Part shown: in pieces, positions 1 through 64,000 of the stretch
Position numbering within the stretch: the first letter of the stretch is position 1
How the letters are laid out: the number at the start of each line of letters is the position of its first letter
Assembly: GCF_000143965.1 (NCBI RefSeq)
Contig: NC_014365.1
Location: 2,073,501 to 2,137,500 of the forward strand
DNA length: 64,000 bases
Direction of reading: 5' to 3'
Source: Desulfarculus baarsii DSM 2075
Lineage (GTDB): Bacteria > Desulfobacterota > Desulfarculia > Desulfarculales > Desulfarculaceae
The notes under the pieces: generated by a model
The model's input: the letters and a program-made list of their open reading frames with translations, nothing else
Database searches by the model: none
Told to the model about the DNA's origin: nothing
Position numbers and translations under genes: made by a program

Positions 1-1038
1 GGCGCGCACGGGTTCGTTGGAGGCGGTTTTGGCGCCGCTGGGCGGCAGCCAACTGGCCAGTAATTTTACGCTGGCCGGGTCTTCCAACACCCACTGACTG
101 CGCACCAAGCTCAGCGAATCGAGCGCGTGGCCCTGGAAGTATAGCCTGCGCGAGACAGGCAGGGTCTTGCCGTCACGACCGGCGATTTCCAGGTTGGCCA
201 GGACGATCCATTGGTCTCCCGCCCCCCACAAGGCCGCGCCGGTAACCTTCTGGACGACGCCGCCGGCATGGCCCTTGCCGTCCAGCGCGGTCAACCGATT
301 GGGCAAATCCTGCACGCCATCGAAAACGGGGCATCCTCCCTGTTTGACGGCCAAGGCGTGGCTGGCCGACTCTTGTTCCAAGGCGAAATTGCTGAAACGC
401 AGGCGCTGCAGGAACTGGCAGGCCCGCTCCAGATCGGCCGGCTTGGGCAGTTGAAAGCGGTCCAGCACCAGCACCGGCGTGGACTGGTCCCTGATCATCT
501 GGCTGAGGCGGGCCAGGTCGCGGTTGTCCAGGGTGATGCAACCATTGCTGGACCGAGGCCTGAGGTCGCGGTTGGTGCCATGCAGATAAATGCCGTCGCC
601 CTGGCGCCCGTCGACGCAGTCGATGGCGTTGGGATAGTCCAGGTGCAGGGCCCGGTCGCCAAAGACGGTGACTTTGCGGTCTTCGTAGCGGTGAGTGATG
701 AAATAGACGCCTTCGGGGGTCTTCTGGTCGCCGGACTGGGCCTTGTCGCCCTCCTTCTCGCCGGTGCCGCAGGGGAATTCCCACTGCAAGGCCATGTCGC
801 CTAGGTATTTGAAGACCATGGCCCGTTGCAGGGATTTGTCCACCACGATGATGGCTGGATCGTCGACGCGACCCTGGTAGCAATATATAAAAGATGTGGG
901 CTGTTCGGCCGCCGCGGGTTGCGTCTGGGCCGCGCAAGGCGACGACAAGGCCGCGAGCAAAAACGCCGCCAGCGTGAAAAACAGTCCTTGCAATCTGTGA
1001 AGTTGGGGAAAATCTGAGGAAAATCTGTTCCAGATCAT
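1..1038 (-). CDS. L,D-transpeptidase (YkuD family), partial at the left edge
   Basis: Catalyses 3-3 cross-links or lipoprotein anchoring in the peptidoglycan of the periplasm (family knowledge). The minus-strand frame is open to base 1, so the C-terminus is missing. An N-terminal hydrophobic stretch (LQGLFFTLAAFLLAALSS) followed by CAAQ looks like a signal peptide. The catalytic domain starts near AIIVVDKSLQRAMVF, and the YkuD signature is visible as YLHGTN followed by SSNGCITLDN, with the nucleophilic Cys in NGC. About 150 residues follow the catalytic motif and I cannot assign them. The start is uncertain: ATG at 1038 is used, ATG at 1077 is in frame too, and neither has a clear ribosome binding site. 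The gene diverges from fadN. Confidence 0.85.
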   Translation of the reverse strand, partial: MIWNRFSSDFPQLHRLQGLFFTLAAFLLAALSSPCAAQTQPAAAEQPTSFIYCYQGRVDDPAIIVVDKSLQRAMVFKYLGDMALQWEFPCGTGEKEGDKAQSGDQKTPEGVYFITHRYEDRKVTVFGDRALHLDYPNAIDCVDGRQGDGIYLHGTNRDLRPRSSNGCITLDNRDLARLSQMIRDQSTPVLVLDRFQLPKPADLERACQFLQRLRFSNFALEQESASHALAVKQGGCPVFDGVQDLPNRLTALDGKGHAGGVVQKVTGAALWGAGDQWIVLANLEIAGRDGKTLPVSRRLYFQGHALDSLSLVRSQWVLEDPASVKLLASWLPPSGAKTASNEPVRA

Positions 1039-1146
1039 CGAGATAGCCCGGATTACATTCGAGTTGAAAAGCTGCATTGTGCCAATGTTGCCAAATAGAT
1101 GGTGCAGTTCATACCATATGATCACGTCAAATGGAAGAGGCTTTGA

Positions 1147-1170
1147 TTAATTTCACATCAGTGAAATTAA
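1147..1170. promoter_or_regulatory. Perfect 10+4+10 palindrome, probable operator
   Basis: TTAATTTCAC, spacer ATCA, then GTGAAATTAA: all ten base pairs match. It sits about 110 bases upstream of the L,D-transpeptidase start and about 175 bases upstream of the fadN promoter. It is AT-rich with no T tract, so it reads as a binding site for a dimeric regulator and not a terminator. The regulator is unknown. Confidence 0.5.
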
Positions 1171-1343
1171 CTGGTAGCCCCACTGCCGTCATCAATCGTC
1201 CGCGACCCTCAAGTGGCCGAATGGGCCGGCAAAACGAAATGTCATTATGCAGACGTTACCACAACATCAATATCCGGGGCAAATCGCTTCGATCCGGCGG
1301 CCGCGCTTTCGGCCGATCCGACCGCGCCACCGGTAAAAAACGG

Positions 1344-1371
1344 TTGACAGCCCCCCGCGCCGCGTGATAAT
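1344..1371 (+). promoter_or_regulatory. Sigma70-type promoter of fadNA
   Basis: TTGACA at 1344-1349 and GATAAT at 1366-1371 with a 16-base spacer; TAATTT at 1368-1373 is an alternative -10. Transcription would start close to 1378, immediately before the inverted repeat at 1384-1401, leaving a leader of roughly 140 bases before fadN. Confidence 0.7.
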
Positions 1372-1383
1372 TTTCGCCACTAC

Positions 1384-1401
1384 TGAATGACACTTCATTC
1401 A
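1384..1401. promoter_or_regulatory. FadR (TetR-family)-like operator
   Basis: TGAATGACACTTCATTCA: perfect 7-base arms TGAATGA and TCATTCA separated by 4 bases. Arm sequence and spacing agree with the recalled consensus of the Bacillus TetR-family FadR operator, which represses fad genes and is released by long-chain acyl-CoA. The position, just downstream of the -10 of a fadN-fadA operon, fits repression. That the regulator here is a FadR orthologue is inference; no such gene is in the window. Confidence 0.65.
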
Positions 1402-1520
1402 CACAGAGCAGTCTGCCGACCAGGGCTGATTCAAAAGATCCAGGCCCCTCGCTGGCGGCCCAGGCCGCCGCTGGCCGCGGGCCGATGATTTCAAGCTGCC
1501 CTTCCAAGGAGGTTTTGCAC

Positions 1521-3956
1521 ATGTCCCTCGAAATCAAGAAAGTGGGCGTCATTGGCGCTGGCGTGATGGGTGCGACCATCGCCGCTCACATGGCCAGCGT
1601 GGGTCTGCCCACGGTGCTGTTGGACATCGTTCCGTTCAAGATGCCCGACGAATTGGCCAAAAAAGGCGTCAAGGAAGATTCCAAGGCGTTCCGCAATTTC
1701 TTCGCGGCCAAAGGCCTCGAAGGCGTCAAGAAGTCCAAGCCCGCCTCCTTCTACACCCCCGATGACGCCGAGTTGGTGAGCATCGGCAACCTGGAGGACG
1801 ATTTCGACAAGTTGGCTGATTGCGACTGGATCGTCGAGGTCGTCGTCGAGCTGCTCAACATCAAAAAAGACCTGCTTTCGCGCATCGACAAAGTGCGCAA
1901 GCCCGGCGCCATCGTCACCACCAACACTAGCGGCATCTCCGTGGCCGCCATGAGCGCCCATCTCAGCGAAGATTTCCAGAAGCACTTCTTTGGCACCCAC
2001 TACTTCAACCCGCCCCGCTACATGAAGTTGTTCGAGATCATCCCCGGTCCCAAGACCGACCAGGCGGTTCTGGACGACATGGCCAAGTTCGCCGAGGAAA
2101 AGCTGGGCAAGGGCGTGGTCTGGGCCAAGGACACCCCCAACTTCATCGCCAACCGCGTGGGCATCTTCGCGGGTAACTACATCAACAAGCTCATCGACGA
2201 GATGGACCTGACCTTCGAGGAAGTCGACGCCCTGACCGGCCCGGTCATCGGCCACCCCAAGATGGCTTCCTACAAGCTCAGCGACCTGGTCGGCCTGGAC
2301 ACCTCCGTCCACGTGGCCGACAACGTCTATGAAGGCGCGCCCAACGACGAGCGCCGCGAGATCTTCACCGCCCCGGCGTGGATCAAGAAGATGCTCGAAA
2401 TGGGCCTGCTGGGCAACAAGACCAAGGCCGGCTTCTACAAGAAGGCCAAGGACGCCAACGGCAAGAAGGTCACCCTGGTTCTCGACCGCAAGACCATGGA
2501 GTACCGCGAGCCGATCAAGCCTCAGTTCGAGTCGCTGGACGCCGCCAAGAAGGCCGGTGGCCTGACCGAAAAGATGAAGACCCTCTACTACGGGACCGAC
2601 AAGGCCGCCGAGTTCAACTTCAAGTCCCAGAGCGAGATCCTGCTCTACGCGGCCAACCGCATCCCCGAGATCGCCGATGACGTGGTCAACATCGACAACG
2701 CCATGAAGTGGGGCTTCAACTGGAAGCTCGGCCCCTTCGAGACCTGGGACGCCCTGGGAGTCGAGGAGTCGGCGGCCAAGATGAAGCAGGCCGGTTACAA
2801 GATTCCGGCGTGGGTCGAAGAGATGCTGGCCGGCGGCAACAAGACCTTCTACAAGAAGGAAATCGGCAAGCTGCTCTACTATGACCTGGCCAGCAAGTCC
2901 TACCAGGATGTGCCCGTCAGCGCCGACATCATTCTGCTGCCCTCGCTCAAAGAGCGCAACAAGGTCGTGGCCAGCAACAGCGAAGCCACCCTCATCGACC
3001 TGGGCGACGGCGTGGCCTGCCTCGAATTCCACAGCAAGATGAACGCCCTGGGCGACGACATGGTCAGCATGATCGGCCAGGCCTGCGACATCGTCATGGA
3101 AAAGTTCGACGGCATGGTCATCGCCAACCATGGCAACGCCTTCAGCGCCGGCGCCAACATCTTCTTCGTGCTGGTCGGCGCCATGGAGAAGAAGTTCGAC
3201 CAGATCGAACAGGGCGTCAAGACCCTGCAAGACACCCTGATGAAGATGAAGTACCTGCCCAAGCCGGTGGTGGCTGCGCCCCACGCCATGGCCCTGGGCG
3301 GCGGTTGCGAGATCTGCCTGCACTCCGACAAGGTTGTCGGCGCGGCCGAGACCTACGCCGGTCTGGTCGAGGTGGGCGTGGGCCTGCTGCCGGCCGGTGG
3401 CGGCACCAAGGAGTTGCTGATCCGCAACACCCACGAGCGCGTCTTCACGGTCGGCAAGGGCGGCTTGGTCTCCAAGGAGATCTGGCTGCTGCCCTTCGTG
3501 GCCCGGGCCTTCCAGAACATCGCCACGGCCAAGGTGGGCACCAGCTTCCGCGACGTGCAGAAGGCCGGCATCTTCCGCGACAGCGACGTGATGGTTCCCA
3601 ACGCCGACTACCGCATCAAGAAGGCCAAGGACATGGTTCTGGCCATGAACCTGGTCGGCTACGAGCCGCCCAAGCCGTTGAACAAGATTCGCGTCATGGG
3701 CCGCGACGCCCTGGCGGTGTTCAAGTATGGCCTCTACAACATGAACAAGTCCGGCTACGCCACGCCTTACGACGTGGTGGTGGGCACCGAGGTCGCCCGC
3801 GTGCTGACCGGCGGCGACGTGTTGGCCGACACCTTCGTGTCCGAGCAGCACCTGCTGGATCTGGAGCGCGAATCGTTTGTGCGCCTGTGCGGCAACAAGC
3901 AGACCCAGGACCGCATGGAGCACATGCTCAAGACCGGCAAGCCCCTGCGCAACTAG
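1521..3956 (+). CDS. fadN: 3-hydroxyacyl-CoA dehydrogenase / enoyl-CoA hydratase (FadN type)
   Basis: Bifunctional beta-oxidation enzyme of 811 residues that hydrates enoyl-CoA and oxidises 3-hydroxyacyl-CoA with NAD. The dehydrogenase comes first: the Rossmann motif GAGVMG lies at residues 12-17, followed by the FGTHYFNPPRYMKLFEIIPG segment typical of the family. The hydratase/crotonase domain is C-terminal, with GNAFSAGANIFF near 538 and MALGGGCEICLHSDK near 592. This order matches Bacillus FadN and is the reverse of enterobacterial FadB. ATG 1521 is chosen because AGGAGG (1507-1512) precedes it by 8 bases and translation begins right at the Rossmann strand. It is followed by fadA. Confidence 0.95.
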   Translation: MSLEIKKVGVIGAGVMGATIAAHMASVGLPTVLLDIVPFKMPDELAKKGVKEDSKAFRNFFAAKGLEGVKKSKPASFYTPDDAELVSIGNLEDDFDKLADCDWIVEVVVELLNIKKDLLSRIDKVRKPGAIVTTNTSGISVAAMSAHLSEDFQKHFFGTHYFNPPRYMKLFEIIPGPKTDQAVLDDMAKFAEEKLGKGVVWAKDTPNFIANRVGIFAGNYINKLIDEMDLTFEEVDALTGPVIGHPKMASYKLSDLVGLDTSVHVADNVYEGAPNDERREIFTAPAWIKKMLEMGLLGNKTKAGFYKKAKDANGKKVTLVLDRKTMEYREPIKPQFESLDAAKKAGGLTEKMKTLYYGTDKAAEFNFKSQSEILLYAANRIPEIADDVVNIDNAMKWGFNWKLGPFETWDALGVEESAAKMKQAGYKIPAWVEEMLAGGNKTFYKKEIGKLLYYDLASKSYQDVPVSADIILLPSLKERNKVVASNSEATLIDLGDGVACLEFHSKMNALGDDMVSMIGQACDIVMEKFDGMVIANHGNAFSAGANIFFVLVGAMEKKFDQIEQGVKTLQDTLMKMKYLPKPVVAAPHAMALGGGCEICLHSDKVVGAAETYAGLVEVGVGLLPAGGGTKELLIRNTHERVFTVGKGGLVSKEIWLLPFVARAFQNIATAKVGTSFRDVQKAGIFRDSDVMVPNADYRIKKAKDMVLAMNLVGYEPPKPLNKIRVMGRDALAVFKYGLYNMNKSGYATPYDVVVGTEVARVLTGGDVLADTFVSEQHLLDLERESFVRLCGNKQTQDRMEHMLKTGKPLRN

Positions 3957-4081
3957 GCTTTGTCGGAGGAAAAAGACGGGAGACGGGTCGCCTGGCTGAT
4001 CATCAACGCTTCGCGCCCGCAACGGCGGCCCCTTCTCCTGTTACACATATATTGCCTGTCAGGTAATTTAGGAGGATTCCA

Positions 4082-5269
4082 ATGAAAGAAGCCGTGATCG
4101 TCGCGGCCTGCAGGACCGCCGTCGGACGCGCCCCCCGGGGAACCCTGCGTCACACCCGGCCTGAATACATGGGCTCCGTGGTTCTCCAGGAAGTCATCAA
4201 AAGAACCCCCGGCCTGGACCCCAAGGAAATCGACGACGTGGTCATCGGTTGCTCCTTCCCCGAGGCCGAGCAGGGCATGAACATGGCCCGCGTGCTGATC
4301 CAGAAGCTGGGTCTGCCCGATGACATCTCCGGCATCACCATCAACCGCTTCTGCTCCTCGGGCCTCAACGCCATCTCCATGGCGGCCGAGCGCATCATGG
4401 TCGGCGCGGCCGACGTGATGGTGGCCGGCGGCGTGGAGTCGATGAGCATGGTGCCCATGGGCGGCAACATCATGAGCGTCGAGCCCGAGATCGCCGGCTC
4501 CCGCCCCTGGGATCTGGAGGGCATGGGCATGACGGCCGAGAACGTTTCGGCCGACTTCAACGTCTCCCGCGAGGACCAGGACGCCTTTGCCGTCGAGTCC
4601 AACAACAAGGCCCTGGCCGCCATCAAGAGCGGCGCGTTCAAGGACGAGATCGTCCCCCTGACCGTGACCAAGCAGCGCCAGAAGGCCAATGGCTCCTTCG
4701 AGCTTTATGATGAAATCTTCGACACCGACGAGTGCCCCCGCGGCGCCACCCTGGAGGGCCTGGCCAAACTGAAGCCGGCCTTCAAGGTGGGCGGTTGCGT
4801 GACCGCCGGCAACGCCAGCCAGACCAGCGACGGCGCGGCCGCGGTGATGTTGATGAGCAAGGAAAAGGCCAAGGCCCTTGGCCTGAAGCCCATGGCTACC
4901 TACCGCGGCTTCGCCGTGGGCGGCGTGCCGGGCAAGTACATGGGCATCGGCCCGGTGAAGGCCATTCCCAAGGCCCTGAAGATCACCGGCCTGAGCCTTT
5001 CCGACATCAACCTGATCGAGCTCAACGAGGCCTTCGCGGCCCAGGCCCTCTATTGCATCCGCGAGCTGGGCCTGAACAAAGACCTCATCAACCCCCACGG
5101 CGGCGCCATTGCTTTGGGCCACCCCCTGGGTTGCACCGGCGCCAAGCTGACCACCCAGCTGCTCTACGAAATGAACCGTCGTGGCCCCGAGTGCCGTTAC
5201 GGCCTGGTCTCGATGTGCATCGGCCTGGGCATGGGCGCGGCCGGCATCTTCGAGAAAGAACAGTACTAG
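4082..5269 (+). CDS. fadA: Acetyl-CoA C-acyltransferase (thiolase)
   Basis: Cleaves 3-ketoacyl-CoA with CoA in the last step of beta-oxidation. It has 395 residues, normal for thiolases. The nucleophilic Cys is C91 in [11 protein letters not shown]; the C-terminal active-site elements [20 protein letters not shown] and the late Cys in [16 protein letters not shown] are intact. AGGAGG lies just upstream of the ATG. It sits 125 bases after fadN on the same strand, giving the complete FadN-FadA pair as in the Bacillus fadNA operon. Confidence 0.95.
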
Positions 5270-5280
5270 CATTCCCGCGC

Positions 5281-5303
5281 GGGAGGGGGCTCTGTCCCCT
5301 CCC
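5281..5303 (+). terminator. Possible terminator hairpin after fadA
   Basis: GGGAGGGG (5281-5288) pairs perfectly with CCCCTCCC (5296-5303) around a 7-base loop, 11 bases after the fadA stop. No T tract follows; an A8 run lies downstream. A second, imperfect hairpin (GGGCGGA 5321-5327 with TCCGCCC 5360-5366) follows. Termination here is plausible but not of the classic type. Confidence 0.4.
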
Positions 5304-5453
5304 GGTGGACAAAAAAAATTGGGCGGATGCGTCGTTTTCGGGGTTCCCGAATTGGCGCTTCCGCCCGATTCTTTGGGGCGTTTGGTTGTGCGTGCCTGGT
5401 AACAGCTTGAAATGTCGGACGATAAAAAAAATAGTTTCGACGCGATTTTTTAT

Positions 5454-5482
5454 TAAAGTTTAAGGAACCGGCTGCCGATTAA
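5454..5482 (+). promoter_or_regulatory. Sigma-28 (FliA)-type promoter
   Basis: TAAAGTTT at 5454-5461, a 12-base spacer, then GCCGATTAA at 5474-5482. The flagellar sigma-28 consensus is TAAAGTTT-N11-GCCGATAA; this differs by one extra spacer base and one inserted T. It lies about 55 bases upstream of the small gene at 5537 and upstream of a flagellar rod/hook gene, so the context agrees. Confidence 0.7.
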
Positions 5483-5536
5483 CAATATAGGAAAATTGTA
5501 ACCAATGGCTTGATACACTAACGTGGCGAAATTCAA

Positions 5537-5872
5537 ATGGTTGATTTCCCCACATATCTACGGCCGGTAGACCTTCGGGTGGACAAGAAGCCACAGGTCC
5601 GCCAGAATGGCGGCGAGCAATCATCCGGCCAAACCGCGGCCCAGGCCGCCAGCCACGAGGGCCAGCGTTCCGCCGACAAGGTGCGGTTGCTTTTCCCCCG
5701 CATCGCGGCCATGCAAGGCCTGGAAGAAGCGCCCGGCCTTCAAGAGGCCGAGGATGCCTTGGCCCAGCTCCGGGAAGACCTGCCATCCGCCGGGCAGTTG
5801 GTCGGGCAGATTCACGAATTCGCCGACCGTCGCCGCATAATCTCCCTGCTGGCTCCGCTGCTCGATTGCTAG
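5537..5872 (+). CDS. Small hypothetical protein, possibly FlgM-like
   Basis: 111 residues. The first half is polar and low in structure (VDKKPQVRQNGGEQSSGQ); the second half is predicted helical, with ADKVRLLFPRIAAM and QLVGQIHEFADRRRIISLL. That layout, the location just downstream of a sigma-28-like promoter and the flagellar gene 62 bases on suggest an anti-sigma-28 (FlgM) type protein, but I see no decisive motif. The ribosome binding site before ATG 5537 is weak, so the start may lie further in. Confidence 0.5.
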   Translation: MVDFPTYLRPVDLRVDKKPQVRQNGGEQSSGQTAAQAASHEGQRSADKVRLLFPRIAAMQGLEEAPGLQEAEDALAQLREDLPSAGQLVGQIHEFADRRRIISLLAPLLDC

Positions 5873-5934
5873 CCCCTTTTTTCTTTGGCTTCATAGAGTA
5901 TAATTTCATCAGGCACAAGCAACGGGAGGACGCC

Positions 5935-6654
5935 ATGATCATCGACGGCATCGCCGCCGGCATCTCGGGCATGAACGCCGCTGTTCGTCGCCTCAACCAG
6001 TCAGCCAACAACCTGGCCAACATCTCCACCCCCGGATACGTGCCGAGCCGCGTCGAGCAAGCCGATCTGGCTGGCGGCGGCGTGGCCGTGGTCGGCCAGA
6101 CCGCCCTGGCCAGCGGGCCAATCGTCAGCACGGGCAACGCCCTGGATCTGGCCATCGACGGGGCGGGCTATTTCGTGTTGCAAGACGCGGACGGCAACGA
6201 GCTTTACACCAGGGCCGGCAATTTTTCCCTGAACGCCGATGGCCAGTTGGTCGATCAGACTGGCCGCCTTGTGCAGGCCGAAGGCTTTCAGGCTCCTCAA
6301 GGCACGGCGCAGATCCAGGTCGGGGCCGACGGCGTCGTGCAGGCCCTGGGCGCCGACGACGCGGTGCTGGCCGAGGGCCAATTGCAGATAGCCACCTTCG
6401 CCAACCCTGGCGGCTTGCGGGCCGTGGGCGGCAACGCCTTCCAAGCCACCGACGCTTCCGGCCCGGCGGTGATCGACGCGGCCGGCCAGCCGGGTTATGG
6501 CGCGATAGCCTCTGGCGCGCTGCAGACTTCGGGCACCGACATCGTCAGCGAGATGGTCGGCCAGATCACCGCCCAGCGCTCCTTCGAGGCCAACCTGAAG
6601 ACCATCCGCACCGGTGACGAAATGCTGGGCACGATCTTGGATATCGTTGGTTGA
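5935..6654 (+). CDS. Flagellar hook-basal body protein (FlgE/F/G family)
   Basis: Axial component of the flagellar rod or hook, 239 residues. The N-terminal heptad region contains SANNLANISTPGY, the family signature; the C-terminal partner helix VSEMVGQITAQRSFEANLKT is also present. The middle (residues ~70-125) has the LDLAIDGAGYFVLQDADG and LYTRAGNFSLNADGQLVD strands seen in FlgF and FlgG. GGGAGG stands 6 bases before the ATG, and a perfect TATAAT occurs at 5899-5904 without a good -35. It is slightly shorter than typical FlgG, and no other rod, ring or hook gene lies next to it. FlgF or FlgG cannot be decided from one gene. Confidence 0.85.
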   Translation: MIIDGIAAGISGMNAAVRRLNQSANNLANISTPGYVPSRVEQADLAGGGVAVVGQTALASGPIVSTGNALDLAIDGAGYFVLQDADGNELYTRAGNFSLNADGQLVDQTGRLVQAEGFQAPQGTAQIQVGADGVVQALGADDAVLAEGQLQIATFANPGGLRAVGGNAFQATDASGPAVIDAAGQPGYGAIASGALQTSGTDIVSEMVGQITAQRSFEANLKTIRTGDEMLGTILDIVG

Positions 6655-6711
6655 AACTTGATTCGGTATTTGATTCGCGCTGTTGGGCAGTTTAACGGAG
6701 GTTTGTTATCA

Positions 6712-7005
6712 ATGAAGCACTTCATCATGGCGGCACTGTTGATCATCGCCCTCGCGGCGGCCGAGCCTTCCTGGGCCGGGCCGGAAAACCGCTCGCTGAA
6801 CCCCGGCGGGGCCTGCTGCGCGCCGCCCCGCTTCCAGATTTTCGAAGCGCCCAAGCCCTATGGCGGCTTGATCATGGTAGACACCCAGACCGGCCAGAGT
6901 TGGCAGCGCATCAAGATCAACACGCCGGCGGGCATTCGCGTGCGCTGGCTCAAGGTGCCCATGATCGAAGACCTGCCTCAAGGCCAAGTCATTCTCTGGG
7001 ATTAA
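6712..7005 (+). CDS. Small exported protein of unknown function
   Basis: 97 residues. MKHFIMAALLIIALAAAEPSWA is a clear Sec signal peptide with an Ala-X-Ala-like cleavage site. The mature part has an adjacent Cys pair (GGACCAPPRFQIF) and a compact C-terminal region (TGQSWQRIKINTPAGIRVRW). GGAGG lies about 11 bases upstream of ATG 6712, which is preferred over the longer frame beginning at 6658. It lies 57 bases after the flagellar gene and may share its transcript. I do not recognise the family. The stop overlaps that of the convergent HAD gene by 4 bases. Confidence 0.7.
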   Translation: MKHFIMAALLIIALAAAEPSWAGPENRSLNPGGACCAPPRFQIFEAPKPYGGLIMVDTQTGQSWQRIKINTPAGIRVRWLKVPMIEDLPQGQVILWD

Positions 7006-7706
7006 TCCCGGCCCCGTAAATGCCGCGTCAGTTGGGCCAGGTCGGCGAAGACGCGATGAGCCATGGCCAAGTGATGGGCCGCCAACGTGCTACCCACGGC
7101 GTAACACGTCGCGCCGGCGGCCTGGGCCGAGCGAATGCCGGCCGGCGCGTTTTCGATCACCAGGCAAGAACTTGGCCCCAGCCCCAGCTTGGCCGCCGCC
7201 CGCAGGTATGGCTCGGGGTGGGGCTTGTGACGCGCAACCTCATCGGCGCTGACAATGCAGGCGAATTGCCCGGCCAGCTCCGCGCCCAGGGCGCCGCGCA
7301 CCACCTCCAGCCGCGAGCTGGTGACCAGGGCCGTGGGCACGCCCTCGCGCCCCAACCATTCGATCAGCTCCACCGCCGCCGGAAACGGCCTCACATCGGC
7401 GGCGCATCGTTCGATGAACATGCGCCGTTGGGCCGCCAGCATGCGTTCCATGGCGGCCCGCAGGGCGGCGGCGTCCGCCATTGCAAGCCGCCCTACCCCG
7501 TCGGCCAGTTCCGCCAACACCTCGAAGCCCAGGCAGCCTTCGTTTTGCAGGATGAACTCCAACGAGGCGTCGAAGCCCTCGGCGGCCATGACCTCGCGCC
7601 AGCAGGCTGCGTGCTGGACCATGGAGTCCAGCACCACGCCGTCCATGTCCAACAGCACGGCGGCGAAATCGGCCAACCCTTTGTCTGTCCCGCTCATGGT
7701 CATCAT
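7002..7706 (-). CDS. HAD-superfamily hydrolase (beta-phosphoglucomutase/phosphatase-like)
   Basis: Phosphotransfer enzyme of the HAD superfamily, about 234 residues. Motif I is LLDMDGVVLDS with two Asp; motif II Ser/Thr lies in ALVTSS; the Lys of motif III is in HKPHPEPYLRAA; motif IV acid is in CLVIENAPAG. A cap domain between motifs I and II (residues ~20-95) places it in subfamily IA with PgmB, Gph and YcjU types. The substrate cannot be deduced. Several ATGs cluster at 7697-7706; 7706 has GAAGGG a few bases upstream. It lies downstream of the tRNA-Cys terminator. Confidence 0.85.
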   Translation of the reverse strand: MMTMSGTDKGLADFAAVLLDMDGVVLDSMVQHAACWREVMAAEGFDASLEFILQNEGCLGFEVLAELADGVGRLAMADAAALRAAMERMLAAQRRMFIERCAADVRPFPAAVELIEWLGREGVPTALVTSSRLEVVRGALGAELAGQFACIVSADEVARHKPHPEPYLRAAAKLGLGPSSCLVIENAPAGIRSAQAAGATCYAVGSTLAAHHLAMAHRVFADLAQLTRHLRGRD

Positions 7707-7764
7707 TGGCCCTTCAACGCTGGCCCTTTCACGCGGCGCGCCAATCCGGCCGCGGGAAAACAAA

Positions 7765-7790
7765 AGGGCTGGGCCGTCAAGCCCAACCCT
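7765..7790 (-). terminator. Rho-independent terminator of tRNA-Cys
   Basis: On the minus strand AGGGTTGGGC pairs with GCCCAGCCCT (one G-U pair) around a 6-base loop, followed by TTTTGTTTT. It lies 13 bases beyond the tRNA-Cys 3' end. Confidence 0.8.
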
Positions 7791-7802
7791 TTATTTTCGC
7801 TT

Positions 7803-7877
7803 TGGAGGCGGCGACCGGATTTGAACCGGTGAATAACGGATTTGCAGTCCGCTGCCTTACCACTTGGCTACGCCGCC
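7803..7877 (-). tRNA. tRNA-Cys (anticodon GCA)
   Basis: On the minus strand the acceptor arm GGCGGCG pairs with CGCCGCC, the discriminator is U and CCA is encoded. The D arm contains AGCCAAGTGGTAAGGCA, the anticodon loop GACTGCAAATC gives anticodon GCA, and the T arm is CCGGTTCGAATCCGG. Length is 75 nt including CCA. Confidence 0.97.
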
Positions 7878-7933
7878 ACAAAGGCTTTTTGTCTTTTGGT
7901 TCGCGATGTTATCGAACCTCCAAAACAGGTGCA

Positions 7934-7962
7934 ATCATATATGCGGCGGCCGATCGTGTCAA
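7934..7962 (-). promoter_or_regulatory. Sigma70 promoter of tRNA-Cys
   Basis: Read on the minus strand: TTGACA (7962-7957), 17-base spacer, TATGAT (7939-7934). This is near consensus and would give a transcript start about 50 bases before the mature tRNA 5' end. Confidence 0.8.
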
Positions 7963-8175
7963 GCTCTTTAGCGAAAGCTTTGTGACGCAACATGCGCCTG
8001 CCTTGGGGCAAGTCGCCTGCTCGTGGCCCCAACCTTCAAGGCGAAAAGGCAACATCCAGGGGCTGGAGCGCGCATGCTAAAATAAAAAGGGCTGGCCCGA
8101 CCCATGGTGACGCTTGGCCTCGTCGATGCCCCGCGGCCAACCAACGTGATGCGCGCGCCCAACCGCCAATATCCC

Positions 8176-8211
8176 AAAAAAAAGGCCAGCCCCAAAAAAA
8201 AGGCCAGCCCC
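8176..8211. repeat. Tandem duplication of an 18-bp terminator segment
   Basis: The 18-base unit A8-GGCCAGCCCC occurs twice head to tail (8176-8193 and 8194-8211) with no mismatch. Each unit contains one arm and the T tract (minus strand) of the tRNA-Gly terminator. Confidence 0.9.
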
Positions 8212-8223
8212 GGAAGGCTGGCC
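8194..8223 (-). terminator. Rho-independent terminator of tRNA-Gly
   Basis: On the minus strand GGCCAGCC (8223-8216) pairs perfectly with GGCTGGCC (8209-8202) around a 6-base loop, followed by T8 (8201-8194). A second copy of the 3' arm and its T8 follow at 8193-8176. It lies 13 bases beyond the tRNA-Gly 3' end. Confidence 0.9.
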
Positions 8224-8236
8224 TCAACGCGCTTGG

Positions 8237-8311
<75 letters not shown>

Positions 8312-8325
8312 GCGTTACGTGAGCA

Positions 8326-8353
8326 ATATTACAACATTACTCTGGGCTGTCAA
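8326..8353 (-). promoter_or_regulatory. Sigma70 promoter of tRNA-Gly inside the end of pgsA
   Basis: Minus strand: TTGACA (8353-8348), 16-base spacer, TAATAT (8331-8326). The -35 lies within the last codons of pgsA (Ile-Asp-Ser), so the tRNA has its own promoter although it follows the long operon by only 25 bases. Confidence 0.75.
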
Positions 8354-8942
8354 TACCGGAATCGCGCATTTTTTTCACCGCCGCCAAGCCCAGCGAGCGC
8401 TTGAACGAGATGAAATAGGACAGGCCCGACCAAGCGGTCAAAGCCACCGCGACCCACAAAACGACCTGGCCCCAGGCGTGCAAATCGGCCTGGCCCATGG
8501 GGCTGGGCAGGATCAGCAAAAACACCGCCAGCATCTGGATGGTGGTCTTGAGCTTGCCCAGATAATCGCTGGGCACCACGAAGCCCTGAGCCGAGGCCAG
8601 GGCGCGCATGCCGGTGACGGCTATCTCCCGCCCGATGATCACCACCGTCATCCAGGCCGCGGCCCGGCCCAGGTCGGTCAGCACCACCAAAAGCGAGGCG
8701 ATGAGCAGTTTGTCCGAGACCGGATCGAGGAACTGGCCCAGCAAGGTCACTTTTTTCAGCTTGCGGGCCAGGATTCCATCGAACAGGTCGGTCAAGCCGG
8801 CCACGAAAAACAGCCCCCCCGCCAACCAGGCCGCCGAACGCCCCGGGCGATAGAGCAAAATCAGCATGAAGGGGATCGAACCGATCCGCACCAGGCTGAG
8901 CAGATTGGGCAGATTGAACAAGTCTTCGCGGGCTGGCGCCAC
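8337..8942 (-). CDS. pgsA: CDP-diacylglycerol-glycerol-3-phosphate 3-phosphatidyltransferase
   Basis: Inner-membrane enzyme making phosphatidylglycerol phosphate, first committed step to phosphatidylglycerol and cardiolipin. About 201 residues with four or more hydrophobic segments. The CDP-alcohol phosphotransferase signature D-G-x2-A-R-x8-G-x3-D-x3-D is visible across FDGILARKL and GQFLDPVSDK, and a GREIAVTGMR segment is typical of PgsA. GTG 8942 is preferred (AGAGG 8 bases before); the longer TTG start at 8978 would overlap talC by 25 bases. It is the last protein gene of the long minus-strand cluster. Confidence 0.9.
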   Translation of the reverse strand: MAPAREDLFNLPNLLSLVRIGSIPFMLILLYRPGRSAAWLAGGLFFVAGLTDLFDGILARKLKKVTLLGQFLDPVSDKLLIASLLVVLTDLGRAAAWMTVVIIGREIAVTGMRALASAQGFVVPSDYLGKLKTTIQMLAVFLLILPSPMGQADLHAWGQVVLWVAVALTAWSGLSYFISFKRSLGLAAVKKMRDSGIDSPE

Positions 8943-8953
8943 GACCGCAACCT

Positions 8954-9601
<648 letters not shown>

Positions 9602-9637
9602 GGCAATCCTCCAGCCATGTTATTAGTAATACAACGC

Positions 9638-9925
9638 TTATTTTTTAGCGCCCCGTGCGATCAAATATTGATCGCGGCATTTTTCGCAGCAGAAAAACAC
9701 ATCCCGCCCATCAATCCTGGCCCGCACGGCCTCGTTTTTGGGCAGGTATGTCTGGCACTGTGGATCCTGAACCAACTCCTCGATGGCCGGCGTGGCGTTT
9801 GGCTCTCGCGGCGCGTGGCCGGCTTTGGCGCGTCGCGGGCCCTGGCCGCCGCCCAGATAGTGGCGGATCAGGCGATAGAGCAGCCACACGCTCAGGGCTA
9901 TCAGCAGGATTCGGATCAGCCCCAC
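9638..9925 (-). CDS. PP0621-like membrane-anchored small protein
   Basis: 95 residues. The N-terminus RILLIALSVWLLYRLI is a single membrane anchor; a basic Pro-rich linker follows. The C-terminal domain has DPQCQTYLPKNEAVRARIDG followed by FFCCEKCRDQYL, a compact Cys arrangement (C-x-n-CC-x2-C) that could bind a metal. It resembles the uncharacterised PP0621 family. The start overlaps the end of folK by 10 bases, suggesting translational coupling. Function unknown. Confidence 0.7.
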   Translation of the reverse strand: MGLIRILLIALSVWLLYRLIRHYLGGGQGPRRAKAGHAPREPNATPAIEELVQDPQCQTYLPKNEAVRARIDGRDVFFCCEKCRDQYLIARGAKK

Positions 9926-10440
9926 CCGGCCGCCTCCACTTTCTCCGCCTTTTGCGCGGCCAGCTCACGCGGGTCAAGCGCGGCCAGCAACTGGCTGGCG
10001 GTGCGCCCGGTCAGCGGGATGATCAGCTCCGGGGCCAGTTGGGCCAGCGGAGCCAACACAAACACCCGCCGCGTCATCTCGGGGTGTGGCACGCGCAGCT
10101 CGGGCTGATCGATGACCTCGTCGCCAAACAGCAACAGGTCCAGATCCAGCGTGCGCGGCCCCCAGCGTTCGGCGCGCACGCGGCCGCAAGCTTTTTCGAC
10201 CGCCAGCAGCCCGGCCAAAAGCGCTCTAGCCGATCCATGATAACGCAGCCGCGCCACGGCGTTGACAAACGGCGGCTGGTCGGTCCTGCCCACCGGCGCG
10301 GTGCGATATACCGGCGAAACCATAAGCGATGTCACGCCGGGCAACTCGCGCATGGCCGCCACGCCGGCCACTAGCTGAGCCAGGGGATCGCCGATGTTGG
10401 CCCCCAGGCCCACGTAGGCCTCCACGGCCTTGCCAAGCAC
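9916..10440 (-). CDS. folK: 2-amino-4-hydroxy-6-hydroxymethyldihydropteridine pyrophosphokinase
   Basis: Transfers pyrophosphate from ATP to the pterin in folate synthesis. 174 residues. Family markers are VGLGANIGDP at the N-terminus, VSPVYRTAPVG and FVNAVARL, the RWGPRTLDLDLLLFGD signature, and VPHPEMTRRVFVLAPLAQL. It follows dapL by 4 bases, a setting unrelated to its pathway but common in polycistronic clusters. Confidence 0.93.
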   Translation of the reverse strand: MLGKAVEAYVGLGANIGDPLAQLVAGVAAMRELPGVTSLMVSPVYRTAPVGRTDQPPFVNAVARLRYHGSARALLAGLLAVEKACGRVRAERWGPRTLDLDLLLFGDEVIDQPELRVPHPEMTRRVFVLAPLAQLAPELIIPLTGRTASQLLAALDPRELAAQKAEKVEAAGWG

Positions 10441-10444
10441 CGGC

Positions 10445-11611
10445 CTAGAGCCCCAATCCGGCCAGCCGATCCACGGCCTCTTGCAGCCGGGCCTCGTCGA
10501 CGGTCAGGGCGAAGCGCACGTAGCCTTCGCCGGCCGAGCCGAAACCCACGCCGGGGGTGGAGACCACGCCGGCCTCTTCCAGCAGCTTGCGACAGAAGTC
10601 GGTGCTGGTCTGGCCGGCGGGCACGCCGCACCACACATAAAAGGTGGCCTTGGGCCTCTCGACCTCCAGGCCCAGGCCTTGCAGGCCCTTGACCAGCACC
10701 TCGCGGCGTCCGGCGTAGAGCTTGTTCATCTGGGCCACGCAATCCTGGCTGGCGGTCAGGGCGGTGATGCCGGCCAGTTGCACGGCGTCGAAGGCGCCCG
10801 AGTCGATCTGGCTCTTGACCTGGCCCAGGCCGGCCACCAACTGGGCGTTGCCCACGGCGAAACCGATGCGCCAGCCCGTCATGTTGTAGGTCTTGGACAG
10901 GCTGTGGAACTCGATGCCCACCTCCCGCGCGCCGGCCACCTGCATGAAGCTGGGCGGCCGATAGCCATCGTAGGCCATTTCGGTGTAGGCCGCGTCGGAG
11001 ACGACAATGATCTCGTGCTTTTTGGCCAGGGCCGCCACCCGCTCGTAAAACTCCAGATCGGCGCAGGCGGCCGTGGGGTTGTTGGGGTAGTTGATGACCA
11101 TGACCTTGGCTTTTTGCAGCAAGGCCGGGTCCATGGCCGCCAGGTCGGGCAAAAAGCCGTTTTCCTTGCGCAGGGGCATTTCCACCGGCACGCCGCCGGC
11201 CAAAATCGTCGAGCCCTTGTAGACCGGATAGGCCGGGCTGGGCGTGAGGACCACGTCGCCGGGGTTGACAAAGGCCAGCGGGAAATGGGCCAGGCCCTCC
11301 TTGGAGCCGATCAGGGTGATGACTTCCTGATTGGGGATCAGGTCCACGTCGAAGCGGCGCTTGTACCAGTCGGCAGCCACCTCACGGAATCTGCTCAGGC
11401 CCGAATAGGCCGGATACTTGTGTGTGCGCGGGTCTTGGGCCGCGGCGTTGAGGGCCTCGATGATGTGCGGGGGCGTGGGTTGATCGGGGTCACCCACGCC
11501 CAGGTCGATTATATCCACGCCACGCGCGCGCACCTGGTCGCGCAGGCGGTCCAGCTCTTGGAAAAGATAAGGCGGAAGCTTTTGCAAACGCTCGGCGCGT
11601 TCAATATTCAT
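10445..11611 (-). CDS. dapL: LL-diaminopimelate aminotransferase
   Basis: PLP enzyme of fold type I converting tetrahydrodipicolinate directly to LL-diaminopimelate with glutamate. 388 residues. IIDLGVGDPDQPTPPHIIEA and KYPAYSGLSRFREVAADWY match DapL; the PLP-binding Lys is in SLSKTYNMTGWRIGFAVGN, the cofactor-contacting Asn-Pro in INYPNNPTAA. No dapD, dapE or ddh is in this cluster, consistent with the DapL shortcut between DapB and DapF. ATG 11611 is chosen over an upstream start because the conserved helix starts right after it. Confidence 0.9.
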   Translation of the reverse strand: MNIERAERLQKLPPYLFQELDRLRDQVRARGVDIIDLGVGDPDQPTPPHIIEALNAAAQDPRTHKYPAYSGLSRFREVAADWYKRRFDVDLIPNQEVITLIGSKEGLAHFPLAFVNPGDVVLTPSPAYPVYKGSTILAGGVPVEMPLRKENGFLPDLAAMDPALLQKAKVMVINYPNNPTAACADLEFYERVAALAKKHEIIVVSDAAYTEMAYDGYRPPSFMQVAGAREVGIEFHSLSKTYNMTGWRIGFAVGNAQLVAGLGQVKSQIDSGAFDAVQLAGITALTASQDCVAQMNKLYAGRREVLVKGLQGLGLEVERPKATFYVWCGVPAGQTSTDFCRKLLEEAGVVSTPGVGFGSAGEGYVRFALTVDEARLQEAVDRLAGLGL

Positions 11612-11618
11612 ATACACC

Positions 11619-12413
11619 TCAATTGCTGACCGGGTTGACAAGGCTGCCGACGCCCTGCACCTCGATGGTCGCCACATCGCCGGCTTGCAGGGGGCCGATG
11701 CCCGCCGGCGTGCCGGTGGCGATCACGTCGCCGGCGTTCAGGGTCATCACCTGGCTGATGAACGACACCAGGTTGAATACCGAAAAAATCAGGTCGGACG
11801 TATGGCCGTCCTGGCGTTGCTGGCCGTTGACCAGGGTGCGCACGCGCAGGCCGCCGGGCTCGATATCCTGGGCGATGACCGGCCCCAGGGGGCAAAATGT
11901 GTCAAAGCCCTTGGCCCGGGTGAATTGGCCGTCTTTTTTTTGCAGATCGCGGGCGGTCACGTCATTAAGGCAAGTGTAGCCGATGACGTGCTCCCTGGCC
12001 TGCTTGGGGCTTAGGCCTTTGCAACGCCGGCCGATGACCACGCCCAGTTCGCACTCGTAGTCCACGCGCTGGCTCATGGCCGGCAGCTTGATGGCCTGGT
12101 TGGGCCCGATGACCGCCGTGGCCGGCTTGATGAAGAGCATGGGCTCGTCGGGCAGGGCCAGGCCCAGTTCGGCGGCGTGGGCCTTGTAATTGAGGCCCAC
12201 GGCCACGATCTTGGACGGCCGGCACGGCGCCAGCAGATGCACGTCGTTGAGCGGCAGGATCGTGGCGCCCGGCTTGCCCGCGCCAAAGGGCGATCCATCA
12301 TAAACCCGCACGATGCCGTGCTTGACCTGGCCAAAAGCCACCTTGCCCTGATAGCCGAAGCGAATCAGGCCCAGCTCGGCGGTGATCACCTCGCTGTTTT
12401 TGGGTTGGGTCAT
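11619..12413 (-). CDS. Fumarylacetoacetate hydrolase-family protein
   Basis: 264 residues of the FAH superfamily (hydrolases, isomerases and decarboxylases of 2-oxo acids). The core begins at KIVAVGLNYKAHAAELG; the metal-binding acids lie in DYECELGVVIG, and YTCLNDVTARDLQ, CPLGPVI and GDVIATGTPAGIG are family hallmarks. The short N-terminal domain is the YcgM type. It lies directly against dapB (no gap) and 7 bases from dapL. Its substrate is unknown; a link to the dap pathway is positional only. Confidence 0.88.
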   Translation of the reverse strand: MTQPKNSEVITAELGLIRFGYQGKVAFGQVKHGIVRVYDGSPFGAGKPGATILPLNDVHLLAPCRPSKIVAVGLNYKAHAAELGLALPDEPMLFIKPATAVIGPNQAIKLPAMSQRVDYECELGVVIGRRCKGLSPKQAREHVIGYTCLNDVTARDLQKKDGQFTRAKGFDTFCPLGPVIAQDIEPGGLRVRTLVNGQQRQDGHTSDLIFSVFNLVSFISQVMTLNAGDVIATGTPAGIGPLQAGDVATIEVQGVGSLVNPVSN

Positions 12414-13217
12414 TTACTTCAGCCCCAAAACGTCTTGCATGTCGTAGAGCCCGGCCGGTTTGCCGTGCAGCCACAGCGCCGCCCGCACCGCGCCGCCGGC
12501 AAAGGTGTCGCGGGAGTGGGCGCGGTGGGTCAGTTCGATGCGCTCGCCCTGGCCGATGAAAAAGACCGTGTGATCGCCAACGATGTCGCCGCCGCGGATG
12601 ACCGCCACGCCGATCTGATCCTGGGGCCTGGCCCCGACCATGCCGCAACGGCCGTGTTGACAGACGGCGTCGTAGTCCCAGCCCCGGGCGGCGCAGAGCT
12701 CCTTGAGCAGGCGCACGGCCGTGCCGCTGGGCGCGTCTTTTTTCTGGTCGTGATGGGCCTCCATCACTTCCAGCGCGTAATTCGGGCCCAGCACCTGGGC
12801 GATCTGGCCCACCAGCTTGAACATCAGGTTCATGCCCACGCTCATGTTGGGCGCGAAGACCACCGGCGTTTTGGCGGCCAGCGCGCGCAGGATCTGATCG
12901 TGGCTCAGGTCCAGGCCGGTGGTGCCGATGACGCAAGCCTTGCCGGCCTCGGCGCACCAGCCCAGGTTGGCGATGGAGGCCGTCGGCGAGGTGAAGTCGA
13001 TGAGCACGTCGGACTGGGCCATGGCCTGGGCGATGTCGTCGAAGACCAGGCCCGGCGCGTCGGCCACGCCGCAGACTTCGGCCAGGCTTTTGCCGGCCGA
13101 ACGATGTCCGGGCGCTTCCAGGCCGGCGACCAAGGCGCCTCCACCGTCGTGCATGATCGCCCTGATGATGGCGTTGCCCATGCGGCCGGCCGCGCCGGCC
13201 ACTGTGATGCGCGTCAT
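12414..13217 (-). CDS. dapB: 4-hydroxy-tetrahydrodipicolinate reductase
   Basis: NAD(P)H-dependent second step from aspartate semialdehyde to diaminopimelate. 267 residues. VAGAAGRMGNAIIRAI is the nucleotide-binding loop, GTTGLD and APNMSVGMNLMF are conserved, and the signature EAHHDQKKDAPSGTA carries the catalytic His pair and Lys. It lies 13 bases after dapA. Confidence 0.95.
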   Translation of the reverse strand: MTRITVAGAAGRMGNAIIRAIMHDGGGALVAGLEAPGHRSAGKSLAEVCGVADAPGLVFDDIAQAMAQSDVLIDFTSPTASIANLGWCAEAGKACVIGTTGLDLSHDQILRALAAKTPVVFAPNMSVGMNLMFKLVGQIAQVLGPNYALEVMEAHHDQKKDAPSGTAVRLLKELCAARGWDYDAVCQHGRCGMVGARPQDQIGVAVIRGGDIVGDHTVFFIGQGERIELTHRAHSRDTFAGGAVRAALWLHGKPAGLYDMQDVLGLK

Positions 13218-13230
13218 GTGCCGATCCTCC

Positions 13231-14106
13231 CTACAACAGCCCGTGGGCCCGCAGCGCGGCCGAGAGCTTTTCGCGGGCCGCCGCGCCGATGGGGCACATG
13301 GGCAAGCGCATTTCGTCGCTGGGGATACGCCCCACCATGGCCATGGCCGCCTTGATGGGAATGGGGTTGGTCTCCAGGAACATGGCCTTGCACAGGGGCA
13401 GCAGCTTGTGGAATCGTTGCTGGCTGAGGGCGATGTCGCCGGCGTTCCAGGCCTCGATGATATCGACGACCTGACGGGGCACGATGTTGTTGACCACGCT
13501 GACCACGCCCACGCCGCCGATGGCCAGCACCGGCAAAAGCAGGCCGTCGTCGCCCGAAAGCAGGGCCATCTTGTCGCCGCAGAGGTTGACGATCTCGGCC
13601 ATCTGGCCCAGATTGCCCGAGGCCTCCTTGACCGCGACCACCTCGGGCAGTTCGGCGATGCGGGCCATGGTGGCCGGCTCGATGTTGACAGCCGTGCGGC
13701 CCATGATGTTGTAGGGCACCAGCGGGAACTTGGTGGCCTTGGCGATGGCCTCGAAATGCCGATACAAGCCCTCTTGGGTGGGCTTGTTGTAATATGGCGC
13801 GATGAGCAGGGCCGCGTCCGCGCCGACGCCCTTGGCGAACAGGGTCAGTTCGATGGCCTCGGCGGTGTTGTTGGAGCCAGTGCCGGCCACCACCGGCACG
13901 CGCTTGGCCACTTGCTCGACCACGGAGCGGATGACCATCCGGTGCTCGTCGTGGCTGAGGGTGGCCGACTCGCCGGTGGTGCCGCAGGGCACGATGCCGT
14001 TGGTGCCGTTGGCGATATGAAACTCGACCAGCTCGCGCAAAGTGTCTTCGTCGACCTTGCCGTCGCGGAATGGTGTGACCAGGGCGACAAGCGCTCCCTT
14101 GAGCAT
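13231..14106 (-). CDS. dapA: 4-hydroxy-tetrahydrodipicolinate synthase
   Basis: Condenses pyruvate with aspartate semialdehyde. 291 residues, TIM barrel. Thr residues of the catalytic relay lie in PCGTTGESATLS, the Tyr in PLVPYNIMGRTAVN and the Schiff-base Lys in VVAVKEASGNLGQ. AAGGAGAA precedes the ATG. It is part of the lysA-dapF-dapA-dapB series. Confidence 0.95.
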   Translation of the reverse strand: MLKGALVALVTPFRDGKVDEDTLRELVEFHIANGTNGIVPCGTTGESATLSHDEHRMVIRSVVEQVAKRVPVVAGTGSNNTAEAIELTLFAKGVGADAALLIAPYYNKPTQEGLYRHFEAIAKATKFPLVPYNIMGRTAVNIEPATMARIAELPEVVAVKEASGNLGQMAEIVNLCGDKMALLSGDDGLLLPVLAIGGVGVVSVVNNIVPRQVVDIIEAWNAGDIALSQQRFHKLLPLCKAMFLETNPIPIKAAMAMVGRIPSDEMRLPMCPIGAAAREKLSAALRAHGLL

Positions 14107-14117
14107 TGCAGTTCTCC

Positions 14118-15023
14118 TTATTGGTTGGCCAGCCAGGCGAAGGCCCCCGCCCCGAGAACGCCGTCATAGACGTGATCGGCCGCCCCTTCCAGGCGGACTT
14201 GGCGGACGCCGCTTTCGTCCTGGCTAAAATGAATCGTCAATTTCTCGCCGCTTCGCACCGCCACGGTGATCGGCGATTTCAGCCACCCTAGCCGGCCGGC
14301 CATCAGGGCCGATGCGACGGCCCCTGTCCCGCAAGCCAGGGTCTCATCCTCCACGCCGCGCTCGTAGGTGCGCACCTCGAGACGGCCATGACGGGCGGCA
14401 ATGAAGTTAACGTTCGTGCCGGCCGGAGCGAAATGCCGGTGAAAGCGGATCTCGCGGCCCCAGTTCTTGACGTCGGCGCTTGACAGATCATCCACCGGCA
14501 CGACCGCGTGGGGCACGCCGGTGTTGACGCCGTGGATGGTCATGGTTCGGCCGCCGATCTCCAGGCGCAGGTCGTCGTACCAGCCCGTGGGCGGGGTCAG
14601 CTCCAGCGTGACCGTTTGGCGGCCCACCCAGGCGCGGATGGGCCCGGCCAGGGTGTCGAAGATCAGCTCCGGCCCGGCCAGGCCAATGCTGACGGCAAAG
14701 CGCGCGGCGCAACGTCCGCCGTTGCCGCACATCTCGGCCGACGAGCCGTCGGCGTTGAAAAAGTCCCAGCGAAAATCGATCTTGCCCAGGGCGGCGTCCA
14801 CGCGTTGGCTGGGCGAGAGCACGATCAGGCCGTCGGCTCCCACCGAGCGCCGACGACAGCACAGGGCCTTGGCCAGGGCCGGCATCAGCGCCGGCGCGAG
14901 GCGGGCCCGGCGGTTGTCGATCAAGATGAAATCATTGCCCGTGCCGGTCATCTTGCAAAACTCGACGCCGGCCAGGGCCGCGAGGGCGGCCGGGTCGGTC
15001 ATGCCGGTGGCTATATCATCCAT
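14118..15023 (-). CDS. dapF: Diaminopimelate epimerase
   Basis: Cofactor-independent racemisation of LL- to meso-diaminopimelate using two Cys. 301 residues. FCKMTGTGNDFILIDNR opens the fold; the catalytic Cys residues are in AEMCGNGGRCAARF and ETLACGTGAVASAL. ATG 15023 has GAGGAA 9 bases upstream and overlaps the lysA stop by 13 bases; ATG 15002 is an alternative. Confidence 0.95.
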   Translation of the reverse strand: MDDIATGMTDPAALAALAGVEFCKMTGTGNDFILIDNRRARLAPALMPALAKALCCRRRSVGADGLIVLSPSQRVDAALGKIDFRWDFFNADGSSAEMCGNGGRCAARFAVSIGLAGPELIFDTLAGPIRAWVGRQTVTLELTPPTGWYDDLRLEIGGRTMTIHGVNTGVPHAVVPVDDLSSADVKNWGREIRFHRHFAPAGTNVNFIAARHGRLEVRTYERGVEDETLACGTGAVASALMAGRLGWLKSPITVAVRSGEKLTIHFSQDESGVRQVRLEGAADHVYDGVLGAGAFAWLANQ

Positions 15024-16273
15024 GGGGCAAGTTCCTCGCCGCGGCTGAGGTCTTCGATCGATTCGCGTCGGCGCACCACGGCCCATTCCTGACCGCAAAC
15101 CAGCACCTCGGCGGCCCTGGGCCGCGAATTGTATTGGCTGCTCATGGCGAAACCATAGGCCCCGGCGCTCATGATCGCCAGCAGATCACCCCGGCGCAGC
15201 ACGGGCAGATCGCGCTCGCGCACCAAAAAGTCGCCGGTCTCGCAGATGCCGCCCACCACGTCGGCCACCAGCCGCTGGCCGTTGCCGGCGTTTTGCGCCA
15301 CCGGCCGCACGGCGTGGAACGAATCATAAAACGCCGGTCGGATCAGGTCGTTCATGGCCGCGTCCACCACCACAAAGTGCTTGGCTGGGGTGGTTTTGGC
15401 GTAGTGGACCCGCGTCAGCAACACGCCGGCCTCGCCCACCAGCCGCCGGCCAGGCTCCAGCACCAGCTTGAGCCCCAGGCCCTCCAAGACAGGTCGCAGG
15501 CGGGCGGCGTACTCCCTGGGCGTGGGTGGCGTCTCTTGATTGTATCTTATGCCAATCCCACCGCCCAAGTCGATTATTTCCAGGCGCAGGCCCTCGCGGC
15601 GCAGGCGCTGGACCAGGTCGGCCAGGCGTTCCAGGGCGTCGACAAAGGGCGCAACCTCGGTAAGCTGGCTGCCGATGTGGCAAGAGACGCCCTTGACCAC
15701 CAGATTGGGCAGTCGAGCCGCGTGCAGGTATTGCGCAAAGGCCAGGCCCATGTCCAGGCCGAACTTGTTCTTGGCCAGGCCGGTGGTGATCTTGGGGTGG
15801 GTCTTGGCGTCGACGTCGGGATTGACGCGCAGGCTGACCGGGGCCTTCAGGCCCAGGCGGCCGGCGATCTGGTCTAGGACGGTTAGTTCCTGGGCGCTTT
15901 CGACATTGAACATCAGAATGCCGGCCTTGAGGGCGGCTTCCAGTTCCCAGTCCAGCTTGCCCACGCCGGAATAGACGATGCGCTCGGCTGGCACGCCGGC
16001 GGCCAGGGCCCGGGCCAGTTCGCCGCCGCTGACGATGTCGGCCCCGCCGCCCATGGCCGCGAAGGAACCCAGCACGGCCTTGTTGCTGTTGGCCTTCATG
16101 GCGTAGCAGATCAGATGATCCAGGCCGGCGAAGGCCTCTTGAAAGGCCGCGAATTCGGCGCGCATGGCCGACTGGGCGTAGACATAGGTCGGCGTGCCGA
16201 CGGCCTGGGCGATTTCGGTCAAGCTGACGCCTTCGGCGTGCAAAACGCCGTCTCGATATTCGAACAAATCCAT
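15011..16273 (-). CDS. lysA: Diaminopimelate decarboxylase
   Basis: PLP enzyme of the alanine racemase fold that makes L-lysine from meso-diaminopimelate. About 420 residues. The PLP Lys is in YAMKANSNKAVLG; HIGSQ, LGGGIGIRY and EPGRRLVGEAG follow. The usual CES-GD motif near the C-terminus reads CETGDF. Two in-frame ATGs at 16273 and 16285 are possible; 16273 is chosen, with AGG 7 bases upstream. Confidence 0.94.
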   Translation of the reverse strand: MDLFEYRDGVLHAEGVSLTEIAQAVGTPTYVYAQSAMRAEFAAFQEAFAGLDHLICYAMKANSNKAVLGSFAAMGGGADIVSGGELARALAAGVPAERIVYSGVGKLDWELEAALKAGILMFNVESAQELTVLDQIAGRLGLKAPVSLRVNPDVDAKTHPKITTGLAKNKFGLDMGLAFAQYLHAARLPNLVVKGVSCHIGSQLTEVAPFVDALERLADLVQRLRREGLRLEIIDLGGGIGIRYNQETPPTPREYAARLRPVLEGLGLKLVLEPGRRLVGEAGVLLTRVHYAKTTPAKHFVVVDAAMNDLIRPAFYDSFHAVRPVAQNAGNGQRLVADVVGGICETGDFLVRERDLPVLRRGDLLAIMSAGAYGFAMSSQYNSRPRAAEVLVCGQEWAVVRRRESIEDLSRGEELAPWMI

Positions 16274-16386
16274 TGAGCCTACCATGATCGAAGCGCCGGG
16301 GCAGTTAATATACCCCCGCGGCGAAGGCGCGCCAAGAGGGGCCTCCGCCGCGGAAGTGGGCTTTGCCGATGCGAGCCCGATCGACG

Positions 16387-17454
16387 CTATGGTTTGTGCA
16401 GGACGTCGGCCTCCACGCTCATCTCGCTCCGGTTGCCGCTGGCGTCGATGGCCAGCACCTTGTAGAAGTAGCGCGCGCCGATTTCCACGCCGCTGTCGGT
16501 GTAGTAGGTGTCCTTGACCAGTTCGGTGATCTGCACCCAGTTGGCCTCGGCGTCGTCAACGCGGCGGAAGATCAGATAGCCCTGCACGTCGCGATCGGGG
16601 CTGGGCCGGAAGTTGACGAACACGCCTTCGGCCTGCGAAACGGCGCTGACGTCGCCCGGCGCTTCCGGCGCCTTGGCGTCCTTGGGCGTCGCGTCCACCC
16701 AGTCGCTGAATTCGCCCGGCGCGACCACCCCGCCGATGCCGCGAGCGCTCTGCACCCGATAGGCGTAATTGGCCCCGTTGCGCGCTGTTCTGTCGAGAAA
16801 CCGCCTGGCTTTGATCGGCACGCTGTTGAGGAGTTTTTCGCCGCTTTCGTCCTTGCGCCAGATCAGATAGCCAATCACGTCGTCGCAGGGCTGGCCGCCG
16901 ATCAGGGTTGCCACTGGCTGCCAGGCGATGCCGACCCGGCCATCGCCGGGCGTGGCCCACAAGCCGGTGGGCGCGGCCGACGGCTCGACCCTGAGCACCC
17001 GCGCCGGCGCGCTTTGGGGGCTTTGCCGGCCGGCGGCGTCGATGAGCACCACGCCGTAAACGGCCTGCATGTTCATGGGCGCCTCGGCGTCAAGATAGGC
17101 GAAACGGCCGCCCTTCATCAGGCTGGAGACGCCACCGGCGTCGTCCTTGAGGTCAAAATCGTGATGTTGGCGCAGTTTGGGCGGGCACGGCGGGCAGTCG
17201 GGGTCGCCGCCAACCGGCAGGTAGCCATAGTAGAGACGCACGGTTTCGATGGCCAGATCGGGTTTTCCACGCTGGGGCACCGAGAAGCTGACCTCCACGC
17301 CGTTGGCCAGCGAGTCGGCCTTCAGGTCCGTGACCTGGGCCGGCGCCACCTCGGAGCGGGGCGTGGGATTGCCCTTTATGCCGCAGCCGACCAGCAAAAC
17401 CGCCGTCGCCAGGATCACCGAAAGGCCGCCAAATTTCGTCAAGCTTCTGGCCAT
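16387..17454 (-). CDS. Lipoprotein with fibronectin type III-like domains and LptM-like N-terminus
   Basis: 355 residues. Signal peptide with lipobox LLVGC at about residue 24, so a lipidated envelope protein. Directly after the Cys comes CGIKGNPTPR, which resembles the LptM (YifL) motif C-G-L-K-G-P. Two Fn3-like modules can be inferred: around residues 150-250 (PTGLWATPGDGRVGIAW to YRVQSARG) and 265-350 (APGDVSAV to YFYKVLAIDASGNRSE). It overlaps argH by 16 bases and precedes lysA, the place where lptM sits beside dapF in enterobacteria. Function is not known. Confidence 0.82.
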   Translation of the reverse strand: MARSLTKFGGLSVILATAVLLVGCGIKGNPTPRSEVAPAQVTDLKADSLANGVEVSFSVPQRGKPDLAIETVRLYYGYLPVGGDPDCPPCPPKLRQHHDFDLKDDAGGVSSLMKGGRFAYLDAEAPMNMQAVYGVVLIDAAGRQSPQSAPARVLRVEPSAAPTGLWATPGDGRVGIAWQPVATLIGGQPCDDVIGYLIWRKDESGEKLLNSVPIKARRFLDRTARNGANYAYRVQSARGIGGVVAPGEFSDWVDATPKDAKAPEAPGDVSAVSQAEGVFVNFRPSPDRDVQGYLIFRRVDDAEANWVQITELVKDTYYTDSGVEIGARYFYKVLAIDASGNRSEMSVEADVLHKP

Positions 17455-18848
17455 AAGCGCTTCCTCGCCTCCTTGAGAGCCCGTTCCACGTTCGCCCGGG
17501 CGGTCCCCCCGGGGCTGGTTCGCCGGTCCACCGCCCTCTCCGGCTTGAGGGCCTGGTAAACCGTTTGGTCAATATCAACCGCCAGGCCGCCACAGCAGTC
17601 CCGCAGCTCGTCCAGGGTCAGATCCTCCAGGCCGCGGTCGCCGGCCTCGGCCAAGCGCACCGCCCGCCCCGTGGCCTCATGAGCCAGCCGGAAGGGCGCG
17701 CCCCGTTCGGCCAGATAATCGGCCAACTCGGTGGCGTTCAAAAAACCGCCGCCGACCGCCTGGGCCAGCCGATCGGCGCGCACCGTCAGGTCCGCCAGCA
17801 TGGGGCTCATCACCCGCAGGCAGTCCATGACGGTGTCGTGGGCGTCGAACACCGGCTCCTTGTCTTCTTGCATGTCTTTGTTGTATGCAAGCGGCAAGCC
17901 CTTGAGCACGGTGAGGATGCCGACCAAGTCGCCCAGCACCCGGCCGGTCTTGCCGCGAATCAGCTCGGCCGCGTCGGGATTCTTCTTTTGGGGCATGATC
18001 GAGCTGCCCGTGCTGAAGGCGTCCGAAAGCGTGACAAAACCGAATTCGCTGGTCGACCAGATTATCAGTTCCTCGGCCAGGCGCGAAAGATGCACCTGCA
18101 CCAGTCCTAGCACAAAAATGAACTCGGCGGCAAAGTCTCTGTCGCTGACGGCGTCGAGGGAGTTGGCGAAAACGCCCTCGAAGCCCAGCGCCTCGGCCAC
18201 CGAGCGCGGGTCCAACGGAAAGGTCGTGCCGGCCAGGGCCGCCGCGCCCAGCGGCGAGATGGCCGCGCGGCCCAGGCAGTCGGCCAAACGGCCGCGATCG
18301 CGCCAAGCCATCTCCACGTAGGCCAACAGATGGTGGGCCAACACCACCGGCTGGGCCCGTTGCAGATGGGTGTAGCCGGGCATGATCGAGTCCACGTGTT
18401 TTTCGGCCAGCGCGACCAGGGCCCGCTGATATTCGGCCAGGGCCTGGTCCAACTCGCGGCCGGCCTCCAGCACCCAAAGGCGCAGATCGGTGGCCACCTG
18501 GTCGTTGCGCGAACGGCCCGTGTGCAGACGGCCGGCCGGCGCGCCGATGATCTGGGCCAGGCGCGACTCCACGTGGGTGTGGATGTCCTCCAGGCTTTGT
18601 CGCCAAGCCATCTGGCCGGCCTCGATCTCGGCCAGGACTTGGTCCAGACCGGCCTGGATGGCCGCTTCGTCGGCCGCCGAGATGACGCCCTGGCGGGCCA
18701 GCATGGCCGCGTGGGCCTTGGAGCCGGCGATGTCCTGGCGATAGAGCCGCTTGTCGAAGTCGATGGAGGCGTTGATGCGCTCCATCATCTGGTGGGTGTT
18801 TTCCGCGAAACGGCCACCCCACAGCTTATGTTGTTTGCTTTCAGCCAC
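17439..18848 (-). CDS. argH: Argininosuccinate lyase
   Basis: Last step of arginine synthesis, splitting argininosuccinate to arginine and fumarate. 469 residues. KLWGGRFAEN begins the protein, LHTGRSRNDQVATDLRLWV and MPGYTHLQRAQPV are conserved, and the fumarase-superfamily signature GSSIMPQKKNPDAAEL carries the catalytic Ser loop. Start GTG 18848. It follows argG by 25 bases. Confidence 0.95.
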   Translation of the reverse strand: MAESKQHKLWGGRFAENTHQMMERINASIDFDKRLYRQDIAGSKAHAAMLARQGVISAADEAAIQAGLDQVLAEIEAGQMAWRQSLEDIHTHVESRLAQIIGAPAGRLHTGRSRNDQVATDLRLWVLEAGRELDQALAEYQRALVALAEKHVDSIMPGYTHLQRAQPVVLAHHLLAYVEMAWRDRGRLADCLGRAAISPLGAAALAGTTFPLDPRSVAEALGFEGVFANSLDAVSDRDFAAEFIFVLGLVQVHLSRLAEELIIWSTSEFGFVTLSDAFSTGSSIMPQKKNPDAAELIRGKTGRVLGDLVGILTVLKGLPLAYNKDMQEDKEPVFDAHDTVMDCLRVMSPMLADLTVRADRLAQAVGGGFLNATELADYLAERGAPFRLAHEATGRAVRLAEAGDRGLEDLTLDELRDCCGGLAVDIDQTVYQALKPERAVDRRTSPGGTARANVERALKEARKRLWPEA

Positions 18849-18873
18849 CCGCGCGCCTTCTTCCGCTAGTTTG

Positions 18874-20088
<1,215 letters not shown>

Positions 20089-20127
20089 ATTTTCGCTCAA
20101 CAACACGTTATTGTTAGTCAAAAAAAC

Positions 20128-21057
20128 CTAAGGCCGTGGGCCCAGCAGGGCCTCCATGATCGCCTTTTGCATGTGCAGGCGATTTTCGGCCTCGTCCCAG
20201 ATGGCCGACTGGGGCCCTTCCATCACCTCGTCGCTGATCTCCTCGCCGCGGTGGGCCGGCAGGCAGTGCAGGACAATGGCCTCCCTGGCCGCCAGCGACA
20301 TCAGCCGCCCGTCGACCGTGAAGCCGCCAAAGGCCTCGGCCCGGCCCTTGGCCTCGTCCTCCTGGCCCATGGAGGCCCAGACGTCGGTGTTGATCACCGT
20401 GGCCCCGCTGGCGGCCTCGTCGGGCTCGCGGGTCAGCAGAATATCGGCGCCCCTGGCCCGGGCCTGGGCCACGATCTCTGGATCGGGGTCGTAGCCCTCG
20501 GGGCAGGCCAGGCGCAAGCGCAGCCCCAAAACGGCGGCGGCTTCGATCCACGAATGGGCCATGTTGTTGCCATCGCCGATCCAGGCGTAGACCTGGTCGC
20601 GCACCTCGCCTTTGTATTCGGCCACGGTTTGCAGATCGCCCAGCACCTGGCAGGGATGATAACGGTCGGTGAGGGCGTTGATCACCGGAACGTCGCCAAA
20701 GCGCGCCAAATCCTCGACCACCTCGTGGCCAAAGGTGCGCACGACAATGCCGTCCACGTAGCGGCTGAGCACCCGGGCCGTGTCGCGCAGAGGCTCGGAA
20801 CGCGATATCTGGCTATCGCGCGAGGCGATGAACAACGCCTTGCCGCCAAGCTGAAAAACGCCCACCTCGAACGAGACCCTGGTGCGGGTCGAAGGTTTTT
20901 CAAAGATCATGGCCACGCTCTTGCCGGCCAGGGGCGTGGGCCGATAGCCGCCCCGCCAGCCGGCCTTGAGTTGCCGGGCCCGTTCGATCAGGCCCAGCAC
21001 TTCCTGGGCCGTGAGGTCTCTGATGGTCAGCAGATGTTTGGTCGTAAGCTGAATCAT
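20128..21057 (-). CDS. argF: Ornithine carbamoyltransferase
   Basis: Makes citrulline from ornithine and carbamoyl phosphate. 309 residues. Carbamoyl-phosphate site FEKPSTRTRVSFE, then HPCQVLGDLQT, and the ornithine loop VLHCLPAHRGEEI with its Cys. Start ATG 21057 has GGATTTGGAA upstream; TTG 21069 is possible. It lies 18 bases after argD. Confidence 0.95.
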   Translation of the reverse strand: MIQLTTKHLLTIRDLTAQEVLGLIERARQLKAGWRGGYRPTPLAGKSVAMIFEKPSTRTRVSFEVGVFQLGGKALFIASRDSQISRSEPLRDTARVLSRYVDGIVVRTFGHEVVEDLARFGDVPVINALTDRYHPCQVLGDLQTVAEYKGEVRDQVYAWIGDGNNMAHSWIEAAAVLGLRLRLACPEGYDPDPEIVAQARARGADILLTREPDEAASGATVINTDVWASMGQEDEAKGRAEAFGGFTVDGRLMSLAAREAIVLHCLPAHRGEEISDEVMEGPQSAIWDEAENRLHMQKAIMEALLGPRP

Positions 21058-21075
21058 TTCCAAATCCAAGCGAAT

Positions 21076-22272
21076 TTAACCGGCCGCGATTTCGCCGGCC
21101 GCCAGCATTTCGTCCAGCGCGCCGATCAGCGCGTCGATGTGGGCGTCCTCGATGATCAGCGGCGGCACGAAGCGCAGAATCTTGTCCTGGGTGCAGTTGA
21201 TGACAAAACCCCGCTGCAGCATCTTTTTGACCACCGTCGCCCCCGGCGTGGGCAAAATCAACGCCCGCATCAGGCCCAGACCCCTGGCCTCCAGCTTGTG
21301 GCCGGGGTATTTCTGACAGAGGCCTTCCAGGCCCTTGCGCAGCTTTTTGCCCGCCTGCTGCACCCGCTCCAAGAAGCCGGGCCGCAGTAAAGTCTCCAGC
21401 ACCACCCGCGCCGCCTCCATGATCAGCGGCCCGGCCCCGAAAGTGGTGGCGTGGCTGCCCGGCTGGAACAGCGCCGCGGCCTCGCTGGTGGCGCAGACCG
21501 CGCCCACGGGCAGGCCGTTGCCCAGGCCCTTGGCCAGGGTCATCACGTCGGGTTTGACGCCGAAGTGCTCGTGGGCGAAAAGCTTGCCTGTCCGGCCCAG
21601 GCCGGTCTGGATTTCATCAAAGATGAGCATGGTGCCGGTCTTGTCGCACAGCCGCCGCACGGCCGGCAGATAGCCCTCCGGCGGCGGGACCACCCCGCCC
21701 TCGCCCAGGATCGGCTCCAGCATCACCGCGCAGACTTTTTCGTCCACCGCCGCGGTGATCGCCTCCAGGTCGCCCCACGGCGCGTATTTGAAGCGGCTGA
21801 CCAGGGGGTCGTAGCCTTTCTGGATTTTCTCTTGGCCCGTGGCGCTGAGGGTGGCTATGGTCCGGCCGTGGAACGAGCCCTGGATCGTCACCACCTCGTG
21901 GGCCCCGTCCTTGAAGGCCTTGCCCCACAGCCGCGAGAGCTTGAGCGCCCCCTCGTTGGCCTCGGCTCCGGAGTTGCAGAAAAACACCCGGTCGGCAAAG
22001 GAGTTCTGCACCAGAAGCTCGGCCACCCTGGCCTGGGGCTCGGTGTAGAACAGGTTGCTGACATGCAAAAGCTTTTTGGCCTGGGCGCAGACGGCCTCGG
22101 CCACCTCGGGATTGGCGTGACCCAGGCCGCAAACGGCGATGCCGGCCAAAAAGTCGATGTAGCTTTTGCCCTGGTCGTCCCACAGCAGACAGCCCTCACC
22201 CCGCACGAAGGTCACCGGGAACCGGCCGTAGGTCTGCATGACGTATTGGTCTATTTTTTCCTGGCTGGTCAT
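21076..22272 (-). CDS. argD: Acetylornithine aminotransferase
   Basis: PLP-dependent class III aminotransferase, 398 residues. FLAGIAVCGLGHANPEVAEAV near the N-terminus, FFCNSGAEANEGALKLSR for phosphate binding, LIFDEIQTGLGRTGKLFAHE for the cofactor Asp, and the Schiff-base Lys in VMTLAKGLGNGLPVGAV. In many bacteria without dapD/dapE-coupled DapC the enzyme serves arginine only; here the DapL route makes a second role less needed (inference). Confidence 0.93.
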   Translation of the reverse strand: MTSQEKIDQYVMQTYGRFPVTFVRGEGCLLWDDQGKSYIDFLAGIAVCGLGHANPEVAEAVCAQAKKLLHVSNLFYTEPQARVAELLVQNSFADRVFFCNSGAEANEGALKLSRLWGKAFKDGAHEVVTIQGSFHGRTIATLSATGQEKIQKGYDPLVSRFKYAPWGDLEAITAAVDEKVCAVMLEPILGEGGVVPPPEGYLPAVRRLCDKTGTMLIFDEIQTGLGRTGKLFAHEHFGVKPDVMTLAKGLGNGLPVGAVCATSEAAALFQPGSHATTFGAGPLIMEAARVVLETLLRPGFLERVQQAGKKLRKGLEGLCQKYPGHKLEARGLGLMRALILPTPGATVVKKMLQRGFVINCTQDKILRFVPPLIIEDAHIDALIGALDEMLAAGEIAAG

Positions 22273-22291
22273 ATCGTTATCGCTCGCACGT

Positions 22292-23182
22292 TTATCTGTC
22301 GCTAAAAATGGTGCCGACGCCCTGATCGGAGAAGATCTCCAGCAGCAAGGCGTTGGCCACCCTGCCGTCGATGATGTGAGCGCGCTCGACTCCTCGCTCC
22401 AGGGCCTGCAAGCAGCAGTTCACCTTGGGGATCATTCCGCCGGTGATGACGCCCTGCCCTTGCAGAAGTTTGGCCTCCTTGGCCGTCAGTTCGTGCAGCA
22501 GCTTTCCGCCGGCGTCCATGACGCCGGGGGTGTCGGTCAGCAGAATCAGCTTGCTGGCCCGCAGTCCGGCGGCCACGGCCGAGGCCACCAGATCGGCGTT
22601 GATATTAAGCGATTCGCCCTCGGGCCCCACGCCCACCGGCGCGATCACCGGGATGAAATTGCCGTGCTCCAGCGAGTGCAGCACCTGGGGGTTGACCTTG
22701 TCGACTTTGCCCACCAGGCCCAGATCGACGATCTCGGGCGGCTGGTCGTGGCCGGTCTCGCGCTGGAGCGTCATGCGGCTGGCCTGGATCAGGCCGCCGT
22801 CGTGGCCGTTCAAGCCCACGGCCCGGCCGCCGTTGGCGTTGATCAGCCCGACGATGCCCGTGTTGACCTGGCCCACCAAGACCATCTGCACCACGTTCAT
22901 CACCTCGGGGCTGGTCACGCGCATGCCGTCGACAAAGCGGCAGTCGATGCTCAGGCGGTCGAGCAACTGGCCGATCTGCGGCCCGCCGCCGTGGACCACC
23001 ACCGGATAGATGCCCACCGCCCGCAGCAAAATGACGTTGAGGGCGAAACTCTTTTTCAGCGCTTCGTCCTTCATGGCGTGGCCGCCGTATTTGATCACCA
23101 CCGTCTGGCCGGCGAAACGATTGATGTAGGGCAACGCCTCGATCAGCGTCCGTCCTCTATCCGAAGGGCTGATGGTCGTCAT
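22292..23182 (-). CDS. argB: Acetylglutamate kinase
   Basis: Phosphorylates N-acetylglutamate. 296 residues of the amino-acid kinase fold. VVIKYGGHAM with the catalytic Lys, VVVHGGGPQIG for substrate, SLNINADLVAS and LLTDTPGVMD, and the final GTIFSDR. It stands first of the arg genes after hslU with a 12-base gap. argC and argJ are not in the window. Confidence 0.95.
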   Translation of the reverse strand: MTTISPSDRGRTLIEALPYINRFAGQTVVIKYGGHAMKDEALKKSFALNVILLRAVGIYPVVVHGGGPQIGQLLDRLSIDCRFVDGMRVTSPEVMNVVQMVLVGQVNTGIVGLINANGGRAVGLNGHDGGLIQASRMTLQRETGHDQPPEIVDLGLVGKVDKVNPQVLHSLEHGNFIPVIAPVGVGPEGESLNINADLVASAVAAGLRASKLILLTDTPGVMDAGGKLLHELTAKEAKLLQGQGVITGGMIPKVNCCLQALERGVERAHIIDGRVANALLLEIFSDQGVGTIFSDR

Positions 23183-23194
23183 CTTCGCGGCTCC

Positions 23195-24568
23195 CTACAA
23201 TATATAACGGCTCAGGTCGGTATCGACGCTGATGGCCTCCAGGCGCTGGCGAACATAGGCGGCGTCCACCGACAGGCGCACGCCCGCCATGTCCGGGGCG
23301 TTGAAAGCCACTTCCTCCAAGAGCTTTTCCATCACCGTGTGCAGACGCCTGGCACCGATGTTCTCGGTGGACTGGTTGACCCGGCCGGCGATCTGGGCGA
23401 TGGCCTCGATGGATTCGGGCAAAAACTCCAGCTCAAGGCCCTCGGTGGCCATCAGCGCCTTGTACTGCGTGGTCAGGGCGTTTTCCGGCTCGGTGAGGAT
23501 GCGCACGAAGTCCTCGGGCGTCAGCGCCTCCAACTCGACCCTGATCGGAAAACGCCCCTGCAACTCGGGGATCAGGTCCGAGGGCTTGGACATGTGAAAG
23601 GCCCCGGCGGCGATGAACAAGATGTGGTCGGTCTTGACCATGCCGTATTTGGTGTTGACCGTCGAGCCCTCAACCAGGGGCAGCAGGTCGCGCTGCACGC
23701 CCTCGCGGCTGACGTCGGGCCCCCGGCCGGAGTGCTCGCGGGTGGCGATCTTGTCGATCTCGTCGAGGAAGATCATGCCTTCCTGCTCCACCTTGGCCAG
23801 GGCCTCCTCCACCACCTTATCCATGTCGATGAGCTTGGCCGCCTCGGCGTTGGCCAACAGCTCCAAGGCCTCGGGCACCTTGACCTTGCGCCGCTTGGGC
23901 TGCTTGGGAAAGACGCTGCCCAGCATCTCGCGCAGGTTCATCTCCAGGTCTTCCATGCCGCCGGCGCTGAAAATCTCGACCATGGGCCCGCTGGGCTTGG
24001 CCGCGTCCAGCTCCAGGTCCACGTAACGCTCGCTGAGTTTGCCCTCGCGCAGGAGCTTGCGCAGCTTGGCCCTGGTGGGGTTTTCCTCCGAGTCGCGGAC
24101 AAGCTCCAGGTGGGACGATTCGTCCAAGTCCTTGCCGTCGTGGGCCAACTGACGCGGCGGCAGCAGGATGTCCAGCAGCCGCTCCTCGGCCAGTTCCTGG
24201 GCCTTTTCGCGCACCCGCTCGCGCTCGGCGTTTTTGACCATGTTCACGGCCAGTTCGACCAAGTCGCGGATCATCGACTCCACGTCGCGGCCCATGTAGC
24301 CCACCTCGGTGAACTTGCTGGCCTCGACCTTGAAAAAGGGCGCGTCGGCCATCTTGGCCAGCCGCCTGGCGATTTCGGTCTTGCCCACGCCGGTGGGGCC
24401 CATCATCAAAATATTTTTGGGCGCGATCTCGTCGCGCAGCTCCTCGGGCACCTGCCGCCGCCGCCAGCGGTTGCGCAGGGCGATGGCCACGGAGCGCTTG
24501 GCCTGATCCTGGCCGATGACGTATTTATCCAGCTCGGCCACGATCTGCCGGGGGGTCAGTTGAGCCAT
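23195..24568 (-). CDS. hslU: ATP-dependent protease ATPase subunit HslU
   Basis: AAA+ unfoldase that feeds the HslV peptidase in the cytoplasm. 457 residues. Walker [18 protein letters not shown], the pore-loop region [11 protein letters not shown], Walker [12 protein letters not shown], and a C-terminal tail ending DLSRYIL that docks into HslV. The inserted I-domain lies at about residues 110-240. ATG 24568 is chosen since [16 protein letters not shown] follows; it is 2 bases from the hslV stop. Confidence 0.96.
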
Positions 24569-24570
24569 TA

Positions 24571-25113
24571 CTAAAGCGCCTCCACCACGATCTGGTGGTT
24601 GGTGTAAATGCAAATATCGGCGGCCACATCCATGGCCGCCCGCACGATCCGTTCGGGATCCAGCGGGCTGTGGGCCATCAGGGCCCTGGCCGCGGCCAGG
24701 GCGTAGGGCCCGCCGGAGCCGATGGCCGCCACGCCTTCCTCGGGGTCGATCACATCGCCCGAGCCGGAGATGATCAGCAGATGCTCGCGGTCGGCGGCTA
24801 TGAGCAGGGCCTCCAGACGGCGCAACATCTTGTCGGTGCGCCAGTCCTTGGCCAACTCCACCGCCGCCCGGGGCAACTGGCCCGAGTGGGCCTCCAGCTT
24901 GCCTTCCAGGCGCTCGAAGAGCGTGAAGGCGTCGGCCGTGGCCCCGGCGAAACCGGCCAGCACACGGCCGTTGTGCAGCCGCCGCACCTTGCGGGCGGTG
25001 GCCTTGACCACGGTCTGGCCCATGGTCACCTGGCCGTCGCCGGCCATGACCACCTTGCCGTCTTTTTTCAGGGCAAGCACTGTCGTCGAACGAACCTCAG
25101 CGCTTGGCGTCAT
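24571..25113 (-). CDS. hslV: ATP-dependent protease proteolytic subunit HslV
   Basis: Threonine protease forming the HslVU chamber. 180 residues. By alignment to known HslV the mature N-terminal Thr is residue 10 in [14 protein letters not shown], leaving a propeptide of nine residues; [15 protein letters not shown] and [20 protein letters not shown] follow. Start ATG 25113 overlaps the xerC stop by 17 bases. Confidence 0.95.
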
Positions 25114-26047
25114 CGTCTTCCTCCTGGGCGCTACGGGCCCGGGGATGTGCCTGATCATAGACCTTCAGCAGATGGTCCATGGTCAGGTGCAGATACTTCT
25201 GCGTGGTCGACAGGCTGGCGTGGCCCAGCATTTCCTGCACCGAACGCAGATCGGCCCCGCCTTCCAGCAGATGGGTGGCCATGGCGTGGCGCAGGGCGTG
25301 GGGACCTATCCTGCGCCCGATGGCCAGGCCGTCCTGGTTGGCCGCCACGATCTTTTGCACGCCGCGGACCGAGAGCCTGCCGCCGGCGTTGTTCAGAAAC
25401 AAAGCCGCCGCCTCGCCGGCCAACAGCGCCGGCCGCGCGGCCAAATAGCGCTCCAGGGCCTGGGCCGCCTTGGCCCCCACCGGCACGACGCGCTCTTTGC
25501 CGCCCTTGCCCTGGCGAACGCGCGCCACGCCCAGGTCCAGGCGCAGGTCGGGGCGATCCAGGGCCACCAGTTCGCCCACCCGCAGGCCCGATGAATATAA
25601 TAGCTCCAAAACGGCTGCGTCGCGCAGCCGCCGGGCCGTGGCCTTGGCGTCGTCGCGGCGGCCGGGCCGAGGCCGATTGGGGCCGTCCACCAAGTGAAAG
25701 GCCTCGTCCACGCTGAGCCGGGCTGGCAGTTTTTTCTCCAGCTTGGGCGGCTGGGCCAGGCGGGCCGGGTTGGATTCCACCAGCCCCGCACGCCGCAAAA
25801 ACTCGAACCAGGCACGGGCCGCGGCCAGTTTGCGGCCCACCGTGGCGCGCGCGCTGGTTCTCAGCCGCTCGGCCAGCCAGGCCCGCACGTCGTCGGCGTC
25901 GACCTGGCCCCAGGGTTTGCCGCCGCGCTTGACGGCGATAAACTCGGCCAATTGGCGGGCATCGCGGGCGTAGGCCTGGCGGGTGCGGGGCATGACGCCC
26001 GCGCCTTCGGCGAGATATCGATCAAAGGCCTGCCACGGATCGTCCAT
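25097..26047 (-). CDS. xerC: Tyrosine recombinase XerC
   Basis: Site-specific recombinase for chromosome dimer resolution. 316 residues from ATG 26047. The N-terminal SAM-like DNA-binding domain (residues ~5-90) is followed by the catalytic domain with Arg in [13 protein letters not shown], Lys in [16 protein letters not shown]-x2-R in [17 protein letters not shown], His in [15 protein letters not shown] and the nucleophilic Tyr in TQKY. An upstream ATG at 26107 is in frame, but a promoter-like TTGGAC-N17-TAAGTT ends just before it, which favours the inner start. xerC-hslV-hslU is a recurrent gene order. It opens the long minus-strand cluster. Confidence 0.9.
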
Positions 26048-26247
26048 CGACGCTTTCGCCCCACCGGTCGCCAAGACGGCCTCAGCGCCCGGTCTGAAAG
26101 TGTTCATGATAACTTAACACGGCTTGGAATCAAGTCCAAACAATCCGCGCCTTTCATAAATAAGCCGGCCGCGCGCGCCCGGCGTTTGGCCGGCGACTGG
26201 TTTGTGTTATCATCAATGGCCACCAGTACACGAAAGGTCAAACGCCC

Positions 26248-26928
26248 ATGAACGTTATGGAAGCATTCAACGCCCACGCCAAGGAATACGACCGGTGGCG
26301 GCGCAAGTTTATCCCCTGCTTCGACGATTTTTACGGCGCCGCCGTCACGGTCATGCAACATTACTGCGGCCCGGCCCCGCGCATCCTCGACCTGGGCGCG
26401 GGCACGGGGTTGTTGAGCATGTTCGTCCGTGAAGCCATGCCCCAGGCCAGCCTGACCCTGGTCGACATCGCCGACCAGATGCTGGGTCAAGCCCGGGCCC
26501 GCTTTGCCGGCCAGCAAGACCACGTGCGCATCATCCACGCCGATTATCTGCAAGACGACCTGCCCGGCCCCTTCGACGCCATCTGCTCGGCCCTGTCGAT
26601 CCACCACCTGGAGACGCCGCAAAAACGCCGGCTTTTCCAGCGCTGCTTCGATCTGCTCGAGCCCGGCGGCGTCTTTGTCAACGCCGACCAGATCGTCGGC
26701 CCGGAACCAGACCTGGCCCAGTGGTACGACGCCCATTGGGAGCGCTCCATCCGCGCCGCCGGCGTCGACGACCAGACCATGGCCCAGACCCGCCAACGCA
26801 TGCTTCACGATCGCCTGGACACCCTCGAAGACCAGTTGACCATGCTGCGCGCGGCCGGTTTCACGCGGGTGGACTGCCAATACAAGTGGTTCGCCCTGGT
26901 CGTGTTCTCGGGCCGCCGGCCGCTGTAG
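26248..26928 (+). CDS. SAM-dependent methyltransferase (class I)
   Basis: 226 residues with a Rossmann-type methyltransferase core. Motif I is ILDLGAGTGLLSMFV (residues ~47-61), the acidic end of strand 2 is LTLVDIADQMLG, and the motif IV region is FDAICSALSIHHLE, followed by LLEPGGVFVNADQI. The N-terminus FNAHAKEYDRWRRKFIPCF and long C-terminal helices are like small-molecule methyltransferases of the UbiE-like group. Substrate unknown. It diverges from xerC. Confidence 0.85.
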   Translation: MNVMEAFNAHAKEYDRWRRKFIPCFDDFYGAAVTVMQHYCGPAPRILDLGAGTGLLSMFVREAMPQASLTLVDIADQMLGQARARFAGQQDHVRIIHADYLQDDLPGPFDAICSALSIHHLETPQKRRLFQRCFDLLEPGGVFVNADQIVGPEPDLAQWYDAHWERSIRAAGVDDQTMAQTRQRMLHDRLDTLEDQLTMLRAAGFTRVDCQYKWFALVVFSGRRPL

Positions 26929-26978
26929 CCAAAGCGTCGGCCGACCGTCGGCCACGTCGCCAAAAGGTCACATAATCC

Positions 26979-27007
26979 TTGACTTGGCTTGTGGCCTTGG
27001 ATAAGTT
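26979..27007 (+). promoter_or_regulatory. Putative promoter of the EF-G-like gene
   Basis: TTGACT at 26979-26984, 17-base spacer, TAAGTT at 27002-27007, about 65 bases before the start codon. A short inverted repeat (CCATT ... AATGG) follows in the leader. Confidence 0.5.
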
Positions 27008-27072
27008 TTGCCGTTACGTGCTCGAAGCCATTTTAATACAATGGACAAGATAATCTCCAAGCAGGAGCCGCC

Positions 27073-29163
27073 ATGAGCGACAAAGTCAACCAAACCCGCA
27101 CTATCGCCCTGGTGGGCCACGGCGGGGCCGGCAAAACCTCCCTGGCCGAGGCCATGTTGTTCAACGCCAAGGCCGTCGATCGTCTGGGCAAGGTCGATGA
27201 AGGCAACACCGTGCTCGATTTCGAACCCGAGGAAATCAAGCGCGGCGGTAGCGTTTCCGCTTCTTTTGGCCATTATTCCCACAAAAAGCACGACGTGCAC
27301 CTGGTCGACTGCCCCGGTGACGACAACTTCCTCTTCGACGCGGCCTCGGCCCTGCGGGCGGTGGATGGGGCGATCATGGTCATCGACGCCATCGACGGCA
27401 TCAAGGTCCAGGGCGAGAAGGTCTGGCAGTTCGTGCAGGCCGCCCAGACGCCGGCGTTGGTGGTGGTCAACAAGATGGACCGCGAGCGGGCCAACTTCGA
27501 CGCGGCCGTCAACATGATCCCCGACATGCTGGGCGTCAAGGGCGTGCGCCTGCAACTGCCCATCGGCGCGGCCGACGGCTTCGGCGGCGTGGTCGATCTG
27601 CTCTCCAACAAGGCCTACACCTTCGCCAAGGACGGTTCGGGCAAGATGGAAATCGGCGAGATCCCCGCCGACATGGCCGACGAGGTGGAGGCCCTGCGCG
27701 AGTCGCTGATCGAAGACATCGCCGAGGCCGACGACAGCCTCATGGAGCGCTACCTTGAAGGCGAATCCGTCAGCGACGACGAGTTGGCCGCGGCCCTGAA
27801 AAAAGGCGTGATCGAGCGCCTGTTCGTGCCGGTGACCGCCTGCGCGGCCCTGCGCAACATCGGCGTGCAGAGCGTCATGGACCTGGTCAACCGCCTGCTG
27901 CCCTCGCCGGTGGAGGCCGGGGCGGTCAGCGGCGTCGATGTCAAGACCGGCGAGGAAATCCAGCGTCAACCCAGCGCCGACGAGCCCTTCTGCGGCCTGG
28001 TCTTCAAGACCGTGGCCGACCCCTTTGCCGGCCGGCTGTCGATGGTGCGCGTCTTCTCGGGCAAGCTGACCTCCGAGTTGCCCCTCCTGAACCCCAACAA
28101 GGACGCCAAGGAGCGCTTCGGCCAGCTTTACCTGCAAACCGGCAAGACCCAGAAGGCCATCGCCGAGGCCCTACCCGGCGACATCGTGGCCATTCCCAAG
28201 CTCAAGGAAACCGCCACCGGCGATACCCTCTGCGAGGACAAGAGCCCCATCAAGCTCCAGCCCGTGCCGCCCATGCCCGCGGTGATCAGCTACGCCATCG
28301 AGGCCAAGGAAAAGGGCGACGAGGAAAAGCTCTTCGCCGGCATCAACAAGCTGCTGGAGGAAGACCCCACCCTGCGCCTGGACCGCGATCCGGCCACCGG
28401 CGAGGCCCTGCTGGGCGGCATGGGCTCGGTGCACATCGAGACTACCCTGGAGCGCCTGCGCCGCAAGTTCAACGTCGAGGTCAACCTCAAGACGCCCAAG
28501 GTGCCCTACCGCGAGACCATCAAGGGTAAGACCAAGGTCCAGGGCCGCTACAAGAAACAAACCGGCGGCCGTGGCCAGTTCGGCGACACCTGGATCGAGA
28601 TCGAGCCGGCCGGCGAGGGCGAGGGCTATGTCTTCGTCGACGCCATCGTGGGCGGCTCCATTCCCCGGCAATATATCCCCGCCGTGGAAAAAGGCATCGG
28701 CGAGGCCCTGTTGCAGGGCGTCTTGGCCGGCTATCCCATGGTCGACGTCAAAGTCACGCTTTACGACGGCTCGTTCCACCCGGTGGACAGCTCGGAAATG
28801 GCCTTCAAGGTGGCCGGCTCCATGGGCTTCAAAAAAGGCGCGCCCCAGTGCAAGCCCACCATGCTCGAGCCGATCATGAAGTTGACCGTCACCGTGCCCG
28901 ACGACGCCATGGGCGACGTCATGGGCGACATCAGCTCGCGGCGCGGCCGAGTGCTGGGCATGGAGTCCAAGGGCTCGTTGCAGATCATCAGCGCCCTGGT
29001 GCCCATGGCCGAGGTGCTCGGCTACCAGCCCGAACTGACTTCGCTGACCGGCGGTCGCGGGGCCTTCTCCATGGAGATGGACCACTACGAGGAAGTGCCT
29101 GGCGACGTCCAGAAAAAGATCATCGAGGCCTATCAGGCCACCAAGAAGGAGGCCGAAAATTAA
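27073..29163 (+). CDS. Elongation factor G-like GTPase
   Basis: 696 residues with the full five-domain EF-G layout. G1 is GHGGAGKT (residues 15-22), G3 reads DCPGDD (79-84), and G4 is VNKMD. Domain II begins near residue 300 (FCGLVFKTVADPFAGRL), domain IV has GRGQFGDTWIEIEP, and domain V has RRGRVLGMESKG. In canonical EF-G and EF-Tu the G3 motif is D-x-P-G-H with a catalytic His; here that position is Asp83, as in paralogous EF-G2-type proteins, which also lack the His. It is therefore unlikely to be the housekeeping EF-G. CAGGAGCCGCC precedes the ATG. Confidence 0.92.
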   Translation: MSDKVNQTRTIALVGHGGAGKTSLAEAMLFNAKAVDRLGKVDEGNTVLDFEPEEIKRGGSVSASFGHYSHKKHDVHLVDCPGDDNFLFDAASALRAVDGAIMVIDAIDGIKVQGEKVWQFVQAAQTPALVVVNKMDRERANFDAAVNMIPDMLGVKGVRLQLPIGAADGFGGVVDLLSNKAYTFAKDGSGKMEIGEIPADMADEVEALRESLIEDIAEADDSLMERYLEGESVSDDELAAALKKGVIERLFVPVTACAALRNIGVQSVMDLVNRLLPSPVEAGAVSGVDVKTGEEIQRQPSADEPFCGLVFKTVADPFAGRLSMVRVFSGKLTSELPLLNPNKDAKERFGQLYLQTGKTQKAIAEALPGDIVAIPKLKETATGDTLCEDKSPIKLQPVPPMPAVISYAIEAKEKGDEEKLFAGINKLLEEDPTLRLDRDPATGEALLGGMGSVHIETTLERLRRKFNVEVNLKTPKVPYRETIKGKTKVQGRYKKQTGGRGQFGDTWIEIEPAGEGEGYVFVDAIVGGSIPRQYIPAVEKGIGEALLQGVLAGYPMVDVKVTLYDGSFHPVDSSEMAFKVAGSMGFKKGAPQCKPTMLEPIMKLTVTVPDDAMGDVMGDISSRRGRVLGMESKGSLQIISALVPMAEVLGYQPELTSLTGGRGAFSMEMDHYEEVPGDVQKKIIEAYQATKKEAEN

Positions 29164-29650
29164 TCACAAGGCCGCGATTCTGACGGTGAGCGACGGGGCG
29201 GCCGAGGGCAGACGTGAAGACGTCTCGGGCCCTCGGCTGGTCCAGATGCTCGAAGAGGCCGGCGTGCAAGTCATCGAAACGGCGGTTGTGCCCGACGAGA
29301 TGGACAAGATCTCGGCCCAGTTGCGCTTGTACGCCGATTACCTGAAGGTGAGCCTGGTGCTGACCACCGGCGGCACGGGCCTGAGCCGACGCGACGTAAC
29401 GCCCGAGGCCACCCGCCGGGTGTTGGAGCGCACCGTGCCCGGCTTGGCCGAGGCCATGCGCGCCGAAGGCCTGAAGATCACGCCCCACGCCGTGCTTTCG
29501 CGGGGGGTCTGCGGCATTCGCGGGGCCACGTTGATCATCAACCTGCCCGGCGGCCCCAACGCCGCCGTCGAGGGTTTGAAAATCATTCTGCCGGCCCTGC
29601 CCCACGGACTGAACAAGCTGCGCGGAGACACTAGTGACTGCGCCCGCTAG
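29159..29650 (+). CDS. mog: Molybdopterin adenylyltransferase (MogA/MoaB family), apparent ATT start
   Basis: Activates molybdopterin for molybdenum insertion (family knowledge). The frame reads INHKAAILTVSDGAAEGRRE; the first beta strand AAILTVSD is conserved in MogA/MoaB, as are LVLTTGGTGLSRRDVTPEAT and NLPGGPNAAVEGL. No ATG, GTG or TTG precedes that strand with a site nearby; GTG 29186 would remove it. A perfect AAGGAGG (29145-29151) ends 7 bases before ATT 29159, which overlaps the EF-G-like stop codon. 163 residues from ATT. Confidence 0.85.
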   Translation: MNHKAAILTVSDGAAEGRREDVSGPRLVQMLEEAGVQVIETAVVPDEMDKISAQLRLYADYLKVSLVLTTGGTGLSRRDVTPEATRRVLERTVPGLAEAMRAEGLKITPHAVLSRGVCGIRGATLIINLPGGPNAAVEGLKIILPALPHGLNKLRGDTSDCAR

Positions 29651-29707
29651 ACCGGTTGTGGGTAGCCACAACGGGGATAAGTGTTTGCTTATTCCGGAGA
29701 TGCTTGC

Positions 29708-30151
29708 ATGAAAGCGGCCCAGGGCGGCTTGGGCCGCGTCTTCGTGCTGCGCTTGGAAGACGGCGACCGCCTGCCCGATTGCCTCGAACGCTTCGTCGCC
29801 GAACAGGGCGTGGAGCGGGCATTCTGCGCCATGCTGGGCGGCGTGGGTTCAGGGCGTTTGATCGTCGGACCCGAGGACGGCCAGGCCAGGCCGGCGCAGC
29901 CCATGAACCTGCCCATCAGCGGCGTGCAAGAGGCCTTGGCCGTGGGCACGGTCTTCCCCGACCAAAACGGTCGGCCCAAGCTGCACATGCACGGGGCCAT
30001 GGGCCGCGCCGGTCAGACCATCACCGGCTGCATGCGCGCCGGGGTTGACACCTGGCAAATCGGCGAGGTGGTGATCATGGAGCTGACCGGTTTGACGGCC
30101 AACCGCAAGATCGACCCGGCCACCGGTTTCGAGCTGCTTTCGCTGGACTGA
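29708..30151 (+). CDS. PPC (DUF296) domain protein
   Basis: 147 residues forming one PPC/DUF296 domain, found in bacterial proteins of unclear role and in plant AT-hook proteins. GRVFVLRLEDGDRLPDCLERF starts the fold; the His cluster KLHMHGAMG, near residue 98, could bind metal, and the family Gly-rich AMLGGVGSGRL is present. GGAGATG lies before ATG 29708. It is 57 bases after the mog gene, likely in the same transcript. Bacterial role unknown. Confidence 0.85.
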   Translation: MKAAQGGLGRVFVLRLEDGDRLPDCLERFVAEQGVERAFCAMLGGVGSGRLIVGPEDGQARPAQPMNLPISGVQEALAVGTVFPDQNGRPKLHMHGAMGRAGQTITGCMRAGVDTWQIGEVVIMELTGLTANRKIDPATGFELLSLD

Positions 30152-30171
30152 AAACACAAGCCAAAACACCG

Positions 30172-30208
30172 CAACGCCGCTGGTTTGTTGATAAAACCAG
30201 CGGCGTTG
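30172..30208. terminator. Bidirectional rho-independent terminator
   Basis: CAACGCCGCTGGTTT (30172-30186) pairs perfectly with AAACCAGCGGCGTTG (30194-30208), loop of 7 bases. T-rich flanks exist on both strands (GGGTTTTG after it on plus, GTGTTTTGG on minus). It separates the convergent PPC and nitronate monooxygenase genes. Confidence 0.85.
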
Positions 30209-30238
30209 TGGGTTTTGACAACCGCCACGCGCCCTTGC

Positions 30239-31072
30239 TCAGGTCGCGGCTGGCGCCCCCACAATGCGGGCCACAAGCTGGGCCGCGTCGGGCAGATCGC
30301 CGATCAGGCCAGCGCACTGACCGGCCGGCCAAGCCTGGCCCCGCGCGCCGGGCAGATGTTGGCCCAGGGCCCGCATGAACACCCTGTCTTTACCTACCAA
30401 TTCGGTGTCTTGCTCTGTGGCCGCCAGCAAGGCCTCTTTCCAGGCGGGCTCGGCCACGCATTGGCTGCTGGCGATGAAGCGCGTGCCCACTTGAACACCG
30501 CAAGCGCCCAAGGCCAGGGCGGCCCGAAAGCCGCGATTGTCGGCCACTCCGCCGGCGGCCACAACGGGAACATCAACGGCGTCACAAACTGCGGGCACGA
30601 GAACCATTGTCGAAATCGCGCCAGGGCCCTGCAATCCTCCCGACTCGCCGCCCTCGGCAATGACCGCGTCCACACCGGTGTTTTGGGCTCGCAGCGCTCC
30701 GCGCACGCCGCCCACAACGTGCAAAACCCGCAAGCCCGCCTCGTGGCAGGCCGGAACGATCTCGTCGGGCGGGCCGGCCGAGGTGGTCACCGCCTTGATC
30801 CCCTGGCTGGCCAGCAGGCCGGCCAGGGTTGGCGAGGAGGCGTCGCGGGCGGCCAGGTTGACGCCAAAGGGCCGATCGGTCAGCTCGCGCACGCGCTGGA
30901 TGGCCCGCAACAAATCAGCGGGTTGTGGGTAGTTTTTGGCCACCAGCAGGCCGAATCCGCCGGCCTGGCTGACGGCGGCCACCAACTCGGGGTTGTTGAT
31001 GCGGCTCATGGCCCCCAAAATGACGGGATATGCGACGCCCAACAGCCTACACAGCGGATTTCGCTCGAACAT
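30239..31072 (-). CDS. Nitronate monooxygenase / FMN-dependent 2-nitropropane dioxygenase-like
   Basis: 277 residues, TIM-barrel flavoprotein of the NMO/FabK group. GAMSRINNPELVAAVSQAGGFGLL at the N-terminus binds FMN; GGESGG and VVAAGGVADNRGFRAALALG, then GVQVGTRF, are the phosphate-binding elements. It could act on nitronates or be an enoyl-reductase-like enzyme; the sequence does not decide. ATG 31072 has AGAGGG upstream, within the short gap to the DAHP synthase stop. Confidence 0.85.
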   Translation of the reverse strand: MFERNPLCRLLGVAYPVILGAMSRINNPELVAAVSQAGGFGLLVAKNYPQPADLLRAIQRVRELTDRPFGVNLAARDASSPTLAGLLASQGIKAVTTSAGPPDEIVPACHEAGLRVLHVVGGVRGALRAQNTGVDAVIAEGGESGGLQGPGAISTMVLVPAVCDAVDVPVVAAGGVADNRGFRAALALGACGVQVGTRFIASSQCVAEPAWKEALLAATEQDTELVGKDRVFMRALGQHLPGARGQAWPAGQCAGLIGDLPDAAQLVARIVGAPAAT

Positions 31073-31088
31073 CGGCCACAACCCTCTT

Positions 31089-32120
31089 TCAGAGCATTTT
31101 GGCCTGGCGGCGCAGTTCGAAAACCTGGCGCACCAGGGGCGTGAGTTTCTTGAAGTCGGCGCTGAGGCTCTGGGCCCCGTCGCAGAGGGCCTCCTCTGGC
31201 TTGTGATGCACTTCGACCATCAGGCCGTCGGCCCCGGCGGCGATGCCGGCCAGGGCCATGTCCGGCACGATCTGGCGCACGCCGGTGCCGTGGCTGGGGT
31301 CGACCAGCACGGGCAGGTGATAGCGTTTTTTCAGCCAGGCCACGTTGTTGAGGTTTAGCACGTTGCGGTAGACCGGGTCGACGGTCTTGTCGCCGCGTTC
31401 GCAGAGGATAACCTTGGTGTTGCCGTCGTAGAGGCGCAGGGCCGCGCCCAAAAATTCGCTGATGGAGACGTGGTCGCCGCGCTTGAGCACCACGGGTTTG
31501 GGGTTTTTCATCTCGGCCAGGGCGTCGAGCAGGGTGTAGTTGAGGCAGTTGCGCGCGCCGACCTGCCAGATATCGATATCATACTCTACAAATAAATGTA
31601 TATCTCTGGCGTCCATTATTTCGGTGATGACCGGGATGCCGAACTTTTCGCGGGCCTCGGCCAGCAGCTTCAGGCCGTCCTCGCGCAGGCCCTGAAAGCT
31701 GCGGTGGATCGTGCGCGGCTTGAAAGCCCCGCCGCGCAGGATGTTGGCCCCGGCGTCCACTACCAGCTTGGCCGTTTTCATCAATTGGTCGCGGCTTTCG
31801 ATGGCGCAGGGCCCGGCGATGACGGCCAAGTCCTTGCCGATGCGCAGTCCGCTACCCAAGCGGATGATCGAGGGCCGGGGATGAAAATCGCGGGTCAGTT
31901 CCTTGCAGGGGTCGGAGATGCGAATGACGTCGAGGACGTAGTCCAGGGCGCGGTAGGCCCCTTCGTCGATGGCCCGGGTGTCGCCTTTCAGGCCGACCAG
32001 GATGAAGGTGTCGCCCCGGGAAATGTCGAGCATCTCGGGCGGGAAGCCGTCGTTGCCCAACCTTTCGACCAGGCGCTCCAGTTGCTTTTCGCCTGCCTTG
32101 GCCTCCATCTGGATGATCAT
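31089..32120 (-). CDS. aroF: 3-deoxy-7-phosphoheptulonate synthase (DAHP synthase, type I beta)
   Basis: First step of the shikimate pathway. 343 residues. A ferredoxin-like/ACT-like N-terminal domain (residues 1-70, from [17 protein letters not shown]) marks the Thermotoga-type enzymes with inbuilt feedback control. The KDO8P/DAHP core follows: [29 protein letters not shown] and DPSHGTG. ATG 32120 overlaps the stop of the preceding Mut7-C gene by 4 bases. Confidence 0.93.
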
Positions 32121-32623
32121 GAGCCTTGCTCCGCGATTTCTGACCGGTTGGCGTCGCCGCGCCGGCCGTTGGGATGGATGGGCCAGGCGCCGGCCTGGCG
32201 CAGAAATTCCAGCGCCCGTTGGCCGTGGCTGCCCGGCCAAAAGACCTTGCCGCAGCGAGGGCACTGCGTGAAGCGCTCGGCCGTCATCAAGACGTGATCG
32301 GCGACCACGGCCGCGGCCTGATCCCGCCCGATGGCGCGCACGGGCTGGTTGCACTCCAGGCAACGGGTGAAGAACGCCTCGGGCCGGATGTTCAGGCCCG
32401 GCAGGCCAACGGTCTGGCGCAGTTGATCGACCAGGCGGTCATGTTCGATGAAGACCACGCCCCGCCGCCCGCGCAGCTTGACGCGGCGGGTGAGGAGCAG
32501 TTGGTCGGGCGGCGGCTGGGAAGGCGGCCGTTGGAGGAGCGTCGCGTCCAAACCCAGCAGCCGCAGCCATCTGGCCAGGCGGCCCAGCATCGCATCGACC
32601 AAGATGCGCTCTACTTCAGCCAC
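32117..32623 (-). CDS. Mut7-C (PIN-like) domain protein
   Basis: 168 residues. RILVDAMLGRLARWLRLLGLD is the Mut7-C N-terminal signature of a PIN-like putative RNase with acidic residues, and the C-terminal zinc ribbon has FTRCLECNQPV and TQCPRCGKVFWPGSHGQ. GTG 32623 is used because the conserved Asp of ILVDAML must be included; it overlaps the end of the DUF4292-like gene by 13 bases. Nuclease activity is inferred from the fold only. Confidence 0.85.
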   Translation of the reverse strand: MAEVERILVDAMLGRLARWLRLLGLDATLLQRPPSQPPPDQLLLTRRVKLRGRRGVVFIEHDRLVDQLRQTVGLPGLNIRPEAFFTRCLECNQPVRAIGRDQAAAVVADHVLMTAERFTQCPRCGKVFWPGSHGQRALEFLRQAGAWPIHPNGRRGDANRSEIAEQGS

Positions 32624-33438
32624 CGCACTTCGATCCCCTTGGGCGTTGGCGCCTCGAAGACCTTGCCGTCGACCGGTTCGTTGATCAGCAGTTCGTCGTT
32701 TTCCAAGGCCAGGGCTCGGCCGTCGGCGGATTCGATCTCGACCGTGCGCGGATAGCGCCAGGGGCCGCCGGTCGTGAATTTGTCGAAACGGCACAGAAAG
32801 TTATAGGGCCCTTCGTGCTGGCGCAGTCGGCCCTGGCGGATGGAATAATCGGCCAGGTCGAACTCCACCGTCTCGACGATGCGCGCCGGGCCGTCGGTGA
32901 TGGTGAGCATGGCCGCGCCGGGCTGGGCTGGGGCGGTTTCTTGCAGATTGTCCGAGCGCAAAAACGGCACGCCGCCGCCGAGGATGGTGAAAACTTCATC
33001 GGGCGAGAGGTTGACGCCCAGAAAGGCGGCCACGTTTTGCCTGGTGGCCCGGCCCAGATAGAGCCGGTTTTCGTCAAAGGAAAGCACGGAGAGCTTGTTG
33101 CCGTCGGCGATCATGCGCAGCACCGGCTGACCAAAGGGGCCCAAAACGTCAGCCCGCAGGCGGTCGGGGTAGACGCCGTAGATGACATGATCGCCGGAGA
33201 GATCACGGCCTTCGGCGGTGCGCGCGCTCAGCGAGCCCTGCATGACGAAGCTGCGCACGTTGGCCTGACGCTCTTGCAAGCGGGCGACGGCCTGTTGGGG
33301 GCTGGGCAGTTCGCCCATGGTCGGTCCGTCGATGGTCGTGGCGCAGCCGCTCATCAGCCAGACCATGGCGATGAGGGTCGCCATCAGTGTCTGGCCGCAT
33401 AAACGCCCTCCTCGCCTATGGGTTGGCCTTGGCGCCAT
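32611..33438 (-). CDS. DUF4292/LolB-like outer-membrane lipoprotein
   Basis: 275 residues with a basic N-terminus and lipobox WLMSGC, so a lipoprotein. After a helical linker (QQAVARLQERQANVRSF) come beta strands typical of the LolB/LppX-like half-barrel (VIYGVYPDRLRADVLGPFGQ, KLSVLSFDENRLYLG). Family members are thought to aid lipid or lipoprotein transfer to the outer membrane. AAGGG precedes ATG 33438; the start overlaps the TPR gene by 23 bases. Confidence 0.8.
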   Translation of the reverse strand: MAPRPTHRRGGRLCGQTLMATLIAMVWLMSGCATTIDGPTMGELPSPQQAVARLQERQANVRSFVMQGSLSARTAEGRDLSGDHVIYGVYPDRLRADVLGPFGQPVLRMIADGNKLSVLSFDENRLYLGRATRQNVAAFLGVNLSPDEVFTILGGGVPFLRSDNLQETAPAQPGAAMLTITDGPARIVETVEFDLADYSIRQGRLRQHEGPYNFLCRFDKFTTGGPWRYPRTVEIESADGRALALENDELLINEPVDGKVFEAPTPKGIEVRWLK

Positions 33439-35158
33439 GATCGCCCTTTTCCAGTTGCCGGCGCACCTGGGTCAGCTTGGCGCGCAGTTGGTCCGAGTTG
33501 CCATCGCGCAACTCCAGGGCCTTGGCGTAGGCCTTTTCGGCCTCGCGCAGCTTGCCCAGCTTTTTGCACGCATCACCAAGGTGTTCGTAGATCTCCGGGT
33601 CGGCTTCGCCAGATTGAACAGCCCGCGAAAGATATGTGTAGGCCTCCTCGTATTGGCTTTTTTGGTAGAAAACCCAACCCAGGCTGTCGAGAATGTAGCC
33701 GCTCTGGGGCTCCACGGCCAGGGCCCGGCGGATGAGGTTTTCAGCCTCGTCCAGATCGCCGCCCTCCTCGGTCATGACATAGCCCAGATAATTGAGCGCC
33801 CGGGCGTGGCGTTCGTCCAACTCGACGGCTTCGGACATCAATTCCATGGCCTCGTCGCGCCGGCCGTCCTTGTCCAGCACCACGCCCAACCGAAAATGTA
33901 TCTCGGCGTTTTTGGGCTCCAGCGACATGGCCTCGCGCAAGAGGTTTTCCGCGGCGGTGACATTGCCCTGGACGTCGTTGACCGCGGCCATGGCCACCAG
34001 GATGTCGGCGTCCTCGGGCGCGTGCTTGCGGGCCATGCTCAGGCTGCGCAAGGCCTCGTTGGTGCGACCGTTTTTGACCAGGATGTCGGCCATGTGCAGG
34101 CGCGCGTCCACGTACATGTCGGAATCTGGCGGAATGCGCTCGAAGGCCGTCAGGGCCTGATCGCCCTTGCCGCCGTCCTGCAAGGAAACGCCAAGGTAAT
34201 ACCTGGCGCGATGGTTGTCCGGTTCATCCTTGGCGATGGCGCGAAACTCCTCGGCGGCCTGGTTGTACTTGCCTTGCTCGTAATAGACCAGGCCGATCTT
34301 CAGGCGCACCTCGCTGTCGTCGCGGCTGAGCCCCTTGACCACGGCGAACTCGCGCAGGGCCTCTTGATAACGGCCGGTGCTGAGGTAAAAGCGGCCCAGG
34401 CGGTCGTGGCCGGCGGTGGAGTCGGGGTTCAAGTCCAGCACGCGCAGATAGGTCGCCTCGGCGTCGCGGTATTTGTGCTGCATCTCGTAGACCGCGCCCA
34501 GCTCGAACAACACGGCCTCGAAATTGGGCGCGATGAGCAGGGCCGCCTTGAGCTGAACCTCGGCCTGGCGATAGCGCCGCAAAGAGGCCAAGGCCTGGCC
34601 CAGATAGTAGCGGGCCAGGGCCAGGCGCGGCCGCAGCTTGACCAAGTCGCGCAGCACTTGCACGGCCTGCTCCATGCGGCCTTGATCCATGTAGAGCGTG
34701 CCCAGGTATAGCCTGGCTTCTTCCTGATCCGGGTCCAGGGTCGTGGCCCGCTCGAAGGCCTTGACCGCGTTGTTCAGGTCTTGGCGCGAGGAATAAATGC
34801 CGCCCAGCAGCAGCCAACCGTCAACCAGCTCTGGATTGAGCTCGATGGCCTGGCGGGCCTCCTTCTCGGCTTCGTCGGTTCTGCCCACGCCCAGCAGGAT
34901 CCGCGAAACCTCGATGTGCAAAAAGGCGCTTTTGGGGTCGATCTTGATACCTTGGCGCAGCAGCTCCAGGGCCTTGTTGGTGTCGCCGTTTTCCAGGGCC
35001 ATCTGGGCCGCGCCGTAGAGGGCCAACGAGTCGGTCAGCGACGAAACGGGCGCGTCAACCTTGGCCGGCGGGGCTTGCGGCGTCACCGTGGCGCAGCCGG
35101 CCGTCAGCAACATCAGCGCCAGGCCCCACAGGGCCGCGGCGCGTTTGAAAAATGCCAT
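33416..35158 (-). CDS. TPR-repeat lipoprotein
   Basis: 580 residues. Signal peptide with lipobox LLTAGC, then about fourteen tetratricopeptide repeats from residue ~45 to the C-terminus (for example ALELLRQGIKIDPKSAFLHI, AEATYLRVLDLNPDSTAGHD, AENLIRRALAVEPQSGYILD). Such proteins scaffold envelope complexes such as secretion or outer-membrane assembly machines. ATG 35158 gives a normal signal peptide; ATG 35179 is in frame. It follows the sigma factor gene closely. Confidence 0.88.
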   Translation of the reverse strand: MAFFKRAAALWGLALMLLTAGCATVTPQAPPAKVDAPVSSLTDSLALYGAAQMALENGDTNKALELLRQGIKIDPKSAFLHIEVSRILLGVGRTDEAEKEARQAIELNPELVDGWLLLGGIYSSRQDLNNAVKAFERATTLDPDQEEARLYLGTLYMDQGRMEQAVQVLRDLVKLRPRLALARYYLGQALASLRRYRQAEVQLKAALLIAPNFEAVLFELGAVYEMQHKYRDAEATYLRVLDLNPDSTAGHDRLGRFYLSTGRYQEALREFAVVKGLSRDDSEVRLKIGLVYYEQGKYNQAAEEFRAIAKDEPDNHRARYYLGVSLQDGGKGDQALTAFERIPPDSDMYVDARLHMADILVKNGRTNEALRSLSMARKHAPEDADILVAMAAVNDVQGNVTAAENLLREAMSLEPKNAEIHFRLGVVLDKDGRRDEAMELMSEAVELDERHARALNYLGYVMTEEGGDLDEAENLIRRALAVEPQSGYILDSLGWVFYQKSQYEEAYTYLSRAVQSGEADPEIYEHLGDACKKLGKLREAEKAYAKALELRDGNSDQLRAKLTQVRRQLEKGDHGAKANP

Positions 35159-35190
35159 CGAGCGCACGAGCACTCCCATCCAGGCCGGCG

Positions 35191-36231
35191 TCAGTCGCCG
35201 GCGATCAGGTCCGCAAACTGTCCTTTGAAGTCGGGAATCTGTTCCTGCATGAATTCGCCGAGTTTTTCCATCAAGCGCACCTGCAGTTGGCGAATGCGCT
35301 CCCTGCTCACCCCATGGCGGTCGCCAACCTCGCTGAGCGTCTGGGGATTTTCGGCCAGCAATCTATTGTCAAGGATGTCTTGCTCCTTGTCATCCAAGGT
35401 CTGGCGAAATTCCATCAATTTCCGATGAAACAACTGGCGCAGTTCGCTGTCGGCCAGGTCTTGCTCGGCCGTGGGGCGCGGCGACGGCAACAGGTTTTTG
35501 TGGGTGTCGTCCGAGTCGTCGCGCACCGGCGCGTCCAGGCTCAACTCCCAGGAGTCCAGCCGTTGCTCCATGTCCACGACGTCTTTTTCGCTGACGCCCA
35601 GGCGCTGGCCCAACAGGCGCGGCCCCGGCGTCACGCCCTGGGCCTGGAGCTTTTCCTTTTCGCGCCGCAGCTTGTAGAACAGTTTGCGTTGGGCCTGGGT
35701 GGTGCCCACGCGGACCAAGCGCCAGTTGTCCATGATGAACTTGAGAATATAGGCCTTGATCCAAAACGAAGCGTAATAGGAAAATTTGATGCCCCGAAAG
35801 GGGTCGAACTTCTGCACGGCCTGCAACAGGCCCATGTTGCCTTCTTGAATCAAGTCGAGGAGGTTGCGCATCCAATAACGCTGATGCTCCATGGCGATCT
35901 TGACCACCAGGCGCAGATTGCTGGTGACCAGCATGGCCGCGGCCTCGGGGTCTTGTTCCTCGACAAAACGCCGCGCCAAGGCGTCCTCCTCCTCGCGGCT
36001 GAGCAGAGGGTATTGCCTGGCCTCCCACAGATAGCGTTGCAGGGCGCTGGTGGTCGCCGAGGCGGGGACCAAGCCGCCCTCGCTCTCGTCCGGAAGCGCC
36101 GTCCGCTCGCCATCCAACGAGCCATCATCATCATCATCGACGGCCAACTCCGGGTCGAGGATCTCCAACTCCCGGTCGTCGGCCGATTCGTCGGCGAGGA
36201 TGATTTCATCGGGGGGCAAGTCGCGGTTCAT
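35191..36231 (-). CDS. rpoH: RNA polymerase sigma factor, RpoH (sigma-32) type
   Basis: 346 residues. Region 2 is clear: LVTSNLRLVVKIAMEHQRYW, DLIQEGNMGLLQAVQKFDPF and FSYYASFWIKAYILKFIMDNW, with the RpoH-like VRVGTTQAQRKLFYKLR stretch just after. Region 4 holds the HTH LSEVGDRHGVSRERIRQLQVRLMEKL. The first ~55 residues are strongly acidic (run of five Asp) and have no counterpart in enterobacterial RpoH of 284 residues. GGCGGAG precedes the ATG. Whether it is the main heat-shock sigma factor is inference. Confidence 0.88.
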   Translation of the reverse strand: MNRDLPPDEIILADESADDRELEILDPELAVDDDDDGSLDGERTALPDESEGGLVPASATTSALQRYLWEARQYPLLSREEEDALARRFVEEQDPEAAAMLVTSNLRLVVKIAMEHQRYWMRNLLDLIQEGNMGLLQAVQKFDPFRGIKFSYYASFWIKAYILKFIMDNWRLVRVGTTQAQRKLFYKLRREKEKLQAQGVTPGPRLLGQRLGVSEKDVVDMEQRLDSWELSLDAPVRDDSDDTHKNLLPSPRPTAEQDLADSELRQLFHRKLMEFRQTLDDKEQDILDNRLLAENPQTLSEVGDRHGVSRERIRQLQVRLMEKLGEFMQEQIPDFKGQFADLIAGD

Positions 36232-36402
36232 CGGGCTCCGCCTGGGGTGTTTGACAAGGCAACCTTCATCGGCCGACGCGGGCGTCGCCGTCGCGCCATG
36301 GGCCGCACAAGAGAGTTATGATACTATCATCTCGTATTGATAGCTAGTTTTCTTGAGGATACTGCCCACTCGAACCCGCGGCAAGCAAAAAGGAGGAAGG
36401 CC

Positions 36403-37281
36403 TTGATCACCCCACCCGCCTCGGCCAGGGCGTTGCCCGCTGGCTTCAAACGCGACTCGGTTTTCGCCATGGGCCTGGAGCTCAACATGGTCCACAGCCA
36501 GAAGGGCCGGCCGCCGCTGTTGTTCCTGCACGGCCTGGGCGGCAGTTGCGAGGACTGGTACGACGTGATGCCCCTGCTGGCCGACCGGCGCGACTGCCTG
36601 GCCGTGGACTGGCCGGGCTTCGGTTGGTCGCCCAAGCCGGACCTGCCCTATGGCGTTTATTACTTCTGCCGCGTGCTCGACGAGATCCTGCCCCAGTTGG
36701 GCATGGACCGGGCCCAATTGGTCGGCCACTCCATGGGCGGCCAGGTCGTGCTGCATTTCGCCGCCACCCGCCCGGCCAAGGTCGAGCGTCTGGCGGCGGT
36801 TTGCCCGGCCGGCGGTCACGCGGCGGTCAAACCCTGGCAGCGCCTGGCCCTGGCCTTGCTGGCCAAGGCCGACGACACGATGCGCTTGGCGGTGAACGAA
36901 TCGCTGGCCCGCCGTCTGGCCGTGTTGCCCTTCGCCGATCGCCGCGCGCCGGCCACGCTTCAGGCCGCCCAGCGCATCGCCGCCCAGTGGCTGGATCAAC
37001 GCTCCCGGCGCGAACGAGCCTTGGCCCGCTCGGCGCGGTCGATCCTGGCCACGCCGTTGTGGCGCGATCTGGGCGCGGTCGAAGCGCCGACGTTGTTGAT
37101 CACCGCCCGTCACGACGCCCTCACGCCCATGGCCGACACCGATCGTTTGGCCGCCGCCCTGGGCGACGCGCGGCGCGAGGTCATTGGCCGCGACCACATG
37201 CTGCCCTATTCCCAGCCGCGGGAGCTGGCCGCGGCCCTGGGGCGTTTTTTTGCCGACGCCGCCACTGATTGTGACGTTTGA
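36403..37281 (+). CDS. Alpha/beta hydrolase
   Basis: 292 residues. Oxyanion-hole strand LLFLHGLGGSCEDW, nucleophile elbow LVGHSMGGQVVL, acid in ITARHDALTPMAD and His in IGRDHMLPYSQP complete a normal catalytic triad. A cap region occupies residues ~150-215. TTG 36403 is chosen since AGGAGG (36390-36395) precedes it; the longer frame to 36337 has no such site. Substrate unknown. Confidence 0.85.
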   Translation: MITPPASARALPAGFKRDSVFAMGLELNMVHSQKGRPPLLFLHGLGGSCEDWYDVMPLLADRRDCLAVDWPGFGWSPKPDLPYGVYYFCRVLDEILPQLGMDRAQLVGHSMGGQVVLHFAATRPAKVERLAAVCPAGGHAAVKPWQRLALALLAKADDTMRLAVNESLARRLAVLPFADRRAPATLQAAQRIAAQWLDQRSRRERALARSARSILATPLWRDLGAVEAPTLLITARHDALTPMADTDRLAAALGDARREVIGRDHMLPYSQPRELAAALGRFFADAATDCDV

Positions 37282-37301
37282 GCGCCACTTTTGGCCCTTG
37301 T

Positions 37302-37329
37302 TTGACTTTTGGGCCGATCGTTGTATGAT
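37302..37329 (+). promoter_or_regulatory. Sigma70 promoter of mgtE
   Basis: TTGACT (37302-37307), 16-base spacer, TATGAT (37324-37329), about 65 bases before the start of mgtE. The leader is too short for an Mg riboswitch. Confidence 0.65.
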
Positions 37330-37395
37330 CCCAACGTGCCCATAAATTAGGATTGCGCGCCGCGATGTTATCGCGGCGACAGGTTGGAGACGCCT

Positions 37396-38757
37396 TTGAC
37401 CTACGAAAAAAAGCAAATGATCTCCGACCTCAAACCACTGTTGGAGCAATCGTCGCTGGAAGCGGTCGGCGCGCTGGTGGCCGATCTGCACCCCGCCGAT
37501 ATCGCCGACATCATCGAATCGCTGACCGAAAACGAAAAGCGCCTGCTCTTCCAGGCCCTGGACGCCCGCACCGCCTCCGAGGTCGTGGTCGAGCTTTCCG
37601 ATTTCTCCCGCGACCAAGTCCTCGAGGGCATTCATACCCAACGCCTGGCCGACATCGTCGACGACATGCCCTCCGACGAGGCCACCGACTTCATCGCCGA
37701 ACTGCCCGCCGGCCAGGCCGCCGAGGTCTTGCGGCGCATCGACCTCGAAGACACCGAGGACGTGCGCACGCTGCTGCAATACGACGAGGACAGCGCCGGC
37801 GGCATCATGCAGTTGGAGCTGCTCTCGGCGCGGGTCGATCAGACCGTCCAGGACGCCATCGACGCCATCCGCCAGGCCAAGGACGAAGCCGAGGACATCT
37901 ACAACGTTTTCGTGGTCGACGCCCAAAACCGCCTGATGGGCACCCTGCCCATCTTCAAACTGCTGCTGGAAAAACCCGACGTGGTCATCGAGTCCATCTT
38001 CGAACCGTGCCCGTTGATCATCAAGGCCAACGAAGACCAGGAGACGGTGGCGCACAAGTTCCGTCATTACGACCTGGTCAGCGCGCCGGTGGTCGACGAC
38101 GATGGCCATCTGCTGGGGCGCATCACCATCGACGACGTGATGGAGGTTCTGGAGGAGGAGACCCGCGAGGACTTGCTGCGCATGGCCGGCGCGTCCTCCG
38201 AGGAGGACATGTTCTACTCCAACCAGATTTTCCGCATCAGCCGGCTGCGCCTGCCCTGGCTGCTGACCAACATGTTCGGCGGGCTTGTCACCGGCTACAT
38301 CCTGTGGCTGTTCAAACTTACCGTTCCCGAAGCGGTCACGCTGATGTCGTTCGTGCCGGTGATCATGTCCATGGGCGGCAACGTGGGCATCCAATCGTCG
38401 ACGATCATGGTGCGCGGCTTCGCCGTGGGCGCGGTCAATCCCAGCAACATATTGAAGATGCTCTTCAAGGAGATCCGCGTGGCCGCGGTCATCGGCTGCA
38501 CCTGTGGTCTGGCGGTGGGTCTTTTGGCCCAGTTGTGGCATGGCAGTTACAAACTCGGCGTGGTGGTGGGTTTTTCCATGCTGGGGGCGATCATGAGCGC
38601 GGCCCTGACCGGCACCATTTTCCCGGCCCTGTTCAAACGCATCGGCGTGGACCCGGCCATCAGCAGCGGGCCTTTCGTCACCACGGCCAACGACATCATC
38701 GGCGTGCTGATCTATTTTGGCATCGCGGCCATCTTTTATCGCCTGCTTCTGTGGTGA
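37396..38757 (+). CDS. mgtE: Magnesium transporter MgtE
   Basis: Mg2+ channel of the inner membrane, 453 residues. The cytoplasmic MgtE-N superhelical domain (residues ~15-120, LHPADIADIIESL and DDMPSDEATDFIAEL) is followed by two CBS domains (SAGGIMQLE, VVDAQNRLMGTLPI, PVVDDDGHLLGRITIDDV), a plug helix and five membrane segments. The conserved pore motifs FVPVIMSMGGNVGIQSST and TTANDIIGVLIYF are present. Start TTG 37396 follows TTGGAGA; TTG 37384 and ATG 37417 are alternatives. recO begins 6 bases after the stop. Confidence 0.93.
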   Translation: MTYEKKQMISDLKPLLEQSSLEAVGALVADLHPADIADIIESLTENEKRLLFQALDARTASEVVVELSDFSRDQVLEGIHTQRLADIVDDMPSDEATDFIAELPAGQAAEVLRRIDLEDTEDVRTLLQYDEDSAGGIMQLELLSARVDQTVQDAIDAIRQAKDEAEDIYNVFVVDAQNRLMGTLPIFKLLLEKPDVVIESIFEPCPLIIKANEDQETVAHKFRHYDLVSAPVVDDDGHLLGRITIDDVMEVLEEETREDLLRMAGASSEEDMFYSNQIFRISRLRLPWLLTNMFGGLVTGYILWLFKLTVPEAVTLMSFVPVIMSMGGNVGIQSSTIMVRGFAVGAVNPSNILKMLFKEIRVAAVIGCTCGLAVGLLAQLWHGSYKLGVVVGFSMLGAIMSAALTGTIFPALFKRIGVDPAISSGPFVTTANDIIGVLIYFGIAAIFYRLLLW

Positions 38758-38763
38758 GCGGCC

Positions 38764-39525
38764 ATGGCCGAGCCGGCACGAGACCACGCCCTGGTGCTGC
38801 GCCTGCGCGAACTTGGCGAAAGCGATTTGCTGGTGGATTTTTTCGGCCGGCGGATCGGCCGGGGCACGGCCATCGCCAAGGGCGCGCGGCGTTCGCGCAA
38901 GCGTTTTTTTGGGTTGTTGTTGGTCGGCCACCTGCTGGAACTGGAGCTTTGGCCCAGTAAAAGCGGCGACCTGTGGCGGCTGGAGGCGGCGTGGCTGCTG
39001 GAAAACCACCAGGCCCTGCGCGCCGATTGGCGACGCTGGCTCTTTGGCGCGCCGGTGCTGGAGCTTTTGCTGCGGGCCACGGCCAGCCACGACCCGCATC
39101 CGGCGGCCCTGGACCTGGCCTTGCGCGCCCTGTCGGCTTGCGGGCAGGCCTCGGATAAAAAGCTGCTGGCCTCGCGGCTGCTGGTGTTTTGCCTGTTGTT
39201 GGCTAGTGAACTGGGCTATGGCCTCAGCTTGGAGCATTGCGTGCGCTGTGGCCGTCCCGTGGCCGACGAACCCGGCCTGGCCCTCTCGCCGGAGGGTGGC
39301 TTGGTTTGCGGCCAATGCCCGGCCGGGCCACGCGCCAGGCCTCTGGCCCCTGGCCTGCGCCAGGGCCTGCGCACGGCCCTGGCCCTGCCCGCCGACAAAA
39401 AAGACCGCCTGGCCTTCCCCCTGCCGTTGGCCCGCGAGGGTCTGGCTTTCATGCATCAATACTGGGCCGAAACCATCGGCGCCGACCTTGGCGCGCTGAC
39501 CGTGGCCGTCGATTGCCTGGCCTGA
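38764..39525 (+). CDS. recO: DNA repair protein RecO
   Basis: RecFOR pathway mediator that loads RecA on single-stranded DNA. 253 residues. An OB fold at residues ~5-80 (DHALVLRLRELGESDLLVDFF, IAKGARRSRKRF), a helical domain, and a zinc-binding site with CVRCG and VCGQCP near residues 160-180. It follows mgtE in the same direction. Confidence 0.92.
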   Translation: MAEPARDHALVLRLRELGESDLLVDFFGRRIGRGTAIAKGARRSRKRFFGLLLVGHLLELELWPSKSGDLWRLEAAWLLENHQALRADWRRWLFGAPVLELLLRATASHDPHPAALDLALRALSACGQASDKKLLASRLLVFCLLLASELGYGLSLEHCVRCGRPVADEPGLALSPEGGLVCGQCPAGPRARPLAPGLRQGLRTALALPADKKDRLAFPLPLAREGLAFMHQYWAETIGADLGALTVAVDCLA

Positions 39526-39862
39526 TCGGCCTTCGGCGTCAATAAGTCACTCTTGACCTCATGCCTTGATGATGATTATCTTGCCGCCGGACGTTCGAGC
39601 GCCCATGCTTTGACAAAACCTATGTTTAAAATAGGTGTTCAGCGTGTTTTGGCGTCTACGTAACGCGTTGTGATAATAAACAGGCTTATCTGGCTCCATG
39701 GAAAACAAAAAATCCGTATACCCCAATGGCTGACAAGGCCCGATGGGTCGACAAAACGGTTTGTTTTGCGTACGCCGGCGGGCGCGTTGCCGCCATCGCC
39801 GTCAGCGGGTAAGATCAGCATGGCCCCGCGCCGGACCGAAAGGCTCTAACCCAGAGGCGAAC
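39526..39862. other. Intergenic region with one promoter candidate
   Basis: 337 bases without a supported gene. The only feature I can defend is a promoter candidate at 39649-39677. A TTGACA at 39610-39615 lacks a -10 at the right distance. Confidence 0.5.
39649..39677 (+). promoter_or_regulatory. Putative promoter of the dehydratase-family gene
   Basis: TTGGCG (39649-39654), 17-base spacer, GATAAT (39672-39677). The implied leader to ATG 39863 is about 180 bases. Confidence 0.5.
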
Positions 39863-40858
39863 ATGACCACCCCTCCCCCACTGCTGGGCATGACCACATC
39901 CATCCCCGTGGAGGTGGTCCTGGCCGCCGGGATGATCCCCACCGATCTGAACAACCGTTTCATCAACCATCCCCAGCCCCACGAACTGACCCGCCAGGCC
40001 GAGGAACTAGGCCTGCCGCGCACCCTCTGCGCCTGGATCAAGGGCATGTACGCCTGGTGTCTGCGCCACCCGGAGATGGAAACCGTCGTCGCCGTGACCC
40101 AGGGCGATTGCTCCAACACCCACGCCCTGGCCGAACTGCTGAGCCATCACGGCCGCCGCGTGCTGTTTTTCGAATATCCCCACGACCGCGACCGCACGGC
40201 CCTGATCAACCAAGTCCAGCGCCTGGCCAACGACCTGGGGGCCGACTTGGCCCTGGCCGAGGACTGGCGACGGCGTTTGCTGCCCCTGCGCGGCCAATTG
40301 GCCATTTTGGACGAGCTGACCTGGCGCACGGGCCAGGTCAGCGGAGCGGAAAACCAGCTCTGGCTGGTGGGTTCCAGTGATTTCGACGGCGACCCCGATG
40401 ATTACGCCCGTCGGCTGGGCGATTTTCTGGAGCGCGCCGTTCAGCGGCCCCAGGCCCACGGCGGGCCGCGCATCGGCGTGCTGGGCGTGCCGCCCATCTT
40501 CGATGACCTGGCCCAAAGCGTCGAGGCGGCCGGCGGGGCGGTTGTTTTCAACGAGATTCCGCGCCAGTTCGCCATGCCGCCCGACCCCGCGCCGCGCTCG
40601 CTGATCGAGCAATATCTGGCCTACACCTACCCCTACGACGTCTGGGGCCGCATCGCCGACATCCAACGTCAGGCCCGGCTGCGCCGCCTGGACGGCTTGA
40701 TCCACTACACCCAAGCCTTTTGCTATCGCCAGATGCAAGACGTATTAATAAAGAAAATGATAGAGCTGCCCGTGTTGACCCTGGAAGGCGACGCCGTCGG
40801 CCCGGTGGACGGTCGCACAAGGGTGCGCATCGAGGCCTTTGTCGAGATGCTTTCCTAG
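39863..40858 (+). CDS. 2-hydroxyacyl-CoA dehydratase / benzoyl-CoA reductase D-subunit-like protein
   Basis: 331 residues of the HgdB/BcrC/FldC superfamily, whose members bind a [4Fe-4S] cluster through three Cys and carry out radical dehydration or ring reduction after ATP-driven electron transfer. GMTTSIPVEVVLAAGMIPTDLN is the typical start. The protein has only four Cys: C56 and C66 (LCAWIKGMYAWC), C83 in GDCSN and C287. No partner subunit or HgdC-type activator is adjacent, so it is an orphan; ApbC and NifU-like Fe-S genes follow. ATG 39863 has AGAGG upstream. Confidence 0.8.
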   Translation: MTTPPPLLGMTTSIPVEVVLAAGMIPTDLNNRFINHPQPHELTRQAEELGLPRTLCAWIKGMYAWCLRHPEMETVVAVTQGDCSNTHALAELLSHHGRRVLFFEYPHDRDRTALINQVQRLANDLGADLALAEDWRRRLLPLRGQLAILDELTWRTGQVSGAENQLWLVGSSDFDGDPDDYARRLGDFLERAVQRPQAHGGPRIGVLGVPPIFDDLAQSVEAAGGAVVFNEIPRQFAMPPDPAPRSLIEQYLAYTYPYDVWGRIADIQRQARLRRLDGLIHYTQAFCYRQMQDVLIKKMIELPVLTLEGDAVGPVDGRTRVRIEAFVEMLS

Positions 40859-40955
40859 GCCCTTTGGCCTCGCGGCCACGGCCGGCCAATGGTATGTTAG
40901 GCGCAGTTGATTTCACGAACTCCGGCCGTGGCCGGCAAAGATAAAGGGGACATTG

Positions 40956-42017
40956 ATGAGCGAAAAGGAACGGATACTGGACCCGGACCTGCTGGAGGCC
41001 CTCAAGCAGGTCAAATATCCCGGATTTGACGCCGACATCGTGGCCATGGGCCTGGTGCTGGAGGCCCGCGTCGAGGATGGCAAGGCCGTGGTGCTCATGC
41101 GGCCGGTGGCCGCGCCGGCCAAGGTCCGCGAGGACTTGGAAGACGCCATTGCCGCCCAGATCGGCAGCCTGCCCGGCGTGCGCGAGCTGGAGCTGAACAT
41201 GCCCGAGCCGCCCCAACCCAAGGCCCAGCAAAAGCAGGGCCCCCGGCCCATCCCCGGCGTCAAGGCCATCGTGCCGGTGGCCTCGGGCAAGGGCGGCGTG
41301 GGCAAATCCACCGTCTCGGTGAACCTGGCCCTGGCCCTGGCCGAGATGGGCCTGAAGGTGGGGCTGTTGGACCTGGACCTTTACGGCCCCTCGATCCCGA
41401 TCATGCTGGGCCTGCAGGGCGCGCAGCCCAGCCAGGGCCGGGACAACAAGATCGCCCCGGTGGAGGCGCGAGGCCTGAAGGTCTTGTCGATCGGCTTTTT
41501 GATTGGGGCCGACCGGGCGCTGATCTGGCGCGGGCCGCTGGTGATGAAGGCCGTGCGCCAGCTTTTGCACGAAGCCGACTGGGGCGAGCTTGACGCTCTG
41601 ATCCTGGATTTGCCGCCGGGCACGGGCGACGTGCAGATCACCATGACCCAGGAAACGCCCATCACCGGCGCGGTGGTGGTCACCACGCCCCAGGATGTGG
41701 CCCTGGCCGACGCCATCCGCGCGGTGGACATGTTCAAGCAGGTCAACGCCAAGGTGCTGGGCATCGTCGAAAACATGAGCTACTTTATCTGCCCCGACTG
41801 TGGCGGCCGCCACGAGATCTTCGGTCACGGCTCGGTGGAGCCCCTCAGCCAAAAGCTGGGCGTGCCATTTTTGGGTGAACTGCCCCTGGACCCCGACGTG
41901 CCCAAGCTGGCCGACCACGGCCAGGCCGCGGTCCAGGCGGCCGGCTCGGCCGAGGCCTATCGCCAGATAGCGGTCAAGGTGGCCCGCATGCTCGGATTGA
42001 TCGGCCAAGACAAATAA
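40956..42017 (+). CDS. apbC: Mrp/ApbC/Nbp35-type Fe-S cluster carrier ATPase
   Basis: P-loop ATPase that transfers Fe-S clusters to apoproteins. 353 residues. N-terminal DUF59-like domain (LLEALKQVKYPGFDADIV, residues 10-85), then the deviant Walker A VASGKGGVGKSTVSVNLALAL, VGLLDLDLYGPSIP, LDLPPGTGDVQITMTQ, and the cluster-binding C-x2-C in YFICPDCGGRH. AAGGGG precedes ATG 40956. It is followed after 15 bases by a NifU-type scaffold. Confidence 0.92.
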   Translation: MSEKERILDPDLLEALKQVKYPGFDADIVAMGLVLEARVEDGKAVVLMRPVAAPAKVREDLEDAIAAQIGSLPGVRELELNMPEPPQPKAQQKQGPRPIPGVKAIVPVASGKGGVGKSTVSVNLALALAEMGLKVGLLDLDLYGPSIPIMLGLQGAQPSQGRDNKIAPVEARGLKVLSIGFLIGADRALIWRGPLVMKAVRQLLHEADWGELDALILDLPPGTGDVQITMTQETPITGAVVVTTPQDVALADAIRAVDMFKQVNAKVLGIVENMSYFICPDCGGRHEIFGHGSVEPLSQKLGVPFLGELPLDPDVPKLADHGQAAVQAAGSAEAYRQIAVKVARMLGLIGQDK

Positions 42018-42032
42018 GCGGAGGCTGTTCTC

Positions 42033-42269
42033 ATGGACGCTCTGACCAAGGACATGGTTGAGCAGGCCCTGCAAGAGGCCAGGGCCGAGTTGGCCAAGCA
42101 TCACGGCAACGTGGAGGTGCTGGCCGTCAATCAGGAGGGCGTGGTGTTGGTGCGCCTGACCGGCGCCTGTTCGGGCTGTAAATCCGCGCCGTTGACCCTG
42201 CGCGACGTCATCGAAAAAAGCCTCAAGGCCAGGCTGCCTCAGGTCACGCGGGTCGACGCCCTGCTCTGA
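42033..42269 (+). CDS. NifU C-terminal domain (Nfu-type) Fe-S scaffold
   Basis: 78 residues, a stand-alone Nfu domain. TGACSGCKSAPLTLRDVIE carries the C-x2-C that binds a [4Fe-4S] cluster between two monomers; VEQALQEARAELAKHHGNVEVL is the family N-terminus. GCGGAGG precedes the ATG. With ApbC it forms a likely Fe-S transfer pair. Confidence 0.92.
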   Translation: MDALTKDMVEQALQEARAELAKHHGNVEVLAVNQEGVVLVRLTGACSGCKSAPLTLRDVIEKSLKARLPQVTRVDALL

Positions 42270-42298
42270 GCCAAGCCCCTCATCCGTCGTGAACGCCC

Positions 42299-42329
42299 GA
42301 CGGCCGCCGTGTCATTGCCGGCGGCCGTC
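42299..42329 (+). terminator. Hairpin after the Nfu gene
   Basis: GACGGCCGCCG (42299-42309) pairs perfectly with CGGCGGCCGTC (42319-42329) with a 9-base loop, 30 bases after the stop. No T tract follows, so termination is uncertain. Confidence 0.4.
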
Positions 42330-42468
42330 AGGCGTCTAAACATAGTTTCGCTGCATCTCGGCCCGGTTTTCGCCAAACGCCACCGCGCGCGCTGGTCATT
42401 TGACAACCGGCGGCGGCAAAATGGGCCGATCAAAAAAGTCGCGCTATGAATTTAGATTACAAATAGTA

Positions 42469-42498
42469 TTGTATCCGCAAAGTCTCCTGGAGCATAAT
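42469..42498 (+). promoter_or_regulatory. Putative promoter of the acyl-CoA synthetase gene
   Basis: TTGTAT (42469-42474), 18-base spacer, CATAAT (42493-42498), about 45 bases before ATG 42542. Weak match. I see no FadR-like repeat here. Confidence 0.35.
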
Positions 42499-42541
42499 CT
42501 GTCATCTAGATAATATCGCCTTGCCCGCTGGAGTTGTCACC

Positions 42542-44410
42542 ATGGCAAAATACCAACACAAAGATATGGCCGGCGTCATCGCCCAGGAGCAAATCCCCCT
42601 GCACCAAGTGCTGCCGGCCACCAACACCTACGACCTGATCAAGCACGGCGCTTCGATCAATCCCGAGGCCATCGCCCTGAGCTTCATCCCCTCGGGCGAA
42701 CAATACATGAACCCCTTTGACCGCACCTACGCCAACCTCCTCGGCGAGATAAACCGCACCGCCAACATGCTGCGCGACTTGGGCCTGGGCTCCAAGGATG
42801 TTGTTTCCTACCTGCTGCCCAACGTGCCCCAGACCCACTTTCTGTTGTGGGGCGGCCAGGCCGCCGGCATTGTCAACCCCATCAATTTCCTGCTGGAGGC
42901 CCACACCATCCGCGATATCTGTCAGGCCGCCGGCACCAAGATCCTGGTGGCCCTGGGCGAGTATCCCGGCTTGGACATCTGGCAAAAGGTCATGTCCATC
43001 CGCAAGGATCTGCCCGGCGTCAAGGCCATCGTGCGCGGCCTGGGCCCCAGCGACGAAAAAAACGGCGTCTATGGCTACGACGATTTCGTGAGCAGGTACG
43101 ACGCCGACAAGCTCACGTTCACGCGCCAGATCGCCCCCGACGACGTGGCCACCATCTTCCACACAGGCGGCACCACCGGCACGCCCAAACTGGCCCCGCG
43201 CACCCATCTGAACGAAGCGGCCAACGCCCTGCAAAGCTCGTTGATCTCGCCGCTGTCCTCGGGCGAGACCATCCTCAGCGGCCTGCCGCTGTTCCACACC
43301 AACGGCACCACGGTCACCGGCTCTTCGGCGTTCATGATCGGCGGGCGGGTGGTGATCCTGTCGCCCTACGGCTACCGCGATCCGTCGGTGATCAAGAATT
43401 TCTACAAGATCGTCGAGAAATTCCGCGCGGTGACGTTCTCGGCGGTGCCCACGGTGCTGGCCATGCTGCTGGCCACGCCCAAGGGCGACGAAGACATCTC
43501 GTCGCTGCGCTTCGCCGTTTGCGGCGCGGCTCCGCTTTCGGTGGAGCTCTTCCAGCGCTTCGAGGAAAAAACCGGCATGAAGATCATGGAGGGCTACGGC
43601 TTGACCGAAGGCCTGTGCGTATCTTCGTGCAACCCCTATTATGGCCAGCGCAAGATCGGCTCCATCGGCCTGCGCGTGCCCTACCAAGACATGCGCGTTT
43701 TCAAGGTCGACGACCAGGGCAAGTTCGTTTCCGAGGCAAAAGTCGACGAGATCGGCTCGGTGTGCATCAGCGGGCCCAACGTGTTCAAGGGCTACACCGA
43801 GGACCGCCACAACACCACGCTCTTCCCCAAGGAGGGCTGGGTCAACACCGGCGACCTGGGCCGCCAGGACGCCGATGGCTATATCTTCTTGACCGGCCGC
43901 AAAAAAGAACTGATCATCCGCGGCGGCCACAACATCGACCCGGCCGTGATCGAAGAGCCCCTCTACAGCCTGCCCGGCGTGGCCCTGGCTGCGGCCGTGG
44001 GCCGGCCCGATCCCCACGCCGGCGAGGTGCCCGTGGCCTACGTGCAACTGGAGCCCGGCGCCGATCTGGACGAGGCCCGGATCATGGACCACCTGGCCAA
44101 AAACGTGGGCGAGCGGGCGGCCCTGCCCAAGGAAGTGGTGATCCTGGGGCAACTGCCGCTGACGCCGGTGGGCAAGATGTTCAAGCCGGCCATGCGCTGG
44201 GACGCCACCCGCCGGACCTACGAGCGCGAATTGGCCGCTTTGGGCGACGAGGTCCAGTCGCTGGCGGTGGCGGTGGGCGAAGATAAAATTCACGGCACCC
44301 TGGCCACCATCACCGTCAGCCTCGGCCAGGCCGACCGCCAGGAGATCGCCGCCAAGATCGCCGAGCTGCTTTCGCTCTACACCGTCAAGCACGAGGTCGT
44401 CTTCGTCTAG
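42542..44410 (+). CDS. Acyl-CoA synthetase (AMP-forming)
   Basis: 622 residues of the ANL superfamily. The AMP-binding P-loop is IFHTGGTTGTPKLAPRTH, A5 motif EGYGLTEG, A7 GWVNTGDLGRQDADGYIFLTGR, A8 KELIIRGGHNIDPAVIE, and the catalytic A10 Lys is in PLTPVGKMFKPA. About 60 residues follow A10, longer than usual. It could activate fatty or aromatic acids; with fadNA in the window fatty acids are plausible, but the specificity is not readable. GGAG lies 10 bases before the ATG. Confidence 0.9.
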   Translation: MAKYQHKDMAGVIAQEQIPLHQVLPATNTYDLIKHGASINPEAIALSFIPSGEQYMNPFDRTYANLLGEINRTANMLRDLGLGSKDVVSYLLPNVPQTHFLLWGGQAAGIVNPINFLLEAHTIRDICQAAGTKILVALGEYPGLDIWQKVMSIRKDLPGVKAIVRGLGPSDEKNGVYGYDDFVSRYDADKLTFTRQIAPDDVATIFHTGGTTGTPKLAPRTHLNEAANALQSSLISPLSSGETILSGLPLFHTNGTTVTGSSAFMIGGRVVILSPYGYRDPSVIKNFYKIVEKFRAVTFSAVPTVLAMLLATPKGDEDISSLRFAVCGAAPLSVELFQRFEEKTGMKIMEGYGLTEGLCVSSCNPYYGQRKIGSIGLRVPYQDMRVFKVDDQGKFVSEAKVDEIGSVCISGPNVFKGYTEDRHNTTLFPKEGWVNTGDLGRQDADGYIFLTGRKKELIIRGGHNIDPAVIEEPLYSLPGVALAAAVGRPDPHAGEVPVAYVQLEPGADLDEARIMDHLAKNVGERAALPKEVVILGQLPLTPVGKMFKPAMRWDATRRTYERELAALGDEVQSLAVAVGEDKIHGTLATITVSLGQADRQEIAAKIAELLSLYTVKHEVVFV

Positions 44411-44434
44411 GGCCCGCGCTTTTTCGCCAAAAAG

Positions 44435-44469
44435 CAGCGCCGTGCCGATAACCGGCCGGCGCTGTTTTT
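44435..44469. terminator. Bidirectional terminator
   Basis: CAGCGCCG (44435-44442) pairs with CGGCGCTG (44457-44464), followed by T5 on plus (44465-44469) and by TTTTTGGCG on minus. It separates the convergent acyl-CoA synthetase and VWA genes. Confidence 0.75.
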
Positions 44470-44488
44470 CGTGGTCTGGGCCGCTTGG

Positions 44489-45661
<1,173 letters not shown>

Positions 45662-45662
45662 C

Positions 45663-46520
45663 TTACCAGCGGCTCCTGAGGCCCAGGCGCGCGCCAGTTC
45701 CGGCCGCCGCGGCGCCGAGCACTTCCATGTCCTGCTCTTTCTTGATCAGCGCGCCGGCAAAGGGCAGCTCCTTGGCGATTTTATCCGGCGACATGCCGCC
45801 GGCCACCAGGGCCTGGATCCAGTCCAGCAGTTCGCTGGTGGAGGGTTTTTTACGGAAACCGTCGATCTCGCGCAGCCAATAAAACTTTTTAAGCACCTCG
45901 CGCAGAAGGTTTTCGTCCAGGCCGGGGTAGTGCACGCCGACGATCTTGCGCATGAGCTCTTCGTCGGGAAACTCGATGTAGTGGAACACGCAACGCCGCA
46001 AAAAGGCGTCTGGCAGCTCTTTTTCGGAGTTGGAGGTGATGACGACGATGGGCCGGCGCTGGGCCTTGACGGTCTGGCCGGTCTCGGGGATAAAAAAGCT
46101 CATCTCATCGAGTTCGTTGAGCAAATCGTTGGGAAACTCGATATCGGCCTTGTCGACCTCGTCGATCAGGAGCACCGGTTGGTCGGGGTGGGCGAAGGCC
46201 ACGCCCAACTGGCCCAGATGGATGTAGCGCTTGATGTCGCTGACGTCGCCGCCGCCGAAACGCGAGTCGTTGAGGCGCTGGACGGTGTCGTAGATATAAA
46301 GCCCGTCCTTGGCCTTGGTGGTGGACTTGACGTTCCAGATGATCAGTTCCTTGCCCAGGCCCCTGGCGATGTTGTGGGCCAGGAGGGTCTTGCCGGTGCC
46401 GGGCTCGCCCTTGACCAGCAGCGGGCGGCCCAAGGCGATGGCCACGTTGACCACGTCGCGCAGGGCGTTGGAGACGATGTATTTGTCGGTGCCCACGAAT
46501 TTGTCGAAACTGGCTGACAT
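45663..46520 (-). CDS. MoxR-family AAA+ ATPase
   Basis: 285 residues. Walker A VKGEPGTGKTLLAHNIA, Walker B VLLIDEVDKAD, sensor 1 IVVITSNSEKELPDAFLRRC. The C-terminal lid domain follows from residue ~205. AAGGAGAA precedes ATG 46520. Acts as a chaperone-like ATPase with the VWA protein encoded next. Confidence 0.92.
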   Translation of the reverse strand: MSASFDKFVGTDKYIVSNALRDVVNVAIALGRPLLVKGEPGTGKTLLAHNIARGLGKELIIWNVKSTTKAKDGLYIYDTVQRLNDSRFGGGDVSDIKRYIHLGQLGVAFAHPDQPVLLIDEVDKADIEFPNDLLNELDEMSFFIPETGQTVKAQRRPIVVITSNSEKELPDAFLRRCVFHYIEFPDEELMRKIVGVHYPGLDENLLREVLKKFYWLREIDGFRKKPSTSELLDWIQALVAGGMSPDKIAKELPFAGALIKKEQDMEVLGAAAAGTGARLGLRSRW

Positions 46521-46574
46521 GGATTCTCCTTGCAAAGGCGAGGCGGAGTCATTCCCCACTCTCTCGTATGCAAA

Positions 46575-46602
46575 ATAATACCCATCCGCATTTGTAAATC
46601 AA
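46575..46602 (-). promoter_or_regulatory. Putative promoter of moxR-VWA
   Basis: Minus strand: TTGATT (46602-46597), 16-base spacer, TATTAT (46580-46575), about 55 bases before the moxR start. Confidence 0.5.
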
Positions 46603-46648
46603 GTGTTCGGTTTTTTGCCGTGGCGATTTTTCTCATGCGCGCAGCCGC

Positions 46649-46678
46649 TTGACTTTGATTTTCGGCAAAATGTATACT
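46649..46678 (+). promoter_or_regulatory. Promoter of the symporter operon
   Basis: TTGACT (46649-46654), 18-base spacer, TATACT (46673-46678). The leader of about 115 bases to 46802 is AT-rich, with ATATATAAATTAAT and AATAATATATAAT stretches. Confidence 0.6.
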
Positions 46679-46801
46679 GTCGACCGTCCCGGCATATATA
46701 AATTAATCCGCCGCGTTAGAGCAATAATATATAATGTCGACGTGTTTTTGGGTTGATTGGGTTGACCGAGGCGTCACGCCAACCAAACAAGGAGGAGCGT
46801 T

Positions 46802-46969
46802 TTGTTCGGCATAGAAAGCCTGGAATTGGCATGGGCCTACATCCTATGCATCCTGGCCTCGCTGTTGTGCGTGGTCTATGGGGTGGTCAAGTGGAACGAA
46901 ACCGGGCCGCCGTCGGGCGAATTGCGTAACGAGTCGGCCAAACAGCGGAAAAAGCGCAAAAAGACTTGA
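46802..46969 (+). CDS. Symporter small accessory protein
   Basis: 55 residues from a TTG start preceded by AAGGAGGAG. The sequence has one hydrophobic helix (WAYILCILASLLCVVYGVV, residues ~11-29) followed by KWNETG and a Lys/Arg-rich tail (QRKKRKKT). This matches the single-span proteins encoded immediately before many bacterial sodium:solute symporters. It lies 60 bases before the symporter gene and presumably acts with it in the inner membrane. Confidence 0.85.
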   Translation: MFGIESLELAWAYILCILASLLCVVYGVVKWNETGPPSGELRNESAKQRKKRKKT

Positions 46970-47029
46970 GCCAGCAGTCCCGCCAAGGGGGGCTGGCGGC
47001 AAGGCGCAAAGGTTCGGGAGAACTAAATC

Positions 47030-48637
47030 ATGACACCATTTGTGATAAAAATCGTCACGGCGCTGATCTATCTGGCGGTGATCTTCTACCTTGGCTACAA
47101 AGGCTGGAAGGAAACCAAAAGCGCCAGCGATTACATGCTGGCCGGTCGCCAGATGAACCCCTTTGTCATGGCCATGAGCTATGGCGCCACGTTCATTTCC
47201 ACCTCGGCCATCATCGGCTTTGGCGGCGCGGCGGCCATGTTCGGCTTTCCCCTGCTATGGCTGACGTTTCTTAATATTTTCGTGGGCATTTTCATAGCCA
47301 TGGCCTTTTTGGGCAAGCGCACGCGGCGCATGGGCGTGGCCCTGGACGCCCACACCTTTCCCGAGCTTTTGGGCCTGCGCTATCAATCGCGATTTATCCA
47401 GGGCTTTTCCGGCCTGGTCATCTTTTTGTTCATCCCGGTCTACGCCGCGGCGGTGCTGATCGGCATCAGCCGCATGCTGGAAGTGAGCCTTGGCATCCCT
47501 TACGATGTGGCCTTGATCGGCTTCACGGTCATTTTGGCCATCTACGTCATCACCGGCGGCCTGAAGGCCGTGATGTACACCGACGCCTTCCAGGGCTCGG
47601 TGATGTTCGTGATGATGATCATCCTGGTGGCCTTCGCCTATTACAGCCTGGGCGGCTTCACCGAGGCGCACCAGCAGCTCACCGACATGGCCCCGCTCAT
47701 GCCCGAAAAGCTGGTCAAGGGCGGCATGAAGGGCTGGACCCAAGGCGCCGTGGCCGGTTCGCCACTGTGGCTGACCATCTACACCACCATCGTCTACGGC
47801 GTGGGCATCGGCGTATTGGCCCAGCCCCAGCTTTCGGTGCGTTTCATGACCGTGGCCTCCGACCGCGAACTCAACCGCGGCGTGCTCTATGGCGGCGTGT
47901 TCATCCTGTTCATGACCGGCGTGGCCTTCGTGGTGGGCGCGCTGTCCAACGTGGTCTTTTACAAGGCCCTGGGCAAGATCTCCATCGCCGTGGCCGAGGG
48001 CAACAGCGACAAGATCATCCCCGAATACATCACCCAGATGATGCCCGAATGGTTTGGCGTGCTGTTTTTGCTGGCCATGTTCGCCGCGGCCATGAGCACG
48101 CTCTCCAGCCAGTTTCACGTGGGCGGCACCAGCTTGGGCCGCGATTTCTACGAGCGGGGCCTGGGCAAAAAAGCCGCCAACGAGGTGATGCTCAACCAGG
48201 CCGGCATCGGCGTGACCATCCTGATCACCCTGATCTGGGGCAAGTATCTGCCCGAATCGATCATCGCCCCGGCCACGGCCTTTTTCTTCGGCCTGTGCGC
48301 GGCGGCCTTTTTGCCGGCCTACGTGCTGGGCCTCTACTGGAAGGGCATGACCAAGATCGGCGCGGTGGTCTCCATGGCCGGCGGTTTCGCGGCTTCGATG
48401 TTCTATCTGCTGTTTGTCCACACCAAGGAATCCCAGGCCATCGGCCTGTGCAAGTCCATGTTCGGCGTCGACAGCCTGGCCATGCTGGCCGAAAAAGGCT
48501 CGGCGGGCTTCATGCTGCAATGGGTCGACCCCAACATCATCGCCCTGCCGGTTTCGTTCATACTAGCCGTTGTGGCCAGCCTGCTCACGCGCAAGATGGA
48601 CGATGAACACTTGAATCTGTGCTGGCGACACCTGTAG
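47030..48637 (+). CDS. Sodium:solute symporter (SSS family)
   Basis: 535 residues with about 13 hydrophobic segments. ASDYMLAGRQMNPFVMAMSY is the characteristic early motif; the Na+-site helix FISTSAIIGFGGAAAMFG and IYVITGGLKAVMYTDAFQG follow. The substrate (for example a carboxylate, proline or pantothenate) cannot be inferred. GGGAG stands before ATG 47030. Confidence 0.9.
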   Translation: MTPFVIKIVTALIYLAVIFYLGYKGWKETKSASDYMLAGRQMNPFVMAMSYGATFISTSAIIGFGGAAAMFGFPLLWLTFLNIFVGIFIAMAFLGKRTRRMGVALDAHTFPELLGLRYQSRFIQGFSGLVIFLFIPVYAAAVLIGISRMLEVSLGIPYDVALIGFTVILAIYVITGGLKAVMYTDAFQGSVMFVMMIILVAFAYYSLGGFTEAHQQLTDMAPLMPEKLVKGGMKGWTQGAVAGSPLWLTIYTTIVYGVGIGVLAQPQLSVRFMTVASDRELNRGVLYGGVFILFMTGVAFVVGALSNVVFYKALGKISIAVAEGNSDKIIPEYITQMMPEWFGVLFLLAMFAAAMSTLSSQFHVGGTSLGRDFYERGLGKKAANEVMLNQAGIGVTILITLIWGKYLPESIIAPATAFFFGLCAAAFLPAYVLGLYWKGMTKIGAVVSMAGGFAASMFYLLFVHTKESQAIGLCKSMFGVDSLAMLAEKGSAGFMLQWVDPNIIALPVSFILAVVASLLTRKMDDEHLNLCWRHL

Positions 48638-48656
48638 AATCCTTTTATGACATGCC

Positions 48657-48695
48657 GGGGGCGCCGGGAACCCACCGGCGCCCCCGCTTATTTTT
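48657..48695 (+). terminator. Rho-independent terminator of the symporter operon
   Basis: GGGGGCGCCGG (48657-48667) pairs perfectly with CCGGCGCCCCC (48675-48685), 7-base loop, followed by GCTTATTTTT. It lies 20 bases after the symporter stop. Confidence 0.85.
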
Positions 48696-48723
48696 GGCTT
48701 CCGCCTGGATTGGGGTCGTGCAT

Positions 48724-49602
48724 ATGGATCTGCCGGAAAAACCACTGGCCCGCGAGGTCGTCAAGCCCGTCAAGGGCCCGTCCCGCCTGCCCTGGCTGAT
48801 CGCCCTGGTGGTGTTGGCCTTGGCCGTCGTGCCGCTTTATTTCATGTGGAAGGCCGGCGCGGTCGGCGATCAAGCCGCCAAGCCGCCAAGCGCCGCCACC
48901 CAGCAGGGCCAGGCCGGCCAGGCTGGCGTTCCCACCCCGCCGGGCCCCAGCAAGCACGGCGAAGTCATCGAACTAAACAAGCCCGAGGATGCGGCCCCCG
49001 GCGGCGAGCAGGACCAACGCAAAAAGCAGTTTGGCCTGGACAAGTCCGTGGACGCGGTTTTGCGTAGCGACGAGACGGTCAAGGTCGGCGACCAGAGCGT
49101 GCCGGTCAGCGAGCTGGAACGCAAGCTGGCCGTGCAAAGCCGCGGCGAATTGTTGGAGCGACCGATCGACGGATCAAGCCAGGTCAGCGCCTGGGGCGTG
49201 CATTTGGTCAACCCCAACGATAATTTGTGGGATATTCACTTCGTGCTGCTGCGCGAATACCTGGCCACGCGCGGGTTGAAGCTGGCCGCCGACGCCGACG
49301 AGCCCACCAGCGGCGGCTATTCCTCGGGCGTGGGCCGCACGCTCAAATTCGCCGAGCACATGGTCGGCGTCTACAACCTCAAGACCGGCCGCATGAGCTC
49401 CGACCTGAGCACCCTCGAACCAGGTCAAAAGCTCGTTGTCTTCAACCTCAGCGAACTGTTCGGCGCTTTGGCCAAGATCAACCCCCAAGAACTGGCCCAG
49501 GTGCGCTTCGACGGCCGCACGCTGTTTTTCCCCGCCGACGAAGCCGCGGCCCAACAGGCCGAAAGCCAGGCCCTGCAACAGATCCCAGACCAGAAACGCT
49601 GA
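48724..49602 (+). CDS. Membrane-anchored protein of unknown function
   Basis: 292 residues. A single signal anchor (WLIALVVLALAVVPLYFMW, residues ~22-40) is followed by a Pro/Gln/Gly-rich linker (~45-100) and a globular domain. NPNDNLWDIHFVLLREYL resembles the start of a LysM module, and LEPGQKLVVFNLSELFG could be its second half, but the fit is loose. Likely periplasmic. ATG 48724 has GGATTGGGG upstream. The histone deacetylase-like gene starts 8 bases after the stop. Confidence 0.7.
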   Translation: MDLPEKPLAREVVKPVKGPSRLPWLIALVVLALAVVPLYFMWKAGAVGDQAAKPPSAATQQGQAGQAGVPTPPGPSKHGEVIELNKPEDAAPGGEQDQRKKQFGLDKSVDAVLRSDETVKVGDQSVPVSELERKLAVQSRGELLERPIDGSSQVSAWGVHLVNPNDNLWDIHFVLLREYLATRGLKLAADADEPTSGGYSSGVGRTLKFAEHMVGVYNLKTGRMSSDLSTLEPGQKLVVFNLSELFGALAKINPQELAQVRFDGRTLFFPADEAAAQQAESQALQQIPDQKR

Positions 49603-49610
49603 GGCGCGAG

Positions 49611-50642
49611 ATGCATATCGGACTGGTCCATCACCCGGTTTTTCAAGAGCACGACCCTGGCAGGTTCCACGTCGAAGTACCGGGCAGGCTGCGGGTGCTG
49701 GACCAGGCCATGCGCGGCTGGACGGGCCTGCGCAACTGCCAGCGCATGCCCTTGCGCCAAGCCACCGAGGCCGAACTGCGCCGGGTGCATCATCCCGCGC
49801 ACATCGCCCGCGTGGCCGCCACCGAGGGCAAGCACACCGCCCTCGACGCCGACACCGGCGTCTCGCCCCGCTCTTTCGAGGCGGCGCTCCTGGCCGCCGG
49901 TAGCCTGATCGACCTTTGCGACCGCGCCATGATCGGCCATTTTTACAACGGCATGGCCCTGGTGCGGCCGCCGGGCCACCACGCCACGCCCGATCGGGCC
50001 ATGGGCTTTTGCCTGTTCAACAACGTGGCCGTGGCCGCCGCCCACCTCATCGAGGCCCGTGGGCTGGAGCGCGTGTTGATCGTCGACTGGGACGTGCACC
50101 ACGGCAACGGCACCGAGGACACCTTCTATTCCGAGGGCCGGGTGATGTATTTTTCCACCCACCAGTCGCCGATGTACCCAGGCTCCGGCCCGGTCAGCGC
50201 GGTGGGCAGCGGCGCCGGCGAGGGTCGCACGGTCAACGCGCCCATGTCGGCCGGCCGGGGCGATCTGGAATACATCCGCGTGTTCAAGGATCTGCTGACG
50301 CCCATTGCCCGTTGTTTCAAGCCCCAGTTCATTCTGGTCTCGGCCGGCTTTGACGCCCACCACGAGGATCCCTTGGGCGGCATGCGCATAACGTCAAGTG
50401 GTTTCGCGGCCTTGACGCAGATTCTCATGGAGCTTTCCTCGGAATTTTGCCCCGGCCGGCTGGTGCTGACGCTGGAGGGCGGCTACGCCGTTTCGGCCTT
50501 GGCCCGCTCGGTGCTGGCCTGTCTGGACGTGTTGGCCGGCCGCCGCGAGGACGAACTGATCGCCCAGGCCGCCGAGGTCGAGCCGCCGCGCATCATCGCC
50601 CGCTCGCGGGAGATCATGGGCGGTTATTGGTCGCTGGACTGA
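49611..50642 (+). CDS. Histone deacetylase-family (acetoin utilisation/APAH-like) deacetylase
   Basis: Zn-dependent amidohydrolase, 343 residues. HIGLVHHPVFQEHDPG starts it; the catalytic His pair is in VRPPGHHATPDRAMGF, the metal ligands in IVDWDVHHGNGTED and SAGFDAHHEDPLGG, and the active-site Tyr in LEGGYAVSAL. Bacterial members act on acetylpolyamines, acetylated metabolites or proteins such as acetyl-CoA synthetase; which applies is unknown. Confidence 0.92.
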   Translation: MHIGLVHHPVFQEHDPGRFHVEVPGRLRVLDQAMRGWTGLRNCQRMPLRQATEAELRRVHHPAHIARVAATEGKHTALDADTGVSPRSFEAALLAAGSLIDLCDRAMIGHFYNGMALVRPPGHHATPDRAMGFCLFNNVAVAAAHLIEARGLERVLIVDWDVHHGNGTEDTFYSEGRVMYFSTHQSPMYPGSGPVSAVGSGAGEGRTVNAPMSAGRGDLEYIRVFKDLLTPIARCFKPQFILVSAGFDAHHEDPLGGMRITSSGFAALTQILMELSSEFCPGRLVLTLEGGYAVSALARSVLACLDVLAGRREDELIAQAAEVEPPRIIARSREIMGGYWSLD

Positions 50643-50663
50643 CCTGTTTTTGTCTGGCCACCA

Positions 50664-50692
50664 CCCCCGCCGGACCAACCGGCGGGGGTTTT
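50664..50692 (+). terminator. Rho-independent terminator
   Basis: CCCCCGCCGG (50664-50673) pairs perfectly with CCGGCGGGGG (50679-50688), loop ACCAA, then TTTT. It lies 22 bases after the deacetylase stop and before gatC. Confidence 0.85.
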
Positions 50693-50768
50693 GCCGTTGG
50701 CCGCCTTGCCAGGGCCGATGGCCCGTGTTAATAAAGCATTTTGCCGCGCGCACAGGAGGACACGACCC

Positions 50769-51053
50769 ATGAAAATCAGCGCCGAGGAAGTGGCCCAGGT
50801 GGCGGCTTTGGCCCGCCTGAAGCTGGACGAGGCCATGACCACGATGCTCACCGAGCAGATGAACGACATCCTGGGCTACATGGACAAGCTTGGCGAGTTG
50901 GACACAAGCGGCGTGCCGGCCACCAACCACGCCCTGACCCTGACCGGGGCCATGCGGCCCGATCAGATCGCCCCCAGCCTGGCGCGCGACGAGGCCCTGG
51001 CCAACGCGCCCCGTGGCAACGGCGAAAGCTTTGTCGTCCCCCGCGTGATTTAG
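50769..51053 (+). CDS. gatC: Asp-tRNA(Asn)/Glu-tRNA(Gln) amidotransferase subunit C
   Basis: 94 residues. [21 protein letters not shown] and the later [24 protein letters not shown] are standard GatC. It stabilises the GatA-GatB complex for tRNA-dependent formation of Asn or Gln. AGGAGG precedes ATG 50769. gatB is not in the window. Confidence 0.94.
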
Positions 51054-51061
51054 GTGAGCAA

Positions 51062-52522
51062 ATGAACTATCACGACTTGACCATCGCGCAGGCCAGCCAG
51101 TTGCTGGCCAAGGGCGAGCTATCCTCGGTGGAGCTGACCAAAGCCATGCTCGAACGCGTGGCCGCCACCGAGGAGCGCGTCCACGCCTACATCACCCTGA
51201 CGCCCGAGTTGGCCCTGGAGCAGGCGGCCAACGCCGACAAGATGCGCGCCCAAGGCCAGGCCGGCCCGCTGACCGGCGTGCCCGCCGGCGTCAAGGACGT
51301 GCTCTGCACCCGTGGCGTGGCCACCACCTGCGCCAGCCGCATGCTGCAGAACTTCACGCCGCCCTACTCGGCCACCTTGGTGCGCAAGCTGGAGGCGGCC
51401 GGCATGGTCATGCTGGGCAAGCACAACATGGACGAGTTCGCCATGGGCAGCTCCACCGAAAACTCGGCCTTTGGCCCCACCAGCAATCCGTGGGACTTGC
51501 GGGCCGTGCCCGGAGGCTCCTCGGGCGGCTCGGCGGCCAGCGTGGCCGCGCGTTCGTGCTTTTACGCCATTGGCACCGACACCGGCGGCTCCATTCGCCA
51601 GCCGGCCAGCCACTGCGGCGTGGTCGGCCTCAAGCCGACCTACGGCCGGGTCAGCCGCCTGGGCCTGGTGGCCTTTGCCAGCAGCCTCGACCAGGCCGGG
51701 CCCATCACCCGCAGCGTGGCCGACGCGGCGACCGTCTTGCAGGTCATCGCTGGCCACGACCCGGCCGACTCCACCAGCGCCCCGCGCCCCGTGCCCGACT
51801 ACGCCGCCGCCCTGCGACGGGGCGTCAAGGGCCTGCGCCTGGGCGTGCCCAAGGAATACTTCGTCGCGGGCATGGACCCCCAGGTCGAAGACGCGGTGCG
51901 CGCGGCCATCGCCACCCTGGAGGGCCTGGGCGCCCAAGTGCGACCCATCAGCCTGCCCCACGCCGAATACAGTTTGGCGGTCTATTACATCATCGCCCCG
52001 GCCGAGTGCAGCAGCAACCTGGCCCGCTACGACGGCGTCAAGTATGGCCTGTCCATCCGCCCGGAGGGCGCGGACTTGCTGGAGATGTACACCGCCACCC
52101 GCTCCCAGGGCTTTGGCAAGGAGGTCATCCGGCGGATCATGCTGGGCACATACGTGCTCAGCGCCGGCTACTACGACGCCTATTACAACAAGGCCAGCCA
52201 GGTGCGCACGCTCTTGATCGAGGATTTCGCGGCGGCCTTCAAGGAAGTCGACGCCATCGTCACGCCGGTGGCCCCCACTCCGGCCTTTGACAAGGGCCAG
52301 ATGACCGACGATCCCATGCAGATGTATCTCAGCGATATTTTTACGCTATCGTGCAACTTGGCGGGCTTGCCGGGCATGAGCCTGCCCTGTGGTTTCGCCC
52401 AGAGCGGCCGGCCCATCGGCCTGCAACTGATGGCCCCCCACTTTGCCGAGGAGACGCTCTTGGCCGTGGGCCAGGCCTTCCAGGAGGCCACGGACTTTCA
52501 CGCCCGACTGGCCGCTATCTGA
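51062..52522 (+). CDS. gatA: Asp-tRNA(Asn)/Glu-tRNA(Gln) amidotransferase subunit A
   Basis: Amidase that releases ammonia from glutamine for the transamidation. 486 residues. The Ser-cisSer-Lys triad is intact: Lys in PAGVKDVLC, Ser residues in [15 protein letters not shown] and [34 protein letters not shown] and [15 protein letters not shown] follow. It begins 8 bases after gatC. Confidence 0.95.
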
Positions 52523-52532
52523 GGCGGATCGA

Positions 52533-52734
52533 GGCTGCTGCACGGTGAAACATAACAAATGTTGTAAAAACAGATAATTACCTGTGAAACATGAATTCCA
52601 CCGTGCAGCAGCCGAAGCGCGCCATGGACGGCGCGCCAAATCGCGAGCCTGATTAGGCGAGCGATTTGTGAGGCTTGGCAAAACCGCGCTTTTGCCAAGC
52701 CGAAGCTGCACGGGGCAGGACGCCCCCGTGCAGC
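52533..52734. other. Array of five consecutive hairpins (possible structured RNA or repeat element)
   Basis: Between gatA and its terminator I find, in order: a 15-bp perfect inverted repeat GGCTGCTGCACGGTG/CACCGTGCAGCAGCC (52533-52547, 52599-52613) enclosing 51 AT-rich bases with GTGAAACAT twice; GCGCGCC/GGCGCGC (52617-52636); AAATCGC-GA-GCCT...AGGC-GA-GCGATTT (52638-52667), whose facing GA steps could form tandem sheared G-A pairs; a 12-bp perfect GGCTTGGCAAAA/TTTTGCCAAGCC (52672-52701); and an 11-bp perfect GCTGCACGGGG/CCCCGTGCAGC (52705-52734). The first and last share CTGCACGG. No reading frame fits. Strand is set by the gatA direction only by inference. Confidence 0.6.
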
Positions 52735-52758
52735 ACTCTCGGATCAGCAAAGGCAAAA

Positions 52759-52803
52759 CAGAGCCGCGCGTTGGCGATCGACGCGCGGCTCTGCTCTTTT
52801 TTT
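52759..52803 (+). terminator. Strong rho-independent terminator
   Basis: CAGAGCCGCGCG (52759-52770) pairs perfectly with CGCGCGGCTCTG (52782-52793), 11-base loop, followed by CTC and T7 (52797-52803). It ends the gatCA/hairpin-array transcript, 15 bases before the end of the convergent gene. Confidence 0.9.
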
Positions 52804-52817
52804 GGGGCGCGGAAGGC

Positions 52818-53372
52818 TCAGTCGGCGGCGAAGTAGCGCAGCGAGCAACTGGCCGCGTCATCCTCGGCCTGGGCCGGGCGCGGGTTTTCGCCCAGGGGAT
52901 CGCCCAGGCCCAGATCGTCGGGCGCTTGGACGATCATCAACTCCAGACGGCCCGAGGGACGGCTCCACTGCCAGCTTTTGAAGGCGAAGGTGTCGTCCTG
53001 GCCGCTGGGCTGGCCATAAACGGCCTTGAGTTGGTCCAAGAGCTTGGCGAAGCTTTCGATGTGGCCTTGGGCCATCATCGTCACCGCCAGCAACTTGCCT
53101 TCGGGCGCTTTCTGGCTGAAGTATAGATAAACCCTGAACTTTTCGTCGACAAGCTCCACCGGCTCGCCCAGGGCGCAGACCGGCTTGGCCGCCGATTCGG
53201 TCCAGGGTTCGAGCTTGCGCAGCTTGGCTACCTGGGCCTGGGTCTGGCCCCAGGCCAGATTTTGCCAGCCGGCGATGTCTTGCGGCTGGCGGGCCAGCAT
53301 GAACCAAATCGTCGCCGCCGTCACGGCCGTCAACACCAGGCCCAGGCCCAACCACGGCTTTTTGCTGGTCAT
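52818..53372 (-). CDS. Membrane-anchored hypothetical protein
   Basis: 184 residues. N-terminal anchor (LGLGLVLTAVTAATIWFMLA) then a soluble domain: NLAWGQTQAQVAKLRKLEPW, a single segment RVYLYFSQKAPEGKLLAVTM, and LLDQLKAVYGQPSGQDDTF. The 'W-G-x-T-x-x-x-V' and 'L-x-x-x-Y-G-x-P' elements are seen in small periplasmic proteins of unknown role. It is probably exported. I do not recognise a named family. Confidence 0.65.
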   Translation of the reverse strand: MTSKKPWLGLGLVLTAVTAATIWFMLARQPQDIAGWQNLAWGQTQAQVAKLRKLEPWTESAAKPVCALGEPVELVDEKFRVYLYFSQKAPEGKLLAVTMMAQGHIESFAKLLDQLKAVYGQPSGQDDTFAFKSWQWSRPSGRLELMIVQAPDDLGLGDPLGENPRPAQAEDDAASCSLRYFAAD

Positions 53373-53499
53373 GCGCCATCCTCCGCGCGCTGGTGGTCAA
53401 CTTGGCTAAACAATAGCACATCCAGCCCGGCCAGGCGATTGCCCGCAACCCGCGGCCGTGGCAAAATGCCCCCATCAACTCGTAAACGGCGGAGAAACC

Positions 53500-53958
53500 A
53501 TGAACCAACCCGAGCCATACATGACCGACGATCAACTGCGCGCCATTTTCGCTGGCCTGGAGCGTCACCATCTGCACGCCATGTTCGGCGTCAAGGTCGA
53601 GCGCGCCGCCGATGGTCAGGCCGTGGCGCGCTGCACTCTGGGCCAAAACCACATGAACATCCTGGGCTCGATCCACGGCGGGGTCTATTATGTTTTGCTG
53701 GATGTGGCCTCATATTGCGCGGCGTTGACGGTTTTGCCCGTCAGCGCCAACGCCGCCACCATCGATATTCATGTGTCGGTGTTGCGGCCGGCCAAGATCG
53801 GCGACGAAATGGAGCTGCGCGGCGTGGTTCGCAAGCGTGGTCGCAGCCTGATTTTTCTGGAATCGCAAGCCCTGGTCAACGGCAAGCCGGCCGCCCTGGC
53901 CCACGTCACCAAGAGCATCGCGCCCTTTGACATGCGAAAGCTGATGCAGGCCGGCTAG
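53500..53958 (+). CDS. PaaI-family hot-dog thioesterase
   Basis: 152 residues with a hot-dog fold. The PaaI signature is NHMNILGSIHGGVYYVLLD, with the catalytic Asn/His/Gly region and Asp; DIHVSVLRPAKIGDEMELRG and AHVTKSIAPF complete the fold. Probably hydrolyses acyl-CoA esters in the cytoplasm. GGCGGAG precedes ATG 53500. Its stop overlaps that of the convergent aldo/keto reductase by 4 bases. Confidence 0.87.
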   Translation: MNQPEPYMTDDQLRAIFAGLERHHLHAMFGVKVERAADGQAVARCTLGQNHMNILGSIHGGVYYVLLDVASYCAALTVLPVSANAATIDIHVSVLRPAKIGDEMELRGVVRKRGRSLIFLESQALVNGKPAALAHVTKSIAPFDMRKLMQAG

Positions 53959-55490
53959 GGCCAGAGCGGTCGCTCGGCCAGGGCCCGCCACAGGTCGGCG
54001 GCGTCGGCCTGAGGCAGCGGCCGGCGCAGCTCGGCCAACGCATCCTCGACATAGGCCGGCCGACGCATGCCCAGCAACACGCAGCTAACGCCCTTGGTCG
54101 CCCGCGCGGCGCGCAGGGCCGTCTGGGCCAAACCGCCATCGGCGGCGACCCACGGCCCGAAACGTTCGCCAAAGCCTTTGGCGATCTGCTGGGCCTGCTT
54201 GGCGGCCATGGCCTGATAAAGGGCGTCGATGGCCTGGTGCAGGGCCGTGGCGCTCTGGCCCAAACGCTCCAGCCACTGGCCGACCGCCGGCGCGTCCCCG
54301 GCGGCGCGGGCCACGGCCTGGCGCACGAACTCCAGGCGCGGCCGCAGATAGCCGTCGCGGATGGTGGCCCATTGCTCCAGGCCGCTGAAGCTGTCCCAGT
54401 GGCGCCCCAGACCTTCGGCCGCGGGCAAGGCCGCCAGCGCCTCGGCGGGCAGACGGCCGGCTTGGGCCAGGGGCGCTAGCAGTTCTTGACCTTGGGCCTC
54501 CAGGGCGGCAAGCTCGGCCAAGCCGTCGACGATGGCCCCCGGCGGCGGCGCGGCCACGGCCGGCCCCTGGGCCAGGCGCACGAGGTGACCGTCGGGCGTC
54601 ATGGCGTTGAGCGGCCGGTTGATCAGCACGGCCAGGCCCTGAGCGTGGGCCATGCCCAGAAAAGTCTGGCCGCCGGGCTGGTTGACGTTGACCGCCGCGC
54701 CGGGCTCCAGCAGGTTCAGCGGCGTCTGGGCGGCCAGGAAATGATGCCCCGGCCCCAGATCCTCGGCCAGGGCGCAGACTTGGCTCAGCGAAACGAACTC
54801 GGGGTCGGCCGGGCGATGGCCCATGGTGTTGGAGCTCAGCCCGTGCCAGCCGATGCGCCCGGCCTTGGCCTCGCGCTCCAGATGCATCATGGCCGCCTTC
54901 AGCCGGCGGTAAAACTCGGCCCTGGCTTGGTCCAACTCCAGGCCCTGTTTTTGCGTGGCCCAGCCCAGATAATATTCCGGATTGTGGAGCAAATAGACGT
55001 CGATGCGCTCCACCCCCAGGCGCTCCAGGCTGCGGCCGATCTGATCGGCCAGAAAATCGGGATGGATGCAGTGCTCCAGGTTGGGGCCAAGCTCCAGCAG
55101 TTCGGGAAAGGGCCGCCCTTGCTGGCGACGGCGCTGGCTGAGGGCAAGGTTGAAGCCTTGCAGGTAGCCGCCCTTGCTGACGATCACGACCTGCTCGCGG
55201 CGCGGGCGGCCGCGCTGGCCAAGTTCGGCCAGGGTTTGGCCCACCAGCATCTCCGAGCCGCCGTCGGCGTAGTTGGCGCTGGTGTCGATGAGGTTGACGC
55301 CGGCCAGCAACGCCGCCTCCAGGGCTTGGCGCTGATCGGGCTCGGAGGGCCCAACGCGGTAGCAGCCAAAACCGATCCGGCTGACCACCAACCCGCTGCG
55401 ACCCAGCGGCCCATGGGCCAGGCCCACGCGGCTCAGGGCCTTGGCCGTGGCCTCGGCGCTGGCCGCCTTTTCGTTCAGAACGCGCGCCAT
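53955..55490 (-). CDS. Aldo/keto reductase with long insertion
   Basis: 511 residues against about 320 for a standard aldo/keto reductase. The N-terminal barrel is clear: GFGCYRVGPSEPDQRQALEA, DTSANYADGGSEMLVGQTL with the catalytic Asp and Tyr, IVSKGG with Lys, YLLHNPEYYLG with His, WHGLSSNTMG. The normal C-terminal end GVSCVLLGMRRPAYVEDAL is at residues ~475-495. Between them lie about 160 extra, Ala-rich helical residues (~315-470). It is the last gene of the pgi-kinase-regulator set, 12 bases after the regulator. Confidence 0.82.
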   Translation of the reverse strand: MARVLNEKAASAEATAKALSRVGLAHGPLGRSGLVVSRIGFGCYRVGPSEPDQRQALEAALLAGVNLIDTSANYADGGSEMLVGQTLAELGQRGRPRREQVVIVSKGGYLQGFNLALSQRRRQQGRPFPELLELGPNLEHCIHPDFLADQIGRSLERLGVERIDVYLLHNPEYYLGWATQKQGLELDQARAEFYRRLKAAMMHLEREAKAGRIGWHGLSSNTMGHRPADPEFVSLSQVCALAEDLGPGHHFLAAQTPLNLLEPGAAVNVNQPGGQTFLGMAHAQGLAVLINRPLNAMTPDGHLVRLAQGPAVAAPPPGAIVDGLAELAALEAQGQELLAPLAQAGRLPAEALAALPAAEGLGRHWDSFSGLEQWATIRDGYLRPRLEFVRQAVARAAGDAPAVGQWLERLGQSATALHQAIDALYQAMAAKQAQQIAKGFGERFGPWVAADGGLAQTALRAARATKGVSCVLLGMRRPAYVEDALAELRRPLPQADAADLWRALAERPLWP

Positions 55491-55502
55491 CTTCGCCCTT
55501 TC

Positions 55503-56852
<1,350 letters not shown>

Positions 56853-56868
56853 GCCACCCCCCTCATGA

Positions 56869-58338
56869 TCATTGTTGCGCCAAGGCCAGCCGCACCTTGA
56901 TCCGCGCGCCGCCCAAGGGGCTGGATTCGATGGAAAGCTTGCCGCCGTGGCTGGCCACGATGCTGTTGACGATGGAAAGCCCCAGGCCAGTGCCTTTTTC
57001 CTTGGTGGTGAAAAACGGCTCGAGGATTTTGGCCCGGGCCTCGGGGTCGATGCCCGGCCCGCTGTCGTCGACGCTCACCACGCCCCAGTCCACGCCGTCG
57101 TGGGCCTCCACGAAGGTGGACACGCGCAGTTCGCCGCCCTGCTCCATGGCCTGGACGGCGTTGTTGAAGATATTCAAAAATGCGCGGTAGAGCAGATCGG
57201 CGTCGCCGACGACGATCAGCGGTTGGGCCTTGAAATCGCGCTGGACCACGATGCCCAAGCGCTTGATCTCCGGCTCCAGCACCAGCAGATTGCGGCCCAG
57301 CACCTCGTCGAGAAACACCGGCGTCAGGTTGGGCCGCTGGGGCCGGGCAAAGTCGAGGAACTCAGTGACGATCTGGTTGAGGCGGTTGCTCTCCTCAACG
57401 ATGACCCCGGCCAGGGGTTTGGAAGCGCTATCGGCCCGCGAACCCAAAAGCTCGGCCGTGGAGCGGATGATGCCCAGGGGGTTGCGGATCTCGTGGGCCA
57501 CGCCGGCGATCATGCGTCCCAGCGAGGCCAGGCGTTCGGATTGATTGAGCTGCTCCAGAAGCTGGGCCCGCTCCTCGGTCTGGCGGGCCATCACTCGCTG
57601 GCCGCGCATGACGATAGTGCGCAAGATGACAAAGAGCACCACCATCATCACCATCAGCGCGGCCATGACCAAAAGCTGGCCGTGCCAGACCTGCTGGAAA
57701 TCCTCGCTGACGTCCATCTCCAGCTCGAACACGGCCCGGGGCGGGCCAAGCTCGGCCGTGCGGCGGCGTTGGTCGCGCAGGGGCAAGAGCGTGCGCATGG
57801 TTCGTTTGGGCCCCGGCCCCAGGGTGAACATCTCCACGCCCGGCTGAAGCGAGTTGTACGAGCCGCCTGACGAGGCGATGCGGAAGGCCCCGCTCTCGTC
57901 GCCCACCCGGCCGATGTATTCGGGCTGGGTGCTGTAGATGATGTTGCCATCGAGATCGAGGATGTTGACCTTTAGCACGCGGAAGGTCTGGGTGTCGTCG
58001 GTGGCCAGGGGGATGGTGTTGCGCACCACGGCGTCGAGCAGCTTGAACTGCTCGGGCTGGCCCACGTTGACCCCGCCGTATTCGCGCAAGGCCGTGACCA
58101 CGAAGCGGTTCATCACCTGGTGGTTGAGGTTTTCGGCCAAAAGCTGGGCGAACTGGCCCTGCTTGGCGATGACCATCTCGGTGTTGCGCCGGCTGACCGT
58201 CCAGGCGATGACCAGAGCGAAAAGCAGGATGATCACCAGGCTGGTGACCGAGTAATACTCCACCAACTGGAATGACTGTTCGCCGGAAATTTCCGGCTGC
58301 CGCCGCTGGCCCGCGACGCTTTCGGCCCCTGGTTTCAA
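56869..58338 (-). CDS. Membrane sensor histidine kinase (NtrB/ZraS-like)
   Basis: 489 residues. Two membrane spans (~33-50 and ~225-245, LLVMAALMVMMVVLFVILRT) flank an extracytoplasmic sensor of about 170 residues. The HisKA domain has MIAGVAHEIRNPLGIIRST with the phosphorylated His; the ATPase domain has FLNIFNNAVQAM, DDSGPGIDPEA and TKEKGTGLGLSIV. The signal is unknown. It lies between pgi and the sigma54 regulator. Confidence 0.93.
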   Translation of the reverse strand: MKPGAESVAGQRRQPEISGEQSFQLVEYYSVTSLVIILLFALVIAWTVSRRNTEMVIAKQGQFAQLLAENLNHQVMNRFVVTALREYGGVNVGQPEQFKLLDAVVRNTIPLATDDTQTFRVLKVNILDLDGNIIYSTQPEYIGRVGDESGAFRIASSGGSYNSLQPGVEMFTLGPGPKRTMRTLLPLRDQRRRTAELGPPRAVFELEMDVSEDFQQVWHGQLLVMAALMVMMVVLFVILRTIVMRGQRVMARQTEERAQLLEQLNQSERLASLGRMIAGVAHEIRNPLGIIRSTAELLGSRADSASKPLAGVIVEESNRLNQIVTEFLDFARPQRPNLTPVFLDEVLGRNLLVLEPEIKRLGIVVQRDFKAQPLIVVGDADLLYRAFLNIFNNAVQAMEQGGELRVSTFVEAHDGVDWGVVSVDDSGPGIDPEARAKILEPFFTTKEKGTGLGLSIVNSIVASHGGKLSIESSPLGGARIKVRLALAQQ

Positions 58339-58357
58339 GCCCGCTCCCCGGCCGCGC

Positions 58358-59764
<1,407 letters not shown>

Positions 59765-59892
59765 GACATCGCCTCCAGTATCCGACCCTGATCGGCCAAG
59801 GGTGTGTTTTATATCACATGGACGGGCTTGGCCCGCGCATCTATTTGAATAGAGTATACTTTAGCGTTGCGTTGCAAACAAGTGACACCCGA

Positions 59893-59920
59893 TTGACAAA
59901 AGCTCCAAGCTGGGTTAAAA
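59893..59920 (+). promoter_or_regulatory. Putative promoter of the 80-residue gene
   Basis: TTGACA (59893-59898), 16-base spacer, TTAAAA (59915-59920), about 50 bases before ATG 59974. Confidence 0.5.
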
Positions 59921-59973
59921 AACCAACGTAACCACGTCAACGGCGGCGCATAGGCTATCAAGGAGATAGTGGC

Positions 59974-60216
59974 ATGAAGGATAAGCTTGACCGTCTGGCC
60001 GACCAGGTTCTAACCCTTGACGATCACGAGCTTAGCCAACTATTGCCCGACATCCAAAAGCGCATGCAACACTGCGACCACAGCCCCGAATGGGAGCGCT
60101 CGGTGGTCGCTTTCTTTTTGATCAACGCCATGCGTTTCAAAAACAACGCGGCCCTGCGATGTAGCCAGGCCGCGCCGCCGTCCGAGGAGCGCCCTCGTCT
60201 GCGCCTGGTCAAGTAG
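59974..60216 (+). CDS. Small hypothetical protein
   Basis: 80 residues with AAGGAG well placed before the ATG. The sequence is helical and polar: DKLDRLADQVLTLDDHELSQLLPDIQ, then PEWERSVVAFFLINAMRFKN, and a basic tail ending RPRLRLVK. No signal peptide or membrane span. I recognise no family; coding status rests on the ribosome binding site, a plausible promoter and a composition like true genes. It overlaps the convergent rarA end by 8 bases. Confidence 0.7.
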   Translation: MKDKLDRLADQVLTLDDHELSQLLPDIQKRMQHCDHSPEWERSVVAFFLINAMRFKNNAALRCSQAAPPSEERPRLRLVK

Positions 60217-61567
60217 TCTCGTCGCCTTTTTCCTTCTTGCGCAAGCGCGCCCTGGCCTGGACGATCTGGGCCATCCTCTCGCCGATGAACTTTTCGCGGC
60301 CCCGCTGGGTGGGGTGATAGTATCTCTTGCCGACAAGCTCGGGCGGCATGTATTCCTGGCCGACCATGGCCTCGGCAAAGTCGTGCGGATATTCATAGCC
60401 CTTGCCGTAATCGAGGTTTTTCATCAACTTGGTCGGGGCGTTGCGGATCTGTAGCGGAACCTCCAGCGGGCCGAAACGCCGCACGTCGTCGCGCACGGCC
60501 TTCATGGCCGCGTAGACGGCGTTGGATTTGGGGGCCAGGGCCAGGTAAACCACGGCCTGGGCCAGCATCAGGTCGGCCTCGGGCAGGCCGATCTTGTCAA
60601 ATGCCGACCAGGCGGCCACCAGCTGATTAAGAGCGTATGAATCGGCCAAGCCCACGTCTTCGCAGGCGAAACGGGTCAGCCGCCGCAGAATGAAGTGGGG
60701 ATCCTCGCCGGCTTCGAGCATGCGGGTCAGCCAATAGAGCGCCGCGTCCACGTCGGAGCCGCGCAGGGATTTGTGAAGGGCGCTGATCAGGTTGTAGTGT
60801 TCCTCGCCGGCCTTGTCGTAGCGCAGCATGCGCCGGCCCACGGCGTCCTCGGCCAGGGCCTGGTCGATGCGCTTGAGCCCGCCCAGGCCTAGCGGCGCGG
60901 CCTCCACGGCCACCTCCAGCGTGCCCAGCAGACGGCGGGCGTCGCCATAAGCCGCCTGGATCATATGCTGTTTGGCCTCCGGGGTCAGCTCCACGTCGCG
61001 GCCGCCCAGGCCGCGCTCGGCGTCGGCCAGGGCGCGCTCCAGGATCAGCGCCAGATGGTCTTCTTCCAGCGGATGCAGCACCAGCACGCGCAGCCGCGAC
61101 AACAAGGCCGGGGCCACCTCGAAGCTGGGGTTTTCGGTGGTGGCGCCCACCAGGGTGATCACGCCCGATTCCACGTGGGGCAAAAAGGCGTCTTGCTGGC
61201 TTTTGTTGAAGCGATGGATTTCATCGACAAAAAGCGTGGTGCGCCGGCCACCCTTGAGTTTGGCCCTAGCCTCTTCCACCGCCCGGCGCACGTCGGCCAC
61301 GCCGCTGAGCACCGCCGAAAACTCGGTGAAATCGGTGTCCCACAGCTGGGCCAGCAGCCGGGCCAGGGTCGTTTTGCCCGTGCCGGGCGGTCCCCAGAGG
61401 ATCAGCGAGATGGGCCGGCCTTCCTCCAGCAGACGCCGCAGGGCCTTGCCCGGGCCCAGCAGGTGGTTCTGGCCGACGATCTCGTCGATGGCCCTTGGGC
61501 GCATGCGCTCGGCCAAGGGGGCCACGCCGGACGAAACATTGCCGGATTCGCGCTCGAAAAGGCTCAT
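60209..61567 (-). CDS. rarA: Replication-associated recombination protein A (AAA+ ATPase)
   Basis: 452 residues, RarA/MgsA/WRNIP1 family, acting at stalled forks. [24 protein letters not shown] opens it; Walker [18 protein letters not shown], Walker [23 protein letters not shown], sensor [13 protein letters not shown], and the C-terminal tetramerisation region with [12 protein letters not shown] and [18 protein letters not shown]. Its ATG overlaps the stop of the patatin gene by 4 bases. Confidence 0.94.
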
Positions 61568-62496
61568 GAAGCAAACCCCAGCGCCTTTTTGACCCGCCGC
61601 CAGGGGCTCTCCGGGCGCAAGAGCGCGCGCACTTGCTCCAGGGCCGGCCTGGTCGCCGCCCTGCCCCGTTCCATGAGCAGTTCGCCGGCCATGAAGTCGG
61701 CCCAGTGCACCTCACCCACATCGGGCTCGATGACCAAATCGGCGTCGCGCAGCATGCGCCGGGCCAGGTGATACGATTGAATCTCGCCGGCCCGCAGATA
61801 TGTTTCCAGGGCCTGATCGGGGATGCCATCGGAAAACACGTCGCGGTCGACGTTGACGGCCACGATCTTTTCGTGGCCCCGCCGCCGGGCGCAGGCCGTG
61901 GGGATCAGGCAGGCCACGCCGCCGTCCATCAGCCAGCGGCCGCCCACGTTGACCAGCGGCGCGATGCCCGGCACGGCCGAACTGGCCAACACGGCCTTGC
62001 GCAAGGGCCCACGATCGAAAACCACCGGCTCGCCGCTGTGCACGTCGGTGGCCACGCAGGCAAAGGGCAGCGGCAGATCCTCGATGCGCGCATCCGGCAG
62101 AAAAAAGTCGACCGATTCCTGGAAAAACTGGCCGCCCATCACCGAAGGGCCCATCAAAAACGAGCGCAAAAGCCAGCTCTGCACGAAAAGCCGGCCCACT
62201 TTGTCGACCAGGCTGCTGGCCGAGCCGTTTTCGGAGCTGGTTACGAGGCTGCGCAATTTGGCGTCGCGGGCCAAGTGCGATCCGGCGTATTCGATGACCT
62301 TGGCGCGCATCCGGTCCGGCGTGAGCCCGGCGGCGAAAGCCCCCCCGGCCAGGGCCCCGGCGCTGGCCCCGATGATCGAGCGAACGGGCACGCCGCCATC
62401 CCACAAAACCTCCAACACGCCCACGTGGGCGAAGCCCCTGGCCCCGCCGCCGCCCAAAACCAAATCCACGCCGTAGGTTGCGTTGTCGCGCTTCAT
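61564..62496 (-). CDS. Patatin-like phospholipase (RssA/YchK-type)
   Basis: 310 residues. Oxyanion motif [15 protein letters not shown], nucleophile [15 protein letters not shown] (G-x-S-x-G) and the dyad Asp in [12 protein letters not shown]. Acyl hydrolase acting on lipid esters in the cytoplasm or at the membrane (family knowledge). Coupled by a 4-base overlap to rarA. It diverges from rpsU. Confidence 0.9.
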
Positions 62497-62520
62497 TTGT
62501 CCGTGCTTTTATGTTTAAGC

Positions 62521-62549
62521 TTTACAAACATAACGGCCCTGGCTATATT
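62521..62549 (+). promoter_or_regulatory. Sigma70 promoter of rpsU
   Basis: TTTACA (62521-62526), 17-base spacer, TATATT (62544-62549). The leader to GTG 62623 contains two perfect short hairpins, CGTCCGC/GCGGACG (62558-62575) and TTTGGT/ACCAAA (62581-62596). Confidence 0.7.
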
Positions 62550-62622
62550 TAGCCCCGCGTCCGCGTTGGCGGACGACATATTTGGTTTATACCAAAAATT
62601 CAGCATAGAGGGTGGTGATCGC

Positions 62623-62838
62623 GTGCAGGTCCAAGTCATGGACAACAATGTCGAGAAGGCCATCAAGGCCCTTAAGCGCAAGCTGACCAAGGAAGGCGTC
62701 TTCCGTCAGCTCAAGGAAAAGCGCTGGCATGAAAAGCCCTCCGACATGCGTCGGCGCAAGCAGCGTCAGGCGCGTCGGCGCATGCGCCGGCAAATCGCCA
62801 GGGCCCGGGCTCGCGCCGAGGCGCGTCGGCATTTCTAG
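62623..62838 (+). CDS. rpsU: 30S ribosomal protein S21
   Basis: 71 residues. QVQVMDNNVEKAIKALKRKL and GVFRQLKEKRWHEKPSDMRR are S21, and the C-terminal half is almost all Arg/Lys/Ala, an rRNA-binding tail. GTG 62623 is chosen since S21 starts a few residues before VMDNNVE; AGAGGGTGG lies upstream. It stands alone, not beside dnaG-rpoD. Confidence 0.93.
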   Translation: MQVQVMDNNVEKAIKALKRKLTKEGVFRQLKEKRWHEKPSDMRRRKQRQARRRMRRQIARARARAEARRHF

Positions 62839-62865
62839 TCCGGCCTGACATTGCAAAAGCCGCAT

Positions 62866-62896
62866 CTGGGCGGTCTCCCCTTGGGGGGCCGCCCAG
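62866..62896. terminator. Hairpin between rpsU and the convergent exporter gene
   Basis: CTGGGCGG (62866-62873) pairs with CCGCCCAG (62889-62896); the inner bases TCCCC/GGGGG can extend the stem. No T tract on either side, so a factor-assisted or weak bidirectional terminator is the likely reading. Confidence 0.5.
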
Positions 62897-62903
62897 TCGC
62901 GTT

Positions 62904-63584
62904 TCAGCCCCATAGCCCCAGCAACATCCGCGCCGCGCCCACGCCGAAATAGACGCTGAAGCCCAAAAGCGTCACCGCGCAACAGCCGATGATCACGCGA
63001 TATATTCCATCGCTGAGCCAGCGCCGGCCCTTGGCCACCGCCAGCGAGACCAAACCGTACCACACCAGATCGGCGCTGATGTGGCCCAGATAAAACACCA
63101 CCACGCCCAAAGCGCCCCAGCGCGGATCGCGGGCCACCACCAGCAGCGACAGCCCCACCGTGGCCCACCACAAAATGAAATAAGGATTGGCCGCGCTGAG
63201 GAGCAGGCCGTCGGCCACCGGCCCCCGCTTGACCGCGCCCTGCCCGCTGGTCACCGCCGCCAGGCTGGCGCGCGGCAGGCCGCGCAGCATGCCCACGGCC
63301 ATGTGCAGCAAGATCAGCCCGCCCACCACGCCGATGGTTCCGGCCACGGCGTCCAGGCCCAGCAAAGGCCCCAGCCCGGCCAACAGCGCCGCCACCAGCG
63401 TCACTTCGATGATCCCGTGGCCCAAAACGATCAGCGGCCCGGCCCAAAAGCCCTGACGCACGCTGTGGGTGATGGTCATGGCCAGCACCGGCCCAGGCAT
63501 CACCGCCCCGGAAAAACCGATGGCGAACGAGCTGAGCCCCAGGCCCCACAGGCCCATGCCGGTTGCCAGAGATACGCCGTCCAT
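62904..63584 (-). CDS. LysE/RhtB-family exporter
   Basis: 226 residues with about six membrane spans. SFAIGFSGAVMPGPVLAMTI with the P-G-P motif is the LysE hallmark; QGFWAGPLIVLGHGIIEV, SAANPYFILWWATVG and FYLGHISADLVWYG follow. Exports amino acids or related small molecules; the substrate is unknown. ATG 63584 has AGGGGCGGG just upstream. Confidence 0.87.
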   Translation of the reverse strand: MDGVSLATGMGLWGLGLSSFAIGFSGAVMPGPVLAMTITHSVRQGFWAGPLIVLGHGIIEVTLVAALLAGLGPLLGLDAVAGTIGVVGGLILLHMAVGMLRGLPRASLAAVTSGQGAVKRGPVADGLLLSAANPYFILWWATVGLSLLVVARDPRWGALGVVVFYLGHISADLVWYGLVSLAVAKGRRWLSDGIYRVIIGCCAVTLLGFSVYFGVGAARMLLGLWG

Positions 63585-63592
63585 GCCCGCCC

Positions 63593-63805
63593 CTACGAGT
63601 ACTTGCACCAAGGCGCGTGGATCTTGACGTAGCCGACCACCGGACAATCACAATCGGTGGCCGCGCTGGGCGGCTGGCAGACCGTCCACTGCCCGGCCGG
63701 GGGGCCGCCCCGTTGGCGGCATGCCGGGCAATCGCCGTTTTCATCCAGCGCCGCGCCGCAGGCGGGGCACGGCTTGCCGATGGTTATGTCAAAGGTTTTG
63801 GGCAT
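63593..63805 (-). CDS. Cys-rich mini-protein with zinc ribbon
   Basis: 70 residues with nine Cys. PCPACGAALDENGDCPACRQRGG is written across two C-x2-C knuckles near the N-terminus and suggests one zinc ribbon; further Cys occur in VCQPP, TDCDCP and APWCKYS. GAAGG precedes ATG 63805, overlapping the stop of the aminopeptidase gene upstream by position. Function unknown. Confidence 0.7.
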   Translation of the reverse strand: MPKTFDITIGKPCPACGAALDENGDCPACRQRGGPPAGQWTVCQPPSAATDCDCPVVGYVKIHAPWCKYS

Positions 63806-63810
63806 TGCCT

Positions 63811-64000
63811 TCAGTCCAAACGCCTGGCCGCGGCCTGGTAGAAGGCCAAAAAGGCCTGGCGCGCGGCGTGGATGTCGGCCTTGTGGCCGATCTCGAAGGG
63901 CGAATGCATCGACAACAGCGGCGGCCCGGCGTCGATGACCTCCATGCCGTGTTCGGCCAAAAACTTGGCGATGGTGCCGCCGCCTCCCTCGTCGATCTTG
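63811..64000 (-). CDS. M18-family aminopeptidase, C-terminal part only
   Basis: The minus-strand frame is open to the right edge and ends at 63811. The 62 visible residues include KIDEGGGGTIAKFLAEHGME and LLSMHSPFEIGHKADIHAAR, which match the C-terminus of dinuclear-zinc M18 (aspartyl-type) aminopeptidases; the His in SMHSPFE is a metal ligand in the family. The start lies outside the window. Confidence 0.85.
   Translation of the reverse strand, partial: KIDEGGGGTIAKFLAEHGMEVIDAGPPLLSMHSPFEIGHKADIHAARQAFLAFYQAAARRLD

Follow-up and report, generated by a model that had tools for sequence, protein, structure and literature searches.

The array of inverted repeats downstream of gatA in Desulfarculus baarsii DSM 2075 is almost certainly a non-autonomous, mobile transposon (a MITE). 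It contains a multi-hairpin core that is conserved, covaries, and is shared by several families, with three bacterial groups represented. Two of its hairpin loops resemble CsrA sites, and each transcribed copy is predicted to form a pair of such sites. We lean toward this combination, a MITE with a CsrA-site module, as the best explanation of the whole, with the CsrA part an even bet on the sequence evidence. Positions refer to the window, the whole stretch analysed (64,000 nucleotides); the host chromosome is one contig of 3,655,731 bp.

The element at the gatA locus and its genomic copies

51062-52522, + strand: gatA (NCBIfam TIGR00132, 615 bits vs. a cutoff of 481), upstream of the element
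52526-52530: left target-site duplication, GGATC, identical to 52741-52745
52531-52740, + strand: complete mobile element (MITE), 210 bp; 23 genome copies with common end bases
52531-52545, + strand: left terminal inverted repeat, GAGGCTGCTGCACGG, 13/15 identical to the right end on the other strand
52533-52613, + strand: hairpin 1 (arms 52533-52547 and 52599-52613), 15-bp stem, 51-base AT-rich core
52617-52636, + strand: hairpin 2, 7-bp stem, hexaloop AUGGAC (52624-52629) of the form ANGGAN, predicted CsrA site
52637-52668, + strand: hairpin 3, tandem G-A step (CGAG/CGAG) in the stem; the outer stem covaries
52672-52701, + strand: hairpin 4, GGCTTGGCAAAA-CCGCGC-TTTTGCCAAGCC
52705-52734, + strand: hairpin 5, 12-bp stem with one bulged C, loop AGGAC (52717-52721), predicted CsrA site
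52726-52740, - strand (read on that strand): right terminal inverted repeat, GAGAGTGCTGCACGG, matching the left end at 13/15 positions
52741-52745: right target-site duplication, GGATC, identical to 52526-52530
52759-52803, + strand: intrinsic terminator of gatA (stem 52759-52793 and T-tract), 16-pair stem, outside the element
52818-53372, - strand: unnamed 184-aa ORF, convergent with gatA

The full-length copies are 93-97% identical and occur on both strands, and the aligned copies share the start at 52531 and the stop at 52740. Exact 5-bp duplications flank 19 of the 23 (shuffled flanks: mean 0.9, maximum 5). By codon-usage score the full copies are intergenic, the few low-scoring frames that overlap them not being counted as genes. 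The element is short and without a transposase gene of its own, and its terminal inverted repeats, target-site duplications, and dispersed copies are those of a MITE. A mobile palindromic repeat was one of the readings offered in an earlier note on this DNA, which proposed a search for copies in the host genome; the 23 scattered copies, their inverted ends, and the 5 bp of target duplicated at most of them are what a repeat element should give.

The five inverted repeats of that note are found where it placed them, but the terminator that it included in the array is not part of it: the array stops at 52740, and the terminator lies to the right of the target duplication. The stem at 52759-52793 is an ordinary terminator, the ancestral gatA 3′ end, and the insertion lies between it and gatA. 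From this position alone the hairpins might pass for a local structure of the gatA 3′ UTR (multiple terminators or stability hairpins), a reading that is next to impossible and is refuted by the 23 copies, 22 of which occupy further, unrelated sites, mostly with target duplications.

The 5-bp duplications presumably reflect a cut-and-paste (DDE-type) transposase acting in trans. Such an enzyme would have moved the MITE into the spacer between gatA and the terminator, with duplication of 5 bp of target. Matches to the end sequences in the host genome include no pair of ends around a transposase, and a search of that genome for the DDE_Tnp_1 domain gave none. In two genomes of family f62, no paired ends around a gene were present among the end matches listed.

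Mini-elements of 41-49 bp, which hardly extend beyond the two ends, likewise carry 5-bp duplications. One of 42 bp (L033 140-181; G000:C1:892689-892730), with ACTTC duplications, breaks a gene at its 3′ end. Without it the reading frame would end MHFEYRPEMFERVR, which suggests recent mobility.

REP and REPIN sequences, with their RAYT transposases, are short tagged stems without target duplication. The present element resembles them in its intergenic palindromes and many copies, and the earlier note had allowed for a set of REP-type elements. That assignment is not supported: the unit is a 210-bp element of five hairpins with inverted ends, and its 5-bp target duplications point to a DDE-type, cut-and-paste transposase. 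Tetranucleotide-tagged single stems of the REP/REPIN type were not seen. The bacterial MITEs QMITE1 and QMITE2 of Coxiella (PMC10969869) are closer, being short and without a transposase gene, with inverted ends, target duplications, many intergenic copies, and a transcript that folds strongly; the role and mRNA targets of the sRNAs derived from them are stated to be unknown (PMC10969869). Unlike these, the present element is GC-rich, and its multi-hairpin module with two ANGGA loops recurs behind different ends across bacteria.

Folding and covariation of the hairpins

The five strong hairpins all lie within 52533-52734. On the + strand the folding energy is -154.3 kcal/mol, compared with -100.2 +/- 5.1 for shuffled sequences (n = 200), or z = -10.5 with 0/200 as good; the - strand gives z = -13.3 against its shuffles. 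The structure of the array is thus far beyond chance, in agreement with the earlier view that such pairing is unusual for spacer DNA. Smaller details of that view are exact as well: the 15-bp repeat of hairpin 1 around a 51-base AT-rich core, the sequence common to the first and fifth arm pairs (CTGCACGG in both), and the facing GA/GA steps of hairpin 3. The loops of hairpins 2 and 5 are ~95 nt apart. In relatives, hairpin 1 is variable and in part missing. The tip of hairpin 4 is near-invariant in Desulfarculaceae and Mariprofundus, and other stems take its place in families f62, f81, f25, and f91.

Compensatory changes, proposed earlier as a sign of RNA function, are present. In a 28-sequence alignment the covariation score is 0.305 (slid controls, at most 0.063), with double changes in 21 of 31 pairs. 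A separate alignment of four families outside the search model, folded without it, has double changes in 19 of 26 predicted pairs. The stems are near pure Watson–Crick; G-U pairs are rare (17 variable sites vs. 11 with A-C). With no clear G-U excess, selection could act on the DNA. A DNA-level cause of the palindromes does not, however, account for two loops that keep GGA amid change.

Distribution of the core and its end types

The search model R1 is a covariance model of hairpins 2-4, with hairpin 5 outside it. Of 395 genomes of the host phylum, 15 give credible matches, in five of the sampled families and mostly with several copies each; in a sixth family, that of G020, the element was seen by DNA similarity. 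Within the phylum the core (hairpins 2-4 or 2-5) is found in many copies in families f1, f2, f25, f62, f81, and f91, with 66-69 copies in two MAGs of genus g7. Elsewhere R1 detects 18-55 copies in each of five genomes of Zetaproteobacteria (Mariprofundus group) and one copy in Marinobacter. The match in G023 (E 9.6e-4) consists only of a palindrome like hairpin 4, and this genome was rejected as a carrier.

Four types of ends surround the core. Type (a), GAG...CTC with 5-bp duplications, is that of the host genome, and equal ends are present in genus g7. Type (b), CAGGNTGTTGAAAAA-like, occurs in G003, G020, and families f62, f81, f25, and f91; its flanks are YTAR-like, a putative duplication, and often fall at stop codons. 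Type (c), TACCAAGTTGCGATCAAA, is seen in genus g7, where 5 of the 7 cases carry TNA-like duplications of 3 bp (control mean 1.6), few cases and therefore weak. Type (d), TAAGGAAGCGCTGATTAA, belongs to Mariprofundus. The core predates the MITE and has a broader distribution, being common to MITE-like elements with different ends in the three bacterial groups.

In Dethiosulfatarculus (G001; L044, L045, L050), copies of one terminator hairpin (repeats of 18-29 bp) stand on both sides of several copies of the element, as if insertion duplicated whole terminators. Gut Clostridia (Borkfalkia and others) and Gastranaerophilales also have the hairpin GGCAAAACCRCGYTTTTGCC, in arrays of hairpins between genes (loci including L084, L089, L091, L102, L108, L114, and L133). 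These arrays are without the two ANGGA hairpins, and csrA is absent in 5 of the 6 gut genomes with them that were tested.

The two GGA loops, CsrA, and known RNAs

Many bacteria use CsrA as a global regulator. The ANGGAN hexaloop is the motif of the RsmE/CsrA-RNA NMR structures, in which the protein contacts A and GGA and N is variable; CsrA SELEX favours shorter stems than those of the element (PMC7652899). The longer stems speak against a CsrA role. The loops of hairpin 2 (ANGGAN) and hairpin 5 (A(N)GGA) fit the CsrA/RsmA site consensus, which makes them strongly predicted sites. The hairpin-2 loop is nearly always A-N-GGA followed by a variable base, and its second position takes all four bases. 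Since hairpin 5 lies outside the search model, the count of its loops is a fair test: across eight genomes, GGA is found in 81 of 97 apical loops and the complementary TCC in one, the copies within one genome not being independent. These loops are mostly A(N)GGA in 7 of the 8 genomes, the exception being G401 (family f62) with UGGA. In the 23 host copies, A and GGA are invariant in both loops and the neighbouring loop bases vary, a pattern that is weak when taken alone (p about 0.07).

The simplest alternative is a selfish MITE and nothing else, quite possible but somewhat doubtful. The palindromes would serve transposition, or processes acting on the DNA (hairpin extrusion, arm-to-arm correction) would keep them perfect, and the GGA loops would be ancestral sequence or a DNA site for the transposase or a host protein, without a role in RNA. 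The clear transposon anatomy, the unbiased orientation of the copies, and the very few G-U pairs agree with it, as does hairpin 4, near-invariant within several groups despite having no CsrA motif. Against this, the two GGA loops persist between families that differ in stem sequences, hairpin 4, ends, and flanking duplications; a transposase site would be expected to follow the ends rather than the core, and the loop changes that are tolerated follow the ANGGAN pattern. A structured RNA that spreads inside MITEs and has a partner different from CsrA, such as a ribosomal or RNase protein, would equally draw on the strong covariation and wide spread, and it could accommodate the tandem G-A step and hairpin 4, which are kept in part of the family and which CsrA leaves unexplained. 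It is improbable nonetheless: the pair of GGA loops is the sole sequence kept in all lineages, and CsrA is its known reader.

In the reading that we prefer, with a CsrA-site module inside the MITE, the interior is a conserved module of four hairpins in which the two loops, ANGGAN and A(N)GGA, are the most constant parts. The RNA of the element, produced here through gatA read-through (which would give it in the GGA sense), would fold into the hairpins, and each transcribed copy might offer two sites for one CsrA/RsmA dimer. Such an RNA could serve as a weak decoy for CsrA, or it could mark the 3′ end of the transcript for CsrA. The 23 copies show no preferred orientation relative to neighbouring genes, and a search of 52300-53000 for a sigma-70-like promoter gave none, so there is no support for regular transcription of the strand that carries GGA. 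The structured RNA proposed in the earlier note may also be correct, in a form that the note did not foresee: stem covariation over wide taxa and two loops of CsrA consensus speak for it, and a bias in orientation, a sigma-70-like promoter, and a clear excess of G-U pairs were not seen.

The host genome has one csrA. Within the phylum sample, csrA is present in 14 of the 15 genomes with the element and in 177 of the other 380 (Fisher p 0.0003). The families behind this association are few, and counted by family it fails to convince; the co-occurrence could be shared ancestry. All five Zetaproteobacteria with the element, and the Marinobacter, have csrA. In the host family, genus g3 (G002, G007, G010, G012, G014) has neither csrA nor the element in 5/5 genomes. 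We did not see csrA in the copy-rich MAGs of genus g7, G009 (97% complete, 69 copies) and G015 (71% complete, 66 copies), the former being the sole genome without csrA among the 15. Both MAGs speak against the CsrA reading. In MAGs without csrA, GGA is present in 29 of 36 hairpin-2 loops vs. 63 of 64 (p 0.003) and in 26 of 34 hairpin-5 loops vs. 55 of 63 (p 0.25). This relaxation was not counted as evidence because the matches were sampled unlike one another and hairpin 2 is in the model.

An Rfam search of the whole window at the gathering threshold gave nothing at the hairpin array; its only matches are two tRNA genes (7806-7877 and 8240-8311, - strand). The Csr/Rsm sponge RNAs (CsrB, RsmX/Y/Z, RsmW; Rfam clan CL00106) similarly have GGA in several hairpin loops and occur in hosts with csrA. 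The present element differs from them in being mobile, with tens of dispersed copies, two GGA hairpins per copy, and long perfect stems; no promoter was found, and the models score below threshold. TwoAYGGAY RNA (RF01731), in which two loops read AYGGAY and a stem contains tandem G-A pairs, is predicted from its motif to bind CsrA (PMC4333381), and the present element has likewise two ANGGA-type loops and a tandem G-A step (hairpin 3). Membership in that family was rejected, the best scores among relatives being 27.6 bits (partial) and 23.0 bits (full length) against a gathering threshold of 43, and the alignment examined rests on one hairpin; in the host genome there is no match at E<=10. TwoAYGGAY and RsmW, both of the Rfam CsrA clan, align to the same strand of copies in G001, G011, and Marinobacter, with scores below threshold. 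A match of PrrB/RsmZ to L043 is on the wrong strand of the element and was not counted. A permissive Rfam search aligned Pxr to 52698-52800 (39 bits vs. a gathering threshold of 80); it was rejected because the match runs across the element end and the target duplication into the terminator, and these parts do not share one line of inheritance.

Sponge RNAs for CsrA were stated in 2014 to be known only from Gammaproteobacteria (PMC4333381). A literature search for a CsrA-binding MITE found none, and neither Rfam nor the searched literature gave a description of the element family; one may exist elsewhere. With chances somewhat below even, the elements would constitute a family of transposable CsrA decoys in Thermodesulfobacteriota and Zetaproteobacteria, in which a Csr-type RNA module would be the cargo of several MITEs at tens of copies per genome and transposition itself would set the CsrA-site load of the cell. 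If true, the sponge RNAs, known to date for the most part from Gammaproteobacteria, would also have a mobile form. If CsrA binds the repeats, mobile DNA would have seeded regulator sites throughout the genomes of two further lineages, and the number of copies of a “junk” repeat would become a variable in regulation. A class of intergenic palindromes that had no explanation can now be approached directly, through a single binding assay. Even without CsrA, a covarying module that keeps two loops behind several transposon ends calls for an explanation.

Two variants of the core may be added. In G209 (L217 1501-1669), a second copy of the core directly follows the first, so the element can stand in tandem. 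Some copies (L051, L052, L073, L090, L097), in G001, G011, and elsewhere in genus g7, have an extra nested hairpin (CACCCC...GGGGACCCC) directly after ATGGA in the hairpin-2 loop; the same hairpin in two genera suggests an old structural variant and not a chance insertion.
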